Assembly: GCA_030694935.1 (NCBI GenBank) | Contig: JAUYUA010000046.1 | Span: 1 to 47,225, forward strand | Length of the DNA stretch: 47,225 nucleotides | Source: Lutibacter sp. | GTDB taxonomy: Bacteria; Bacteroidota; Bacteroidia; Flavobacteriales; Flavobacteriaceae | Reading direction: 5' to 3' | Shown: piece by piece, positions 1 through 47,225 of the stretch | Position numbering within the stretch: position 1 is the first letter of the stretch | Layout: each line of letters opens with the position of its first letter | Made by a program: the position numbers and the translations under genes | Notes under the pieces: generated by a model | Databases searched by the model: none | What the model saw: the letters and a program-made list of their open reading frames with translations, nothing else | What the model was told of the DNA's origin: nothing

Positions 1-170
1 ATGCGCTTCAATCAGCTTGCGCTAAAATGAATTTTGCATTTAAATCGTTTTTATTGGCTATTTTGCCATATCATTTAAAAAATCAAAAAAATATCCAATG
101 CTTAATCATTTAAAAAAATAATGTTCTCGGAGGGGACTCAACATTTAACGTATAACATTTAACACAGAAC
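1..170. other. Left-edge non-coding stretch
   Basis: I see no supportable gene. All frames that reach the left edge carry early stops. The segment is AT-rich and holds a short imperfect direct repeat (AACATTTAAC near 141 and 154) just downstream of the minus-strand cdaA stop. Confidence 0.4.
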
Positions 171-944
171 TTAATTAAGGTCATACCTAATCATTTCAAT
201 AAGTTCTTGGGTATTTTTGAACAACACAAATTCCCCGTCTTTTATATAAGATATTTTACCCGTTTCTTCTGAAACTATCAAACAAAGTGCGTCCGTTTTT
301 TCGGTAATTCCAATGGCAGCTCTATGGCGCAATCCAAATCGTGCCGGGATGTTTTTTGCGGAAAGTGGCAAAATAACCCTGGTGGCTATGATAAAGTTAT
401 CTTTTATAATTACCGCACCGTCGTGCAGCGGACTGTTTTTATAAAAAATACTTTCCAAAATGGGCTGGTTGACTTCGGAATTCATTTTATCGCCGGTAGC
501 TTTCACAAAATCTAAATTATGCGTTCTTTCCAAAACCAATAAAGCGCCAGTTTTTACTGCCGACATCGATTCGCAGGCTTTAACGATGGTTTCTACATCC
601 ATAGTAATATAAATTTCACTTTTCAAAAAGTTGATTTGCTTTAAAAAACTTTTTCTGTTGGTGAAATTTGTGGAACCCAGCATCAATAAAAATTTTCTTA
701 CTTCGGGCTGAAAAACAATAAGTATGGCGATAGCGCCCAAACTAACAAGTGTTCCCAGCAAACCGCTAAGCATTTCCATTTGAAGCGCTTGGGTTATTTT
801 CCAAATAATGATAACAAGTCCAATCCCAATAAAAATATTGACGGCAACACTTCCTTTTAAAAGTTTATATACATAGTAAAGGAGCGTAGCCACCAAAACG
901 ATGTCTAAAATATCAATATAAGAAAAATTCAGAAAATCGAACAT
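171..944 (-). CDS. cdaA: Diadenylate cyclase CdaA
   Basis: Membrane-bound enzyme that makes cyclic di-AMP from two ATP. The 257-residue protein has the standard CdaA plan: three predicted membrane helices in the first 80 residues, a short coiled linker, then the DAC (DisA_N) domain. The catalytic motifs are intact: DGA at 175-177 and RHR at 206-208. It is the last gene of a minus-strand run LOG-folP-lipoprotein-cdaA; the gap to the preceding lipoprotein gene is 66 bp. CdaA next to folP is a common Bacteroidetes arrangement, whereas Firmicutes usually pair it with the regulator CdaR, which is absent here. The identification is secure; the local regulator is unknown. Confidence 0.95.
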   Translation of the reverse strand: MFDFLNFSYIDILDIVLVATLLYYVYKLLKGSVAVNIFIGIGLVIIIWKITQALQMEMLSGLLGTLVSLGAIAILIVFQPEVRKFLLMLGSTNFTNRKSFLKQINFLKSEIYITMDVETIVKACESMSAVKTGALLVLERTHNLDFVKATGDKMNSEVNQPILESIFYKNSPLHDGAVIIKDNFIIATRVILPLSAKNIPARFGLRHRAAIGITEKTDALCLIVSEETGKISYIKDGEFVLFKNTQELIEMIRYDLN

Positions 945-1010
945 TCAATTAGTTTTTGTAAAAATAGGAAAAAAAGATGGCTTGTTAAACAGTTAATTGA
1001 ACCAATAGGC

Positions 1011-1700
1011 CTAACCTTCATTTTCGTTATAAATAAATTCAATCTGATTTATTAAAATGTTTTCACGGCTTAGATTTTCACTAATTGTTCTGTAAAATAA
1101 ATAATCCTGATACATTAAGTTCCGATTAAAGTTTAAATGAAGCATCATTTGTTTGTCATCAGCAAACAATTTTAAAAGTGCCGTGAGTTCCTTTTTGAAA
1201 TTTAATCGGTCGGTTTTCACCCCATTAATTAAAGCGCTGTTTTTATTAAAAACCAGATGTACGTTATGGTAATTTATATAATCGGCGTTGTTTTCTATAA
1301 ATTTATTGGACAAAAAGCCATCAATTTTAAAAGTGACGCCATCAAAATCCAAAAAGGAAAGTCGTTTTGAAATGGTGTCGGAATAGCTAAAATAATCGAG
1401 CATTCCTTTTTCTGAATGCATAGAGTTTGCGTGCTTGTCCTGCAGCATTATTATGGAAGGCATAATTGCTTTTAAAGGCAAACGTTTGTCGATATTATAA
1501 ATCCAATGCGTGGTGCTGATGGTGTTTTTTCGATTAACAATGGCTATGGTGTCGTTGTTTTTAACTTCAAAAAACAGCCAAACTTGCGAATGATTTTGTA
1601 TTTCCTGAACTCCTTTTTCGGCCAAAGTGGGTATTTTAACTTCTTTTTTTGCGCAGCCAAGAATTAAGAAAGGAAGTAATATGAGCAATAATTTTTTCAT
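1011..1700 (-). CDS. Predicted lipoprotein between folP and cdaA
   Basis: A 229-residue protein of unknown function. It starts with a lipoprotein signal peptide, a hydrophobic run ending in LILGC with the lipidated cysteine at residue 16. No enzymatic motif is visible; the rest is a soluble, charged domain rich in Asn and Lys, presumably attached to a periplasm-facing membrane leaflet. Its start codon overlaps the folP stop by 4 bp, so the two are translationally coupled and almost certainly co-transcribed, and cdaA follows. I infer only that it belongs to the same transcription unit; a link to c-di-AMP or folate is not shown by sequence. Confidence 0.85.
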   Translation of the reverse strand: MKKLLLILLPFLILGCAKKEVKIPTLAEKGVQEIQNHSQVWLFFEVKNNDTIAIVNRKNTISTTHWIYNIDKRLPLKAIMPSIIMLQDKHANSMHSEKGMLDYFSYSDTISKRLSFLDFDGVTFKIDGFLSNKFIENNADYINYHNVHLVFNKNSALINGVKTDRLNFKKELTALLKLFADDKQMMLHLNFNRNLMYQDYLFYRTISENLSRENILINQIEFIYNENEG

Positions 1701-2530
1701 AATTTATTGTTTAACAATGCAACAATTTTTACTGCTTCAACGGCTTCTTTTACGTCGTGAACCCGCAATATCGATGCGCCGTTCAACAATGCAACGGTAT
1801 TTGCCGCAGTTGTTGCGTTTAAAGCTGCATTTGCGGTGATGTTTAAAGGTTTGTAAAGCATCCCTTTTCTAGACAAACCTGCAAGCAAAGGCGTTTCAAG
1901 GTTTTTGAACAGTTCCAAATGTGTTAATAACTGATAATTATGTTCTGTGGTTTTGCCAAAACCAAATCCCACATCAGTAATAATATCGTTTACGCCGAGT
2001 TTGTGCAATTCGGCAATTTTTTTTGAAAAATAGTAAAGCAAATCGATGACAACATTCTCGTAAGTCGGATTTTGCTGCATGTTTTGCGGCGTGCCTTGCA
2101 TATGCATCATCACATAAGGAATCTGAAGTTTTGCCACGGTTGAAAACATATTTGCATCCATTTCCCCGGCTGAAATATCATTGACAATACACGCGCCGTG
2201 ATGAATGCATCGTTCGGCAACGTTGCTTCTGAAGGTGTCCACAGAAATTAAAACGGATGAAAATTCGCTGATTAATAGTTTTATGACGGGCAAAATTCGT
2301 TCTAATTCTTCCTCTTCTGAAATATGTTTTGCGCCGGGACGCGAAGAATAAGCGCCAACATCGATAAATGTAGCGCCTTCACACAGCATTTTTTCAACCT
2401 GATTAATGATTGATGCTGAATTGTGGTATTTTCCGCCATCAAAAAAAGAATCGGGTGTGCAATTTAAAATCCCCATGACTTTTGGAGCCGATAGATCTAT
2501 TAAAGTGCCGTTGCAATTGATGCTTTTCAT
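1697..2530 (-). CDS. folP: Dihydropteroate synthase
   Basis: Condenses 6-hydroxymethyl-7,8-dihydropterin diphosphate with p-aminobenzoate in folate synthesis. The 277 residues match the family length. Visible signatures are the first DHPS motif MGILNCTPDSF near residues 19-29 (N23, D27), the phosphate-binding loop SSRPGA at 62-67 (here DVGAYSSRPG rather than the usual ESTRPG), and the late SRKGML motif. The start overlaps the stop of the LOG gene by one base (TAATG) and the stop overlaps the lipoprotein start by four, so it is the centre of a tightly packed operon. This is the target of sulfonamide drugs in bacteria generally. Confidence 0.95.
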   Translation of the reverse strand: MKSINCNGTLIDLSAPKVMGILNCTPDSFFDGGKYHNSASIINQVEKMLCEGATFIDVGAYSSRPGAKHISEEEELERILPVIKLLISEFSSVLISVDTFRSNVAERCIHHGACIVNDISAGEMDANMFSTVAKLQIPYVMMHMQGTPQNMQQNPTYENVVIDLLYYFSKKIAELHKLGVNDIITDVGFGFGKTTEHNYQLLTHLELFKNLETPLLAGLSRKGMLYKPLNITANAALNATTAANTVALLNGASILRVHDVKEAVEAVKIVALLNNKL

Positions 2531-3111
2531 TATCTCACCACTTTGTTAATTATTTTGGTCATTTCCGGAGCTTTGTAATTGAACATTTGAGCAACTAAAT
2601 CGGTAACGTTTTCACTGATGATGAGCATTTCTTTATTGGATTGTTTCAGGTAACCTTCTGTAACCATCACATCAAGCTGTAAAATCAAATGATTGAAAAA
2701 TCCGTTGGTGTTTAAAATCCCCACAGGTTTGTTTTCAATGCCCAACTGCCCCAAAGTTAAGGCTTCAAAAATCTCATCCAAAGTGCCAAAACCTCCCGGC
2801 AATGCGATATAACCATCCACCAATTTACTGATTTTCACTTTGCGTTTGCTCATGGTTTTGGTAACAATCATTTCGGTGATATTGGTGTGGGCAACTTCTT
2901 CATGACGCAACAATCCGGGAATAACGCCAATAACTGATCCTTTTTTTTCAATCATAGTGTCGGCTATAATTCCCATCATTCCAATTTTTCCGCCTCCGTA
3001 AACGAGCCCAATATTATTTTCAATAAAACAATTGCCAAGTTTGATGGCTTCATTTCTGTAAATTTCATTAAATCCGATACTTGAACCGCAAAAAACAGCA
3101 ACTTTTTTCAT
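2530..3111 (-). CDS. LOG-family protein (cytokinin riboside monophosphate phosphoribohydrolase-like)
   Basis: A 193-residue Rossmann-type protein of the TIGR00730/LOG family, which hydrolyses nucleoside 5'-monophosphates to the free base and ribose phosphate. The nucleotide-binding GGGKIGMMG is at 40-48 and the diagnostic PGGFGTLDE at 105-113, carrying the catalytic Arg/Glu context. It is first in the operon with folP. Its start codon lies at the downstream end of a dispersed 112-bp element (3109-3220) whose stem can pair with the start region. Family assignment is firm; in Bacteroidetes the physiological substrate is not established. Confidence 0.9.
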   Translation of the reverse strand: MKKVAVFCGSSIGFNEIYRNEAIKLGNCFIENNIGLVYGGGKIGMMGIIADTMIEKKGSVIGVIPGLLRHEEVAHTNITEMIVTKTMSKRKVKISKLVDGYIALPGGFGTLDEIFEALTLGQLGIENKPVGILNTNGFFNHLILQLDVMVTEGYLKQSNKEMLIISENVTDLVAQMFNYKAPEMTKIINKVVR

Positions 3112-3220
3112 CTGTTTACATTTTATTTTTTTGCTGGAACAGATGCTGCCTGCCTGCCGGACAGGCAGGTTCGCTATTAGTAATTCCTTTGCGTATCAAA
3201 ATTTGTATTGCTCGTTTCAT
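3109..3220 (-). repeat. Start-codon-linked dispersed element, copy 1
   Basis: Read on the minus strand the element begins ATGAAACGAG at 3220 and ends ACAGATG at 3109, supplying the ATG of the LOG gene. Inside are a GC-rich palindrome (CCTGCC/GGCAGG type, about 3151-3172) and the heptamer CATCTGT, which is complementary to the terminal ACAGATG. Four more copies lie at 8383, 23558, 45043 and 47049. Confidence 0.85.
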
Positions 3221-3283
3221 TCTTTAATTATGATTTTTTAATTCATTAAATTTGTCGAAATTTACGGAAATAATTAAAGCTAT

Positions 3284-3826
3284 ATGCAACAAACGTCAAA
3301 ACAATATGATGCGGTTATTGAAAAATGCCGTTCATTATACATAAATAAGTTGAAAGATTATGGATGTGCTTGGCGCATATTGCGATTGCCTTCGTTAACC
3401 GATCAAATTTTTATCAAGGCGCAGCGCATTCGACAACTTCAGGAAAATATGACACGAAAAGTGGAAGAGGGAGAAATTTCTGAGTTTATGGGGATTGTCA
3501 ATTATTCCGTCATGGCTTTAATTCAATTGGAACAAGGCGTGGCGGAACAACCAGATTTGTCTGACGTAGAAGCCTTAACCCTATATGACAAGCATGTGGC
3601 CATCACCAAAAGTTTGATGGAAGACAAAAATCACGATTACGGAGAGGCTTGGCGCGATATGCGCGTAAGTTCACTGTGCGATTTAATTCTCCAAAAACTA
3701 TTGCGCGTTAAACAAATTGAAGACAACAAAGGAAAAACCATTGTTTCTGAAGGTATTGACGCCAATTACCAAGACATGATAAATTATGCTGTTTTTGCCT
3801 TAATTCACCTTAAAGAATTTGACTAA
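3284..3826 (+). CDS. DUF1599 protein (nucleotide modification associated domain 1)
   Basis: A 180-residue soluble protein of the DUF1599 family. It is an internal duplication: residues 9-86 and 101-177 repeat the same pattern, with D25-Y-G-C-A-W-R in the first half and D118-Y-G-E-A-W-R in the second, and MINY/IVNY-type segments closing each half. Pfam links the family to nucleotide modification, but no reaction is established. It is divergent from the LOG-folP operon and followed 93 bp later by the DoxX/MauE gene on the same strand, a neighbourhood recurrent in Bacteroidetes. The start is the first ATG and lies just after an AT-rich promoter region. Confidence 0.85.
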   Translation: MQQTSKQYDAVIEKCRSLYINKLKDYGCAWRILRLPSLTDQIFIKAQRIRQLQENMTRKVEEGEISEFMGIVNYSVMALIQLEQGVAEQPDLSDVEALTLYDKHVAITKSLMEDKNHDYGEAWRDMRVSSLCDLILQKLLRVKQIEDNKGKTIVSEGIDANYQDMINYAVFALIHLKEFD

Positions 3827-3919
3827 CATAAAATGTGGGGCACGAAGTTGTTGTTTTGAAACAACTTATATTGAAACGCAAATAACAAATGACCAAAAAT
3901 TAACAATAAATAGCTATAT

Positions 3920-4885
3920 ATGAAAATCTTAACCTTAATTTTTAGACTCATTGTTTCCTTTACCTTTATTTTTTCTGGCTTTGTTAAATTGGTGGATCCT
4001 TTGGGTTCTTCCTACAAATTTCAGGAATATTTTAGCGCGGGTGTTTTAAATCTCGAATTTTTGATTCCTTATGCTTTGCCATTTTCTATTTTGTTGATAT
4101 TGGCCGAATTGATGTTGGGTGTGACTTTGTTGCTTGGCTATTTGCCAAAGTTCACCGTTTGGAGTTTACTCGTAATGATACTTGTTTTCCTCTTTTTAAC
4201 TTGGTATTCAGCATTTTATAACAAAGTACTCGATTGCGGTTGCTTTGGCGATGCCGTAAAATTAACGCCATGGGAAACTTTTTATAAAAACGTGGTGCTG
4301 CTGGCTTTTATTTTGGTGTTGCTTTTTGGAACAAAACATATTCGTCCGCTAATCAATCTTTCATTTGCAAAATGGACAAGCTTTTTATTTTTTGTGGTAT
4401 TTCTTTACATCACTTACCATGTATTGGTGCATTTGCCAATCATCGATTTCAGGCCTTATGCCATTGGTAAAAATATCCCTGAAGGAATGAAATTTAAAGG
4501 TGCTGAATTACCGCCGATTCACGACTTTTATTTGGAGAATATGGAAGGTGACAATTTAACTGATGAAGTGTTACTGAAAGATAAAGCCATGCTTATTGTG
4601 ACTTATAATATAGATAAAAGCGACAGACAGGGTTTTTCCAAAATTAAGGAAGTAACAGATAAAGCCATAACAAACGGATATAAAGTTTACGCATTAACAG
4701 CTTCGTTGGAAGAGGACTTTTTAGATATTAAAGACGAATTTAGCTTGAACTTTGAGATGTTGTTTTGCGATGAAACCACGCTAAAAACAATTATTAGGGC
4801 AAATCCCGGAATTGTAATGCTTCAAAAAGGTACCGTAACCGGCAAGTGGAATTGGGTTGATGCAGAAAAGGTTACTTTCAATTAA
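3920..4885 (+). CDS. DoxX/MauE-like membrane protein, BT_3928 type
   Basis: A 321-residue protein with four to five membrane helices in the first 180 residues and a soluble C-terminal domain of about 130 residues. The N-terminal part resembles DoxX/MauE, with the redox-like motif CGCFG at 106-110 (Cys106, Cys108) followed by D-x-V-K-x-T-P-W-E. MauE-type proteins help deliver reducing power for disulfide formation in the periplasm; the C-terminal part may be thioredoxin-like but has no CxxC. It follows the DUF1599 gene and ends before a strong terminator at 4941. Membrane location and family are confident; the reaction is inferred. Confidence 0.85.
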   Translation: MKILTLIFRLIVSFTFIFSGFVKLVDPLGSSYKFQEYFSAGVLNLEFLIPYALPFSILLILAELMLGVTLLLGYLPKFTVWSLLVMILVFLFLTWYSAFYNKVLDCGCFGDAVKLTPWETFYKNVVLLAFILVLLFGTKHIRPLINLSFAKWTSFLFFVVFLYITYHVLVHLPIIDFRPYAIGKNIPEGMKFKGAELPPIHDFYLENMEGDNLTDEVLLKDKAMLIVTYNIDKSDRQGFSKIKEVTDKAITNGYKVYALTASLEEDFLDIKDEFSLNFEMLFCDETTLKTIIRANPGIVMLQKGTVTGKWNWVDAEKVTFN

Positions 4886-4940
4886 TCCAACATAAGCGGT
4901 ATGGTGATTTAAAATAACCTATAATGTTTAACTTACAAAA

Positions 4941-4976
4941 AAACCAAATTCTTAAAAAGGAATTTGGTTTTTTTTT
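4941..4976 (+). terminator. Rho-independent terminator after the DoxX/MauE gene
   Basis: An 11-bp perfect stem (4941-4951 with 4960-4970), an 8-nt loop and a following T-run. It closes the DUF1599-DoxX unit and insulates the P-II operon. Confidence 0.85.
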
Positions 4977-5054
4977 GTTTTAACGCTTTCATAACTTCTT
5001 TAATCTATCATTTTTTCATCCGAAAAAGAAAAAAATCATTTTTTTGAAACTTTC

Positions 5055-5076
5055 ACCCCTATTATTTTGGGGGGGA
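5055..5076. promoter_or_regulatory. G/C-capped dyad 1 upstream of the P-II operon
   Basis: ACCCC at 5055-5059 faces a G-run at 5069-5075 across an AT spacer. It is the least regular of four such dyads and lies about 51 bp from the next one. Confidence 0.5.
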
Positions 5077-5106
5077 AAACCATTTATTCTTTATTTAAAA
5101 ACCTAA

Positions 5107-5125
5107 ACCCTTAAAAAAACAGGGT
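5107..5125. promoter_or_regulatory. G/C-capped dyad 2 upstream of the P-II operon
   Basis: ACCCT-N9-AGGGT, centre 5116. It belongs to the series with centres at about 5065, 5116, 5169 and 5222. Confidence 0.55.
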
Positions 5126-5157
5126 AGTAATCTCAATAAATATTAAAAATATTTAAA

Positions 5158-5180
5158 TACCCTATAAAAAAATAAGGGTA
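5158..5180. promoter_or_regulatory. G/C-capped dyad 3 upstream of the P-II operon
   Basis: TACCCT-N11-AGGGTA, a perfect 6-bp inverted repeat with centre 5169. It has the same architecture as dyad 4 exactly 53 bp downstream. Confidence 0.65.
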
Positions 5181-5210
5181 TATTAAAAATATTCGTAAAA
5201 ATTAAGCTAG

Positions 5211-5255
5211 TACCCCATTAAAATTTTGGGGTAAAAAAATATATACATATTTTTG
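5211..5255 (+). promoter_or_regulatory. Promoter of the P-II/amt operon with dyad 4 over the -33 box
   Basis: Dyad 4 is TACCCC-N11-GGGGTA (5211-5233). It overlaps a Bacteroidetes -33 TTTG at 5225-5228. A perfect -7 box, TATTTTTG (TAnnTTTG), follows at 5248-5255 after 19 bp. A regulator bound at the dyad would control access of RNA polymerase. The predicted transcript starts near 5260, about 27 bases before the P-II start codon. Confidence 0.7.
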
Positions 5256-5286
5256 CCTCGAAATCAATCAAAAAAATCACTTTATT

Positions 5287-5625
5287 ATGAAGAAAATTGA
5301 AGCAATTATCAGAAAATCAAAATTTGATGAAGTAAAAGAGGCCCTGCATCAAATTGAAGTCAATTTTTTTAGCTACTGGGATGTCACTGGAGTTGGAAAT
5401 GAAAAAGAAGGGCACGTTTACAGAGGCGTTAGTTACAGCACATCCGACATACAGCGCAGATTTTTATCTATTGTTGTATCTGATCCGTTTTTGGACAGAA
5501 CGGTGGATGCCATTTTAAGGACTGCTTTTACCGGAACCGTTGGAGATGGAAAAATATTTGTTTCAGAGGTAATAGAATCATACAGAATAAGAACAAAAGA
5601 AACGGGTGGAGACTCATTAAAATAA
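5287..5625 (+). CDS. Nitrogen regulatory protein P-II (GlnB/GlnK type)
   Basis: Trimeric signal protein that senses 2-oxoglutarate and ATP/ADP and gates the ammonium channel. Its 112 residues are the family length. The T-loop is present with Tyr50 in the context YRGVSY, equivalent to Tyr51 of E. coli GlnB, and the B-loop TGTVGDGKIFV lies near 82-92. The T-loop differs from the usual RGAEY, as is common in Bacteroidetes. It is 21 bp upstream of amt, so it probably acts as the channel's own GlnK. Regulation is likely through the four dyads and the promoter described upstream; no known nitrogen regulator gene lies in this window. Confidence 0.95.
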   Translation: MKKIEAIIRKSKFDEVKEALHQIEVNFFSYWDVTGVGNEKEGHVYRGVSYSTSDIQRRFLSIVVSDPFLDRTVDAILRTAFTGTVGDGKIFVSEVIESYRIRTKETGGDSLK

Positions 5626-5646
5626 AACAAAACTAACTTTTACATT

Positions 5647-6885
5647 ATGGAAAATACACTATTTACCGTTAACAATGTATGGATGATGATTTGCACCGCA
5701 CTTGTATTTTTAATGCATTTGGGATTTTCATTATTGGAAATTGGATTAACTAGACAAAAAAACACCATCAATATTTTATTTAAAAACGTATTTATTCTAT
5801 CAATAGGGATTGTATTATATGCTTTGGTCGGATTTAATTTAATGTATCCGGGCACATTTATCAACGGAATTTTACCCGATTATTTTATCAATTTATTTGG
5901 GTTGTCCATTCCTGAAAACGGCTTAACTTCCGATTACAATGTTGGTTATACCTACTGGACCGACTTTTTATTTCAGGGAATGTTTGCCGCAACTGCCGCA
6001 ACTATTGTTTCCGGTGCAGTTGCTGAGCGCGTGAAATTAGGATCATTTATGATTTTTACCATATTTTATGTCGGACTTGTATACCCAATAACAGGATCTT
6101 GGAAATGGGGCGGCGGCTGGTTAAATGACCTAGGATTTTACGATTTTGCCGGTTCTACCTTGGTGCATTCCGTTGGCGGATGGGCTGCATTGATTGCCGT
6201 TTGGCTATTGGGCGCAAGAATTGGAAAATTTAAAAAAGATGGCACTATTGGCGCGATTCCCGGACATAATATTCCGCTGGCAACGGCAGGAGTGTTTATT
6301 TTATGGTTGGGCTGGTTTGGATTTAACGGAGGCTCGGTGCTATCAGCCGATCCGGGTAAAACATCATTGGTTTTGGTGACAACCTGTTTGGCGGCAGCAT
6401 CTGGCGGTTTGGCTGCATTTTTAGTTTCGTTGCTTCGACACAAACAATATGATTTATCGATGTTCTTAAACGGTTTGCTTGGCGGTTTGGTTGGGATTAC
6501 AGCTGGAGCCGATATTATGAGTGTTACTGATGCCATTATTATTGGAAGCATCGCCGGAACCCTGATTGTTTTAGGGGTTGGATTTATTGACAGATTGAAA
6601 TTGGATGATCCCGTTGGCGCTATTGCGGTTCATTTAATTTGCGGAATATGGGGAACCTTGGCTGTGGGAATTTTTGGAGAAATGGCAGGTTTGGCGCAAT
6701 TGGGCAAACAAGCCATTGGAATTGTTGCGATAGGTGCATTCTGTATCACATTTGCTTTCATCATATTAATTATTTTAAAGAAAACCGTTGGAATCAGAGT
6801 TTCTGAGGAAGAAGAACAAGAAGGATTGGATATTCACGAACACGGAATGGATGCTTACCCTGATTTTCGTTTAAACCAACATTAA
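5647..6885 (+). CDS. amt: Ammonium transporter
   Basis: Trimeric Amt/MEP/Rh channel for ammonium uptake in the inner membrane. 412 residues with about 11 helices. The channel residues are visible: Asp166 in the substrate-site region, and the twin pore histidines His174 (LVHSVGG) and His329 (AVHLICG). The protein begins directly with the first helix and shows no separate signal peptide. It is co-transcribed with the P-II gene upstream and followed by a porin gene, a grouping seen in many Bacteroidetes. The C-terminal tail is short and acidic, then His-containing, and is the expected docking site for P-II. Confidence 0.95.
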   Translation: MENTLFTVNNVWMMICTALVFLMHLGFSLLEIGLTRQKNTINILFKNVFILSIGIVLYALVGFNLMYPGTFINGILPDYFINLFGLSIPENGLTSDYNVGYTYWTDFLFQGMFAATAATIVSGAVAERVKLGSFMIFTIFYVGLVYPITGSWKWGGGWLNDLGFYDFAGSTLVHSVGGWAALIAVWLLGARIGKFKKDGTIGAIPGHNIPLATAGVFILWLGWFGFNGGSVLSADPGKTSLVLVTTCLAAASGGLAAFLVSLLRHKQYDLSMFLNGLLGGLVGITAGADIMSVTDAIIIGSIAGTLIVLGVGFIDRLKLDDPVGAIAVHLICGIWGTLAVGIFGEMAGLAQLGKQAIGIVAIGAFCITFAFIILIILKKTVGIRVSEEEEQEGLDIHEHGMDAYPDFRLNQH

Positions 6886-7021
6886 TAAATTTGAAAATGA
6901 GTGGCTTATGGAATTAGGCCACGTAATTTCCCTATAATTTTTAAGAATTTAGTTTGTGTGGTATTTCACGCAACAGGAAAATTATTGCCAAAAATCATTA
7001 CTAACAATAAAACAAAAAAAG

Positions 7022-7702
7022 ATGGAAACAATTAAAAGAACATTATTATTGCTGATTGCCATAGGATCATTAAGTACCGTAAATGCGCAAGAAGAACCAA
7101 AAACCAAATTTGATGTGGGTGTAGATTTTGCCAGCCGATATGTTTGGAGAGGTCTTGAATTTTCCGATTCACCTGTAGTGCAGCCTTACGCCGAATTAAC
7201 ATCGGGCAATTTTACGCTTGGCGCTTGGGCTTCTTATGAAACTGGCGGACAAGTGGTTGGACAAGAATTGGATTTGTATGCCAGTTATGCTTTTGGACCG
7301 ATTACCTTAGGATTCATTGATTATGCTTTTCCTGTTGATGGCGCTTCAGACGGTTATTTCAAGATGCAAAATCACGTTGGGGAAGCTACATTGAGTTTTG
7401 ATGGTGTTGAAAAATTTCCGCTTACCTTCATGCTAGGCGTTAATGTTTACAATGATGATCAAAATTCAATTTATACCGAATTGGGTTACCCTTTCAAAGT
7501 TGGTGAAACGGAATTGAAAGCTTTTGTTGGGGCAGGAAATGAACTGTATACCACAAATGGGGAATATAAAGTTTCCAACTTCGGACTTTCGGCAGCGAAA
7601 GCCATAAAAATTACAGACACATTTAGTTTAGGCGTATCAGCATCAGCCATTTTTAATCCGGATACAGATGACGCTTATTTGGTGTTTGTGATTTCTTTAT
7701 AA
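7022..7702 (+). CDS. TorF-family putative porin
   Basis: 226 residues from the ATG at 7022; an in-frame GTG upstream at 6956 would add 22 non-signal residues and is rejected. A Sec signal peptide ends near residue 19 (VNAQ). The mature part opens with the family signature DVGVDFASRYVWRGLEFSD and continues as alternating beta strands, ending in aromatic/hydrophobic residues typical of outer-membrane barrels. TorF-type proteins next to P-II and amt suggest an outer-membrane route for a nitrogen compound. It is the last gene of the unit, closed by a terminator at 7736. Confidence 0.8.
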   Translation: METIKRTLLLLIAIGSLSTVNAQEEPKTKFDVGVDFASRYVWRGLEFSDSPVVQPYAELTSGNFTLGAWASYETGGQVVGQELDLYASYAFGPITLGFIDYAFPVDGASDGYFKMQNHVGEATLSFDGVEKFPLTFMLGVNVYNDDQNSIYTELGYPFKVGETELKAFVGAGNELYTTNGEYKVSNFGLSAAKAIKITDTFSLGVSASAIFNPDTDDAYLVFVISL

Positions 7703-7735
7703 GAATAGTTATTGGTTAATTATTATATTAGGTTT

Positions 7736-7775
7736 AACCTGTCCAGGGTGTACAAAAACTGGGCAGGTTTTTTTA
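7736..7775. terminator. Terminator between porin and DUF1684 genes
   Basis: AACCTG-T-CCAG pairs with CTGG-G-CAGGTT (7736-7746 with 7759-7769), followed by seven T. It sits between convergent genes and mainly serves the plus strand. Confidence 0.85.
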
Positions 7776-7779
7776 TGCC

Positions 7780-8385
7780 TTATTTATAAGCTTTTACCCC
7801 AACAGGAATTGCGATAGGCAAATTGTTTTCTGAAGGCGGAATTGGACATGAAAATGTGTGATTATAAGCACAATACGGATTGTAGGCTTTGTTGAAGTCG
7901 ATGCGTATTTTTTTGCTTCCTTCCTTTGGAATTTCTAAATCCAAATAGCGTCCGCCGCCATAAGTTGTGGTACCGTTTGTGGCATCATTAAAAGGCAAAA
8001 ATAAATGCTCGGCATATTCAACAGTGGTCATTAACTGCTGGTTTTGAAAAATGCTCAGTTCCATTTTTTTCCCATCCAATATAAAACGGGCAATGCCGTA
8101 TTTACGGTACAAAGGCAACCGGTCGGTAGTTGTTGGCATTTCAAAAACGGGCGTGTTTGGCGTTAATTCAAAATCGGCTTCAATGTTGTATTTTTCATCG
8201 ATGTCAAAAAACTCCAACGCTTTAAATGTTTTTATATCTTCTTCAGTTAATGGTGATTTTGTGGCATCTGCAAATTCAATATTTAAATCGTATTGAAATT
8301 GCTTGATATCATCATAGTGCATTGTCTCTTTTTTTCCACAACTAAGTAAAACAATTGCAGTAAGAATAATTAGGTGATGTTTCAT
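7780..8385 (-). CDS. DUF1684 lipoprotein
   Basis: A 201-residue predicted lipoprotein (signal peptide ending LLSC, Cys16) of the DUF1684 family. The family hallmark is clear near the C-terminus: YGGGRYLDLEIP, then NPYCAYN and FSCPIPPSENNLPIAI. These conserved Cys, Asn and Pro residues suggest a fixed small-molecule or metal site, but no activity is established for the family. It is a single gene. The start codon is the last ATG of dispersed element copy 2 (8383-8493), so its translation may be influenced by that element. Confidence 0.85.
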   Translation of the reverse strand: MKHHLIILTAIVLLSCGKKETMHYDDIKQFQYDLNIEFADATKSPLTEEDIKTFKALEFFDIDEKYNIEADFELTPNTPVFEMPTTTDRLPLYRKYGIARFILDGKKMELSIFQNQQLMTTVEYAEHLFLPFNDATNGTTTYGGGRYLDLEIPKEGSKKIRIDFNKAYNPYCAYNHTFSCPIPPSENNLPIAIPVGVKAYK

Positions 8386-8493
8386 CTGTTTAAATTTTAT
8401 TTTTTAGCGGTAACAGCTGCTGCCTGCCTGCCGGCTGGCAGGTTCGCCATTAATCATTCCTGTGTGTATCAAAATTTGATATGCTCGTTTCAT
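8383..8493 (-). repeat. Start-codon-linked dispersed element, copy 2
   Basis: Minus strand: begins ATGAAACGAG at 8493 and ends ACAGATG at 8383-8389, giving the start of the DUF1684 gene. It contains a GC palindrome at about 8423-8443 and, near its outer end, the perfect palindrome TATCAAA-A-TTTGATA. In this copy the heptamer facing the start codon is CAGCTGT, so the stem has one mismatch. Confidence 0.85.
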
Positions 8494-9067
8494 TTTAAAA
8501 AATTTATGTCCAAAAATACAGAATATTGTATCAAAAAAGTACTTAAAGTGCCTAAAATTGAAAAGTTTGAAGACCGAAGACCGAAGTCAGAAGTTGTTTT
8601 TGCATTTGCCGGATTAATTAATCTTTTTTAATCATTATTGTTAGAAAAAAATACATAAAGGTTGATTAATCTCAATTTAAATGGGGCTTGAGAAACAGTT
8701 CGCCCCGAAGGGCTTGTTTTTCAAGGAAAATCTATTTACTGCAAACAGGTTGTTCCGATGGAACAAAAAAAGCTCCGTAGGAGCGAACTGTTTGTAGAAT
8801 ATTGTGAAAAGTCAGGTTTAAAGCCCCATCGGGGCGACCTGTTTGTTTTGAGAAAATTTAACTTGACAATAATGTTATGGAAATTAAAAATCTTATGTGA
8901 AGCAAATTTTTGTAATTTTGAACAAAATAGCAAGCGCATCATGAAAATTTAATTTTTTTCATGGGTTGAATCCGACTTTATGTCGGGTTTTTTAGTTTTG
9001 AAATGTGGGTGGAATAAGGGCGTTTTTTTAGTTGAAAGACGCGTTTGTTGAATTTTAAATTCTAACC
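8494..9067. other. Intergenic region with hairpin repeats
   Basis: No convincing gene. It holds a short patch of ACCGAAG-type heptamers (about 8570-8595), the hairpin cluster described separately at 8693-8845, and AT-rich sequence. A weak hairpin near 8955-8990 (CCGACTTTATGTCGG followed by six T) may terminate transcription on the plus strand. Confidence 0.5.
8693..8845. repeat. Cluster of four short hairpin units in inverted arrangement
   Basis: Four copies of a 5-bp stem, 3-4 nt loop and a tail resembling GACCTGTTTG: GCCC-CGAA-GGGC (8702-8713) and GTTCC-GAT-GGAAC (8752-8764) face left, GCTCC-GTA-GGAGC (8771-8783) and GCCCC-ATC-GGGGC (8823-8835) face right. The stems differ in sequence but keep pairing, which is the pattern of REP/PU-type elements. 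Confidence 0.7.
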
Positions 9068-9180
9068 GCGTTAGGGATTATAGCGAAAATACTTTTATTG
9101 CCATTTTGCAATAAAAGATTGCAGCGAAAAGCCCGGCCCGCCAGCCTGCCTGCCGGCAGGCAGGCTGGCGGGGAACGCCC
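9068..9180 (+). repeat. Two-hairpin REP/MITE-like element, copy A
   Basis: It starts GCGTTAGGGATTATAGCG and ends GAACGCCC. Hairpin 1 is CTTTTATTGC/GCAATAAAAG. Hairpin 2 is the long GC palindrome centred near 9155 (CCGCCAGCCTGCCTGCC with its complement). Copy B at 40848 shares the ends and the junction but has different stems. Confidence 0.8.
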
Positions 9181-9273
9181 ACCAAAAAGGTCGGCAGGCC
9201 CACCAAAAAGACTGGCAAACCAAAAATTTAACGCTATTTTTTAGTGCTTTTATAAAAATTATTAAGTTAAAAA

Positions 9274-10509
9274 ATGTTAAAAAGAACATTCAACAATTAC
9301 CGGGAATCTTTTAGCGGGCTATCAAAAGAAGTTTGGTGGTTGGCGTTAATCACCTTTATAAACAGGGCCGGAACGATGGTTTTACCGTTTTTGTCCTTGT
9401 ATTTAACTGAAGATATGCATTTAAGCTTATCGGAAGTTGGGTGGATTATGACTTGCTTTGGCTTGGGATCGTTGTTGGGTTCTTATTTGGGCGGAAAACT
9501 GTCAGATAAATTTGGCTTTTATCAGGTGATGTTTTTCAGTTTATTGATCACAGGCCTTATGTTTATTGCCTTACAATTTGTACATACATTTTTGGGTTTC
9601 GCCATCGGCATATTTATCACAATGGTTTTTGCCGACGCCTTTAGACCGGCGATGTTTGTTTCATTAAAAGCGTACAGCAAACCTGAAAATCAGACAAGAT
9701 CGTTAACATTGATTCGTTTGGCGATTAATTTGGGATTTTCTTTCGGACCATTTTTTGGCGGATTGATTATTGCCTTGATAAGCTATTCCGGACTTTTTTG
9801 GGTGGATGGAATTACGTGTATTGCCGCTATTGTGGTGATGAAAGTGGTATTGAAAGAAAAAAAGGTTCGGGTTGATAAATCTAACATTGTTATTGACAAG
9901 GAAAACAACATAACTTCCGTTTATAAAGACCGGCCTTATTGGTTGTTTTTACTCATTATTTTTTTGATGGGTCTTGTATTTATGCAATTATTTACCACCA
10001 TGCCTTTGTTTTACAAGGAAGTTCATGGAATGACCGAATTTCAGATTGGTTTATTGATGTCGTTGAACGGATTTTTAATTTTTTTGTTTGAAATGCCTTT
10101 GATACACTATATAGAAAAAAAATTACTGGACCGCTTGAAAATAATTACCTGGAGTTTGGGATTGTTGGCTATCAGTTATGCGATTTTGAACGCAACATCT
10201 TGGAGCGGTATTTTAATTGTGAGCATGCTGTTGATTACTTTGGGCGAAATGTTGGCGTTTCCTTTTACCAATAATTTTGCGATGAACAGAGCCCCATCAG
10301 GAAATGAAGGCCGTTATTTGGCGCTGTATTCCATGGCGTTTTCCTGTGCGCATATTTTTAGCGCAAAAACCGGAATGGAAGTTATTGCCAGATTCGGGTT
10401 TATGGCCAACTGGTTTTTAATGGGCGGATTGGGTTTACTGGCAGTTTTGCTGATGATTTGGTTGCGGAAAATTTTGGAATCAGAACGAGAAATAGCCATA
10501 AATAACTAA
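9274..10509 (+). CDS. MFS transporter (DHA1-type efflux)
   Basis: 411 residues with 12 predicted membrane helices in two six-helix halves and a cytosolic loop near residues 190-215. The A-like motif after helix 2 reads GGKLSDKFGF, matching the G-x-L-(S/A)-D-x-x-G pattern. Closest by feel are the YdeE/MdtH-like drug exporters, but the substrate cannot be read from sequence. It is a single gene on the plus strand. The start ATG at 9274 follows an AT-rich stretch after the two-hairpin element. An imperfect dyad just after the stop (about 10509-10530) lacks a T-run. Confidence 0.85.
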   Translation: MLKRTFNNYRESFSGLSKEVWWLALITFINRAGTMVLPFLSLYLTEDMHLSLSEVGWIMTCFGLGSLLGSYLGGKLSDKFGFYQVMFFSLLITGLMFIALQFVHTFLGFAIGIFITMVFADAFRPAMFVSLKAYSKPENQTRSLTLIRLAINLGFSFGPFFGGLIIALISYSGLFWVDGITCIAAIVVMKVVLKEKKVRVDKSNIVIDKENNITSVYKDRPYWLFLLIIFLMGLVFMQLFTTMPLFYKEVHGMTEFQIGLLMSLNGFLIFLFEMPLIHYIEKKLLDRLKIITWSLGLLAISYAILNATSWSGILIVSMLLITLGEMLAFPFTNNFAMNRAPSGNEGRYLALYSMAFSCAHIFSAKTGMEVIARFGFMANWFLMGGLGLLAVLLMIWLRKILESEREIAINN

Positions 10510-10636
10510 TCCCACAGTTGCGGGATTGGTATTTATAATTGAAAAAATTTTATAATTCACGCCAAGGGGAGTTATTCCCTTGTTAATTCATATTTTGGTT
10601 CTTTTTAATTGAACTTCGGTTCTGATATCTGTCGAG

Positions 10637-10895
10637 ATGCAGTCAAATATGATCCAAACTTTCTGTTTCAAACTTCAAACTTCGGTCTTCGGACTTCAAA
10701 CTTCGGTCTTCGGTATCCGTCTCCCGACTTCTTTACCCTTTAGCTTTTTTAATCACTTCCATTACTTTCTTGCAGTCTTGCAGTCAAATACAATCCAAAC
10801 TTTCTGTTTCAAACTTCAAACTTCGGTCTTCTGTCTTCGGACATCCGTCTTCGGACTTCGGACTTCCGTCTTCGGTCTTCCGTCTCCCGACTTCT
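10637..10895. repeat. Heptanucleotide repeats and duplicated end of the peroxiredoxin gene
   Basis: Two blocks, about 10642-10770 and 10783-10915, begin with near-identical text (GCAGTCAAATA, CCAAACTTTCTGTTTC) and run through 7-bp repeats of CTTCGGT/CTTCCGT type. Both end in the sequence that codes for the last residues of the peroxiredoxin (CCCTTTAGCTTTTTTAATnAC). The first block is therefore a non-functional copy of the gene's 3' end. Confidence 0.8.
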
Positions 10896-11465
10896 TTACC
10901 CTTTAGCTTTTTTAATGACTTCCATTACTTTTTTGCTGTCGTCTGCAGCATTTACTTCGGCATTTTTATAGATGATTTTCCTATTTTTGTCGAGTACGAA
11001 TGTCCAGCGTGATGCGGTAATTCCTCTAACCAATAAAAAATTTTCGCCAGCAATTTCTCGGGTTATTTCACCGCCATCTTTTGTTGGAACGCCAAATTTT
11101 TTGGAAATAACGCCTTGAGGATCGGAAATTAACGGGAAATTCAATTGGGATGATTCTTTAAAAACTTTTAAATTTTTCACTTCGTCGCCGCTAACACCAA
11201 TAATGGTTGCACCCATTTTATCAAAATTGGCTTTATCATCTCTGTAAGCACAGGCTTGTGCGGTGCATCCGCCGGTCATTGCTGCCGGATAAAAGTACAC
11301 CACCAAGAAATCGGATTTCACAGCGCTCGATTTCCAATTGGCGCCGGTATCGTCTGTTCCTGAAAATTCGGAAACTTTGTCGCCAATGTTAAGTTCGATT
11401 TCGTTTTGTGCCATCACTGAAATTGTTAGGGTTAAAAGTGTTATGATGCTTGTAAGTTTTTTCAT
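10896..11465 (-). CDS. Secreted peroxiredoxin (PrxQ/BCP-like)
   Basis: 189-residue thiol peroxidase with a Sec signal peptide (cleavage after AQ at residue 20), so it acts in the periplasm or outside. The AhpC/TSA domain carries the active-site segment P60-x3-T64-x2-C67-x4-C72. Cys67 is the peroxidatic cysteine and Cys72, five residues on, is the PrxQ-type resolving cysteine. The usual P-x-C before the catalytic Cys is replaced by G-G-C. It is a single gene reading into a block of heptamer repeats that duplicates its own 3' end, so its transcript tail is unusual. Electrons would come from a periplasmic thioredoxin-like protein, not identified here. Confidence 0.9.
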   Translation of the reverse strand: MKKLTSIITLLTLTISVMAQNEIELNIGDKVSEFSGTDDTGANWKSSAVKSDFLVVYFYPAAMTGGCTAQACAYRDDKANFDKMGATIIGVSGDEVKNLKVFKESSQLNFPLISDPQGVISKKFGVPTKDGGEITREIAGENFLLVRGITASRWTFVLDKNRKIIYKNAEVNAADDSKKVMEVIKKAKG

Positions 11466-11654
11466 TTTTTTAGTTTAGGGTACAATATTACCAAAATCCA
11501 AGTAGATAATGAGAATTTGCAATATGTTTTAACTTTTTTTTATGGGAGCAAGTAAATTGTTAAGCAACTTATTGACCATAGTTTTTGGCAGCAAGTTTAA
11601 TTTTATGGCTATGGATGCCATTATTAATTTTATTTTCAAAAACCCATAAATTAA

Positions 11655-11858
11655 TTAATAGTCATTTTTATTGCTAAAAACGTACAGTCTTACAAAGAAA
11701 AAAGCCAATGTTCCAAATGCAATAATTGGAAAAACAATGTTTGTTCCTTCTTTCCCGGATGTTAAATCGTTTAAATTAAGAAATAAAAAGACGGTACCTA
11801 TAAAATAGATAATCTTAAAAAGTAGCGGTTCATTTTTAAAAAATTCTTTTCCATTCAT
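11655..11858 (-). CDS. Small two-helix membrane protein
   Basis: 67 residues with two predicted membrane helices (about 14-28 and 41-58), charged ends and no recognisable motif. The flanking gaps are about 190 bp (toward the peroxiredoxin gene) and 284 bp (toward the cation transporter gene), so it is probably transcribed alone. Coding is plausible from its regular hydrophobic pattern and clean start, but short AT-rich frames of this kind carry risk. Confidence 0.5.
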   Translation of the reverse strand: MNGKEFFKNEPLLFKIIYFIGTVFLFLNLNDLTSGKEGTNIVFPIIAFGTLAFFFVRLYVFSNKNDY

Positions 11859-12142
11859 TTTTTTAATTTTTTTTAGTCATTTTTTTAAAAGCTAAATTCA
11901 ACAATGGTGAGAACGGTTTGAAATTAGTTTGTTATGTAAATATATTTATTTTTTCTATGATTCCTTTCAATTTGTGCTAAATTCTTAATGTTTTAATTTT
12001 AAATCAGAAATTTCGCCTGAAATCAGAATATTTATAAGGATTTTATACTTCTTATTTATTGAATTTTAGTTTTTTTGGCAATTTGATGCCTTTTTTATTG
12101 AATTTATATGACGTAAAAATCGGAGATTTTCCAGATATTGTT

Positions 12143-12793
12143 TTAATGGCAAGCACAATATTTTTCGCTATCTGCTTTTTCAAAACACTCTTTTCCTTCT
12201 TTAAACGCAAAGTAGGATAGTCCAAGCGTTCCTAAGCTATCGATGTAAGGAATGCTTGTTAATTCGTAAATACCGCTGCTTATTAAAAGTATTATCGACA
12301 TATACACACAAACCATTGTACAATTGGCGTCGGCTAAAATTGGGTCGGAATTCAGGTTTTTACCAACGCTTTTCTTCCAAACGACCAAAATCCACATAAC
12401 GAGTATTGAAATTGCAGAAATTATTACTCCATAAAAAGTAGTAATCGGTTTATGGCCAGTCCAAATATTATAAAAACTTGTAACCACTAAGGCAAAAACC
12501 AAAGAATAAAAGGCAAAACCTGTAATTCGCAAAGCCGTACGCTCAAATTTATCTCTATTGCTGTTTGGTTGTTTTTGTATTCGGACAATCATATGTGCAA
12601 TTCCAAGTCCCGAAATTACCTCAATAAAACTGTCTGCACCAAATCCAAATAAAGCCAAACTTTCATCTTTAAATCCGAGATAAGTTGAAATCAGGCCTTC
12701 TGCAATGTTGTAAAGAATAGTAAATATTGCAAGTCTGAACACTATTTTATAAAGTCTGTTATTTTCGGCCAATGTTAATGATAATTTTTCCAT
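12143..12793 (-). CDS. Cation-efflux-like membrane transporter
   Basis: 216 residues from the ATG at 12793; the frame stays open to 12919 but the extra 42 residues do not look like the family. Five to six membrane helices. The segment GFGADSFIEVISG resembles the helix 2 metal-site region of cation diffusion facilitators, and D-A-N-C-T near residue 152 the second site, so it is likely a divergent CDF family member for Zn, Co or Cd. It ends in a Cys/His tail, CACH, which could bind metal. It is a single minus-strand gene in a region of small, loosely spaced genes. Confidence 0.7.
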   Translation of the reverse strand: MEKLSLTLAENNRLYKIVFRLAIFTILYNIAEGLISTYLGFKDESLALFGFGADSFIEVISGLGIAHMIVRIQKQPNSNRDKFERTALRITGFAFYSLVFALVVTSFYNIWTGHKPITTFYGVIISAISILVMWILVVWKKSVGKNLNSDPILADANCTMVCVYMSIILLISSGIYELTSIPYIDSLGTLGLSYFAFKEGKECFEKADSEKYCACH

Positions 12794-12990
12794 TTTTAGT
12801 GTGCATTTAATTGTCGCTACGTCATTGTCCAAGCTATTAGGAAACGTTTTCAGGGTTTTGTTAATATGGCTGCTTGTTTGAAGATCTGGCCAAATATAAA
12901 AAAACATGCTTACAATCATTGCTTTTTTTCCTCAATAAATGCCAAACCGAAACCAATCAATGATGCAAATAGATGTTGTGAGATTGCTGC

Positions 12991-13269
12991 TTATTTTGTT
13001 TTTACTTTTTTGCCATTTTCAAAGTTTTCGTCAAACTCAACTTTGTCATTCCGATCATATCGCATAAAATTGCCGTGTTTTATGCTGTCTTTAAAATTCC
13101 CCACTTGCCACAACTGACCAGTTTCGCGATAAAATATCCATTCGCCTTGCATCAGGTTGTTTTCAAAAATTCCAGTTGCTTTAACCTTTCCATTTTTATG
13201 GTAATAGGTTAAGCGATTTCCCTTTTGTTCAGAAATAATTTGTCCGTTTTTATAGGTGTTATTTTCCAT
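12991..13269 (-). CDS. MORN-repeat protein (YwqK-like)
   Basis: 92 residues made almost entirely of MORN_2-type repeats: YYHKNGKVKATGIFENN, then EWIFYRETGQLWQVGNF, then GNFMRYDRNDKVEFDENF. Such repeats occur in YwqK-family antitoxin-like proteins, but no toxin partner is next to it. There is no signal peptide. A decayed copy of this gene is visible at 18720-18840. Function unknown; repeat identity is clear. Confidence 0.75.
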   Translation of the reverse strand: MENNTYKNGQIISEQKGNRLTYYHKNGKVKATGIFENNLMQGEWIFYRETGQLWQVGNFKDSIKHGNFMRYDRNDKVEFDENFENGKKVKTK

Positions 13270-13368
13270 TTATGCTGTTTTTTTATAAAACGCAATGTTC
13301 ACCAAAGATTTTTTAGCTGCTTTAAACGATTATAAAATTAAATATTTTTTTGTCATCGTTGTATTTTT

Positions 13369-13420
13369 TTACAATTTTGTTGGTTTGCGTTAAAGGCAAT
13401 TTGAGCAATAATTATTAATG
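13369..13420. repeat. Direct repeat in spacers, copy 1
   Basis: About 50 bp beginning ACAATTTTGTTGGTTTG and containing CAATTTGAGCA. A close copy is at 14471-14517, just upstream of the neighbouring gene start. The pair brackets the 13.5-14.4 kb gene. Confidence 0.55.
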
Positions 13421-13505
13421 ATGGCCGACTTTATTTTGTTCGTTCGATTTCCATTTTCATTTAACCAAGCACCATTTTTTAAGCCATTAATTGTTAAGTG
13501 TTGGT

Positions 13506-14453
13506 TTAATTAAAGTCTTGCGGGTTCTGCTCATATTTTTTCTTTTCTCTATTTGTAAATTCTTTAAAATGAGTGGTTTCATCAATTTCAACAATGTATT
13601 CATTATTTTTTATGATTACGAACGGTCCATTTGCGCCATAAAAATTTGGTGTTATATGCTCCATTTGACTTTTAGCATTTAATGAGCGTTGCCTGCCTGC
13701 ATCTAAAGCAGCCTCTTTTAAATACGAAATGTCAAAATATAACCTATAAACGGTGTTGTTAAATATGCTTAAAACGCCTAGTTTTGTTTGCGGATACACT
13801 GTTTGTCCGAGTTTCACAAAAATTGATTTTTTATCGAATCCAAAGTAATTTGAATTAGTTCCATCCTCATGTTCAATAATAATTTTGTTCATACTGCTTA
13901 TGTAGCTATATGCATCTAATGAGTCGGTTTCAAATTTATCCACTATTTCTATTACAATCCCCTTTCTCATGCTGCATACGGTATCAGCAGTTTTTCTATC
14001 CACTAAATAGGATTTCCAGTTTGGATCTTCTTCTGCATTGAAATATTTTTCCTTTAAACTTGTGGTCTCTAAAACAGTAATTGATTTTCCTTCTTTAAAT
14101 GGAAGGACATAATTAAAGGATTTATCAATTTTAGGATTTGGATTTCCTCTTATAAAAGTGTACTTATAAGAAAAATTTATGGGTTGTTTACTGTCTATTG
14201 GCCTAAGTTTAATTAAACGTCCCGAATTGTTTTTAATAACACCAAAGTACTGAGTATGGGAACAATTGGATAGATTTTGAAATTCTAATTTTAAATAATA
14301 GCTGCCGGGAAGTTCTTTTTTATAATTGAAATCAACACTATTGTCAGGGTTACGTTCAAATGCAATGGCGATGTTTTCGTTCTGAGCCATTAGTTTGTGA
14401 TTGATTCCTATTATTATAAGGAATGTGATTAAATAGCAAATTCTTTTTTTCAT
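13506..14453 (-). CDS. Secreted protein with degenerate M23/LytM-like domain
   Basis: 315 residues with a Sec signal peptide ending near residue 23 (LMAQ). The middle and C-terminal part follows the M23 peptidase layout: RKGIVIEIVDKF, then a strand IIIEHEDGTNSNYFGF, then VKLGQTVYPQTKLGVL. The His and Asp metal ligands of active M23 enzymes (HxxxD, HxH) are not present at the expected places, so it is probably a non-catalytic, binding version. Residues near 251-256 (DAGRQR) are encoded by a GCCTGCCTGC tract that looks like a fragment of the GC palindrome found between genes here. It is a single gene. Confidence 0.65.
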   Translation of the reverse strand: MKKRICYLITFLIIIGINHKLMAQNENIAIAFERNPDNSVDFNYKKELPGSYYLKLEFQNLSNCSHTQYFGVIKNNSGRLIKLRPIDSKQPINFSYKYTFIRGNPNPKIDKSFNYVLPFKEGKSITVLETTSLKEKYFNAEEDPNWKSYLVDRKTADTVCSMRKGIVIEIVDKFETDSLDAYSYISSMNKIIIEHEDGTNSNYFGFDKKSIFVKLGQTVYPQTKLGVLSIFNNTVYRLYFDISYLKEAALDAGRQRSLNAKSQMEHITPNFYGANGPFVIIKNNEYIVEIDETTHFKEFTNREKKKYEQNPQDFN

Positions 14454-14470
14454 ATTTATTTTTTTGTTGA

Positions 14471-14517
14471 TACAATTTTGTTGGTTTGTGCTAAAACCAA
14501 TTTGAGCATAAATTATA
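14471..14517. repeat. Direct repeat in spacers, copy 2
   Basis: Begins CAATTTTGTTGGTTTG and contains CCAATTTGAGCA; about 85 percent like the copy at 13369. Confidence 0.55.
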
Positions 14518-14528
14518 TGCCGTATTGG

Positions 14529-15110
14529 CTAAAGTATTTTTTCCGACTCATTAATATTATATTGCAATTTTTTATTTGTAATCATAAATTTTGTCAATAT
14601 TATTACGTAAAATAATAATATAGGAAATTTCATATATTCCCAATACGGATTGTTATTTTCATAAAGCATTTGCCAAATTCCCATAATCATAATTAAAAGT
14701 GAAAAAACAATTACAATCCAATTGTTTTTAATTCTATTGTTTAATTTGTCGATAATACATTTTAAATCATTGTTCAAATCAACAATCCCCTCAACATCTA
14801 TTTTATCGTTGATTTTCTTGAAATGCTTTAATAATTTAAGTTCAAACAATGAATTTGGAAGATTTAAAATAACACTTAAACTCATTATTGCTAAAAGCCC
14901 CATTTTTTCCCATTTAAATAAATTATTTCCAATTAGATCAGCCATAATTGAAAAGGTTACGATGCCACCACTTAGAATACAAAGAATTATATTTATGAAA
15001 CTGAAAGATTTTAAATATTGGATTCTTTTTTCAATTCCTTTGTTTCTGTCTCCATAAGTAGGTTTTAGGGAAATTATAATGTTTTTTCTTTCATCAATTT
15101 TTGTTTTCAT
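14529..15110 (-). CDS. Unknown four-helix membrane protein
   Basis: 193 residues. Predicted membrane helices lie at about 35-52, 70-86, 131-148 and 159-173, with a charged coiled-coil-like loop (about 92-128) between the second and third. No family recognised. The layout, a pair of hairpins joined by a cytosolic coiled coil, resembles DUF4231/SLATT-type proteins, but I cannot confirm this. Gaps of about 75 and 298 bp separate it from its neighbours. Confidence 0.55.
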   Translation of the reverse strand: MKTKIDERKNIIISLKPTYGDRNKGIEKRIQYLKSFSFINIILCILSGGIVTFSIMADLIGNNLFKWEKMGLLAIMSLSVILNLPNSLFELKLLKHFKKINDKIDVEGIVDLNNDLKCIIDKLNNRIKNNWIVIVFSLLIMIMGIWQMLYENNNPYWEYMKFPILLFYVIILTKFMITNKKLQYNINESEKIL

Positions 15111-15408
15111 ATGGTAGCTTATGTGTTTTATCCTTCCAACTAAACTTTTTTTAATTTTTCCTGCACTATTCCTAATTGCGTGTATTTTCTATAATCTTGA
15201 TTTCTTTACTTTCTCTATTAAAAATGGTGGGCAGTGTATTTTTCATACAACTCAAATAAAAACGACATTCTGTTTGCTTCGGTTTAAATAAAGGCTAATG
15301 TTGGCAATCATTAGAAAATTAATTTTAAAATCAACAAAGTAATAAGGATTAATGCCAATGTAAATCCTGTAATTCTTTTTCTTTCTTTATTGTAAAATAT
15401 ATCCATCA

Positions 15409-15657
15409 TTATTTAAAATATAATTCTTTAAAATACTTCGTATGACTTCCCGGAATCATCATTTTCCAAATATCTTTTTTCGCAATAATGTTTTTATCTG
15501 CAAGTCTTTTTCCGTCAATGTATGTTCTGTAAATGAAGGAATAAAAAAACATAAGTCCTACAAATCCCCAAGAATTTATTGAATCCGATTTTAATAACCA
15601 AATCATTAAACCAATAGGCGTTAAAATTAGCAGGTAATAATTTAAAAGATTTTTCAT
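15409..15657 (-). CDS. Small membrane protein, unknown
   Basis: 82 residues with two hydrophobic segments (about 5-22 and 30-45) followed by a basic tail with IPGSHTKYFKELYF at the end. No family recognised. The upstream gap to the next gene is about 160 bp. Coding is supported by a clean start and amphipathic tail, but it remains a hypothetical protein. Confidence 0.5.
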   Translation of the reverse strand: MKNLLNYYLLILTPIGLMIWLLKSDSINSWGFVGLMFFYSFIYRTYIDGKRLADKNIIAKKDIWKMMIPGSHTKYFKELYFK

Positions 15658-15818
15658 TTTTATTTGGTTTTAAATGCTTGCGATTTAGGCTAAAAAAATA
15701 CTGATTTAAAAATGCAATTTTTCGATGTCGAAATCAAATTTGTCAAAAAATACTATAAACTTTTATAAAGCCAAGAGATAAAATTCATCTCAGGTATCGC
15801 AATGCAACGTAATTTTCA

Positions 15819-16223
15819 TTAGGTTTCACGAATCCTTTCAATGATTAAATATTTGTCATTAAGTGTTTTTATTTCCCACTTAATATCTTCCAATCCATTA
15901 ATTCCGCTATCAATTGTAATAATTAAAATAGCATCTTTTCTGGTCCAAGTTCCTTTGAAATCGAAATATGTTAATGGCGGAGTGCCACACCATCCTGAAC
16001 TTCTCTCAATACACTCACTTTTTGTTAAAAATGAAATTCCATACGCATCATCTTTTAGGGAATTGGCTCTTGTCAGTTTAAGTTCGGCATCATTAGAAAC
16101 AGGATTTACCCAATGTCCAATTAATTTGTCGGCTTCATTAATTGTGATGGTTTCGTTGTCTTTCTCACATCCAAAAGATGTAACTATTAATAAAAAAAGA
16201 ACAGTTTTAATTATTGATTTCAT
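15819..16223 (-). CDS. Lipocalin-like lipoprotein
   Basis: 134 residues from the ATG at 16223; an upstream ATG at 16265 would place 14 polar residues before the signal peptide. The signal ends VTSFGC, giving a lipidated Cys. The mature part has the pattern of small lipocalin-like Bacteroidetes lipoproteins: KLIGHWVN near its start, then alternating beta strands (YFDFKGTWTRKDAILIITI). Two further Cys (ECIERSSGWC) may form a disulfide. Substrate unknown; no operon partner. Confidence 0.65.
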   Translation of the reverse strand: MKSIIKTVLFLLIVTSFGCEKDNETITINEADKLIGHWVNPVSNDAELKLTRANSLKDDAYGISFLTKSECIERSSGWCGTPPLTYFDFKGTWTRKDAILIITIDSGINGLEDIKWEIKTLNDKYLIIERIRET

Positions 16224-16349
16224 AGTCATAAGGCTTAAATTATTCTTTATTAAATTGTTTTTCACCTATGTTGCACAATTTTTTACATCCTAACAAATAT
16301 ACCAAGTTTATCTTTATTTGTTTGTGATTTTGTTCCTTAATTACTATTT

Positions 16350-16478
16350 CATTTAAACCGTTAAAACGGTTTGGTTTGGTTTAAAATATCTAATTTATCT
16401 GGCCCGACGGTTAAAACCGTGGGCTATTAATGAAATCCACGTCTATGTGTGGTTTTAACCATTTTTATTAAATTTTAG
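16350..16478. repeat. REP-like element R1
   Basis: It has the two palindromes of this family: AAACCGTTAAAACGGTTT and a GGCCC-ACGGTT / AACCGT-GGGC stem, followed by a trailer ending TTATTAAATTTTAGTC. The trailer is shared with R3 at 20794. It lies between two minus-strand genes. Confidence 0.8.
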
Positions 16479-16496
16479 TCCTCAGCTATTGTCGAA

Positions 16497-16874
16497 TTAT
16501 TTATAAACCGCATTCACTTTCCACAAAGAAATCTCAGGCGGCCCGGCCAGGAAAGTTTGGGATTCAACAATAAATTCTTTGAGATGTTTTGTTTTCATGT
16601 GTTGGTTTTGATAATACAGCGCATCATCCCATTCTTCATATAACAAAATATTCGAATTGTCATTTTGATCAATGTGCAGTTTAAGACTCACAAAATGTTC
16701 TTCTTTTTTAACTTGTTCAATCAGTTTCTTTAAGCCTGTAACGGCATCAACACTTTTGTTTGGCAGCGTTTTGTATTTTACAACAACAATTAAATTGTTT
16801 CCATCATCTTTTTTTCCACATCCGGTAAAGGTTGAAAAGATCATCAAACCTAAAATCAAAAAAAGTTTATTCAT
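16497..16874 (-). CDS. ABM-domain lipoprotein
   Basis: 125 residues: a lipoprotein signal peptide (FTGC, Cys19) followed by a single antibiotic biosynthesis monooxygenase (ABM) domain. Domain signs are the strand LIVVVKYKT, the helix with KKLIEQVKKEE, NILLYEEWDDALYYQNQHMKT, and HLKEFI. ABM proteins are ferredoxin-fold dimers that act on quinones, heme or small aromatics, or serve as sensors of such compounds. Surface anchoring by lipidation is unusual for this usually cytosolic fold. It is a single gene, flanked by REP-like element R1 downstream. Confidence 0.75.
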   Translation of the reverse strand: MNKLFLILGLMIFSTFTGCGKKDDGNNLIVVVKYKTLPNKSVDAVTGLKKLIEQVKKEEHFVSLKLHIDQNDNSNILLYEEWDDALYYQNQHMKTKHLKEFIVESQTFLAGPPEISLWKVNAVYK

Positions 16875-16935
16875 ACTATCGTTTTTAATGGTTAATTATT
16901 TTTTATATGAGGCAAACTGTTTGCCAATAGCTTTT

Positions 16936-17337
16936 TTAAGTGTTACAAATAACAGACTTTATAATCATAATTCCTATGATGATTGAAAAAGGTGAAATTA
17001 ATTGGAAATAAATGGGTTTTAAAATATCTGCGCATTTATTTGAAAAATGATGGTGTAATTTTCTTGGCACAAAATATAGAACAAAAGAAGTAATGAGCAT
17101 AAACCAACCAAATAGTTTAAAAAATTCGGAATATCTTGAATAGTCTGAGAATATGATTAATGCAATTGCAGGAATCATTCTCAATGATATTTCTGCATAA
17201 TTTATAAAATTGGTGCTTCCGGCTTTTCTCAAAATTTCTCTTGCGGTTTTTGGCCTAATTAACATAATTCCGCCAACACAGATAAAAAATATTCCGAAAG
17301 TAATTAATGTCCATTTTGCAATTTCAAGTATCATCAT
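16936..17337 (-). CDS. Unknown membrane protein, four helices
   Basis: 133 residues with four predicted helices (about 8-27, 48-64, 74-90, 107-128) separated by short basic loops. No motif recognised. The pattern IRPKTAREILRKAGSTNFINYAEISLRMIP occurs in small Bacteroidetes membrane proteins of unknown role. Gap of 61 bp to the ABM lipoprotein gene downstream, so co-transcription is possible. Confidence 0.6.
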   Translation of the reverse strand: MMILEIAKWTLITFGIFFICVGGIMLIRPKTAREILRKAGSTNFINYAEISLRMIPAIALIIFSDYSRYSEFFKLFGWFMLITSFVLYFVPRKLHHHFSNKCADILKPIYFQLISPFSIIIGIMIIKSVICNT

Positions 17338-17400
17338 TTTATTTTATCATCTTTGGGTTTTGTTAAATGAATGGGGCATAATTTAATGTTTTGTCATCAT

Positions 17401-17477
17401 TTTATTTAAACTGTTAAAACGGTTTTTGTCCCAAAATTTAATTTATAATAGCCCACCGATTAACCCGTAGGTTATAG
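17401..17477. repeat. REP-like element R2 (degenerate)
   Basis: The same two-palindrome plan as R1, R3 and R4, but with several mismatches in the second palindrome (AGCCCACCGATTAACCCGTAGG). It lacks the long trailer. Confidence 0.7.
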
Positions 17478-17497
17478 ATAAAAATTGCATTATTTTG

Positions 17498-18061
17498 CTA
17501 TTTATATTTATCGCTCAACCCTACTCCGCTTACTATCATAGGTTTTATTTTTTCAATTCTTTTGTGTTTTGTAGCCTCTTGCTTTGCTTCATTGATATAA
17601 ATGCTATATTCCTTTTGTTTTCCCGGAGTGAGTTTTTCAAATGCCGTTTTCAGAATATTGTCTTTTTTGAACTCATTTTCAAACAATTGAGGCACAGGAA
17701 CAGGCACAAATTTATCAGGTTTTATTTTTAATCCTTTTTTCTCGATTTCGATTGCTTCAAGAATATATTCCAATATTTTGTATTCATCAATTTCATTTTT
17801 AGATTTAAAACGCCATTGCCGCAAAGATTTTGTTTTGCCATCCTGCGCACTGATTAGCACTTTGAACTTATCCTCCAAAAACACACCGTTATAAAACCAT
17901 ATCGTAAAATAGTCTTTGAAACCGCCATAGCTTACCACATTTTTTCCATTACAGGTAAATACTTCAGCGCCCCATTTAATGGATTTTTCTAAAGGCGTTT
18001 TATCAAAAATGGCAGCAATAAGCGCTAACTCCTCATCCCACTTGGTATTGTTTTGCATCAA
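17498..18061 (-). CDS. YdeI/OmpD-associated-type protein with DUF1801-like domain
   Basis: 187 residues. The first two thirds resemble the YdhG/DUF1801 fold (KSIKWGAEVFTCNGKNVVSYGGFKDYFTIWF). The last third is the YdeI signature: LTPGKQKEYSIYINEAKQ, TKHKRIEKIKPMI and a terminal G-x-GL. The family is widespread, cytosolic and of unknown biochemical role; some members are implicated in resistance to membrane-active peptides. Its start overlaps the stop of the DUF1801 gene upstream by 4 bp, so the two are coupled. Confidence 0.75.
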   Translation of the reverse strand: MMQNNTKWDEELALIAAIFDKTPLEKSIKWGAEVFTCNGKNVVSYGGFKDYFTIWFYNGVFLEDKFKVLISAQDGKTKSLRQWRFKSKNEIDEYKILEYILEAIEIEKKGLKIKPDKFVPVPVPQLFENEFKKDNILKTAFEKLTPGKQKEYSIYINEAKQEATKHKRIEKIKPMIVSGVGLSDKYK

Positions 18062-18501
18062 TTATTTGGTTTTGTTACATTTCCGTATTTAGATTGCAGA
18101 AAGTTGATGGTTTCTTTGATGAGATTTTTTAAAACATCCAGATTGATGTCGGATAATTTTTTGACGTAAATACAACCTTTTCCCATTTTAAACTTACCTA
18201 AATCTTTCAGTAAAATATCCTGGCCTGAACAACCAGAATAAACATAAAGTGAAATGGCGGCTTTACGTGGCGAAAACCCAACAAGCGGCCAATCGCCTTC
18301 CTGTTTGCTTCTGTCTGATTTGTAATGATAACTTCCAAAACCAATCATACTCGGTCCCCACATTTTGGGTTCGTAGCCGGTAAAATCTTGCATCAGTTTT
18401 AAGAGTTCAAAACCGTCTTTTCGTTTTTGATCGGTATCAGCAAACACGTTGATAAAATCGTGAACGTCTGCGTTGGTTTGTTTGGTTTTTATTTCTGCCA
18501 T
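18058..18501 (-). CDS. DUF1801 protein
   Basis: 147 residues of the DUF1801 family. The hallmark is visible: KMWGPSMIGFGSYHYKSDRS, then WPLVGFSPRKAAISLYVY, then GKFKMGKGCIYVKKLSDI. It is cytosolic with an iron-chaperone/YdhG-like fold and no known reaction. First gene of a two-gene unit with the YdeI-like gene, overlapping by ATGA. Confidence 0.8.
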   Translation of the reverse strand: MAEIKTKQTNADVHDFINVFADTDQKRKDGFELLKLMQDFTGYEPKMWGPSMIGFGSYHYKSDRSKQEGDWPLVGFSPRKAAISLYVYSGCSGQDILLKDLGKFKMGKGCIYVKKLSDINLDVLKNLIKETINFLQSKYGNVTKPNN

Positions 18502-19162
18502 AAATATTGAATTGTTAACGTTTTTTATGTTTCACTTAACTTATTTTGATCCGACTAAAGCCAAGATTTATTTATGAATCAATGCAATTCAGTAATTTCA
18601 TTTAACCCAAACTTACAGAAATTTTTGGAGGAATCAAAAAGATTTATTTAATTGTGTACTGTAAGGAATATTTAACCATTTTTCAAAATATTTTTTTTTG
18701 CGATTTTGCTTATTTCGAAATGATTTTTTGCCATCTGTAAAGTTTTCATCAAAAGCAGCTTTGTCGTTTCTGTATGCATTATAAAATGCCCGTGTTTTAC
18801 AGTTATGGGTTATTCATTTCGTTCGAAGCGCAATGTTTGCCAAACAGTTTTTTTTGTTATTAATGCAATTTAAAAATCTAAGATGATTCCTCTTAAAATA
18901 TATTTTTATCATGATTTATAACTATAATTGTTTTGCTCCGATATTTAAAATCAGCGTTCTAATGGTCAATAGCTGGAATGTTTCCGTGTTTTTTTAATTA
19001 ATCGTTAGATATTTTTTCTTATCTTTAATACTGATTAAGCTGAAGATTTCTGATACTCCCAGGATGTCTTAAAACCTTTATGTTGCCTCGAGTCTCTCCA
19101 ATCGCGCTAAAATTATAACAGTACAAATTAGATATTATTTAAAAAACTAACTATGGGTTAAA
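18502..19162. other. AT-rich intergenic region with a decayed gene copy
   Basis: 660 bp without an intact gene. The only recognisable content is a fragment related to the MORN gene (see the pseudogene at 18720). The last 100 bp are an unremarkable leader for the TPR gene. Confidence 0.5.
18720..18840 (-). pseudogene. Decayed MORN-repeat gene fragment
   Basis: Positions 18725-18805 align with the 3' part of the MORN gene (13007-13085): TTTTTTGCCAT, AAAGTTTTC-TCAAA, CTTTGTC-TT, and TGCCGTGTTTTA versus TGCCCGTGTTTTA. Sequence just beyond (GCGCAATGTTTGCCAAA) matches the region upstream of the MORN start (13287-13305). About 170 bp of gene body is missing between these parts, so the copy is internally deleted and not functional. 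Confidence 0.65.
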
Positions 19163-20737
19163 GTGAATTTTAAAAAATATATAGCAGAGCTTAAAAGGCG
19201 TAATGTATTTAGATCAGCGATAACCTATTTAGTCATAGCTTGGTTAATTGCTCAAGTATCTGCTATTGTTCTTCCAGCTTTTAATGCCCCGCATTATTTT
19301 ATGAAAACCTTGATTTTTATATTAATTATAGGCTTTCCAATCAGTTTAGTTTTTGCTTGGGTATATGAATTGTCTCCAAAGGGAATTAAAAAAATTAAAA
19401 ATGTTGAAGTGGGGAAATTTAAAGCTGAACCGCTTAAAAATCAGCTTAATAATGACAATAAAAAACTAGTTGTCTTGCCGTTTCAGAATACCAGTTCCGA
19501 CAATGACAGCAATTATTTTAGTGACGGATTAACAGAAGAAATCATTATCCGTTTGTCTGGAATCAAAGAGCTTGATATTGCTTCACGAAGTACTTCTATG
19601 CGGTATAGAGATTCTGAATTGGATATTGTGTCCTTGGGTCGAGAATTAAAAGCGAGATATCTTTTGCAAGGAACTGTGCGTAAGTTTAAGAATGATTTAA
19701 AAATATCAACAGCGTTAATTGATGTTGAAAAAGATGCACAGCTTTGGGCAGATATTTATCATGGAAAAATTGAGGATGTTTTTGGTATTCAGGAACAGGT
19801 ATCAAAGAAGATTGTAAAGTCATTGCAATTAAAACTTACACCAAAAGAAAAAGTAGCCCTTGGCAAAAGAGCAACAATGAATAGCGATGCCTATGATGCT
19901 AACCTTAGAGCTCGCGAATTTCTGTTTAGATACACAAAGAGCTATCTTCATTTAGCAATAGATCTTTTTCAAAACGCAATTGATTTAGACTCAAAATATG
20001 CTGCTGCTTATGCGGGTATGGCTGAGGCTTGTGCCTTACTTTATGAAACACATGATAAAAATCTCAAATGGATTAAAAAGGCAGAAGAATCATCATTAAA
20101 AGCACTAATCTATGATCCTGCTTCATCTGAAGCTTATAGTGCTCTTGGCCTAGTTTATTATAACAAAAATTTACCAAAAGAAGCTTTGATAGCCGCTGAA
20201 AAGGCGATTTTATTTGACCCTGACAATTTTTTTGCTTATTGGGTAAGGGGCAGGTTATATAGAGTGATGGATAGAGATTCTGAAGCGGTTTTTGATTTCA
20301 ATAAAGTTTTAGAACTTAATGGGGATTTCCATTCTCCTTATGGTGATTTACAGATGGCTTATGAAACATTAAAGGATAAAAAAAATCTGCAGGCTACTGT
20401 TGAACGCGCGGTATTATTTTACCCAACCTATTTGTTACATCACCCTGATGACTCTCGTGCTCACCAATTTTATGCCTTTACGCTGAAAAGGCTGGGCCGT
20501 TTAGAAGAAGCAAAAAAAGAAATGCAAAAAGGTATTGAACAAAATCCAAATGACCCAATTATTGTTTATAATGCCGCTTGTTTTTTTGCATTAATAGATG
20601 ATAAAACGGCCGCTATTGAAAATCTCAAAAAAGCCATTGGTAATGGGTTCGAAAACTATAACTATCTCAAACATGACCCTGATCTTAATAGCTTGCATAA
20701 GGAGCCCGATTTCATTGCGTTAATGAAAGGTAAATAG
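19163..20737 (+). CDS. Membrane-anchored TolB-like/TPR protein (adenylate cyclase-associated type)
   Basis: 524 residues from a GTG start; the nearby ATG at 19152 is followed at once by a stop. The N-terminus FKKYIAELKRRNVFRSAITY is the known opening of this family, followed by two membrane helices (about 18-38 and 47-66). Residues 105-230 form a TolB-like/FlgO-type domain (KLVVLPFQNTSSDNDSNYFS, ARYLLQGTVRK). The rest is TPR repeats: AAAYAGMAEACALL, SEAYSALGLVYYNKN, and a final NPNDPIIVYNAACFFAL. Such proteins often replace the catalytic domain of adenylate cyclases; no cyclase domain is present here. Probably a scaffold at the inner membrane. Single gene. Confidence 0.8.
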   Translation: MNFKKYIAELKRRNVFRSAITYLVIAWLIAQVSAIVLPAFNAPHYFMKTLIFILIIGFPISLVFAWVYELSPKGIKKIKNVEVGKFKAEPLKNQLNNDNKKLVVLPFQNTSSDNDSNYFSDGLTEEIIIRLSGIKELDIASRSTSMRYRDSELDIVSLGRELKARYLLQGTVRKFKNDLKISTALIDVEKDAQLWADIYHGKIEDVFGIQEQVSKKIVKSLQLKLTPKEKVALGKRATMNSDAYDANLRAREFLFRYTKSYLHLAIDLFQNAIDLDSKYAAAYAGMAEACALLYETHDKNLKWIKKAEESSLKALIYDPASSEAYSALGLVYYNKNLPKEALIAAEKAILFDPDNFFAYWVRGRLYRVMDRDSEAVFDFNKVLELNGDFHSPYGDLQMAYETLKDKKNLQATVERAVLFYPTYLLHHPDDSRAHQFYAFTLKRLGRLEEAKKEMQKGIEQNPNDPIIVYNAACFFALIDDKTAAIENLKKAIGNGFENYNYLKHDPDLNSLHKEPDFIALMKGK

Positions 20738-20793
20738 TATATTTTGAATGAATTAGGCTAAGGCTTTTGATGTTCTTTTTTTAAGTTTGAATT

Positions 20794-20930
20794 CATTTAA
20801 ACCGTTAAAACGGTTGAGTGCCTCAAAATATAATTCATAGCCCACGGTTTAAACCGTGAGCTATGAATTATGGATTATGAATGAAAACCCGCGTTTATGA
20901 ATGGTTTCAACCATTTATTAAATTTTAATC
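20794..20930. repeat. REP-like element R3, next to the RAYT gene
   Basis: Contains AAACCGTTAAAACGGTT, then TAGCCCACGG-TTTAAA-CCGTGAGCTA, then a trailer that includes ACCCGCGTTTATGAATGG and TTATTAAATTTTAATC, homologous to R1. It ends 31 bp from the 3' end of the transposase gene. Confidence 0.85.
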
Positions 20931-20960
20931 GGACAATAATAATTAATTCACATCCAATAT

Positions 20961-21398
20961 TTATTTTTCAGATTCAAAACCATACAGCTTTAAAAATTCA
21001 TTGTATTCCTCTTGAAATGTATTTTTATAATGATGCTTTTTTTGGTTTTGTATGTATTGAAAAACCCTTTCTTTTCCCGATTCAGACACAGAATAAGCCG
21101 CATAACCTGTTTGCCACGCAAATTTTTCTGGTATTAAATTGTTTTGATTGATAAAATGTGAGCTGCTGCCTTTGATTTGTTTGATAACCTCTGAAATTGA
21201 TTTTTGCGGATTTAATAAAAACAAACAATGAATATGATCTGGCATTCCGTTAATAATGCGAACGGGACAACCTGTTTCACGCAATTGTTCACCCATAAAA
21301 TCATAGATTTTTGATTCTACATTTTGCGAAATAAACGGCGTTCGATTTTTCGTGGCCCAAATGGCATGAATCCATATTTTATTATACGAATGCGACAT
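20961..21398 (-). CDS. REP-associated tyrosine transposase (RAYT, Y1/IS200-like)
   Basis: 145 residues of the Y1_Tnp HUH superfamily. The HUH motif is DHIHCLF (His55, His57) and the nucleophile is Tyr115 in VFQYIQNQKKHH. Single-strand DNA nickases of this kind cut next to REP hairpins. The gene is bracketed by REP-like elements R3 and R4, which have the same orientation, and two more copies lie at 16.35 and 17.4 kb; that is the classical RAYT-REP arrangement. It lacks the subterminal ends of a full IS200 element, so it is probably a domesticated, single-copy RAYT and not a moving IS. Confidence 0.85.
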   Translation of the reverse strand: MSHSYNKIWIHAIWATKNRTPFISQNVESKIYDFMGEQLRETGCPVRIINGMPDHIHCLFLLNPQKSISEVIKQIKGSSSHFINQNNLIPEKFAWQTGYAAYSVSESGKERVFQYIQNQKKHHYKNTFQEEYNEFLKLYGFESEK

Positions 21399-21423
21399 TA
21401 TTTATTGTTTTTATAATAGCTTT

Positions 21424-21505
21424 TCATTTAAACCGTTATAACTGTTTGGTATTACAATATTTAATTTATATGGCCCACGGTTTAAACCGTGGGCTATTAT
21501 GAATA
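21424..21505. repeat. REP-like element R4, next to the RAYT start
   Basis: CATTTAAACCGTTATAACTG, then TTTAATTTATATGGCCCACGG, and a perfect GCCCACGG-TTTAAA-CCGTGGGC stem. It lies 26 bp upstream of the RAYT start and a few bases from the mutase stop at 21509. Confidence 0.85.
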
Positions 21506-21508
21506 TGA

Positions 21509-23560
21509 TTATCTGTCAATCAGCACATTTAATATTTCAATGGCGGCTTTTGATATTTTTGTACCCGGACCGAAAACACCCGCCACACCGGCATCAAACA
21601 AAAACTGATAATCCTGCGCCGGAATTACGCCGCCCGCAATCACCATAATGTCTTCTCGGCCATAAGATTTTAATTCCGCAATCACTTGTGGCACCAATGT
21701 TTTATGTCCAGCCGCAAGGGATGAAATCCCCAATACGTGCACATCATTTTCAATGGCTTGTTTTACGGCTTCTTTTGGTGTTTGGAACAGCGGACCAATA
21801 TCCACGTCAAAACCCAAATCGGCATAACCTGTGGCTATTACTTTTGCGCCGCGGTCGTGGCCGTCTTGTCCCAATTTTGCAATCATAATTCGCGGACGTC
21901 TTCCTTCCAATTCTGCGAATTTATTGGCCAATTCCTTGGCTTTTTCAAAATCTGGATCGTTTTTTATTTCTTTGCTGTACACACCGGAAATGGATTTAAT
22001 GGTTGCTTTATATCTTCCAAATACTTTTTCCAAAGCATCGGAAATTTCCCCTAAAGTAGCTCTTTTTTCAGCAGCAATAATTGCCAGCTCCAATAAATTT
22101 CCTTCTTGGGTTTTGGCGCAATTTGTTAAATTTTGCAGTGCTTTTTGAACTTCCTCATTATTTCTTGCTGATTTTAATGCATTCAACCGCACAATTTGCG
22201 ATTCCCGAACGGCATCATTGTCCACTTCTAAAATCTGCAGCGGATCTTCTTCTTCCAAAACAAATTTATTCACGCCCACAATAATATCGCGGGTGCTGTC
22301 AATTCTGGCTTGCTTTTTTGCGGATGCTTCTTCTATGCGCAATTTCGGAATGCCTTGCTCAATGGCTTTGGTCATTCCGCCAAATTCGTCAACTTCCTGC
22401 AACAATTCCCAAGCTTTATTGACCATTTCTTCAGTGCGTTTTTCAACAAAATCGGAACCCGCCCAAGGATCAACAGTTTTGGTAATTTTTGTTTCTTCCT
22501 GAATATAAATTTGGGTGTTTCTGGCTATTCGTGCAGAGAAATCGGTGGGCAATGCAATAGCTTCATCAAGCGCGTTGGTGTGTAAACTTTGCGTGCCGCC
22601 AAATGCCGCAGCCATTGCTTCAATAGCGGTTCTGGCAACATTGTTAAACGGATCTTGTTCTGTTAAACTCCAGCCGCTTGTTTGGCAATGGGTGCGCAAT
22701 ATCAACGATTTCGGATTTTTCGGGTTGAATTGCTTCACCATTTTTGCCCACAGCATCCGCGCGGCCCTCATTTTTGCAATTTCACCAAAATGATCCATGC
22801 CAATGGCCCAGAAAAACGACAAACGCGGCGCAAAAGAATCAATGTCCATTCCCGCTGCAATTCCGGTTTTAATATATTCCAATCCGTCGGCCAAGGTGTA
22901 GGCCAATTCAATTTCGGGTGTGGCGCCGGCTTCTTGCATATGATAGCCCGAAATGGAAATGGAATTAAATTTCGGCATATTTTTGCTCGCATATTCAAAA
23001 ATGTCGGCAATAATTTTCATCGATGGCGTTGGCGGATAAATGTACGTGTTGCGCACCATAAATTCTTTTAAAATATCATTTTGAATGGTGCCTTCCAACA
23101 ATTTTTCGGCAACGCCTTGCTCTTTTGCTGCCACAATATAAAAAGCCAAAATGGGTAAAACAGCGCCGTTCATGGTCATGGAAACCGACATTTGGTCTAA
23201 CGGAATTTGGTCGAAAAGCATTTTCATATCTTCCACCGAATCAATGGCCACACCGGCTTTGCCAACATCGCCCTGCACGCGTTCGTGATCGGAATCGTAA
23301 CCTCGATGGGTTGCCAAATCAAATGCAACCGACAAACCTTTTTGGCCGGCTGCCAAGTTTCTGCGGTAAAATGCGTTGCTTTCTTCGGCAGTTGAAAATC
23401 CGGCATACTGGCGAATGGTCCAGGGCTGGCGAACAAACATTGTCGAGTAGGGTCCTCTTAAATATGGTGGCATTCCGGCAACATAATTTTCGTGTTCGAA
23501 ATTGGTTTCCTTCTCGGTTTGGCTGACAATTTTTAGTTGTGAAAAATCTTTACGTTTCAT
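21509..23560 (-). CDS. mutB: Methylmalonyl-CoA mutase, large subunit
   Basis: 683 residues from the ATG at 23560. The frame stays open further because the dispersed element copy lacks an in-frame stop there, but the N-terminus [10 protein letters not shown] at the end of the element fits the family. The protein has the TIM-barrel catalytic part ([20 protein letters not shown] near residues 35-55) and a C-terminal B12 domain with D566-x-H568-x2-G, then SSLAAGH and AGGV. It interconverts succinyl-CoA and R-methylmalonyl-CoA in propionate metabolism, with adenosylcobalamin bound base-off by His568. It pairs with the small subunit upstream. No epimerase or MeaB gene is in the window. Confidence 0.95.
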
Positions 23561-23645
23561 CTGTTTAATTTTATTTTTATTGGTACAGATGCAGTCGCCA
23601 TTAATCATTCTGCTGTGTATCAAAATTTGTTATGGCTCGTTTCAT
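23558..23645 (-). repeat. Start-codon-linked dispersed element, copy 3 (short form)
   Basis: Minus strand: begins ATGAAACGAG at 23645 and ends ACAGATG at 23558-23564. It lacks the GC palindrome of the other copies, so it is 88 bp. It fills the gap between the two mutase subunit genes and contains the small-subunit stop. The CATCTGT/ACAGATG stem is intact. Confidence 0.85.
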
Positions 23646-24990
23646 CTTTCAGTCTTTTTTGTTCTAATTTTTCTGCCAATCTGCTTGGGATTATCGGAAT
23701 TATCAGGGTTTTTTGTGGATTTCTTGCAACAAACGGATTCGCCTGTAAATCGTGTTTCATTTTATCCTGTTCGTTCGGATATTTGTTGGTTCCCAACAAA
23801 ACCAATTCGCCGGCATCAAATTGCGCTTGCTCTTTTTGCGCATTTTCTTTAATTTTTCGCTGAATAACACCTTCTTTCAGTTGTGCTAAAAATCCGCCTC
23901 CTTTTTCAATTTCCTTAAAAATTTCCAAAGCTTTTTCTGCTATTTGCTTGGTGACGGATTCAATATAATAGGAATTTGTGGCAATTTGTTGCCCGTGTTT
24001 AAAATAACTTTCTTCCTTTAAAATAAGCAATTGGTTTCGCGCTATTCGGTCGCCAAAATCATTGGAACCGTGAAAAACAGCATCATAAGCGCAATTTGAA
24101 ATGGTGTTTGCCCCGCCCAAAATGGCGCTCATACTTTCAGTAGTGGTGCGCAGCATATTCACATTATAATCGTAAATAGTTTTGTTCCGCAAACTTGGTT
24201 CGGCAAAAACTAGCGCGTTTGCCTCAGTTTCATATTGGCTGAGCATCAAATTGTACACATATTTAAACGCCCTGATTTTTGAAATTTCGAAGAAATAATG
24301 ATTGCCAATTGCAAAATTAAATTGAATATTTTGGGCGATTTCAGCGCCAAATCGGGTTAAATATTCGTTGGCAACGGCCAAAGCATAAGCAACCTGTTGC
24401 ACAATATTTGCGCCGGAATTTTGATAAATATCGGCATTAACGCCCAGTATAAATGCATCCGGATTTTTACGAATAATGGTTTCCAACGTTTTAAAATCAT
24501 CGTTTATGGATTTGTGCCAATTTCCTGTTCTTGCCAATTTACCAATAATGTCAATATTGTAAAAAACGGTTTCGTTTTTCAATGATTCAGCAAGTTCATC
24601 AATAAATACTTCCGATAAAAACTCAAAATGAAAATGAAATTCTATGTTTTTACCCAGCAAATTTTTAAATAATAAGCCAGCATCAAAAGGTTTTTTAGCG
24701 ATAAATTTCAGTGAATTTGCCCCTTTGTTTATGGCGTCAACTGCTTTTGAGTTTGCGTCAGCATTATCGGAAATAACAATTTTCTGGCAAATTTTAAAAT
24801 CTGACGATGAGAGCGGAATGTTTAATTTTACGAATTCGTCTGCGTGGTAAAATGGTTTTATGGTAATGCCTTCATTGGTTTTGGTGAGCAGGGTTTCGTT
24901 GTAATCGGCCCCTTTTAAATCGAACTGAATTTTTTGTTTCCAGGCCGCAGCCGAAACTGGCGGAAATTCTTGTGTAATAATACTGCTCAT
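23620..24990 (-). CDS. mutA: Methylmalonyl-CoA mutase, small subunit
   Basis: 456 residues, homologous to the TIM-barrel part of the large subunit but lacking the DxHxxG B12 domain, as expected of the non-catalytic MutA partner of heterodimeric mutases. Signatures include [19 protein letters not shown] at the N-terminus and [20 protein letters not shown] near residue 288. Its last codons (ETSHNKF) lie inside dispersed element copy 3, so the natural C-terminus may have been altered when the element inserted. First gene of the mutAB unit. Confidence 0.9.
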
Positions 24991-25071
24991 AATTAAGGTA
25001 TATTAAACAAAAATCGGAAATATTTTAAGAAGTTAGCCCAATGATTGCATTAATTTGCTAAAATGATATCG

Positions 25072-25392
25072 TTATTTTTCTAGAATCGTATCAAATTCAA
25101 TCAAATAAATTTCTTCGTTTTCTTTCTTCATTTTATATCGTTCCCTTGCAAATTTCTCCAACTCCACACGATCATTGTGCTTTTGTATGAAAAATTTATC
25201 AGAGTCAATTTGCGATTTGTAATAGTCACTTTCACTTTTAAGCTTATCAATTTCCTTGTCAAATTCCCTGTGGTTTACCCACGAATTTTCATCAAAAAAA
25301 ACCATCCAAACAAAAAATATGGCAAGAATCATTACGTATCTGTTCGTAATAAATTTCACAAAGGGTTTATTTTTTATTTGCTTTAAAGTCAT
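25072..25392 (-). CDS. FtsB/DivIC-type septum formation initiator
   Basis: 106 residues: one membrane helix (about 17-32) and a periplasmic coiled coil (about 40-80) followed by VELEKFARERYKMKKENEEIYLIEF, the typical DivIC/FtsB ending. It forms a complex with FtsL and FtsQ in the divisome and links septal wall synthesis to the Z ring. The gene follows udk with a 3-bp gap, a pair conserved in Bacteroidetes. Confidence 0.9.
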   Translation of the reverse strand: MTLKQIKNKPFVKFITNRYVMILAIFFVWMVFFDENSWVNHREFDKEIDKLKSESDYYKSQIDSDKFFIQKHNDRVELEKFARERYKMKKENEEIYLIEFDTILEK

Positions 25393-25395
25393 AAA

Positions 25396-26001
25396 CTAAA
25401 GTTTGTGGCTAATTACGGTTCTAACAATATCAATGGCAACCGTATTGTATCGGTCATTTGGAATAATAATATCGGCATAATTTTTTGTGGGCTCAATAAA
25501 CTGCTGATGCATAGGCTTTAACGTATTCTGATAACGATCCAGCACTTCAGTGATGTTTCGGCCGCGTTCTTCAATATCTCGTTTTACACGACGAATCAAG
25601 CGTTCATCCGTATCAGCGTGCACAAATATTTTGATGTCGAACAAATCGCGCAATTCTTTGCTGTTAAAAATAAGGATTCCTTCAACAATAATCACTTTTC
25701 TTGGGTGTGTAATTAAAGTGTTGGCAGTTCTATTGTGCGTCACAAACGAGTAAACAGGCTGTTCAATAATTTCGCCGTTTTTCAATTTCTTCAAATGATT
25801 CACCAACAAATCAAAATCAATGGCTTTCGGATGGTCAAAATTAATTTTTGTGCGCTCCTCGTAAGACAAGTCAGTAGTAATATTGTAGTAAGAATCTTGC
25901 GAAATTACGCAAACCTCATCGGTAGGCAATTCGTGTATAATTTGATTCACAACGGTTGTTTTTCCGCTTCCTGTACCTCCGGCAATTCCAATTATCAGCA
26001 T
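25396..26001 (-). CDS. udk: Uridine kinase
   Basis: 201 residues. Phosphorylates uridine and cytidine in pyrimidine salvage. The Walker A loop GGTGSGKT is at 8-15; other family marks are SQDSYY, INFDHPKAIDFD, and the C-terminal VRRDIEERGR. Co-transcribed with the downstream divIC-like gene. Upstream is a block of 7-bp repeats. Confidence 0.95.
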   Translation of the reverse strand: MLIIGIAGGTGSGKTTVVNQIIHELPTDEVCVISQDSYYNITTDLSYEERTKINFDHPKAIDFDLLVNHLKKLKNGEIIEQPVYSFVTHNRTANTLITHPRKVIIVEGILIFNSKELRDLFDIKIFVHADTDERLIRRVKRDIEERGRNITEVLDRYQNTLKPMHQQFIEPTKNYADIIIPNDRYNTVAIDIVRTVISHKL

Positions 26002-26164
26002 TTAAATTGTCTTTTTAAATTCGTTCAAATTTAAGGAATATAAAATAGCAAAAACAGATTTAGATAATTTTTTAAATTTTTAATATTTTTGGCGTTCCGC
26101 AATTGATTTACGATTTTAGAATTTTGAATTACGATTTTTCAGCTTTCAACTTTAGAACTTGAAG

Positions 26165-26343
26165 TTCTGTCTTCCGTCTTCGGTCTTCCGCCTTCCTTCT
26201 TCCATCTTCCGTCTTCCGTCTTCTGTCTTCCGTCTTCTGTCTTCCTTCTTCCGTCTTCTGTCTTCCGTCTTCTGTCTTCCGTCTTCCGTCTTCGGTATTC
26301 AGACTTCGGTCTTCGGTCTTCAGACTTCGGTCTTCAGTCTAAC
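26165..26343. repeat. Tandem heptanucleotide repeat
   Basis: About 25 near-exact 7-bp units of the form GTCTTCC with G/C/T variants at the last position. It lies between udk and the transporter, both minus strand. The unit length is not a multiple of three and no conserved frame runs through it, so it is not coding. Confidence 0.9.
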
Positions 26344-26350
26344 ATATTTA

Positions 26351-27928
26351 TCAGATCAAACTTAAAATCTGCACCACAATAATCAACAACACCATGGCAA
26401 TTGGATAAACCGTGGCATAAGCAATTGCTGGCGCGTCTGAATCAACCATCGTGTCGGTTGCAGCCAACCCAGGAGTGCTGGTCATACTTCCTGTTAAAGT
26501 ACCAAGCAAAACAAGCATGTTTATTTTGTAGAAATATTGAGCCGCAATTGTGGTAATAATCATAGGAATCAGCGTAATAATTGCGCCATAAATAAATAAT
26601 TCAATGCCGTATTGCTGAAAAGTGCTTTCAAGATGTGAACCTGCGCTGGTGCCAACTGCTGCCAAAAAGAACAGCAATCCAAACTGTCTCAAAATCTGAT
26701 TTGCCTCACCGGTCATGGTCCACATTATCGGTCCGGTTTTACCTGTTCTGCCCAAAATAAGTGCCACAAGCAAAATGCCTCCGGTTAATCCCAATCCAAA
26801 AGAAAAATCTCCAAAATTGACACTCATTTTTCCCACCAAAATCCCCAGAATAATTCCAGCTGCGATGGGCAAAAAATCGGTGCTTGAAAGTTTGTCATCA
26901 CCAAAAATACGGCTCACCTCTGCCATGTTTTCTTTTGTGCAAATCACAATTAACTTGTCTCCAAATTGCAATTTCATGGACGGGCTAGGTGAAATATCTA
27001 TTCCCGAACGCCTAACTCTGGTTATGGTCGCATTATAAGTTTCTAAAATTTGAAGCTGTCCCAATGCTTTTTTAACCACCTCTTTATTGGTTACTAAAAT
27101 AGAACGCACATCGTATTTGGTGTCTAACGGGATTTCTTTTTTTGTTTCCGGACCCACCAGCAGTTTCACTCTTTCCAAAGCTTCATTTGAACCAACTGCT
27201 CTTATGGTATCCCCTTTTTGCAAAATAACTTCGGATTCAGGAATAATCACGGTGTTTTCATGCATAATTCTTGAAATAACCGCTTTGGTCATAAAACGAA
27301 TGTTTAAATCCCCAAAACTTTTGCCTATTACGTTTTCATTTTCAACCACAAAATGTTTGGCTAAAATTTCTGGATATTGGGCTGACATTTCAGAATTATA
27401 TATTTTTTCCTGCTCTTTTATGTTGACTCGAAGGATTCGTGGCAAAAAATTTACGAAAAGGATCACGCCAATAACGCCGAACGGATAACCAATTCCATAA
27501 CCAATAGACGCCAAAGGAGAGCCTGTAATGTCAATGGCTGTTGCCAAACCGGGCGTGCTGGTTAAGGCGCCATTCAGCAATCCGATAGCCAAGTTTTTGT
27601 CTACACCCAAAAAATAAGAAATCAAAAAAGTGATTAAACCCGCGCTAAGAATAAGCAATGTTGCCAAAATAGCCAATTCGCGTCCGTTCCTTTTAAACGA
27701 TTCAAAAAAACTGGGCCCGGCCTGTATTCCAATAGTAAAAATGAAAAGCACCAAACCAATATATTGAAAATCTATAGGAACCACCACACCATAATGGCCA
27801 AAAAACAAGGCCACAAAAATTACGGCAGACACATCCAAAGAAATTCCTTTAATTTTAATCCGACCAATAATAAATCCAATTAATATAATCAGAAATAATA
27901 CAAAATAACTATTTGAAAACAAACTCAT
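26351..27928 (-). CDS. AspT/YidE-type transporter with central TrkA-C domains
   Basis: 525 residues. Two halves of about five to six membrane helices each flank two tandem TrkA-C (RCK_C) domains (about residues 195-270 and 280-350), the AspT/YidE/YbjL duplication architecture. The helix segments GALTSTPGLATA and GSMTSTPGLAAT in the two halves are the inverted-repeat signature. AspT exchanges aspartate for alanine, but the substrate of this member is unknown; the RCK domains suggest ligand control. Single gene, ending beside the heptamer repeat. Confidence 0.9.
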   Translation of the reverse strand: MSLFSNSYFVLFLIILIGFIIGRIKIKGISLDVSAVIFVALFFGHYGVVVPIDFQYIGLVLFIFTIGIQAGPSFFESFKRNGRELAILATLLILSAGLITFLISYFLGVDKNLAIGLLNGALTSTPGLATAIDITGSPLASIGYGIGYPFGVIGVILFVNFLPRILRVNIKEQEKIYNSEMSAQYPEILAKHFVVENENVIGKSFGDLNIRFMTKAVISRIMHENTVIIPESEVILQKGDTIRAVGSNEALERVKLLVGPETKKEIPLDTKYDVRSILVTNKEVVKKALGQLQILETYNATITRVRRSGIDISPSPSMKLQFGDKLIVICTKENMAEVSRIFGDDKLSSTDFLPIAAGIILGILVGKMSVNFGDFSFGLGLTGGILLVALILGRTGKTGPIMWTMTGEANQILRQFGLLFFLAAVGTSAGSHLESTFQQYGIELFIYGAIITLIPMIITTIAAQYFYKINMLVLLGTLTGSMTSTPGLAATDTMVDSDAPAIAYATVYPIAMVLLIIVVQILSLI

Positions 27929-28023
27929 AACCTTAATTTATTAGGCAAAATTAAATACTTATTAGGTGCAATTCCAATTATTGGCGTGACTTTTTACGAA
28001 AACGATTGCAACAATTTAAGGCT

Positions 28024-28061
28024 AAAAAAAAGCCTAATTTAATAATTTTAGGCTTTTTTTT
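28024..28061 (-). terminator. Terminator after trxB
   Basis: AGCCTAA/TTAGGCT stem (28031-28037 with 28048-28054) extended by A-run and T-run on the two sides. Because both flanks are homopolymeric it can work on both strands. Confidence 0.85.
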
Positions 28062-28075
28062 ATCATTTTTTGTTA

Positions 28076-29023
28076 TTAATTCAGTGATCCCAAATAACGT
28101 TCGGCATCCAAAGCGGCCATACAGCCAGTACCGGCGGCGGTAACTGCCTGCCTGTATTCTTTGTCTTGCACATCACCTGCCGCAAAAACACCCGGTAAAT
28201 TTGTTTTGGTCGATTTTCCTTTGGTGATTAAATAACCTGTTTCATCCATATCCAAAACACCTTTAAATATATCGGTATTTGGCACGTGGCCAATGGCAAT
28301 AAAAATTCCGGTTACGTCAATCACTTCTTTTTTTCCTGTCTTGTTATTCACAACACGAACACCTTCGACCACTTTTTCACCCAATACCTCATCAATTTCG
28401 GTATTGTACCTCACTTCAATATTGGCTGTTTTATCAACCCTGTGTTGCATGGCTTTTGATGCACGCATAAAATCTTTGCGGACTAAAATAGTCACCTTTT
28501 TACAAAGGTTGGCTAAATAAGTTGCTTCTTCCGCGGCGGTATCACCGGCGCCAACAACAACCACGTCCTGGCCTCTATAAAAGAAACCATCGCAAGTGGC
28601 ACAGGCAGAAACGCCTCCGCCTATTAAACGTTGCTCGCTTTCTATTCCTAAATATTTGGCGGTTGCCCCTGTTGAAATGATGACGGTATTCGCTTCAATT
28701 TGAATGGATTCATCGACCGTAACTTTGTGAATTCCGCCAACTTCCTTGCTGAAATCCACGCTGGTCACCATCCCAAATCTGACTTCAGTTCCAAAACGTT
28801 CGGCTTGTTTTTTTAAATCTTCCATCATCGCCGTTCCATCGGTGCCATCCGGGTAACCAGGAAAATTATCGACTTCAGTTGTGGTGGTCAATTGACCGCC
28901 CATTTGCATTCCTGTATACATCACAGGTTTTAAATCGGCTCTTGCAGCATAAATTGCAGCGGTATATCCTGCAGGTCCGGACCCAATAATCAAACATTTT
29001 ATTCTTTCAATTTTATCAGACAT
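28076..29023 (-). CDS. trxB: Thioredoxin-disulfide reductase
   Basis: 315 residues from the ATG at 29023; the frame is open to 29134 but the additional 37 residues are not part of the family. FAD site GSGPAG at 14-19, redox pair C141-A-T-C144 in SACATCDGFF, NADPH site VVGAGDTAAEEA near 157-168, and the C-terminal AAGDVQDKEYRQAVTAAGTGC. It reduces thioredoxin with NADPH in the cytoplasm. A separate thioredoxin-like gene without an active CxxC is divergent from it. Confidence 0.95.
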   Translation of the reverse strand: MSDKIERIKCLIIGSGPAGYTAAIYAARADLKPVMYTGMQMGGQLTTTTEVDNFPGYPDGTDGTAMMEDLKKQAERFGTEVRFGMVTSVDFSKEVGGIHKVTVDESIQIEANTVIISTGATAKYLGIESEQRLIGGGVSACATCDGFFYRGQDVVVVGAGDTAAEEATYLANLCKKVTILVRKDFMRASKAMQHRVDKTANIEVRYNTEIDEVLGEKVVEGVRVVNNKTGKKEVIDVTGIFIAIGHVPNTDIFKGVLDMDETGYLITKGKSTKTNLPGVFAAGDVQDKEYRQAVTAAGTGCMAALDAERYLGSLN

Positions 29024-29190
29024 AATCCATTTTTTATTTAAATAGGTAACAAATTTATGGCAATTAATTAAATGTTTAGACCTTTGTCCATTATTTTTTA
29101 TGATGACATTGTCAACAAATACAATAAGAAACAATCCTTACCTAACAAATTGAAAATTGTGGTAAATTTGATTCTTATAATCTCAATAAA

Positions 29191-29529
29191 ATGAACACAA
29201 TTAAAAGAATAGAATCTTTGGATCAACTTGAAAATATATTACAGGATACGATTGCCGTTTTGCTGTATTTTTCAACAGATTCTTGCAACGTTGGTGAAGC
29301 TTTGGAGCCTAAAGTGTACGATTTGCTGAAAACCGATTTCCCGAAAATTGATTTTTATAAAATCGATTTGAATTTTTCTCCCGAAATAGCCGCAAAACAC
29401 AGTGCTTTTGTGGAACCAACGATTTTGGTATTTTTTGAAGGCAAAGAAACCATCAGAAAAAGCAGAAATATTGGCATTCAAGAATTACAAAATGCCATTT
29501 CAAGACCCTACAAACTTATTTTCGAGTAA
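29191..29529 (+). CDS. Thioredoxin-like protein with incomplete active site
   Basis: 112 residues with a thioredoxin fold: strand AVLLYFST, active-site region S31-C32-N-V-G35, strand FYKIDLNFSPEIA, and cis-proline segment V75-P76-T-I-L. The CxxC is reduced to CxxG, so it cannot do classical dithiol exchange but could form mixed disulfides through Cys32. Divergent from trxB with 167 bp between starts. The GxxG or CxxG class is known in Bacteroidetes as small thioredoxin-family proteins. Confidence 0.8.
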   Translation: MNTIKRIESLDQLENILQDTIAVLLYFSTDSCNVGEALEPKVYDLLKTDFPKIDFYKIDLNFSPEIAAKHSAFVEPTILVFFEGKETIRKSRNIGIQELQNAISRPYKLIFE

Positions 29530-29578
29530 TTGCTTGCAAAACCTATTTTTAGCGCTATATTTGCACACCGAAATTATT

Positions 29579-29703
29579 CTGGATGCAGTATCGTGACAAG
29601 CACGGTGCTCAGTTAACTAAAAGTTAAAAACACCTTCGGGGTGTAGTACCGTGACAAGCACGGCATAAACTACGCTCAGAAAAATAGAAGTAAATAACAC
29701 CTT
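29579..29703 (+). repeat. Tandem leader repeats before tRNA-Pro
   Basis: Two partial units precede the tRNA. Each has GYAGTAYCGTGACAAGCACGG (hairpin CCGTG/CACGG in the second unit) and each is followed by AAYACCTT. The second unit begins with CGGGGTGTAG, identical to the first ten bases of the tRNA. The ACACC-TTCGG-GGTGT hairpin recurs at 29629 and 29697. Confidence 0.7.
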
Positions 29704-29778
29704 CGGGGTGTAGCGTAGCCCGGTTATCGCGCCTGCTTTGGGAGCAGGAGGTCGCAGGTTCGAATCCTGCCACCCCGA
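29704..29778 (+). tRNA. tRNA-Pro (anticodon TGG)
   Basis: Cloverleaf: acceptor CGGGGTG/CACCCCG (29704-29710 with 29771-29777), discriminator A at 29778, anticodon arm CCTGC-TTTGGGA-GCAGG with TGG anticodon, T arm GCAGG-TTCGAAT-CCTGC. CCA is not encoded. It is followed by a strong terminator. Confidence 0.95.
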
Positions 29779-29780
29779 CA

Positions 29781-29820
29781 AAAAAAAGATTCTATTGACC
29801 GGCAATAGAATCTTTTTTGT
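29781..29820. terminator. Terminator after tRNA-Pro
   Basis: Stem GATTCTATTG/CAATAGAATC with flanking A-run and T-run. It can serve both the tRNA and the minus-strand sigma-like gene ending at 29858. Confidence 0.85.
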
Positions 29821-29857
29821 TTTAATAGAATTTGACTTTTTTAATGATTAAGTACTG

Positions 29858-30550
29858 CTATAGTTTTTCAAGCTTTTCCTTTACCCTGTCAATTACTTTT
29901 CTTACCGCATCTTCACTCACTTTCAAAGTCTCCGCGATTTCTAAAATATCCATATTTCCAAAAACATACAACTCAATAATATTTTTGCTTATTGGCGGCA
30001 AAGTGTAAAATGTGGCGCCAAATAAAACGCTGCTTCTGTCGGAAAATAATGAAATTTCGCTCAAATCCAACTTACCGGTAAGTTCCAGTTCCATCGGCTG
30101 GTCTAAAATAAAATGGACCGGATTAAACCTGTTTTGTTGGTACGAAATATAGTCAAGATCCTCATCAAATATATAATCTCCATCTGCTTCGACGGAATAA
30201 TTTTCTTTCAACAAATTCAATTCATCTTTTAAAACTGCATCAATGTTTATATCTTCGGCAAATTGATTTTCTTTTTCTATTTTGTGATTTATTTTTTGAA
30301 TTGTTCTTAAAAAAAGAATCTGGCGCAAATGTTTTTCATCAATATCACTTGAATAAACTTTAAAAACTTCCAAAAAAACTTCGTCTAAAATTTCATTAGC
30401 ATCATAGAATCCCTTGTCAACTAAACCCTCTTTTTCGGCAAGCTTTAATTTTGATGCAGCAAACTTTTTCAAACTTGAAATGGCGGATGAACTTTTTTTG
30501 TAAAATTCTTCGAAATTGGTTTCTTGGTGCTTTGGTTCTTTGATTTTCAT
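29858..30550 (-). CDS. Sigma-70-like (ECF-type) regulator
   Basis: 230 residues. The C-terminal 50 residues form a clear sigma region 4 HTH: ISKNIIELYVFGNMDILEIA, then ETLKVSEDAVRKVIDRVKEKLEKL. The N-terminal part has a weak region 2-like helix pair (ANEILDEVFLEVFKVY). The central 80 residues are acidic and unlike standard ECF sigmas, so it may be a divergent sigma factor or an anti-sigma-regulated transcription factor. It is divergent from the mla operon, and an FNR-like box with TAACTTTA at the standard spacing lies 59 bp before its start, so it is probably a second-tier regulator in the same island. Confidence 0.75.
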   Translation of the reverse strand: MKIKEPKHQETNFEEFYKKSSSAISSLKKFAASKLKLAEKEGLVDKGFYDANEILDEVFLEVFKVYSSDIDEKHLRQILFLRTIQKINHKIEKENQFAEDINIDAVLKDELNLLKENYSVEADGDYIFDEDLDYISYQQNRFNPVHFILDQPMELELTGKLDLSEISLFSDRSSVLFGATFYTLPPISKNIIELYVFGNMDILEIAETLKVSEDAVRKVIDRVKEKLEKL

Positions 30551-30608
30551 GGCATAAAAAATTAGTGGTTTTTACTCTTGTTTTCTTGGTTTTATAAACA
30601 TCCCTATG

Positions 30609-30652
30609 TAAAGTTAAAAAGGGTTATTTTAACTATTAATGATAAATATCAA
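30609..30652 (-). promoter_or_regulatory. FNR-like box A and promoter for the sigma-like gene
   Basis: On the minus strand: TTGAT-ATTT-ATCAT (30652 to 30639), then TAACTTTA (30616 to 30609). The box centre is 29.5 bp from the first base of the -7 element. Predicted start near 30604. Confidence 0.75.
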
Positions 30653-30780
30653 GATGTTGATTAAATTTAACTGACTCATTTTCTTTTTAAAAGAAATTAG
30701 TGACACCTTGTTTTAACTGAATAAAAAGCTGGATTCCTTTATTATTTTATCAACTCCATTCATTATTAAGTGTTGAAAAA

Positions 30781-30824
30781 TTGATATAAATCATTTTATG
30801 CCATATAAATCAGCAATAACTTTA
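30781..30824 (+). promoter_or_regulatory. FNR-like box B and promoter of the mla operon
   Basis: TTGAT-ATAA-ATCAT (30781-30794) and TAACTTTA (30817-30824). Centre-to-T distance 29.5 bp, which places the box near -41.5, the class II activator position. Confidence 0.8.
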
Positions 30825-30848
30825 TAATGGTAAAAAATCTTGAATAAG

Positions 30849-31631
30849 ATGATGACAACATCACAAATTGGAAATAAGCTCGTTAACTTTTTTACTGAAA
30901 TTGGTGAGTTATCCTATTTCGCTGGCCGTTTTTTTAAAGAGCTATTTACAAAACCTTTTGAGTTTAAAGAATTGTTGCGGCAATGTTACAATATGGGCAA
31001 TCGGTCTTTGTTTTTAGTGGGTATTACCGGTTTTATTTTAGGATTGGTGTTTACGCTTCAATCCCGGCCAACGTTGATGGAGTTTGGCGCACAATCCTGG
31101 ATGCCTTCCATGGTGAGTATTTCTATAGTTCGGGAAATTGGCCCGGTGATTATTGCGTTGATTTGCGCAGGAAAAATAAGTTCGGGAATTGGTGCCGAAT
31201 TGGGTTCTATGCGTGTTACGGAGCAAATTGACGCGATGGAAGTTTCAGGCACAAATCCGTTTAAATATTTGGTGGTAACGCGAATTTTGGCAGCTACTTT
31301 AATAATACCGTTGTTGATTATTTTTGGTGATGCCATTGCACTTTTTGGTTCTGCACTGGTAGAAAATTTAAAAGGCGATGTTTCTTTTCAACTGTATTTT
31401 AACAAGGTTTTTGACGCCATTAAATTTTCAGACATACTTCCGGCAACCACAAAGTCGTTTTTCTTTGGTTTTGCCATTGGTTTGGTGGGAAGTTTTAAAG
31501 GATATAATTGCACCAAAGGAACCGTTGGCGTTGGCGAGGCCTCCAATTCGGCGGTAGTTTACACGTCTATGCTTTTATTTATCATCGACTTTATAGCCGT
31601 TTTTTTGACCGATATTTTCTTTGAACTTTAG
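30849..31631 (+). CDS. mlaE: MlaE-type ABC permease
   Basis: 260 residues from ATG at 30849; a TTG at 30840 adds three residues and cannot be excluded. Five to six membrane helices with the MlaE/YrbE signature: GFILGLVFTLQSRPTLMEFG, then SISIVREIGPVIIALICAGK and IGAELGSMRVTEQIDAMEV. Permease of a phospholipid transporter that works between inner and outer membranes. Two bases separate it from mlaF. The FNR-like box B and its -7 element lie 25 bp before the start, with a predicted transcript start near 30829. Confidence 0.9.
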   Translation: MMTTSQIGNKLVNFFTEIGELSYFAGRFFKELFTKPFEFKELLRQCYNMGNRSLFLVGITGFILGLVFTLQSRPTLMEFGAQSWMPSMVSISIVREIGPVIIALICAGKISSGIGAELGSMRVTEQIDAMEVSGTNPFKYLVVTRILAATLIIPLLIIFGDAIALFGSALVENLKGDVSFQLYFNKVFDAIKFSDILPATTKSFFFGFAIGLVGSFKGYNCTKGTVGVGEASNSAVVYTSMLLFIIDFIAVFLTDIFFEL

Positions 31632-31633
31632 AT

Positions 31634-32374
31634 ATGGAACCATCAAAAAACATAGAACCCATTTTAAGAATCAAAGATTTGAAAAAAAGCTTTGGCGACA
31701 ATCACGTGCTAAACGGGTTTACTTTGGAATTGTTTGAAGGAGAAAATTTGGTGCTGATGGGAAAATCTGGTTCTGGAAAATCGGTGATGATCAGGTGTTT
31801 GGTAGGTTTAATGCAGCCCGACGAAGGTTCTTTAGAAATTATGGGCAAAGACATCAGCAAACTTGCACAAAAGGAATTCAATGAATTGCGCACACAATTG
31901 GGATTTCTTTTTCAGGGAAGTGCCTTGTACGATTCTATGACCGTTCGCGAAAATTTAGAATTTCCTATGCGCCAGCAAAATAAAACGGAAGAAGAATCCC
32001 TGAAATTGGTGCACGAGGCTTTGGACAGCGTTGGGTTAAGAGACGCTATAGATTTAATGCCCGAGGAACTTTCGGGCGGAATGAAAAGAAGAATTGCGCT
32101 GGCAAGGGCCATTATTTTAAAACCAAAAATTATTATTTATGATGAGCCAACAACTGGACTCGACCCAATTACCGCCAAAGAAATTATACAGTTGATGCGC
32201 AATATTCAGCTAAATTATAAAACCTCATCGCTTATCATTACCCACGATGTGGACTGCGCCAGAGTAATTTCAAACAGAATGATTTTATTGATTGACGGCG
32301 TTAATTATGCGGAAGGAACTTTTGAGGAACTGTCCGCTAACAAAGACGAAAAAATTCAGGCATTTTTTAAATAA
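31634..32374 (+). CDS. mlaF: MlaF-type ABC ATPase
   Basis: 246 residues. Walker A GKSGSGKS at 43-50, Q-loop Q94, signature LSGGM at 146-150, Walker B IIIYDE at 166-171, switch His204. Energises the MlaE permease. Second gene of the mla-like operon, 9 bp before the MCE gene. Confidence 0.95.
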   Translation: MEPSKNIEPILRIKDLKKSFGDNHVLNGFTLELFEGENLVLMGKSGSGKSVMIRCLVGLMQPDEGSLEIMGKDISKLAQKEFNELRTQLGFLFQGSALYDSMTVRENLEFPMRQQNKTEEESLKLVHEALDSVGLRDAIDLMPEELSGGMKRRIALARAIILKPKIIIYDEPTTGLDPITAKEIIQLMRNIQLNYKTSSLIITHDVDCARVISNRMILLIDGVNYAEGTFEELSANKDEKIQAFFK

Positions 32375-32383
32375 CAACGCATT

Positions 32384-33370
32384 ATGAAAACATCAAACAC
32401 ACAAAAACTGAGTCTTGGATTGTTTATATTTTTCACCACCATTATTTTGGTTATTGCACTTTATTTAATTGGCAATAAGCAAAATCTTTTTGGTCATACC
32501 TTTAGGATAAGTGCCGTATTTAATAATGTAAACGGCCTAATTTTAGGCAATAACGTACGCTATTCCGGCATTAATATTGGTACCGTTAAAAATATTGTGA
32601 TGATTAATGACAGCACCATTTGCGTTGATATGGTTATTGAAGACAAAATGCTTATCCATATGAAGAAAAACGCAGTAGCCGCCATTGGTTCTGATGGTTT
32701 GGTTGGCAGTATGGTCATCAATATCGTTCCCGGCAAAGAGGTTTCTGAGGCTTTAAAACCAGGCGACACCATTCAATCATACAATAAAACATCAACCACC
32801 GATATGCTTGAAACCTTAAATACCACCAATGACAATGCCGCCAAATTAACTTCCGATTTATTGAAGATTACCACAGCCATAAAAGAAGGGAAAGGCACCA
32901 TTGGCATGTTGATTGAAGATGCTGAAATGGCTTCCGAAGTAAAACAAACCATTGTAAATTTAAAAATAGCGAGTTCAAGCGCTTCGGCAACAATTAAAGA
33001 GCTAAAGCATATTATTGACGCCGTAAATTATGATAAAAGCATGGCTGCCGTATTGTTAAGCGACCCTGCTTCAGCCAATCAAATGAAATCAGTCATAACC
33101 AATTTAGAAAAATCGAGCGAGCACATCGATGGGGTAATCACCAATTTAAACAAGGTTGTTTTAGAGGTTAAAAATGGAAAAGGTACGGTGAATTATATGA
33201 TTAAAGACACTATTTTGGTCGATAATATTGACGAAACAATGAAAAATATTAAGGAAGGAAGCGCGCGTTTAAATGAAAATATGGAAGCCTTAAAACACAA
33301 CTTTTTGTTTAGGGGTTATTTTAGGAAATTAGAGAAACAAAAACTTAAGGACGAAAAAAATCAAAATTAA
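32384..33370 (+). CDS. mlaD: MCE-domain protein (MlaD-type)
   Basis: 328 residues: one N-terminal membrane helix (about 8-27), an MCE domain (about 38-115, RISAVFNNVNGLILGNNVRY and GSDGLVGSMVINIVPG), then a long helical, coiled-coil tail. MlaD-like proteins form hexameric rings that carry lipid across the periplasm. The tail is longer than E. coli MlaD, as usual outside the proteobacteria. Third gene of the operon. Confidence 0.9.
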   Translation: MKTSNTQKLSLGLFIFFTTIILVIALYLIGNKQNLFGHTFRISAVFNNVNGLILGNNVRYSGINIGTVKNIVMINDSTICVDMVIEDKMLIHMKKNAVAAIGSDGLVGSMVINIVPGKEVSEALKPGDTIQSYNKTSTTDMLETLNTTNDNAAKLTSDLLKITTAIKEGKGTIGMLIEDAEMASEVKQTIVNLKIASSSASATIKELKHIIDAVNYDKSMAAVLLSDPASANQMKSVITNLEKSSEHIDGVITNLNKVVLEVKNGKGTVNYMIKDTILVDNIDETMKNIKEGSARLNENMEALKHNFLFRGYFRKLEKQKLKDEKNQN

Positions 33371-33390
33371 ATTTATTTATGTTCATGGAG

Positions 33391-33434
33391 TTGATAGATA
33401 TCATTTTAGTCATTTTAGTTTATTTGTAAATTGA
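33391..33434 (+). promoter_or_regulatory. FNR-like box C and promoter
   Basis: TTGAT-AGAT-ATCAT (33391-33404), then TAAATTGA (33427-33434), again at 29.5 bp. The -7 element is weaker than at the other sites. It precedes the lipoprotein-patatin pair, so these genes have their own promoter inside the mla region. Confidence 0.65.
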
Positions 33435-33454
33435 TTTGGTTAAATGCTACGATT

Positions 33455-33865
33455 ATGAAAAAACTTTCTTTTTTAACTGTTGCACTTTTATTTTCTTTTG
33501 TGTTATCAATAGAAAGTTGCGGACCCGTTGTGGTCACTTCAAGAATAGGAACACCTCCGCCGCCTTGGTTTTATCCAAACCGGGCCGAAGTGGTGCGCTA
33601 TGTCTATTTCCCGGAATTTGAAATTTACTATGATTTTTCATCAAGAAATTACCTCTATTTTGATAATGGCATTTGGATAACCGCCAATATTTTGCCTCCA
33701 AGATATGGCCATATCAATTTAAGGCGAAGCCATCATATCAGAATCAACAATTATTTTGGGGACGATATAAAAAGATATCACAACGACAACAGAAACAATT
33801 TAAACAGAAGCAACACCAGCAGAAGAAATCCTGCCGTAAATAGGAATCCTGTTAGAAGAAATTAA
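33455..33865 (+). CDS. Small predicted lipoprotein, Arg/Asn-rich
   Basis: 136 residues from ATG at 33455; upstream in-frame residues do not look like a signal. Signal peptide ending IESC, so probably lipidated at Cys22. The mature part starts with GPVVVTSRIGTPPPPWF, has aromatic-rich repeats YYDFSSRNYLYFDNGIW, and ends in a positively charged tail of Arg and Asn (about residues 105-136) that could bind nucleic acid or polyanions. No family recognised. 18 bp before the patatin gene, so likely co-transcribed from box C. Confidence 0.65.
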   Translation: MKKLSFLTVALLFSFVLSIESCGPVVVTSRIGTPPPPWFYPNRAEVVRYVYFPEFEIYYDFSSRNYLYFDNGIWITANILPPRYGHINLRRSHHIRINNYFGDDIKRYHNDNRNNLNRSNTSRRNPAVNRNPVRRN

Positions 33866-33883
33866 TTTTTAAACCAACCCATT

Positions 33884-34654
33884 ATGAGCATAGGATTGGC
33901 ACTCTCCGGCGGAGGCATGAAAGGTATTGCCCATATTGGGGCCATTAAGGCGCTCGAGGAAAATAACATTTACCCAACCCACATTTCGGGCAGCAGTGTG
34001 GGTGCTATGGTTGGCGCTTTTTACGCTTCAGGTTATTCGCCCGAAGAAATGGTGAATTTTTTTAAGGAAGTCCCGCTTTTTAATCCAAACCGATATGGTT
34101 TTGGAAAGCCCGGGCTCATAAATACCGAAAATTTTTATGAAGATTTTAAAAAATATTTTCCTGATGACAATTTTAACGCGCTGCAAAAAAAACTTTTTAT
34201 AACCACTGTTGATATGCTTAACGGAAGCATGAAAGTTTTTACTGAAGGCGAATTGATTATGCCTATTTTGGCATCATCCGCTTTTCCCGGAATATGTTCG
34301 CCCGTTTCCATAAGCGGCATTTTGTATGCTGATGGCGGTATTCTCGATAATTTTCCTGTTGCGCCTTTAAAATTAAATTGCGAACAAATCATTGGCGTTT
34401 ATGTGAGTCCGCTTGACGAGATTAAAACCGAAAATTTAAAATATGCTGTTGATGTGTTGCAAAGAGCCATCAGAATAAATTTTTCTAACGCTTCATCGCT
34501 AAAGTTTTCGCAATGTGATTTGTTGATTTATCCGCCATTGTCAAAATTTGGGATGTTCGATAAAAACCATATTGATGAAATTTATAACATTGGCTATGAA
34601 ACGGCCAAAAATAAAATTAAACAGCTTGAAAAAGCTTCGCTGTTATTTGGTTAA
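33884..34654 (+). CDS. Patatin-like phospholipase (RssA type)
   Basis: 256 residues. Oxyanion loop GGGMKG at 9-14, nucleophile Ser38 in GSSVG, catalytic Asp150 in DGG. A cytosolic or membrane-associated lipid acyl hydrolase of the NTE/RssA class. It follows the small lipoprotein gene by 18 bp and, with the mla operon upstream, suggests lipid turnover is a theme of this island. It is convergent with the phosphoesterase gene downstream. Confidence 0.9.
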   Translation: MSIGLALSGGGMKGIAHIGAIKALEENNIYPTHISGSSVGAMVGAFYASGYSPEEMVNFFKEVPLFNPNRYGFGKPGLINTENFYEDFKKYFPDDNFNALQKKLFITTVDMLNGSMKVFTEGELIMPILASSAFPGICSPVSISGILYADGGILDNFPVAPLKLNCEQIIGVYVSPLDEIKTENLKYAVDVLQRAIRINFSNASSLKFSQCDLLIYPPLSKFGMFDKNHIDEIYNIGYETAKNKIKQLEKASLLFG

Positions 34655-34670
34655 AAAAAATTCCCATAAG

Positions 34671-35888
34671 CTATTGTTGATGAAGCTCCATAAAAGTAAT
34701 TTCGGGACGCATTCCCAATCTTCCCGGAAATCCCATCCAACCCAAACCTCGGGTAACATATAAATACTGATTAAAATGTTTGTACAAACCAGCCCATTGT
34801 TTGTATTTATATTGAATCGGGCTCCAGTTTTTGCTTTTTATATTAATTCCGGCTTGCATTCCGTGCGTATGGCCAGATAGCGTAAGTGAGATATTTGTAT
34901 GTTTTTTTACTTCTTTGTTCCAATGCGAAGGATCGTGTGAAAGTAATATTTTAAAAGAAATATTGGCAACGCTTTTTAAAGCCTTTTTTAAATCGCCATA
35001 TTGTTTAAATGGCGGATTTCCCCAATTTTCAACGCCAACAATGGCAATTTTTTGGCCATCTTTTTCAATGCTTTCAGCTTCATTCAGCAATAATTTGAAA
35101 TCTATTTTTTTGTAAAAATATTTGATCGATTCAAAATTAGCCCGTTTTCTTTCTTCCGATTTCCATTTGCCATAATCACCATAATCGTGATTTCCCAAAA
35201 CAGCATATTTCCCGGTTTTGGCGTTCAATTTTTTTAAAACAGATTGCCAGCCTTTCAATTCCCAGGCGTGGTTATTGACCAAATCGCCTGTAAAAAATAT
35301 AAAATCGGGTTCTAAATGGTTAATCAGCCTTATCGCCCTGTCCAAAATATGGTAGCGTGAACGAAAACTTCCAAGGTGAAGATCGGAAATATGGACAATT
35401 CTCAATTCGTTGAAATTACCAGGAAGTTCATTAAAATTAATTTTTACGTGATGTACTTTAAAGCGGTAAAGTGTTCTGAAAATGCTGTAACAAATCATCA
35501 AAAAAGGAAGAAATCCTGCAAATAAACCTATAACGGGAATTACAATCAGCGATTCTTCCTCAGAAAAAACATAGTTTGTAAAATAAAGAACAGAAATTAC
35601 CACAACGAAAATTAATTTCGGAATAAATGAAGCTATTGTAATCCCATAAAGTGACGTTATCAATAATTGGTTTAGGTAAGGATGTGTCACTTTTAATCTT
35701 AGCCTCAGCAAAATAATGGCGGTAATGAGCCCAATGGTGAATGTCCAAAAAGTGATGTGAATAAAGTTTTGCAAAAATACCTCTTGTAACAATTGGGTAA
35801 TGGATTTCAGCCAATAAAAAGCCAGCGTATCTACCAGCAATATGGCTAAACATAACAGGATAATAGTAAAAAACGAATACGAACGCAT
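34671..35888 (-). CDS. Membrane-anchored metallophosphoesterase
   Basis: 405 residues. Four predicted N-terminal helices in the first 140 residues, then a calcineurin-like phosphoesterase domain: D169-x-H171 (HISDLHLGSF), D202 (FTGDLVNN), N233-H234 (LGNHDYGD), and a late GHTHG. The two-metal site is complete. YkuE-like enzymes of this layout act on phosphodiesters or UDP-sugar pyrophosphates near the membrane. It follows the CDP-alcohol transferase gene by 11 bp, which points to phospholipid head-group chemistry. Confidence 0.85.
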   Translation of the reverse strand: MRSYSFFTIILLCLAILLVDTLAFYWLKSITQLLQEVFLQNFIHITFWTFTIGLITAIILLRLRLKVTHPYLNQLLITSLYGITIASFIPKLIFVVVISVLYFTNYVFSEEESLIVIPVIGLFAGFLPFLMICYSIFRTLYRFKVHHVKINFNELPGNFNELRIVHISDLHLGSFRSRYHILDRAIRLINHLEPDFIFFTGDLVNNHAWELKGWQSVLKKLNAKTGKYAVLGNHDYGDYGKWKSEERKRANFESIKYFYKKIDFKLLLNEAESIEKDGQKIAIVGVENWGNPPFKQYGDLKKALKSVANISFKILLSHDPSHWNKEVKKHTNISLTLSGHTHGMQAGINIKSKNWSPIQYKYKQWAGLYKHFNQYLYVTRGLGWMGFPGRLGMRPEITFMELHQQ

Positions 35889-35899
35889 CCCAAAATGGT

Positions 35900-36511
35900 T
35901 TAATTTGTTCTTTTTTTGAAGGCTGCTTTTTTTCTTAACCGCCTTTTGTCTCTAAGTGCCCAATAAATGCCTTTAACTCCTGAAACCCAGTTATCAAACA
36001 TTATAATAAGCACAATTTCTTCAATCGTTTCCAGCAAACCCAATACAATCATCACATAAAACAACCAGTAAATTGGTTCATAAAACAACAGCCAAAGAAT
36101 AAAAAAAGCCTGAGTAATTGCCGATAATTTGGCCAAATACGTATGAAAAGCGGTGGCTTTGCCATATTTTACGAAGGCAATAATCATTTGAAAAATATAA
36201 GGTAAAAAAACAAGAACGATAAAAATTGCTTGTTTTTCCATGAAATCATATTCATAAACCAACAAACCAATGATGGCAACCACAAACGTAATTTGATCAC
36301 CAAAAGAATCCAATTGCGAGCCTCTTGGACTTGTTATTTTTAACTTTCGGGCTAAAAATCCATCAATGGCGTCTGTGGAATAACTCAATAACAAAAGCCA
36401 GGTAAAAAGTTCCCGGTTTCCCAACCATAAAATAAGCAACAAAAAAGGGGCGGCAGCAATTCTGTAAAATGAAAACCAATCGGCAATATTAAAATTTCTA
36501 AATGTTAACAT
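35900..36511 (-). CDS. CDP-alcohol phosphatidyltransferase
   Basis: 203 residues with six membrane helices. The family motif is complete: D50-G51-x2-A54-R55-x8-G64-x3-D68-x3-D72. It transfers a phosphatidyl group from CDP-diacylglycerol to an alcohol; the exact product (PG, cardiolipin or other) cannot be told. First gene of a two-gene minus-strand unit with the phosphoesterase. Confidence 0.9.
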   Translation of the reverse strand: MLTFRNFNIADWFSFYRIAAAPFLLLILWLGNRELFTWLLLLSYSTDAIDGFLARKLKITSPRGSQLDSFGDQITFVVAIIGLLVYEYDFMEKQAIFIVLVFLPYIFQMIIAFVKYGKATAFHTYLAKLSAITQAFFILWLLFYEPIYWLFYVMIVLGLLETIEEIVLIIMFDNWVSGVKGIYWALRDKRRLRKKAAFKKRTN

Positions 36512-36780
36512 AACTTTTTTTAATTCATTGGGTTAGAATTAAGACTTTATTTCTTCAATTTATAAATGAAAAACACAAGCAACCATTTTACTTTTCAACA
36601 AAGTTCATCAGGTTATTTTCCATAATAAAGGTAATATTTATAAATCTATAATTATATGATATCGGCAAAAATTAGTTTCGTTATCTCACTATTTTTCAAT
36701 AAAACCTTTGTGTTCTAAAATATTACGTTTTTTCAATCTTACTTATTCATTTTTTTACTACCTTTTAACTAAAATTAATT

Positions 36781-38049
36781 TTGTTCGAAATCAATAAAAG
36801 TACGGTGTTTTATCAAAATCAAGAAATCTTCAATATTCTTTTTGAAGCCATTCCGGAAGGCATTATTATTGTTGATGAAAATACAAATATGGTTGCCGCA
36901 AATACTGCAGCAGAAAAAATGTTTGGCTATCATCAAGGAGAATTGACGAATCAGCATTTAAATATACTGGTTCCTGTAAGATACATAACCACCCATAAAA
37001 ACCAATTTTACTATTTTACAAGCAAAATTAAAGACAGAAAGAAAACAAGCGGATTGTACTTATTTGGCTTAACAAAAAATAACCATGAATTTCCTCTTGA
37101 AATTGCGCTAAATCCTTTTAACATTTATGAAAAAGAATACATTATGGCGCTGGTGATTGATATGACTGTAAGAAGAGAAACCGAAAAAAAGTTAGATTCT
37201 TTAAAAGTTGTTTTGGAAGAAAAAGTTAAAAAAGGAACGGCCGAATTAGAAAATACCATCAAACAATTAAAGGAAGTAAACCGCAATTATAAAATAGAAC
37301 TAAAAAGAAGAATTGAAATAGAAAGCAAGCTTAAAGATTCCTTAAAAAAAGAAAAAGAGCTCAATGAATTAAAAAGCAAATTTTTGTCGCTTGTTTCGCA
37401 CGAATTTAAAACGCCTTTAAGCGGAATTTTAACCTCGGCCATTTTATTGGAAAGATACCAGCTGACCGAGCAACAGGAAAAAAGGGAAAAACATTTAAAA
37501 ACAATCACAGACAAAGTTCATTATCTAAACAACATTTTAAACGATTTTATATCCTTGGAGCGTTTAGATGCTAGCAATCAAAATTATAAATTCAAGATTT
37601 TTAATTTAAGCAAAGTCATTAATGAAGTGGTTTACAATGCCAATATGCTTTTAAAAAGAGGGCAACACATCAATATTCCACAAAACTCATCCGATTATAT
37701 GTTGTATCAGGATGAAAAAATTTTAGAACTTATATTGTCTGTCGTCATTTACAATGCCATAAAATATTCTCCCGAGCGTACAGATATTGATTTAGAAATT
37801 TCTAAAACCCAAAAAAATATTATTTTCACCATTACCGATCAAGGAATTGGAATTCCTAAAAATGATCAAAAATTTGTATACAATCGCTATTTTAGGGCAG
37901 AGAATGTATTAAATATTCAAGGTACGGGCATTGGATTAAACATTGTTAAAGAACATTTAAAAAACTTAGGCGGAACCATTCGATTCACAAGCACAGAAAA
38001 TAAAGGTTCTGTATTTTTTGTTGAATTACCCATAATAAAAGAATTATGA
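36781..38049 (+). CDS. Cytosolic PAS histidine kinase
   Basis: 422 residues from a TTG start (no ATG is near). No membrane helix. The PAS domain occupies about 15-130; it has L-V-P-x6-H72, aligned by eye with the heme-ligand histidine of FixL (LMPEPYRHEHDGY in Rhizobium), although the FixL Arg that contacts oxygen is not seen. A coiled coil (135-200) leads to the H-box H207 (SLVSHEFKTPLSG), N-box N325, G1 DQGIGIP at 353-359 and G2 GTGIGLN at 381-387. Its stop overlaps the response regulator start by 4 bp, so they form one unit. Gas or redox sensing is a guess from the PAS alone; many PAS domains with this His bind no heme. Confidence 0.85.
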   Translation: MFEINKSTVFYQNQEIFNILFEAIPEGIIIVDENTNMVAANTAAEKMFGYHQGELTNQHLNILVPVRYITTHKNQFYYFTSKIKDRKKTSGLYLFGLTKNNHEFPLEIALNPFNIYEKEYIMALVIDMTVRRETEKKLDSLKVVLEEKVKKGTAELENTIKQLKEVNRNYKIELKRRIEIESKLKDSLKKEKELNELKSKFLSLVSHEFKTPLSGILTSAILLERYQLTEQQEKREKHLKTITDKVHYLNNILNDFISLERLDASNQNYKFKIFNLSKVINEVVYNANMLLKRGQHINIPQNSSDYMLYQDEKILELILSVVIYNAIKYSPERTDIDLEISKTQKNIIFTITDQGIGIPKNDQKFVYNRYFRAENVLNIQGTGIGLNIVKEHLKNLGGTIRFTSTENKGSVFFVELPIIKEL

Positions 38050-39101
38050 AAAAGGTTTTATTAATAGAAGATGATATTGTTGTAAGAGAAAATACAGCAG
38101 AGCTTTTGGAATTGGCCAATTATAAAGTTTTTACTGCCGCAAACGGCAAAATTGGCGTTGCTGAAGCCAAAAAACAGCTGCCCGACATTATTTTATGCGA
38201 TATTATGATGCCCGAATTAAATGGCTACGGTGTGCTTCAAATACTCTCAAAAGAAAAGGAAACCAAACATATTCCCTTTATTTTTTTATCGGCAAAAACA
38301 GAACATAAAGACATTCGCAAAGGAATGGATATGGGTGCCGATGATTATATCACAAAACCTTTTGATGAATCGGAACTGTTTAGCGCCATAGAAAGCAGGC
38401 TAGCAAGAGTAGCCATTATTAAAGAAAATGAGGAAAAAGAAAGGAAATTTGAACTAGATTTCAAGGACAGCCAACTAAAAACACTAAACCAGCTTAAAAA
38501 TTTCTTTGTAGAAAATGTGGAAGAATTCTCCTTTATACCCGGCGAAATTATTTATCATGAAGGCGATAACTCCAATTTTGTATTTTTAGTAAACGAAGGC
38601 ATTGTGAAAACCTTTAAAATTGATGAACAAGGAAAAGAGTTAGTTACCGGCTTGCATAAAGAGAATGACTTTTTTGGTTTTACCTCGTTCTCAAACAATA
38701 TTGCTTACCAAGAATCGGCTGCGGCCATTGAAAATGTAAAAGTATCACGGTTGTTAAAAAATGAATTCAAAAATATTTTACAAAAAAATCACGATGTTAC
38801 TTTTGAATTAATAGATTATATCACCGACAATGTTTCAGAAATTAAAGACCAATTGCTGCAAATGGCCTATAGTTCGGTCCGGAAAAAAACAGCAAATACC
38901 ATTTTGCAGTTTTCTGAAAAAATGAAAAAATCCAATAACGACAATCCTAAAATATCAAGAACCGATTTGGCAGGGATTGCAGGAATTGCCACTGAAACTT
39001 TTATCAGAACACTTTCCGATTTTAAAAGAGACGGACTTATTGAAATCGAAGGAAGAAGCATTAAAATTCTGAATATTGAGAAGCTGAAAAAAGTTTTTTA
39101 G
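38046..39101 (+). CDS. Response regulator with CRP/FNR output domain
   Basis: 351 residues. Receiver at 1-120 (acidic D8/D9, phospho-acceptor D52, K104), linker, cyclic-nucleotide-binding-like beta roll at about 160-245, dimer helix, and a C-terminal winged HTH (302-345). Recognition helix T316-E317-T-F-I-R321 has the Glu and Arg that FNR uses to read TGA. There is no Cys cluster for Fe-S, and the cNMP-binding pocket motif is incomplete, so the beta roll probably only relays phosphorylation. It is coupled to the PAS kinase and is the best candidate to bind the TTGAT-N4-ATCAT boxes around it. Confidence 0.9.
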   Translation: MKKVLLIEDDIVVRENTAELLELANYKVFTAANGKIGVAEAKKQLPDIILCDIMMPELNGYGVLQILSKEKETKHIPFIFLSAKTEHKDIRKGMDMGADDYITKPFDESELFSAIESRLARVAIIKENEEKERKFELDFKDSQLKTLNQLKNFFVENVEEFSFIPGEIIYHEGDNSNFVFLVNEGIVKTFKIDEQGKELVTGLHKENDFFGFTSFSNNIAYQESAAAIENVKVSRLLKNEFKNILQKNHDVTFELIDYITDNVSEIKDQLLQMAYSSVRKKTANTILQFSEKMKKSNNDNPKISRTDLAGIAGIATETFIRTLSDFKRDGLIEIEGRSIKILNIEKLKKVF

Positions 39102-39503
39102 CCAAATTGTTGAACTTTAATCCTATTCCCAGCCTCCCGTACTAATCCCGATAGATCGGGACGAGACGGGCTTTTCGGTCTTGATATCTATCGCGAGAAA
39201 GGGAGTTTGATTTGAAATTAGCATAATATTTACAGCAATTGTTAATTCGAACCTTAACTTCCCTTATTAGCATTGACCGATTTTCATTAATCTTTTATTT
39301 TTTTCATGTTTTTTACACTCCCCTAGCCCCGCTTCGGCTCCACTTCGGCTACGCTCAGTGACCGCGCTCAGCACAAGTCTCGAGAGGGGAATTAATCGCG
39401 ATTAATTTCCAAACTTCTAACTTCAGTCTTCGGACTTCCGGCTTTTAACTTTTAACTTTTAACTTCTAATATTTAATATTTTCCAATATTTAATATTTTC
39501 AAA
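39102..39503. other. Intergenic region with palindromes
   Basis: No gene. It contains a cruciform-like sequence CCCGT-N3-AATCCCGAT-AG-ATCGGGAC-N-ACGGG (39136-39170), a CTTCGGCT/AGCCGAAG-type tract near 39331-39350, and a short patch of heptamer repeats (39416-39440). Confidence 0.5.
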
Positions 39504-39547
39504 TTGATATATATCATTTTACATTAAAATATAAGAATATAATTTTA
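39504..39547 (+). promoter_or_regulatory. FNR-like box D and promoter of the stress protein gene
   Basis: TTGAT-ATAT-ATCAT (39504-39517), TAATTTTA (39540-39547), 29.5 bp apart. The start codon is 23 bp after the -7 element. Confidence 0.85.
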
Positions 39548-39569
39548 ATCGTAATAATAAATCAAACCC

Positions 39570-40415
39570 ATGAAAAATATTTTAATACCCACCGATTTTT
39601 CGGAAAACTCCTGGAACGCAGTAAAATATGCATTAGAATTTTTTAAAGACACCCCTTGCGATTTTTACTTGTTACATGTCACTTTAATATACAACTATGC
39701 CAGTGGCGAATCACCGGTAATGCCGCTTCCGGCTATTGAAGTCATTGACAAAACAATCTTAAAACAAGCAAAAACCAATTTAAAAAATTTGTTAAAAAAA
39801 ATTGAATTCTTGCCGCACAATCCCAAACATCGCTTTTATACGCTTAACAATTATGATTATTTTATTGATGCCGTAAAAGCCCATGTTGCTGAAAAATATA
39901 TAGACCTTATTGTGATGGGCACAAAAGGCGCTTCGGGCCTAAAAAAAGTGATGATTGGCAGCAATACCGGCGATTTAATTACCCGGGTAAAATGTCCAGT
40001 TTTGATTGTTCCCGAAAATGCGGTATTTAAAGAAATAAAGGAAATTGCATTTCCAACAGACTACCATCTTTTTTATCAAACCAAAATTTTGAACAGTATT
40101 TTAGAATTTGTTAAAATGAATAAATCAGCTTTAAGGATTGTGCATATCGCTAAAAAAGATGAGGAAGTAACCGATTTTCAGTTTGAAAATAAAGAATTTT
40201 TAAAAAATTTCTTTGCTGAAGAAAAGCATAGTTTTCACAGAATAACCAATAAAAAAATTGAAGATGGCGTTCAATGTTTTGTGGAAAGCAGAGACATTGA
40301 TATGATTATTATGATTGCCAAGAACCTTAATCTTTTTCAACGTATTTTATTTAGGCCAACCGTTGAAGAGATTAGTTATCACACCGATATTCCGTTTTTA
40401 GTTTTGCATGAATAG
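39570..40415 (+). CDS. Universal stress protein, two tandem Usp domains
   Basis: 281 residues: two Usp domains (about 1-145 and 150-281). The first begins MKNILIPTDFSENSW and has the ATP-type loop GTKGASGLKKVMIGSN; the second is more divergent (EIAFPTDYHLFY, then IMIAKNLNLFQRILFRPTVE). Tandem Usp proteins accumulate at low oxygen or in stationary phase in many bacteria. FNR-like box D with TAATTTTA lies 53 bp upstream. Followed by a small membrane protein gene, probably co-transcribed (18 bp gap). Confidence 0.9.
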   Translation: MKNILIPTDFSENSWNAVKYALEFFKDTPCDFYLLHVTLIYNYASGESPVMPLPAIEVIDKTILKQAKTNLKNLLKKIEFLPHNPKHRFYTLNNYDYFIDAVKAHVAEKYIDLIVMGTKGASGLKKVMIGSNTGDLITRVKCPVLIVPENAVFKEIKEIAFPTDYHLFYQTKILNSILEFVKMNKSALRIVHIAKKDEEVTDFQFENKEFLKNFFAEEKHSFHRITNKKIEDGVQCFVESRDIDMIIMIAKNLNLFQRILFRPTVEEISYHTDIPFLVLHE

Positions 40416-40433
40416 CTGTTAAACACTGCCATT

Positions 40434-40826
40434 ATGGATGAAGTGTCTATTTTTTTAGCCAAATTTTGGGGATGGTATTTTATTATTTTCTTTTTAATTT
40501 TAAGCTTGAACCCAAAAAGAATTGTTCAGATTATTAAAGATTTGGAAGATCAGAAATTTGTGATTGTCATTTCTTTTATGGCCATTGTAATTGGATTGCT
40601 TAATGTTTTATTCCACAATATTTGGGAAGACGACTGGCGTTTAATTATCACATTGATAGGCTGGATAACACTATTTATTGGCCTGTCGCTGTTTATTTTT
40701 CCAAAACGAACCGTTTTATGGCTCGATTATCTCAATATTAAATTTGTGCAGGTAATTTATATGATGCTTTTTTTTGTAGGCTTGTTTTTGCTGAATATGG
40801 GTTATGGGATTGTTATTTTCGGCTAA
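40434..40826 (+). CDS. Small membrane protein co-transcribed with the stress protein
   Basis: 130 residues with four helices (about 12-25, 42-60, 68-85, 105-127). LFHNIWEDDWRLIITLIGW and LFIFPKRTVLWLDY are its most regular parts. No family recognised with confidence; it resembles small Bacteroidetes membrane proteins near Usp genes. Confidence 0.65.
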   Translation: MDEVSIFLAKFWGWYFIIFFLILSLNPKRIVQIIKDLEDQKFVIVISFMAIVIGLLNVLFHNIWEDDWRLIITLIGWITLFIGLSLFIFPKRTVLWLDYLNIKFVQVIYMMLFFVGLFLLNMGYGIVIFG

Positions 40827-40847
40827 GTTCTATTTATAACAGCATTT

Positions 40848-40948
40848 GCGTTAGGGATTGCAGTGAAAATCCTTTTTTGATTCGCCCTTTTGGTGAATCA
40901 AAAAAGATTGTAACGAAAAGCCCGCCTGCCTTATCGGCAGGAACGCCC
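40848..40948 (+). repeat. Two-hairpin REP/MITE-like element, copy B
   Basis: It starts GCGTTAGGGATTGCAGTG and ends GAACGCCC. Hairpin 1 is a long TTTTTTGATTC-GCC/GGT-GAATCAAAAAA stem; hairpin 2 is CCTGCC-TTAT-CGGCAGG. It may terminate the Usp operon. Compare copy A at 9068. Confidence 0.8.
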
Positions 40949-41226
40949 AAAATAACGATATATAAATTGCTGTTCTTATTAGAATTAAGCCTTATTTTCC
41001 AATAAAAAAATTAAGATAAAAAATATTCAAAAACTGATAACAATCATATGCCAAATTGATGCATATCATTTCTCAACAGTAAATTTGGTGTTATTTTTAC
41101 ATCATAATAAAAAATAAAAGTTCATTGATTTTATAGAAAACAAAATTTCCCCACGTATGTAAATTTGCATTTTGCATAACAATAAAAGCCTAATTTGAAG
41201 AATTTAAGGTTTACAAATTAAATCGA
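40949..41226. other. Leader of the tandem RNA array
   Basis: Non-coding. It contains FNR-like box E at 41056 and, from about 41104, a predicted 120-nt leader without structure I can support. No ORF of useful length. Confidence 0.5.
41056..41099 (+). promoter_or_regulatory. FNR-like box E and promoter of the tandem RNA array
   Basis: TTGAT-GCAT-ATCAT (41056-41069), TATTTTTA (41092-41099), 29.5 bp apart. The nearest ORF is 1 kb away, so the direct product is the array. Confidence 0.8.
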
Positions 41227-41411
41227 TTTTAGTTTTGTCTTAGAAATAAGGTGACGTAAGAAATTATTTAAAAATTGCAGAGAACAGCTTAATTTCTTCA
41301 AGATAGACGCAGGAGGTTTCCACCTCCTGCTTCCATCAAAAAACAGGTCTCCATTGTTGCAAAATAATGCAGATCAAAGAAGTGTTTTAAGGTATTGATT
41401 TAACAAAGCTA
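41227..41411 (+). repeat. Array unit 1
   Basis: P2 is GCAGGAGGT-TTCC-ACCTCCTGC (41309-41330), a perfect 9-bp stem. P3 is CATTGTT-GCAA-AATAATG (41352-41369). The P1 arms are AAATTA/TAATTT. Confidence 0.65.
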
Positions 41412-41597
41412 ATTTTAGTATTGTTTTAGAAATGAGATGCTATGATAAATTAGTTAGCGTTAAAAACTAACTTAACCGCTTCAAGAAGCAGGAAACTGAA
41501 GACTTCCTGCTTCTACTAAAAAGGGAGTAGATCTTCATTATTGAAAAGTAATAACGATTGAAACTGGGAGATTTAGGAGCTTTTTTGAGGTTGGCTT
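41412..41597 (+). repeat. Array unit 2
   Basis: P1 AGTTAG/CTAACT around 41452-41472. P2 AGAAGCAGGAA/TTCCTGCTTCT (41484-41494 with 41504-41514), 11 bp, loop of nine. P3 CATTATT-GAAA-AGTAAT with its last base pair lost. Confidence 0.65.
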
Positions 41598-41780
41598 GTT
41601 TAAGGATTGTCTTAGAAATAAGGTGATGTAAAAAATGAGTTGAACGTAGAAAAATTAACTCAATCTCTTAAGGAAACAGGAAGTTACGGCTTCCTGTTTC
41701 TATTCAAAAAATAGATTTACATTATTGAGAAGTAATGCAAATCGAAATGAAGGGTTTAAAGTTGTTGTTTGGTTAAAACA
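41598..41780 (+). repeat. Array unit 3
   Basis: P1 TGAGTT/AACTCA. P2 GAAACAGGAAG/CTTCCTGTTTC (41673-41683 with 41690-41700), loop TTACGG. P3 CATTATT-GAGA-AGTAATG. Confidence 0.65.
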
Positions 41781-41959
41781 GTTTTAATGTTATTTTAGAA
41801 ATAAAATACTATGAAAATTGGTTGAGAAGACCCAACTTAATCTCTTCAGGAAACAGGAAGTTACGGCTTCCTGTTTCTAATAAAAATATAGATTTACATT
41901 GTTGAAAAGCAATGCAGGTTGAAATGAAGATTTTCAAGTTCTTGTTTAGTCAAAACTCA
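41781..41959 (+). repeat. Array unit 4
   Basis: P1 is weak (GTTG/CAAC near 41820-41834). P2 is identical to unit 3 (41850-41877). P3 CATTGTT-GAAA-AGCAATG, in which the fifth pair is G:C against A:T in unit 3. Confidence 0.65.
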
Positions 41960-42085
41960 TTTTAGTATTGATGTTATTTTAGAGATAAATCAATATAAAA
42001 AATTAGTTTAGCGTTATAAAACAGACTTAATCTCTTCAGGAAACAGGAGGTTGCGACCTCCTGTTTCTATTTAAAAAATAGTCAG
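41960..42085 (+). repeat. Array unit 5 (truncated)
   Basis: P2 GAAACAGGAGGT-TGCG-ACCTCCTGTTTC (42040-42067), a perfect 12-bp stem. P3 is replaced by AATAG-N7-CTATT, and the unit ends 25 bp before the GTG of the next gene. Confidence 0.65.
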
Positions 42086-42110
42086 TTGCTATTAATTAAA
42101 TCTATATGTT

Positions 42111-42503
42111 GTGAAAACAATCAGCATCTTTTTGGTTATTTTATTTGTGGCCTTGCAATCATTTGGCCAAAATCCATCACTTTCTAAAGAAGATTATTTA
42201 CAAAAAAGCAAAAGTCAAAAGAAAACAGGCTGGATTTTACTTGGCGGAGGAACAACGATTGCAGTTGTTGGCGCCATTATATTTGATGAATCGGATGACT
42301 GGAGTTCATCAGACGCAGGCGGTTTTATGATGCTGGGTGGTGTGGCGGCGGGTTTGGCCAGCATTCCATTTTTTATAAGTTCTGCAAAAAATGCAAACAA
42401 AGCTGCCTCCATCAGTTTTAATTATCAAAAAGCATATTTTCCGCAACAAAATACTTTTGCGGTAAAACAGCAACCGGCCATCACCTTGAGAATTCCATTA
42501 TAA
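42111..42503 (+). CDS. Small exported membrane protein of unknown function
   Basis: 130 residues from a GTG start; no other start fits. Signal peptide ending near residue 20 (SFGQ), then LSKEDYLQKSKSQKKTGWILLGGG, followed by two Gly/Ala-rich membrane segments. This layout (YLxKSKxQK, GWxLLGGG) recurs in Bacteroidetes proteins of unknown role. It starts right after the fifth unit of the RNA array, so it may be on the same transcript. Confidence 0.7.
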   Translation: MKTISIFLVILFVALQSFGQNPSLSKEDYLQKSKSQKKTGWILLGGGTTIAVVGAIIFDESDDWSSSDAGGFMMLGGVAAGLASIPFFISSAKNANKAASISFNYQKAYFPQQNTFAVKQQPAITLRIPL

Positions 42504-42661
42504 CCCCATTTTCAAAAATAAAGACACATCATTAAGTTATATAATCATTTCAACATAAGGAATTTAACGTCTTTCAATTTAGTTTTAACATTTTATATTG
42601 AAATAAATGTCGTAAATTACAGGTTTACTATAACAATCATAAATTTAAAAACACTAAAAAA

Positions 42662-43051
42662 ATGGACTATTACTATTCAACCATATTAAACAACATCACA
42701 TTTGAGGAAGCCATAGAAAAAGTAACTGCCGAACTTCAAAAAGAAGGATTTGGCGTACTAACAGAAATAGATATAAAAGCCACCTTGAAGAAAAAATTAG
42801 ATGTCGATTTTTACAATTACAGAATTTTGGGAGCTTGCAACGCACCTTTCGCCTATAAAGCTTTAAAAGCCGAAGACAAAATTGGAACGATGCTTCCGTG
42901 CAACGTTATTGTCCAGGAAAAAGAACCGGGAATTATTGAAGTTTCGGCCATCAATCCCATTGTTTCCATGCAAGCTGTCGTAAATGAATCTTTGGCGCCA
43001 ATTGCTTTGGAAATAGGCGATAAACTTAAAAAAGTTTTGGCAAATTTGTAA
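42662..43051 (+). CDS. DUF302 protein
   Basis: 129 residues of the DUF302 family: TFEEAIEKVTAELQKEGFGV, then RILGACNAPFAYKAL, then LPCNVIVQEKEPG. These small proteins bind anions or hydrophobic ligands and are common in stress and hypoxia loci. No clear FNR-like box at the usual distance is seen before it. Confidence 0.85.
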   Translation: MDYYYSTILNNITFEEAIEKVTAELQKEGFGVLTEIDIKATLKKKLDVDFYNYRILGACNAPFAYKALKAEDKIGTMLPCNVIVQEKEPGIIEVSAINPIVSMQAVVNESLAPIALEIGDKLKKVLANL

Positions 43052-43111
43052 ATTTTAAAAAATTTATCGCAAAAATTTTATCCAAAAAATTTTGTTTTAG
43101 TTTACCTGTAT

Positions 43112-43155
43112 TTGACATTTATCATTGGCAGTGATGAATGTATTGAATATCTTTA
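43112..43155 (+). promoter_or_regulatory. FNR-like box F and promoter of the hibernation factor gene
   Basis: TTGAC-ATTT-ATCAT (43112-43125), TATCTTTA (43148-43155), 29.5 bp apart. The predicted start near 43160 gives a 31-base leader. Confidence 0.8.
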
Positions 43156-43190
43156 GGGATCAATATCATTTTAATTTAAAAATAATTATT

Positions 43191-43493
43191 ATGGAAATTA
43201 AAATTCAATTTGTGCAAGCGCCAAAAAGCGAAGCCGTAGAATCATTTGTGATTAAAAAATTACTTAAAATGTCGGAAAGATATGAATGGTTGATTAGGGC
43301 TGATGTTTTTTATAAATTAGAACCTGACACCAAAGGAAAAGGGAAAATTTGCGAAATAAGGCTAAGCCTTCCCGGTCCAAGAATTTTTGCTTTTTCTGAT
43401 GAAGAAAGTTTTGAAGCCGCCACCGATGAAACATTACGCGATATAGACAAACAGCTTCAAAAACGCAAAAGCGAAATGAAGCATTACTTATAA
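43191..43493 (+). CDS. hpf: Ribosome hibernation promoting factor (HPF/RaiA, short type)
   Basis: 100 residues from ATG at 43191; in-frame upstream codons to 43125 overlap the promoter and are rejected. Pattern of ribosomal S30AE domain proteins: MEIKIQFVQAPKSEAVESFV, then EIRLSLPGPRIFAFSDEESF, then DIDKQLQKRKSEMKHYL. It binds the decoding centre and stores ribosomes in 100S dimers or inactive 70S. Short form without the dimerisation tail. Transcribed alone from box F, so it is probably switched on by the local regulator. Confidence 0.9.
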   Translation: MEIKIQFVQAPKSEAVESFVIKKLLKMSERYEWLIRADVFYKLEPDTKGKGKICEIRLSLPGPRIFAFSDEESFEAATDETLRDIDKQLQKRKSEMKHYL

Positions 43494-43724
43494 GTGGGTA
43501 TTTTAAAAAATAAAGATTGAAAAAAGGATAAAAGGAACTATATTTTGGAAGTTCAATATTCATAAAGCCCAGAAATCGGGTATTGCAGCCTTGTTTTTTA
43601 GATGTCGTTTTATTCCATAATCCAACGCCAAAGTTTGAAAATTGAAATCCAATTATTAAATCCCCAAAGTGGAAGTCTGTTTGTTTTTAAAAATTTAACC
43701 TTACTGCAATGTTATTAATTATAA

Positions 43725-44378
43725 TTATTTAGAATTTTTAAAATTAAAATCCTCATTCGCTTTTTTTAACAATGCAACAACTTCTTGGTCGTTTACTTGG
43801 TCAAACTCTTCATAAAACTGTCCGACCGCCTGAAAATTTACGGGCGCCGACAAGCAAATAACTTCATTCACCTCGGGCATTTCCCTTATTTTTCTCAATG
43901 CAGAATTTGGCGCAACGGGCAAGGCAACAACCATTTTTGAAGGTTTTTGAAGTTGGATTAATTGAATGCAGGAAATAATGGTATTTCCTGTGGCAATGCC
44001 ATCATCAACCAAAACAACTACTTTGTCTTTGAGTGACATTGGTTTTTTTTCGCCATAATACAACTGATGGCGCTGTTTTAACAAAGCCCTTACCTGTTCG
44101 GTCTCATCATAAATATATACGGGAGAAACTTCTTTTGCGGCATCACTTAAAATACTGTTTTCTAAAGTAACGGCACCAATGGCATATTCTTTATTGAAAG
44201 GATGACCAATTTTTTTTGAAAGCACTATTTCTAATGGAATATTTAATTTATTGGCAATTTCATAGCCAACCGGCACACCGCCTCGTGGAATTGCGACAAT
44301 AACCACCTCATTATTGTCCTTATAATTCGTTAATTTGTTTGCCAACAATTTGCCTGCTTCTTCCCTATTTGTAAACAT
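43725..44378 (-). CDS. Phosphoribosyltransferase
   Basis: 217 residues of the type I PRTase fold. PRPP loop VVLVDDGIATGNT at 121-133 with D125-D126. The N-terminal part VAIPRGGVPVGYEIA at 28-42 matches the PRTase found fused to dienelactone hydrolase in other bacteria. Its start overlaps the hydrolase stop by 14 bp. In mycobacteria a fused form of these two domains belongs to the DosR dormancy regulon. Substrate unknown. Confidence 0.85.
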   Translation of the reverse strand: MFTNREEAGKLLANKLTNYKDNNEVVIVAIPRGGVPVGYEIANKLNIPLEIVLSKKIGHPFNKEYAIGAVTLENSILSDAAKEVSPVYIYDETEQVRALLKQRHQLYYGEKKPMSLKDKVVVLVDDGIATGNTIISCIQLIQLQKPSKMVVALPVAPNSALRKIREMPEVNEVICLSAPVNFQAVGQFYEEFDQVNDQEVVALLKKANEDFNFKNSK

Positions 44379-45045
44379 TACGTTCAGTTTTAGCTTTCTT
44401 TTTTAAATACTTGTCAAACCATTCCGCAGTAAGTTTGGCCACAATTTCGAGTTTTCCTGCTTCCGGAAATAAATGCGTTGCGCCTTCAACAATTTTTAAT
44501 TCACAAATGCCACCAATCGCTGCTTTTGCTTTTTTATTCAATTCTATGACCACATCGTCATCGCCCCCAACTATTAAAAGCGTAGGTGTTTTTATATCCT
44601 TTAAAACCGGCATGGCCAAATCTGGACGGCCACCTCTTGATACAACGGCTTTTATGGTGTTTCCCATTTGGGCGGCGGTTTTTAAAGCAGATGCTGCGCC
44701 GGTGCTGGCTCCAAAATATCCTATTGGCAGTTTTTTCGTTTCTTTGTAATTTATTGCCCAATTTGTGACTTTAACCAAACGTTCGGTAAGCAATTCAATG
44801 TCAAAACGATTTTCATAAATTAAATCCTCTTTGGCGGTTAATAAGTCGAAAAGCAAACTGGAAAAACCTTCCTCCAACAACAAACTTGCAACATAATTAT
44901 TTCTGATGCTTAGCCTGCTGCTGCCGCTTCCATGCGAAAATAAGATGATTCCTTTTGGCTCTTCAGCAAGTCTTAAATTTCCTTTTAAAAGCACTTCGCC
45001 AATAGCAACATCCACTTCTTTAAAAGTTTGTTTTATGCTTTTCAT
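44365..45045 (-). CDS. Alpha/beta hydrolase (dienelactone hydrolase type)
   Basis: 226 residues. HGSGSS near 38-43, nucleophile Ser114 in G-A-S-T-G, acid in GGDDD near 160-164, His191 in GATHLF. Together with the overlapping PRTase gene it forms a split version of a known fusion protein. Its ATG is at the end of dispersed element copy 4, so it may be translationally controlled. Substrate unknown. Confidence 0.85.
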   Translation of the reverse strand: MKSIKQTFKEVDVAIGEVLLKGNLRLAEEPKGIILFSHGSGSSRLSIRNNYVASLLLEEGFSSLLFDLLTAKEDLIYENRFDIELLTERLVKVTNWAINYKETKKLPIGYFGASTGAASALKTAAQMGNTIKAVVSRGGRPDLAMPVLKDIKTPTLLIVGGDDDVVIELNKKAKAAIGGICELKIVEGATHLFPEAGKLEIVAKLTAEWFDKYLKKKAKTERNVYK

Positions 45046-45154
45046 CTGTTTATCTTTTATTTTTTATTGGTACAGATGCTGCCTGCCTGTCCGGTAGGTA
45101 AATTCGCCATTAATCATTCTACTGTGTATCAAAATTTGTAATGGCTTGTTTCAT
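45043..45154 (-). repeat. Start-codon-linked dispersed element, copy 4
   Basis: Minus strand: begins ATGAAACAAG at 45154 and ends ACAGATG at 45043-45049, the start of the hydrolase gene. It has the CATCTGT partner and a partial GC palindrome (about 45080-45100). It sits between DUF2267 and the hydrolase in what is otherwise a compact operon. Confidence 0.85.
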
Positions 45155-45174
45155 AAATTCATTTTTTAGCTTGT

Positions 45175-45621
45175 TTAAAACATGGCATTCTGGTAAACAA
45201 TAGACTTTAAATCTTTTGGAAGCACCGTTCTAAGATCCTCCAATTCACCTAAAGAAACATATTTGCGCAACAACATAAATGTTGAATTGATATAATTTTC
45301 TGCAACTTCTTCAGATTCAAAATCATTTAAAGCAGTTACACCGTTCAATTCTCGAATTAAATCAACAAAATCGGTCATGCTTTTTACTTTTTGCTTTTTG
45401 CGTGTCGTCCATTTGTTTACATAAACCGCTTTTAAGAACATCGGGAACTGTGAAATTAACTGCAAAGATTCCTCAATGGTGATCACTTCTCTAAGTCCGT
45501 GTAAAATAGAAGACAAAATTCTTCCTGCTTTATCGGTGTCATTAGGCATATTTATTTTTTTTGCAAATTCTTTCAAAAATGCATTGCCTTCTTTTGCGAA
45601 TTGATTAAAATTTAGTGCCAT
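45175..45621 (-). CDS. DUF2267 protein
   Basis: 148 residues of DUF2267: AGRILSSILHGLREVITIEE, then LPMFLKAVYV-type text (QFPMFLKAVYVNKW), then LREL near the middle. All-helical cytosolic protein often found in stress operons, sometimes with Usp proteins. Second gene of the minus-strand operon behind box I, 16 bp after the WG-repeat gene. Confidence 0.8.
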   Translation of the reverse strand: MALNFNQFAKEGNAFLKEFAKKINMPNDTDKAGRILSSILHGLREVITIEESLQLISQFPMFLKAVYVNKWTTRKKQKVKSMTDFVDLIRELNGVTALNDFESEEVAENYINSTFMLLRKYVSLGELEDLRTVLPKDLKSIVYQNAMF

Positions 45622-45637
45622 AACTTATGTTTTTTAG

Positions 45638-46252
45638 TTAAAACTGATGTATTTCCCACTTTTTATTTTTGGTTTTTACTGCAACCATATTTGGTGCAAT
45701 AAATTTCGATTCAATAATAGGTATGCCATTTTTATAATTGGCCGGTACATTTTTTCTTGGATTGTATAAATATTTTACCAATTCCCCAGCAGTGTTGATC
45801 ACATATTCTTCCATAATATTGGAAACGACAGCTTTATTAAGCACTACATTGAATCCGATAGAATCCTTTGAAGTCAGTACCACAATGGCATAACCATTAG
45901 AAAAATTTGTGGCATTTAAAAACTGGGGCTTAATGACTTCTACGCCTTTTTCATTGATAAAACCATAGTAATAAGTGTCTCCCATTAATTTTCTGATCAA
46001 GCATCTGCCATCATTAAAAACAGGATAAGAAATTGTTTGGTTTAAAGAATTTAATCTGTTGGTTAACACCAAATCAGACCTGAAATCGATAATCTTTTTA
46101 CCTTCTTTATCAATAAAAGCCCACTGATTTGCTTTTTTTATTGCTGCAAAATCGCCCTGGAAAGAATAAACCTCATCTATGTCGCTTAAAATTTGTGAAA
46201 AAGCAACAGCATAAAATCCGAAACAAACTATTAAAATGAGTAATTTTTTCAT
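45638..46252 (-). CDS. WG-repeat exported protein
   Basis: 204 residues from ATG at 46252; a GTG at 46273 would add seven polar residues. Signal peptide ends near residue 19 (AFSQ). WG/KWG repeats: QWAFIDKEGKKIIDF, YYGFINEKGVEVIKPQF. Such repeats form beta structures on the cell surface. First gene of the box I operon (WG, DUF2267, hydrolase, PRTase). Confidence 0.75.
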   Translation of the reverse strand: MKKLLILIVCFGFYAVAFSQILSDIDEVYSFQGDFAAIKKANQWAFIDKEGKKIIDFRSDLVLTNRLNSLNQTISYPVFNDGRCLIRKLMGDTYYYGFINEKGVEVIKPQFLNATNFSNGYAIVVLTSKDSIGFNVVLNKAVVSNIMEEYVINTAGELVKYLYNPRKNVPANYKNGIPIIESKFIAPNMVAVKTKNKKWEIHQF

Positions 46253-46274
46253 GACTATTAATTTATTATTCACA

Positions 46275-46318
46275 TAAAGCTAGGGTTTGTTTAAACTTTA
46301 AAAAATGATTTTCCTCAA
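46275..46318 (-). promoter_or_regulatory. FNR-like box I and promoter of the WG-repeat operon
   Basis: On the minus strand: TTGAG-GAAA-ATCAT (46318 to 46305), then TAGCTTTA (46282 to 46275), 29.5 bp apart. The left half-site has one change (TTGAG). Confidence 0.7.
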
Positions 46319-46470
46319 TCTTATGGTATTTCAATTATGATGTAGTGCGTTATTTTTCAACAATTTGCAGTTCACCATCAGAAACAGATTCTACTTCAAT
46401 AAAAATTGGGGAAAATGATAAAAAATTATCAATTTTTTATTGAATGAAGTGCCGATTTTTTAAGATTCAT

Positions 46471-46515
46471 TTGATATATATCATTTTTTATAAAAATTAT
46501 AATGAATTACTTAGT
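46471..46515 (+). promoter_or_regulatory. FNR-like box G and weak promoter
   Basis: TTGAT-ATAT-ATCAT (46471-46484), identical to box D. The best -7 candidate is TACTTAGT at 46508, one base further than in the others and a poor match. Confidence 0.6.
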
Positions 46516-46537
46516 GATGAATTAAAAAACGACAGCA

Positions 46538-46951
46538 ATGGAATCGAACATCGTTTACAAATCGTTTTCCAAGGATAAAACCATTGAGGAATTGCTTTAC
46601 AATATTGCCTTATGGACTTCAGAGTATGCTTTTATCAATTTTGAATTGGCTTTTATAAAAAGGCTCATAAAAGCCTATCCGTTCTCAGCGACCATCCCAA
46701 ATTTGTATGAACGCCTGCAGCTGTTTATTTTAGAACTTGATAATTTTGCAGAGGCAAAAAACAACATTCTTGTTAAAATTAATGATTATGACAAAAGATT
46801 AATAGAGCGTGAAGAAACCAAAGCGCTAGCCTCCAATCATTTATACCTGATTGAATATGAAAAACTGGCAGAAGAAGTTTTTATGTATTTAAAACACTAC
46901 AAAAATTTAAAAATTCGAATCTTTGAATATATAAACGGACTCATCAATTGA
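46538..46951 (+). CDS. Unknown helical protein
   Basis: 137 residues, almost entirely helical, with no signal peptide or membrane segment. Leu/Lys/Glu patterning (RLQLFILELDNFAEAKNNIL, EETKALASNHLYLIEYEKLA) suggests a coiled-coil bundle. No family recognised. Box G lies 67 bp before its start, so it is probably part of the regulon. Confidence 0.7.
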   Translation: MESNIVYKSFSKDKTIEELLYNIALWTSEYAFINFELAFIKRLIKAYPFSATIPNLYERLQLFILELDNFAEAKNNILVKINDYDKRLIEREETKALASNHLYLIEYEKLAEEVFMYLKHYKNLKIRIFEYINGLIN

Positions 46952-46982
46952 TCTTTGCATCAGAAAACTAAAAATTTAAAAA

Positions 46983-47026
46983 CTGATGGATATCAAATTG
47001 TTTTTCGGTTTTAGCCTTTAACTTTA
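46983..47026 (+). promoter_or_regulatory. FNR-like box H and promoter
   Basis: CTGAT-GGAT-ATCAA (46983-46996), TAACTTTA (47019-47026), 29.5 bp apart. The -7 element is identical to those at boxes A and B. The predicted transcript carries dispersed element copy 5 as its 5' leader. Confidence 0.8.
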
Positions 47027-47048
47027 TAGAATAACTAAATCAATAAAG

Positions 47049-47160
47049 ATGAAACGAGCCATAACAAATTTTGATACACACAGAAATGATTAATGGCGAA
47101 TTTACCTGCCGGACAGGCAGGCAGCATCTGTACCAATAAAAAATAAATAATAAACAGATG
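47049..47160 (+). repeat. Start-codon-linked dispersed element, copy 5
   Basis: Plus strand: ATGAAACGAG at 47049 to ACAGATG at 47154-47160, the start of the last gene. It has the CATCTGT partner (47134-47140) and GC palindrome (about 47106-47124). Confidence 0.85.
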
Positions 47161-47225
47161 AAAACTAAGTTAAAAAAAGATTGGTTTGGCAGGGAAAAAA
47201 GCGTTGATGAATTGCACCACGATTC
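47158..47225 (+). CDS. Gene cut off by the right edge
   Basis: Only 22 codons are visible, MKTKLKKDWFGREKSVDELH and two more, so it is a partial CDS. No family can be named. Its start is the last ATG of element copy 5 and box H is upstream, so it should belong to the same regulon as the neighbours. Confidence 0.7.
   Translation, partial: MKTKLKKDWFGREKSVDELHHD

Follow-up and report, generated by a model that had tools for sequence, protein, structure and literature searches.

The window, a 47,225-nucleotide stretch of a Lutibacter sp. genome, carries an array of five tandem units on the + strand (41161–42069) that we hold with little doubt to belong to a family of structured RNAs. The overall explanation we consider probable is that the array represents a regulatory RNA family not described before, which belongs to a stress regulon and perhaps acts by binding protein. 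Units are ~175 nt long and are separated by linkers of 9–13 nt. The preliminary description of this DNA had also counted five tandem copies, which are present, but it placed the start of the array at 41227, 66 nt downstream of the true start of unit 1 at 41161. In the correct register the P3 hairpin opens and the P2 hairpin closes each of the five units, an order that explains why the last copy had seemed to lack P3.

Unit 1 (41161–41335), whose P3 is divergent, scores 91.1 bits against the covariance model and folds with z −3.1 relative to dinucleotide shuffles. It is followed by unit 2 (41345–41515; 148.6 bits, z −5.1), unit 3 (41529–41702; 154.8 bits, z −3.9), unit 4 (41713–41879; 154.9 bits, z −7.7) and the last, unit 5 (41890–42069; 170 bits, z −5.2), with the bit scores of units 2–5 coming from a model whose training set includes these same units. 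Pairwise identity among units 2–5 is 67–78%. Consecutive units are joined by linkers at 41336–41344, 41516–41528 and 41703–41712 and, from unit 4 to unit 5, by an A-rich one at 41880–41889; the median gap is 9 nt over 87 gaps in the tabulated arrays.

On the + strand each of the five units folds better than its shuffles, with z ranging from −3.1 to −7.7; 2/200 shuffles were as low as the real fold for unit 1 and none for units 2–5. The − strand also beats shuffles (z −3.3 to −6.2), as expected for hairpin-rich DNA. Because G-U cells far exceed A-C cells in both counts made (270 versus 53 and 251 versus 47, roughly five to one), the alignments point to the + strand as the RNA. As had been proposed, no protein frame accounts for the array: the open reading frames (ORFs) overlapping it reach at most 42 aa, the longest being on the − strand. 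A protein-coding repeat was rejected, there being no open frame through the window units. Among relatives, a six-frame ORF of ≥100 aa overlaps the array in 3/53 loci (L128, L088 and L107).

Each unit consists of a GNRA-capped hairpin (P3), a ~100-nt rod with a second GNRA cap, and a UNCG-type hairpin (P2). The structure, comprising P3, the closing helix P0, the inner hairpin P4 and P2, was drawn from 44 internal same-genus units. It is exemplified by unit 4, where P3 occupies 41714–41743 (+ strand; GNRA loop GAGA), the rod 41748–41848 (+; closing helix P0, inner helices and an apical P4 with GNRA loop GAAA) and P2 41849–41878 (+; UNCG loop UACG). P2 and its base changes are as first described, and the changes reported for P3 are correct, with the loops GCAA, GAAA, GAGA and GAAA found in the sequence. 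The second GNRA-capped hairpin, UUUA-GNRA-UAAA, had not been recognised. Counts over 60 of the 65 unit rows, with partial or short rows excluded, place a GNRA loop in P3 of 38/60 units and in P4 of 46/60, its letters varying, and a UNCG loop in P2 of 25/60; in single-sequence folds a long-range closing pair appears in all 60 full-length units. The inner flanks of the rod pair better with their own partner (−9.8 kcal/mol) than with a swapped one (−6.3 kcal/mol), a difference reached in 0/5000 permutations that were not corrected for relatedness.

A further helix, P1, had been proposed from arms that differ entirely yet pair. Counted exactly as proposed, it pairs in 68.7% of cells against 65.6% when shuffled, with 25 double-change cells against 18.4, while a variant sharing four pairs with that form gives 87.1% against 84.0% and 5 double-change cells against 1.3. 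Both forms thus display a weak pairing excess, but P1 gains no clear support and competes with P0, which, unlike this rival helix, covaries clearly. P1 is weakly supported at best.

Covariation was assessed with an APC-corrected G-test and a Fitch-based tree null applied to all column pairs, a procedure similar to R-scape but written in-house. Standard pairs make up 91.6% of cells in the same-genus set, compared with 87.7% in shuffled and 41–54% in slid controls, and double changes occur at 25/45 pairs compared with 14.4 after shuffling. In the all-pairs test the same-genus units by themselves yielded one column pair above the tree-aware null, and for this reason other genera were brought in. 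From 84 matches, 48 other-genus units were retained after exclusion of antisense matches, those below 47 bits and one partial match, and these were aligned by MAFFT blind to structure (26,565 column pairs). Because the units were found with the structure model, the set is biased towards those that fit it, and the structure columns were placed with help from the model's own alignment; the alignment used for counting was not fitted to the structure.

In these other genera 82.0% of cells are paired, compared with 71.5% shuffled and 44–56% slid. Double changes occur at 41/44 pairs (29.5 shuffled) and in 272 cells (105.7 shuffled). Under the tree-aware null the best six of the 26,565 column pairs all belong to the structure. 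Two of these six reach E<0.05 when all pairs are considered, and a test restricted to the structure places 10/44 pairs at E<0.05. Pairs thus exceed a phylogeny-aware null once homologues from outside the structure building are added. The idea that selection acts on RNA structure, making the array a candidate new RNA class, is supported by this covariation, by the kept GNRA loops and by the lack of an Rfam match.

As the preliminary description anticipated, related genomes hold more units, both in the same genus and in other genera. A first covariance model (R1) was positive in 25/38 same-genus genomes, the window's own included, and in 48/299 sampled Flavobacteriaceae genomes at E≤0.001. A second model (R2), built from 65 units, was positive in 47/299 Flavobacteriaceae genomes at E≤1e-4, representing 41/236 genera. 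In an order-wide sample R2 detected 8/346 genomes, all Flavobacteriaceae, and among 295 genomes sampled across the class it recovered only the window's own genome and one weak match in another family (G663, E 6.5e-4); absences in these large searches are soft because strict filters were used there. In the window's own genome R2 found the five array units and no further copies.

The arrangement is mostly tandem, with at least two units in 39/46 tabulated arrays and a range of 1–6 units. In four arrays compared across species, units at the same position share 86% identity between species, compared with 71% between positions within one array. Units thus keep their positional identity between species, which implies that the array predates those species and is not a fresh satellite. 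The array at locus L015 is nearly homogenised, and locus L088 (G004:C8:394000-413900) is divided into two sub-arrays, both of which have a box and a promoter-like element of their own.

Upstream of unit 1 on the + strand lie two CRP/FNR-type palindromes. The farther box, TGATAACAATCA (41035–41046), and the nearer box, TGATGCATATCA (41057–41068), are spaced 22 bp apart, a distance shared with other same-genus arrays, and the nearer box is the one closest to a promoter-like element. This putative −7-like element, read from the leaders, is TATTTTTA (41092–41099, +), 23 nt past the nearer box; it resembles TAnnTTTG, which we take to be the Bacteroidetes −7 consensus, and the same position at locus L088 reads TATATTTG. 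The leader (41100–41160, +) carries AAAAGTTCATTGA at 41116–41128. Motifs of this AA(G/C)GTTC(A/T)T type, located past the promoter-like element, occur within 150 nt before the first unit in 17/19 same-genus and 17/32 other-genus arrays.

The 300 bp preceding the first unit contain an exact TGATN4ATCA box in 19/19 same-genus arrays and 19/32 other-genus loci, and the looser TGAN6TCA in 51/51 arrays, being the sole box form in 13/32 other-genus loci. Background in the same loci is 0.086 per 300 bp for the exact and 0.21 for the looser form. The arrays in L007, L083, L087, L089, L091–L096 and L100 were not part of this test, and the box lies farther off at L105 and L117, where an upstream unit escaped the model. 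The whole window contains 9 exact boxes compared with 1.41 expected.

The opposite end of the array is also distinctive. The tail past the last P2 (42070–42082, +) is U-rich in most arrays and moderately so in the window. Of 46 tabulated arrays, 39 contain two or more units; in 33 of these 39 the most U-rich, terminator-like tail is that of the last unit, with ties in 3, compared with 12.9 expected, and the mean U-tail excess of the last unit was reached by 0/20,000 permutations. Together, the upstream box and the most U-rich tail on the last unit make the arrays look like single transcripts, and on these sequence signals the array is very likely to be one regulated transcript. The short motif GCTATTAAT(C/T) follows within 80 nt of the last unit in 10/26 arrays, namely at 42088–42097 in the window and in L102, L103, L104, L105, L106, L108, L110, L116 and L131.

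Genes encoded on the same strand precede the array. They include a PAS histidine kinase (36781–38049), a response regulator (RR_Crp; 38046–39101) that combines receiver, cNMP-binding and HTH_Crp domains and is a candidate activator of the array, a universal stress protein (Usp; 39570–40415) with a TGATN4ATCA box at 39505, and a small protein without a Pfam or NCBIfam family (p40434; 40434–40826) that is the array's upstream neighbour and whose homologues adjoin many arrays in other genera. Downstream in the window are a family-less small protein, DUF302, S30AE (ribosome-hibernation-type), PRTase, DLH and DUF2267; the small protein (42111–42503) is the second without a Pfam or NCBIfam family. 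Much of this gene set recurs beside many, though not all, other-genus arrays. The interval 36781–46951 holds a stress or dormancy-like gene set with several TGATN4ATCA boxes, one that we presume to resemble dormancy regulons elsewhere.

RR_Crp homologues (E≤1e-60) occur in 138/299 Flavobacteriaceae genomes. They are present in 44/48 R1-positive compared with 94/251 R1-negative genomes (Fisher p 8e-13, uncorrected for relatedness), and in 46/47 R2-positive genomes, the exception being G174, but also in 92/252 R2-negative ones. At least 28 of the 47 R2-positive genomes, including the window's own, have RR_Crp within 5.5 kb of a unit, while among the matches listed 19/47 have none within that distance. 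In other genera the exact box precedes homologues of the kinase (13/23), p45638 (11/15), DUF2267 (5/10) and Usp (26/74), and is rare before RR_Crp (1/27), p40434 (3/17), DUF302 (1/10), PRTase (0/10) and DLH (2/9), where 6.8% of random stretches provide the comparison rate. Judging from boxes and neighbourhood, the array is likely a member of the regulon that the neighbouring PAS kinase and RR_Crp control.

Comparison with Rfam 15 at the gathering threshold matched a tRNA and two Flavo-1 motifs in the window, none inside the array. With E relaxed up to 1, eight matches appeared across the array region and 19 further loci, and no family was reached in the array. These comprised Flavo-1 outside the array and seven sub-threshold matches, including L20_leader in two loci (32.5 and 30.2 bits versus 58.7). 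Among the papers listed by searches of open-licence literature, with subscription journals outside their scope, none describes this array. CsrB/RsmZ-type RNAs titrate protein through repeated hairpin modules, and the repeated hairpin modules of the array could likewise offer several protein binding sites, but its modules are ~175-nt units of three domains. CsrA was not found in the window's own genome (97% complete; control positive 3/14), which speaks against placing the array among RNAs of that type. Riboswitches are leaders, and the array is like tandem riboswitches and the STAXI motif in being a tandemly repeated structured RNA, but it has no Rfam match. In PMC2864571, which describes 104 RNA motifs, STAXI is reported as a pseudoknot that occurs in repeats close to DNA-handling genes.

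In the mechanism we propose, a promoter bearing one or two CRP/FNR-type boxes would drive a single ~1-kb transcript that spans the five ~175-nt modules. The internal P2 hairpins, which have less U-rich tails, would be read through, and transcription would stop at the final one. Regulon partners suggested by box and neighbourhood would include universal stress proteins, DUF302 and the ribosome-hibernation-type factor. The multiplied modules may then present several equal binding sites to a protein, allowing titration or scaffolding under stress. We arrive at a multivalent, protein-binding reading because fold and loop class (two GNRA loops and one of UNCG type) are kept, no single-stranded seed is evident and modules are multiplied. 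Such an RNA is the mode of action we favour over a base-pairing small RNA, but tentatively, at slightly less than even odds. More speculative, and doubtful in its full form, is a new Flavobacteriaceae RNA device, stress-switched and multivalent, whose repeated three-domain modules might bind or arrange either a global RNA-binding protein or ribosomes at rest. It would form the RNA branch of a dormancy regulon governed by a two-component system of CRP type.

The main rival to protein binding is a multicopy array of trans-acting small RNAs, cut into modules at the A-rich linkers and pairing with mRNAs in the manner of FopS. The units are paralogous with sequence drift, the A-rich linkers of ~9 nt would suit such cutting, and the own genome encodes one RRM protein; RbpB, the partner of FopS, is an RRM-type protein. 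However, most of each unit is paired in predicted folds, and the conserved UAUUNUUU is paired inside the rod in many units, so that the consensus offers no evident shared seed. FopS RNAs of Bacteroides thetaiotaomicron are, like the array units, multicopy paralogous Bacteroidota RNAs with a terminator-type 3′ hairpin, and according to PMC11697453 they comprise 14 members at separate loci, in which a single-stranded 5′ seed is combined with one terminator hairpin, and bind RbpB. By that description the window units, being tandem, with three structured domains and no evident seed, fall outside the FopS family. We regard the base-pairing alternative as rather unlikely, though a serious competitor.

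A cis-acting leader that controls the downstream gene, as a tandem riboswitch or an attenuator would, agrees with the next ORF being co-directional in 39/53 loci (six-frame ORFs) and only 42 nt away in the window. Yet that ORF is convergent in the other 14/53, and there the array is not simply a 5′ leader. The U-rich tail past the last unit and the same-genus arrays L081, L082, L084 and L090, which lack kinase-regulator neighbours, also speak against such a role, which is unlikely as a general rule.

More improbable again is a 6S-like decoy of RNA polymerase. 6S RNA is rod-shaped, and each unit contains a long irregular rod of fitting shape and size; 6S-Flavo (RF01685) is likewise a flavobacterial RNA. 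The own genome, however, has a separate 6S-Flavo gene on another contig, the units have no Rfam 6S match, and the modules are tandem. Finally, a decaying satellite or mobile repeat with hairpins as by-products, as tandem repetition and the nearly homogenised array of L015 might suggest, is scarcely credible given other-genus covariation beyond the tree-aware null, only five array units in the own genome by model R2, a neighbourhood that recurs across genera, and no blastn match of the window array in plasmids or phages.

To our knowledge, few multi-domain bacterial RNAs have strong covariation and no known function. The probable regulatory RNA family described here occurs in 41/236 sampled genera of a large environmental family, mostly as several tandem modules. 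The operator of the presumed stress regulon can be read from sequence, so that the RNA family offers a way to study post-transcriptional control in flavobacteria and is testable in culturable strains.

Two other features of the window concern different elements. Two Flavo-1 motifs (RF01705), a flavobacterial RNA motif that the array units do not match, lie at 40843–40931, just upstream of the array, and at 9060–9142. A Flavobacterium psychrophilum transcriptome study (PMC9723704) covers Flavo-1 and Rfp RNAs and found no clear function for Flavo-1. Short tandem repeats occur in the window at 26165–26340 (TTCCGTC ×25) and at 10655–10894 (CTTCGGT-type).
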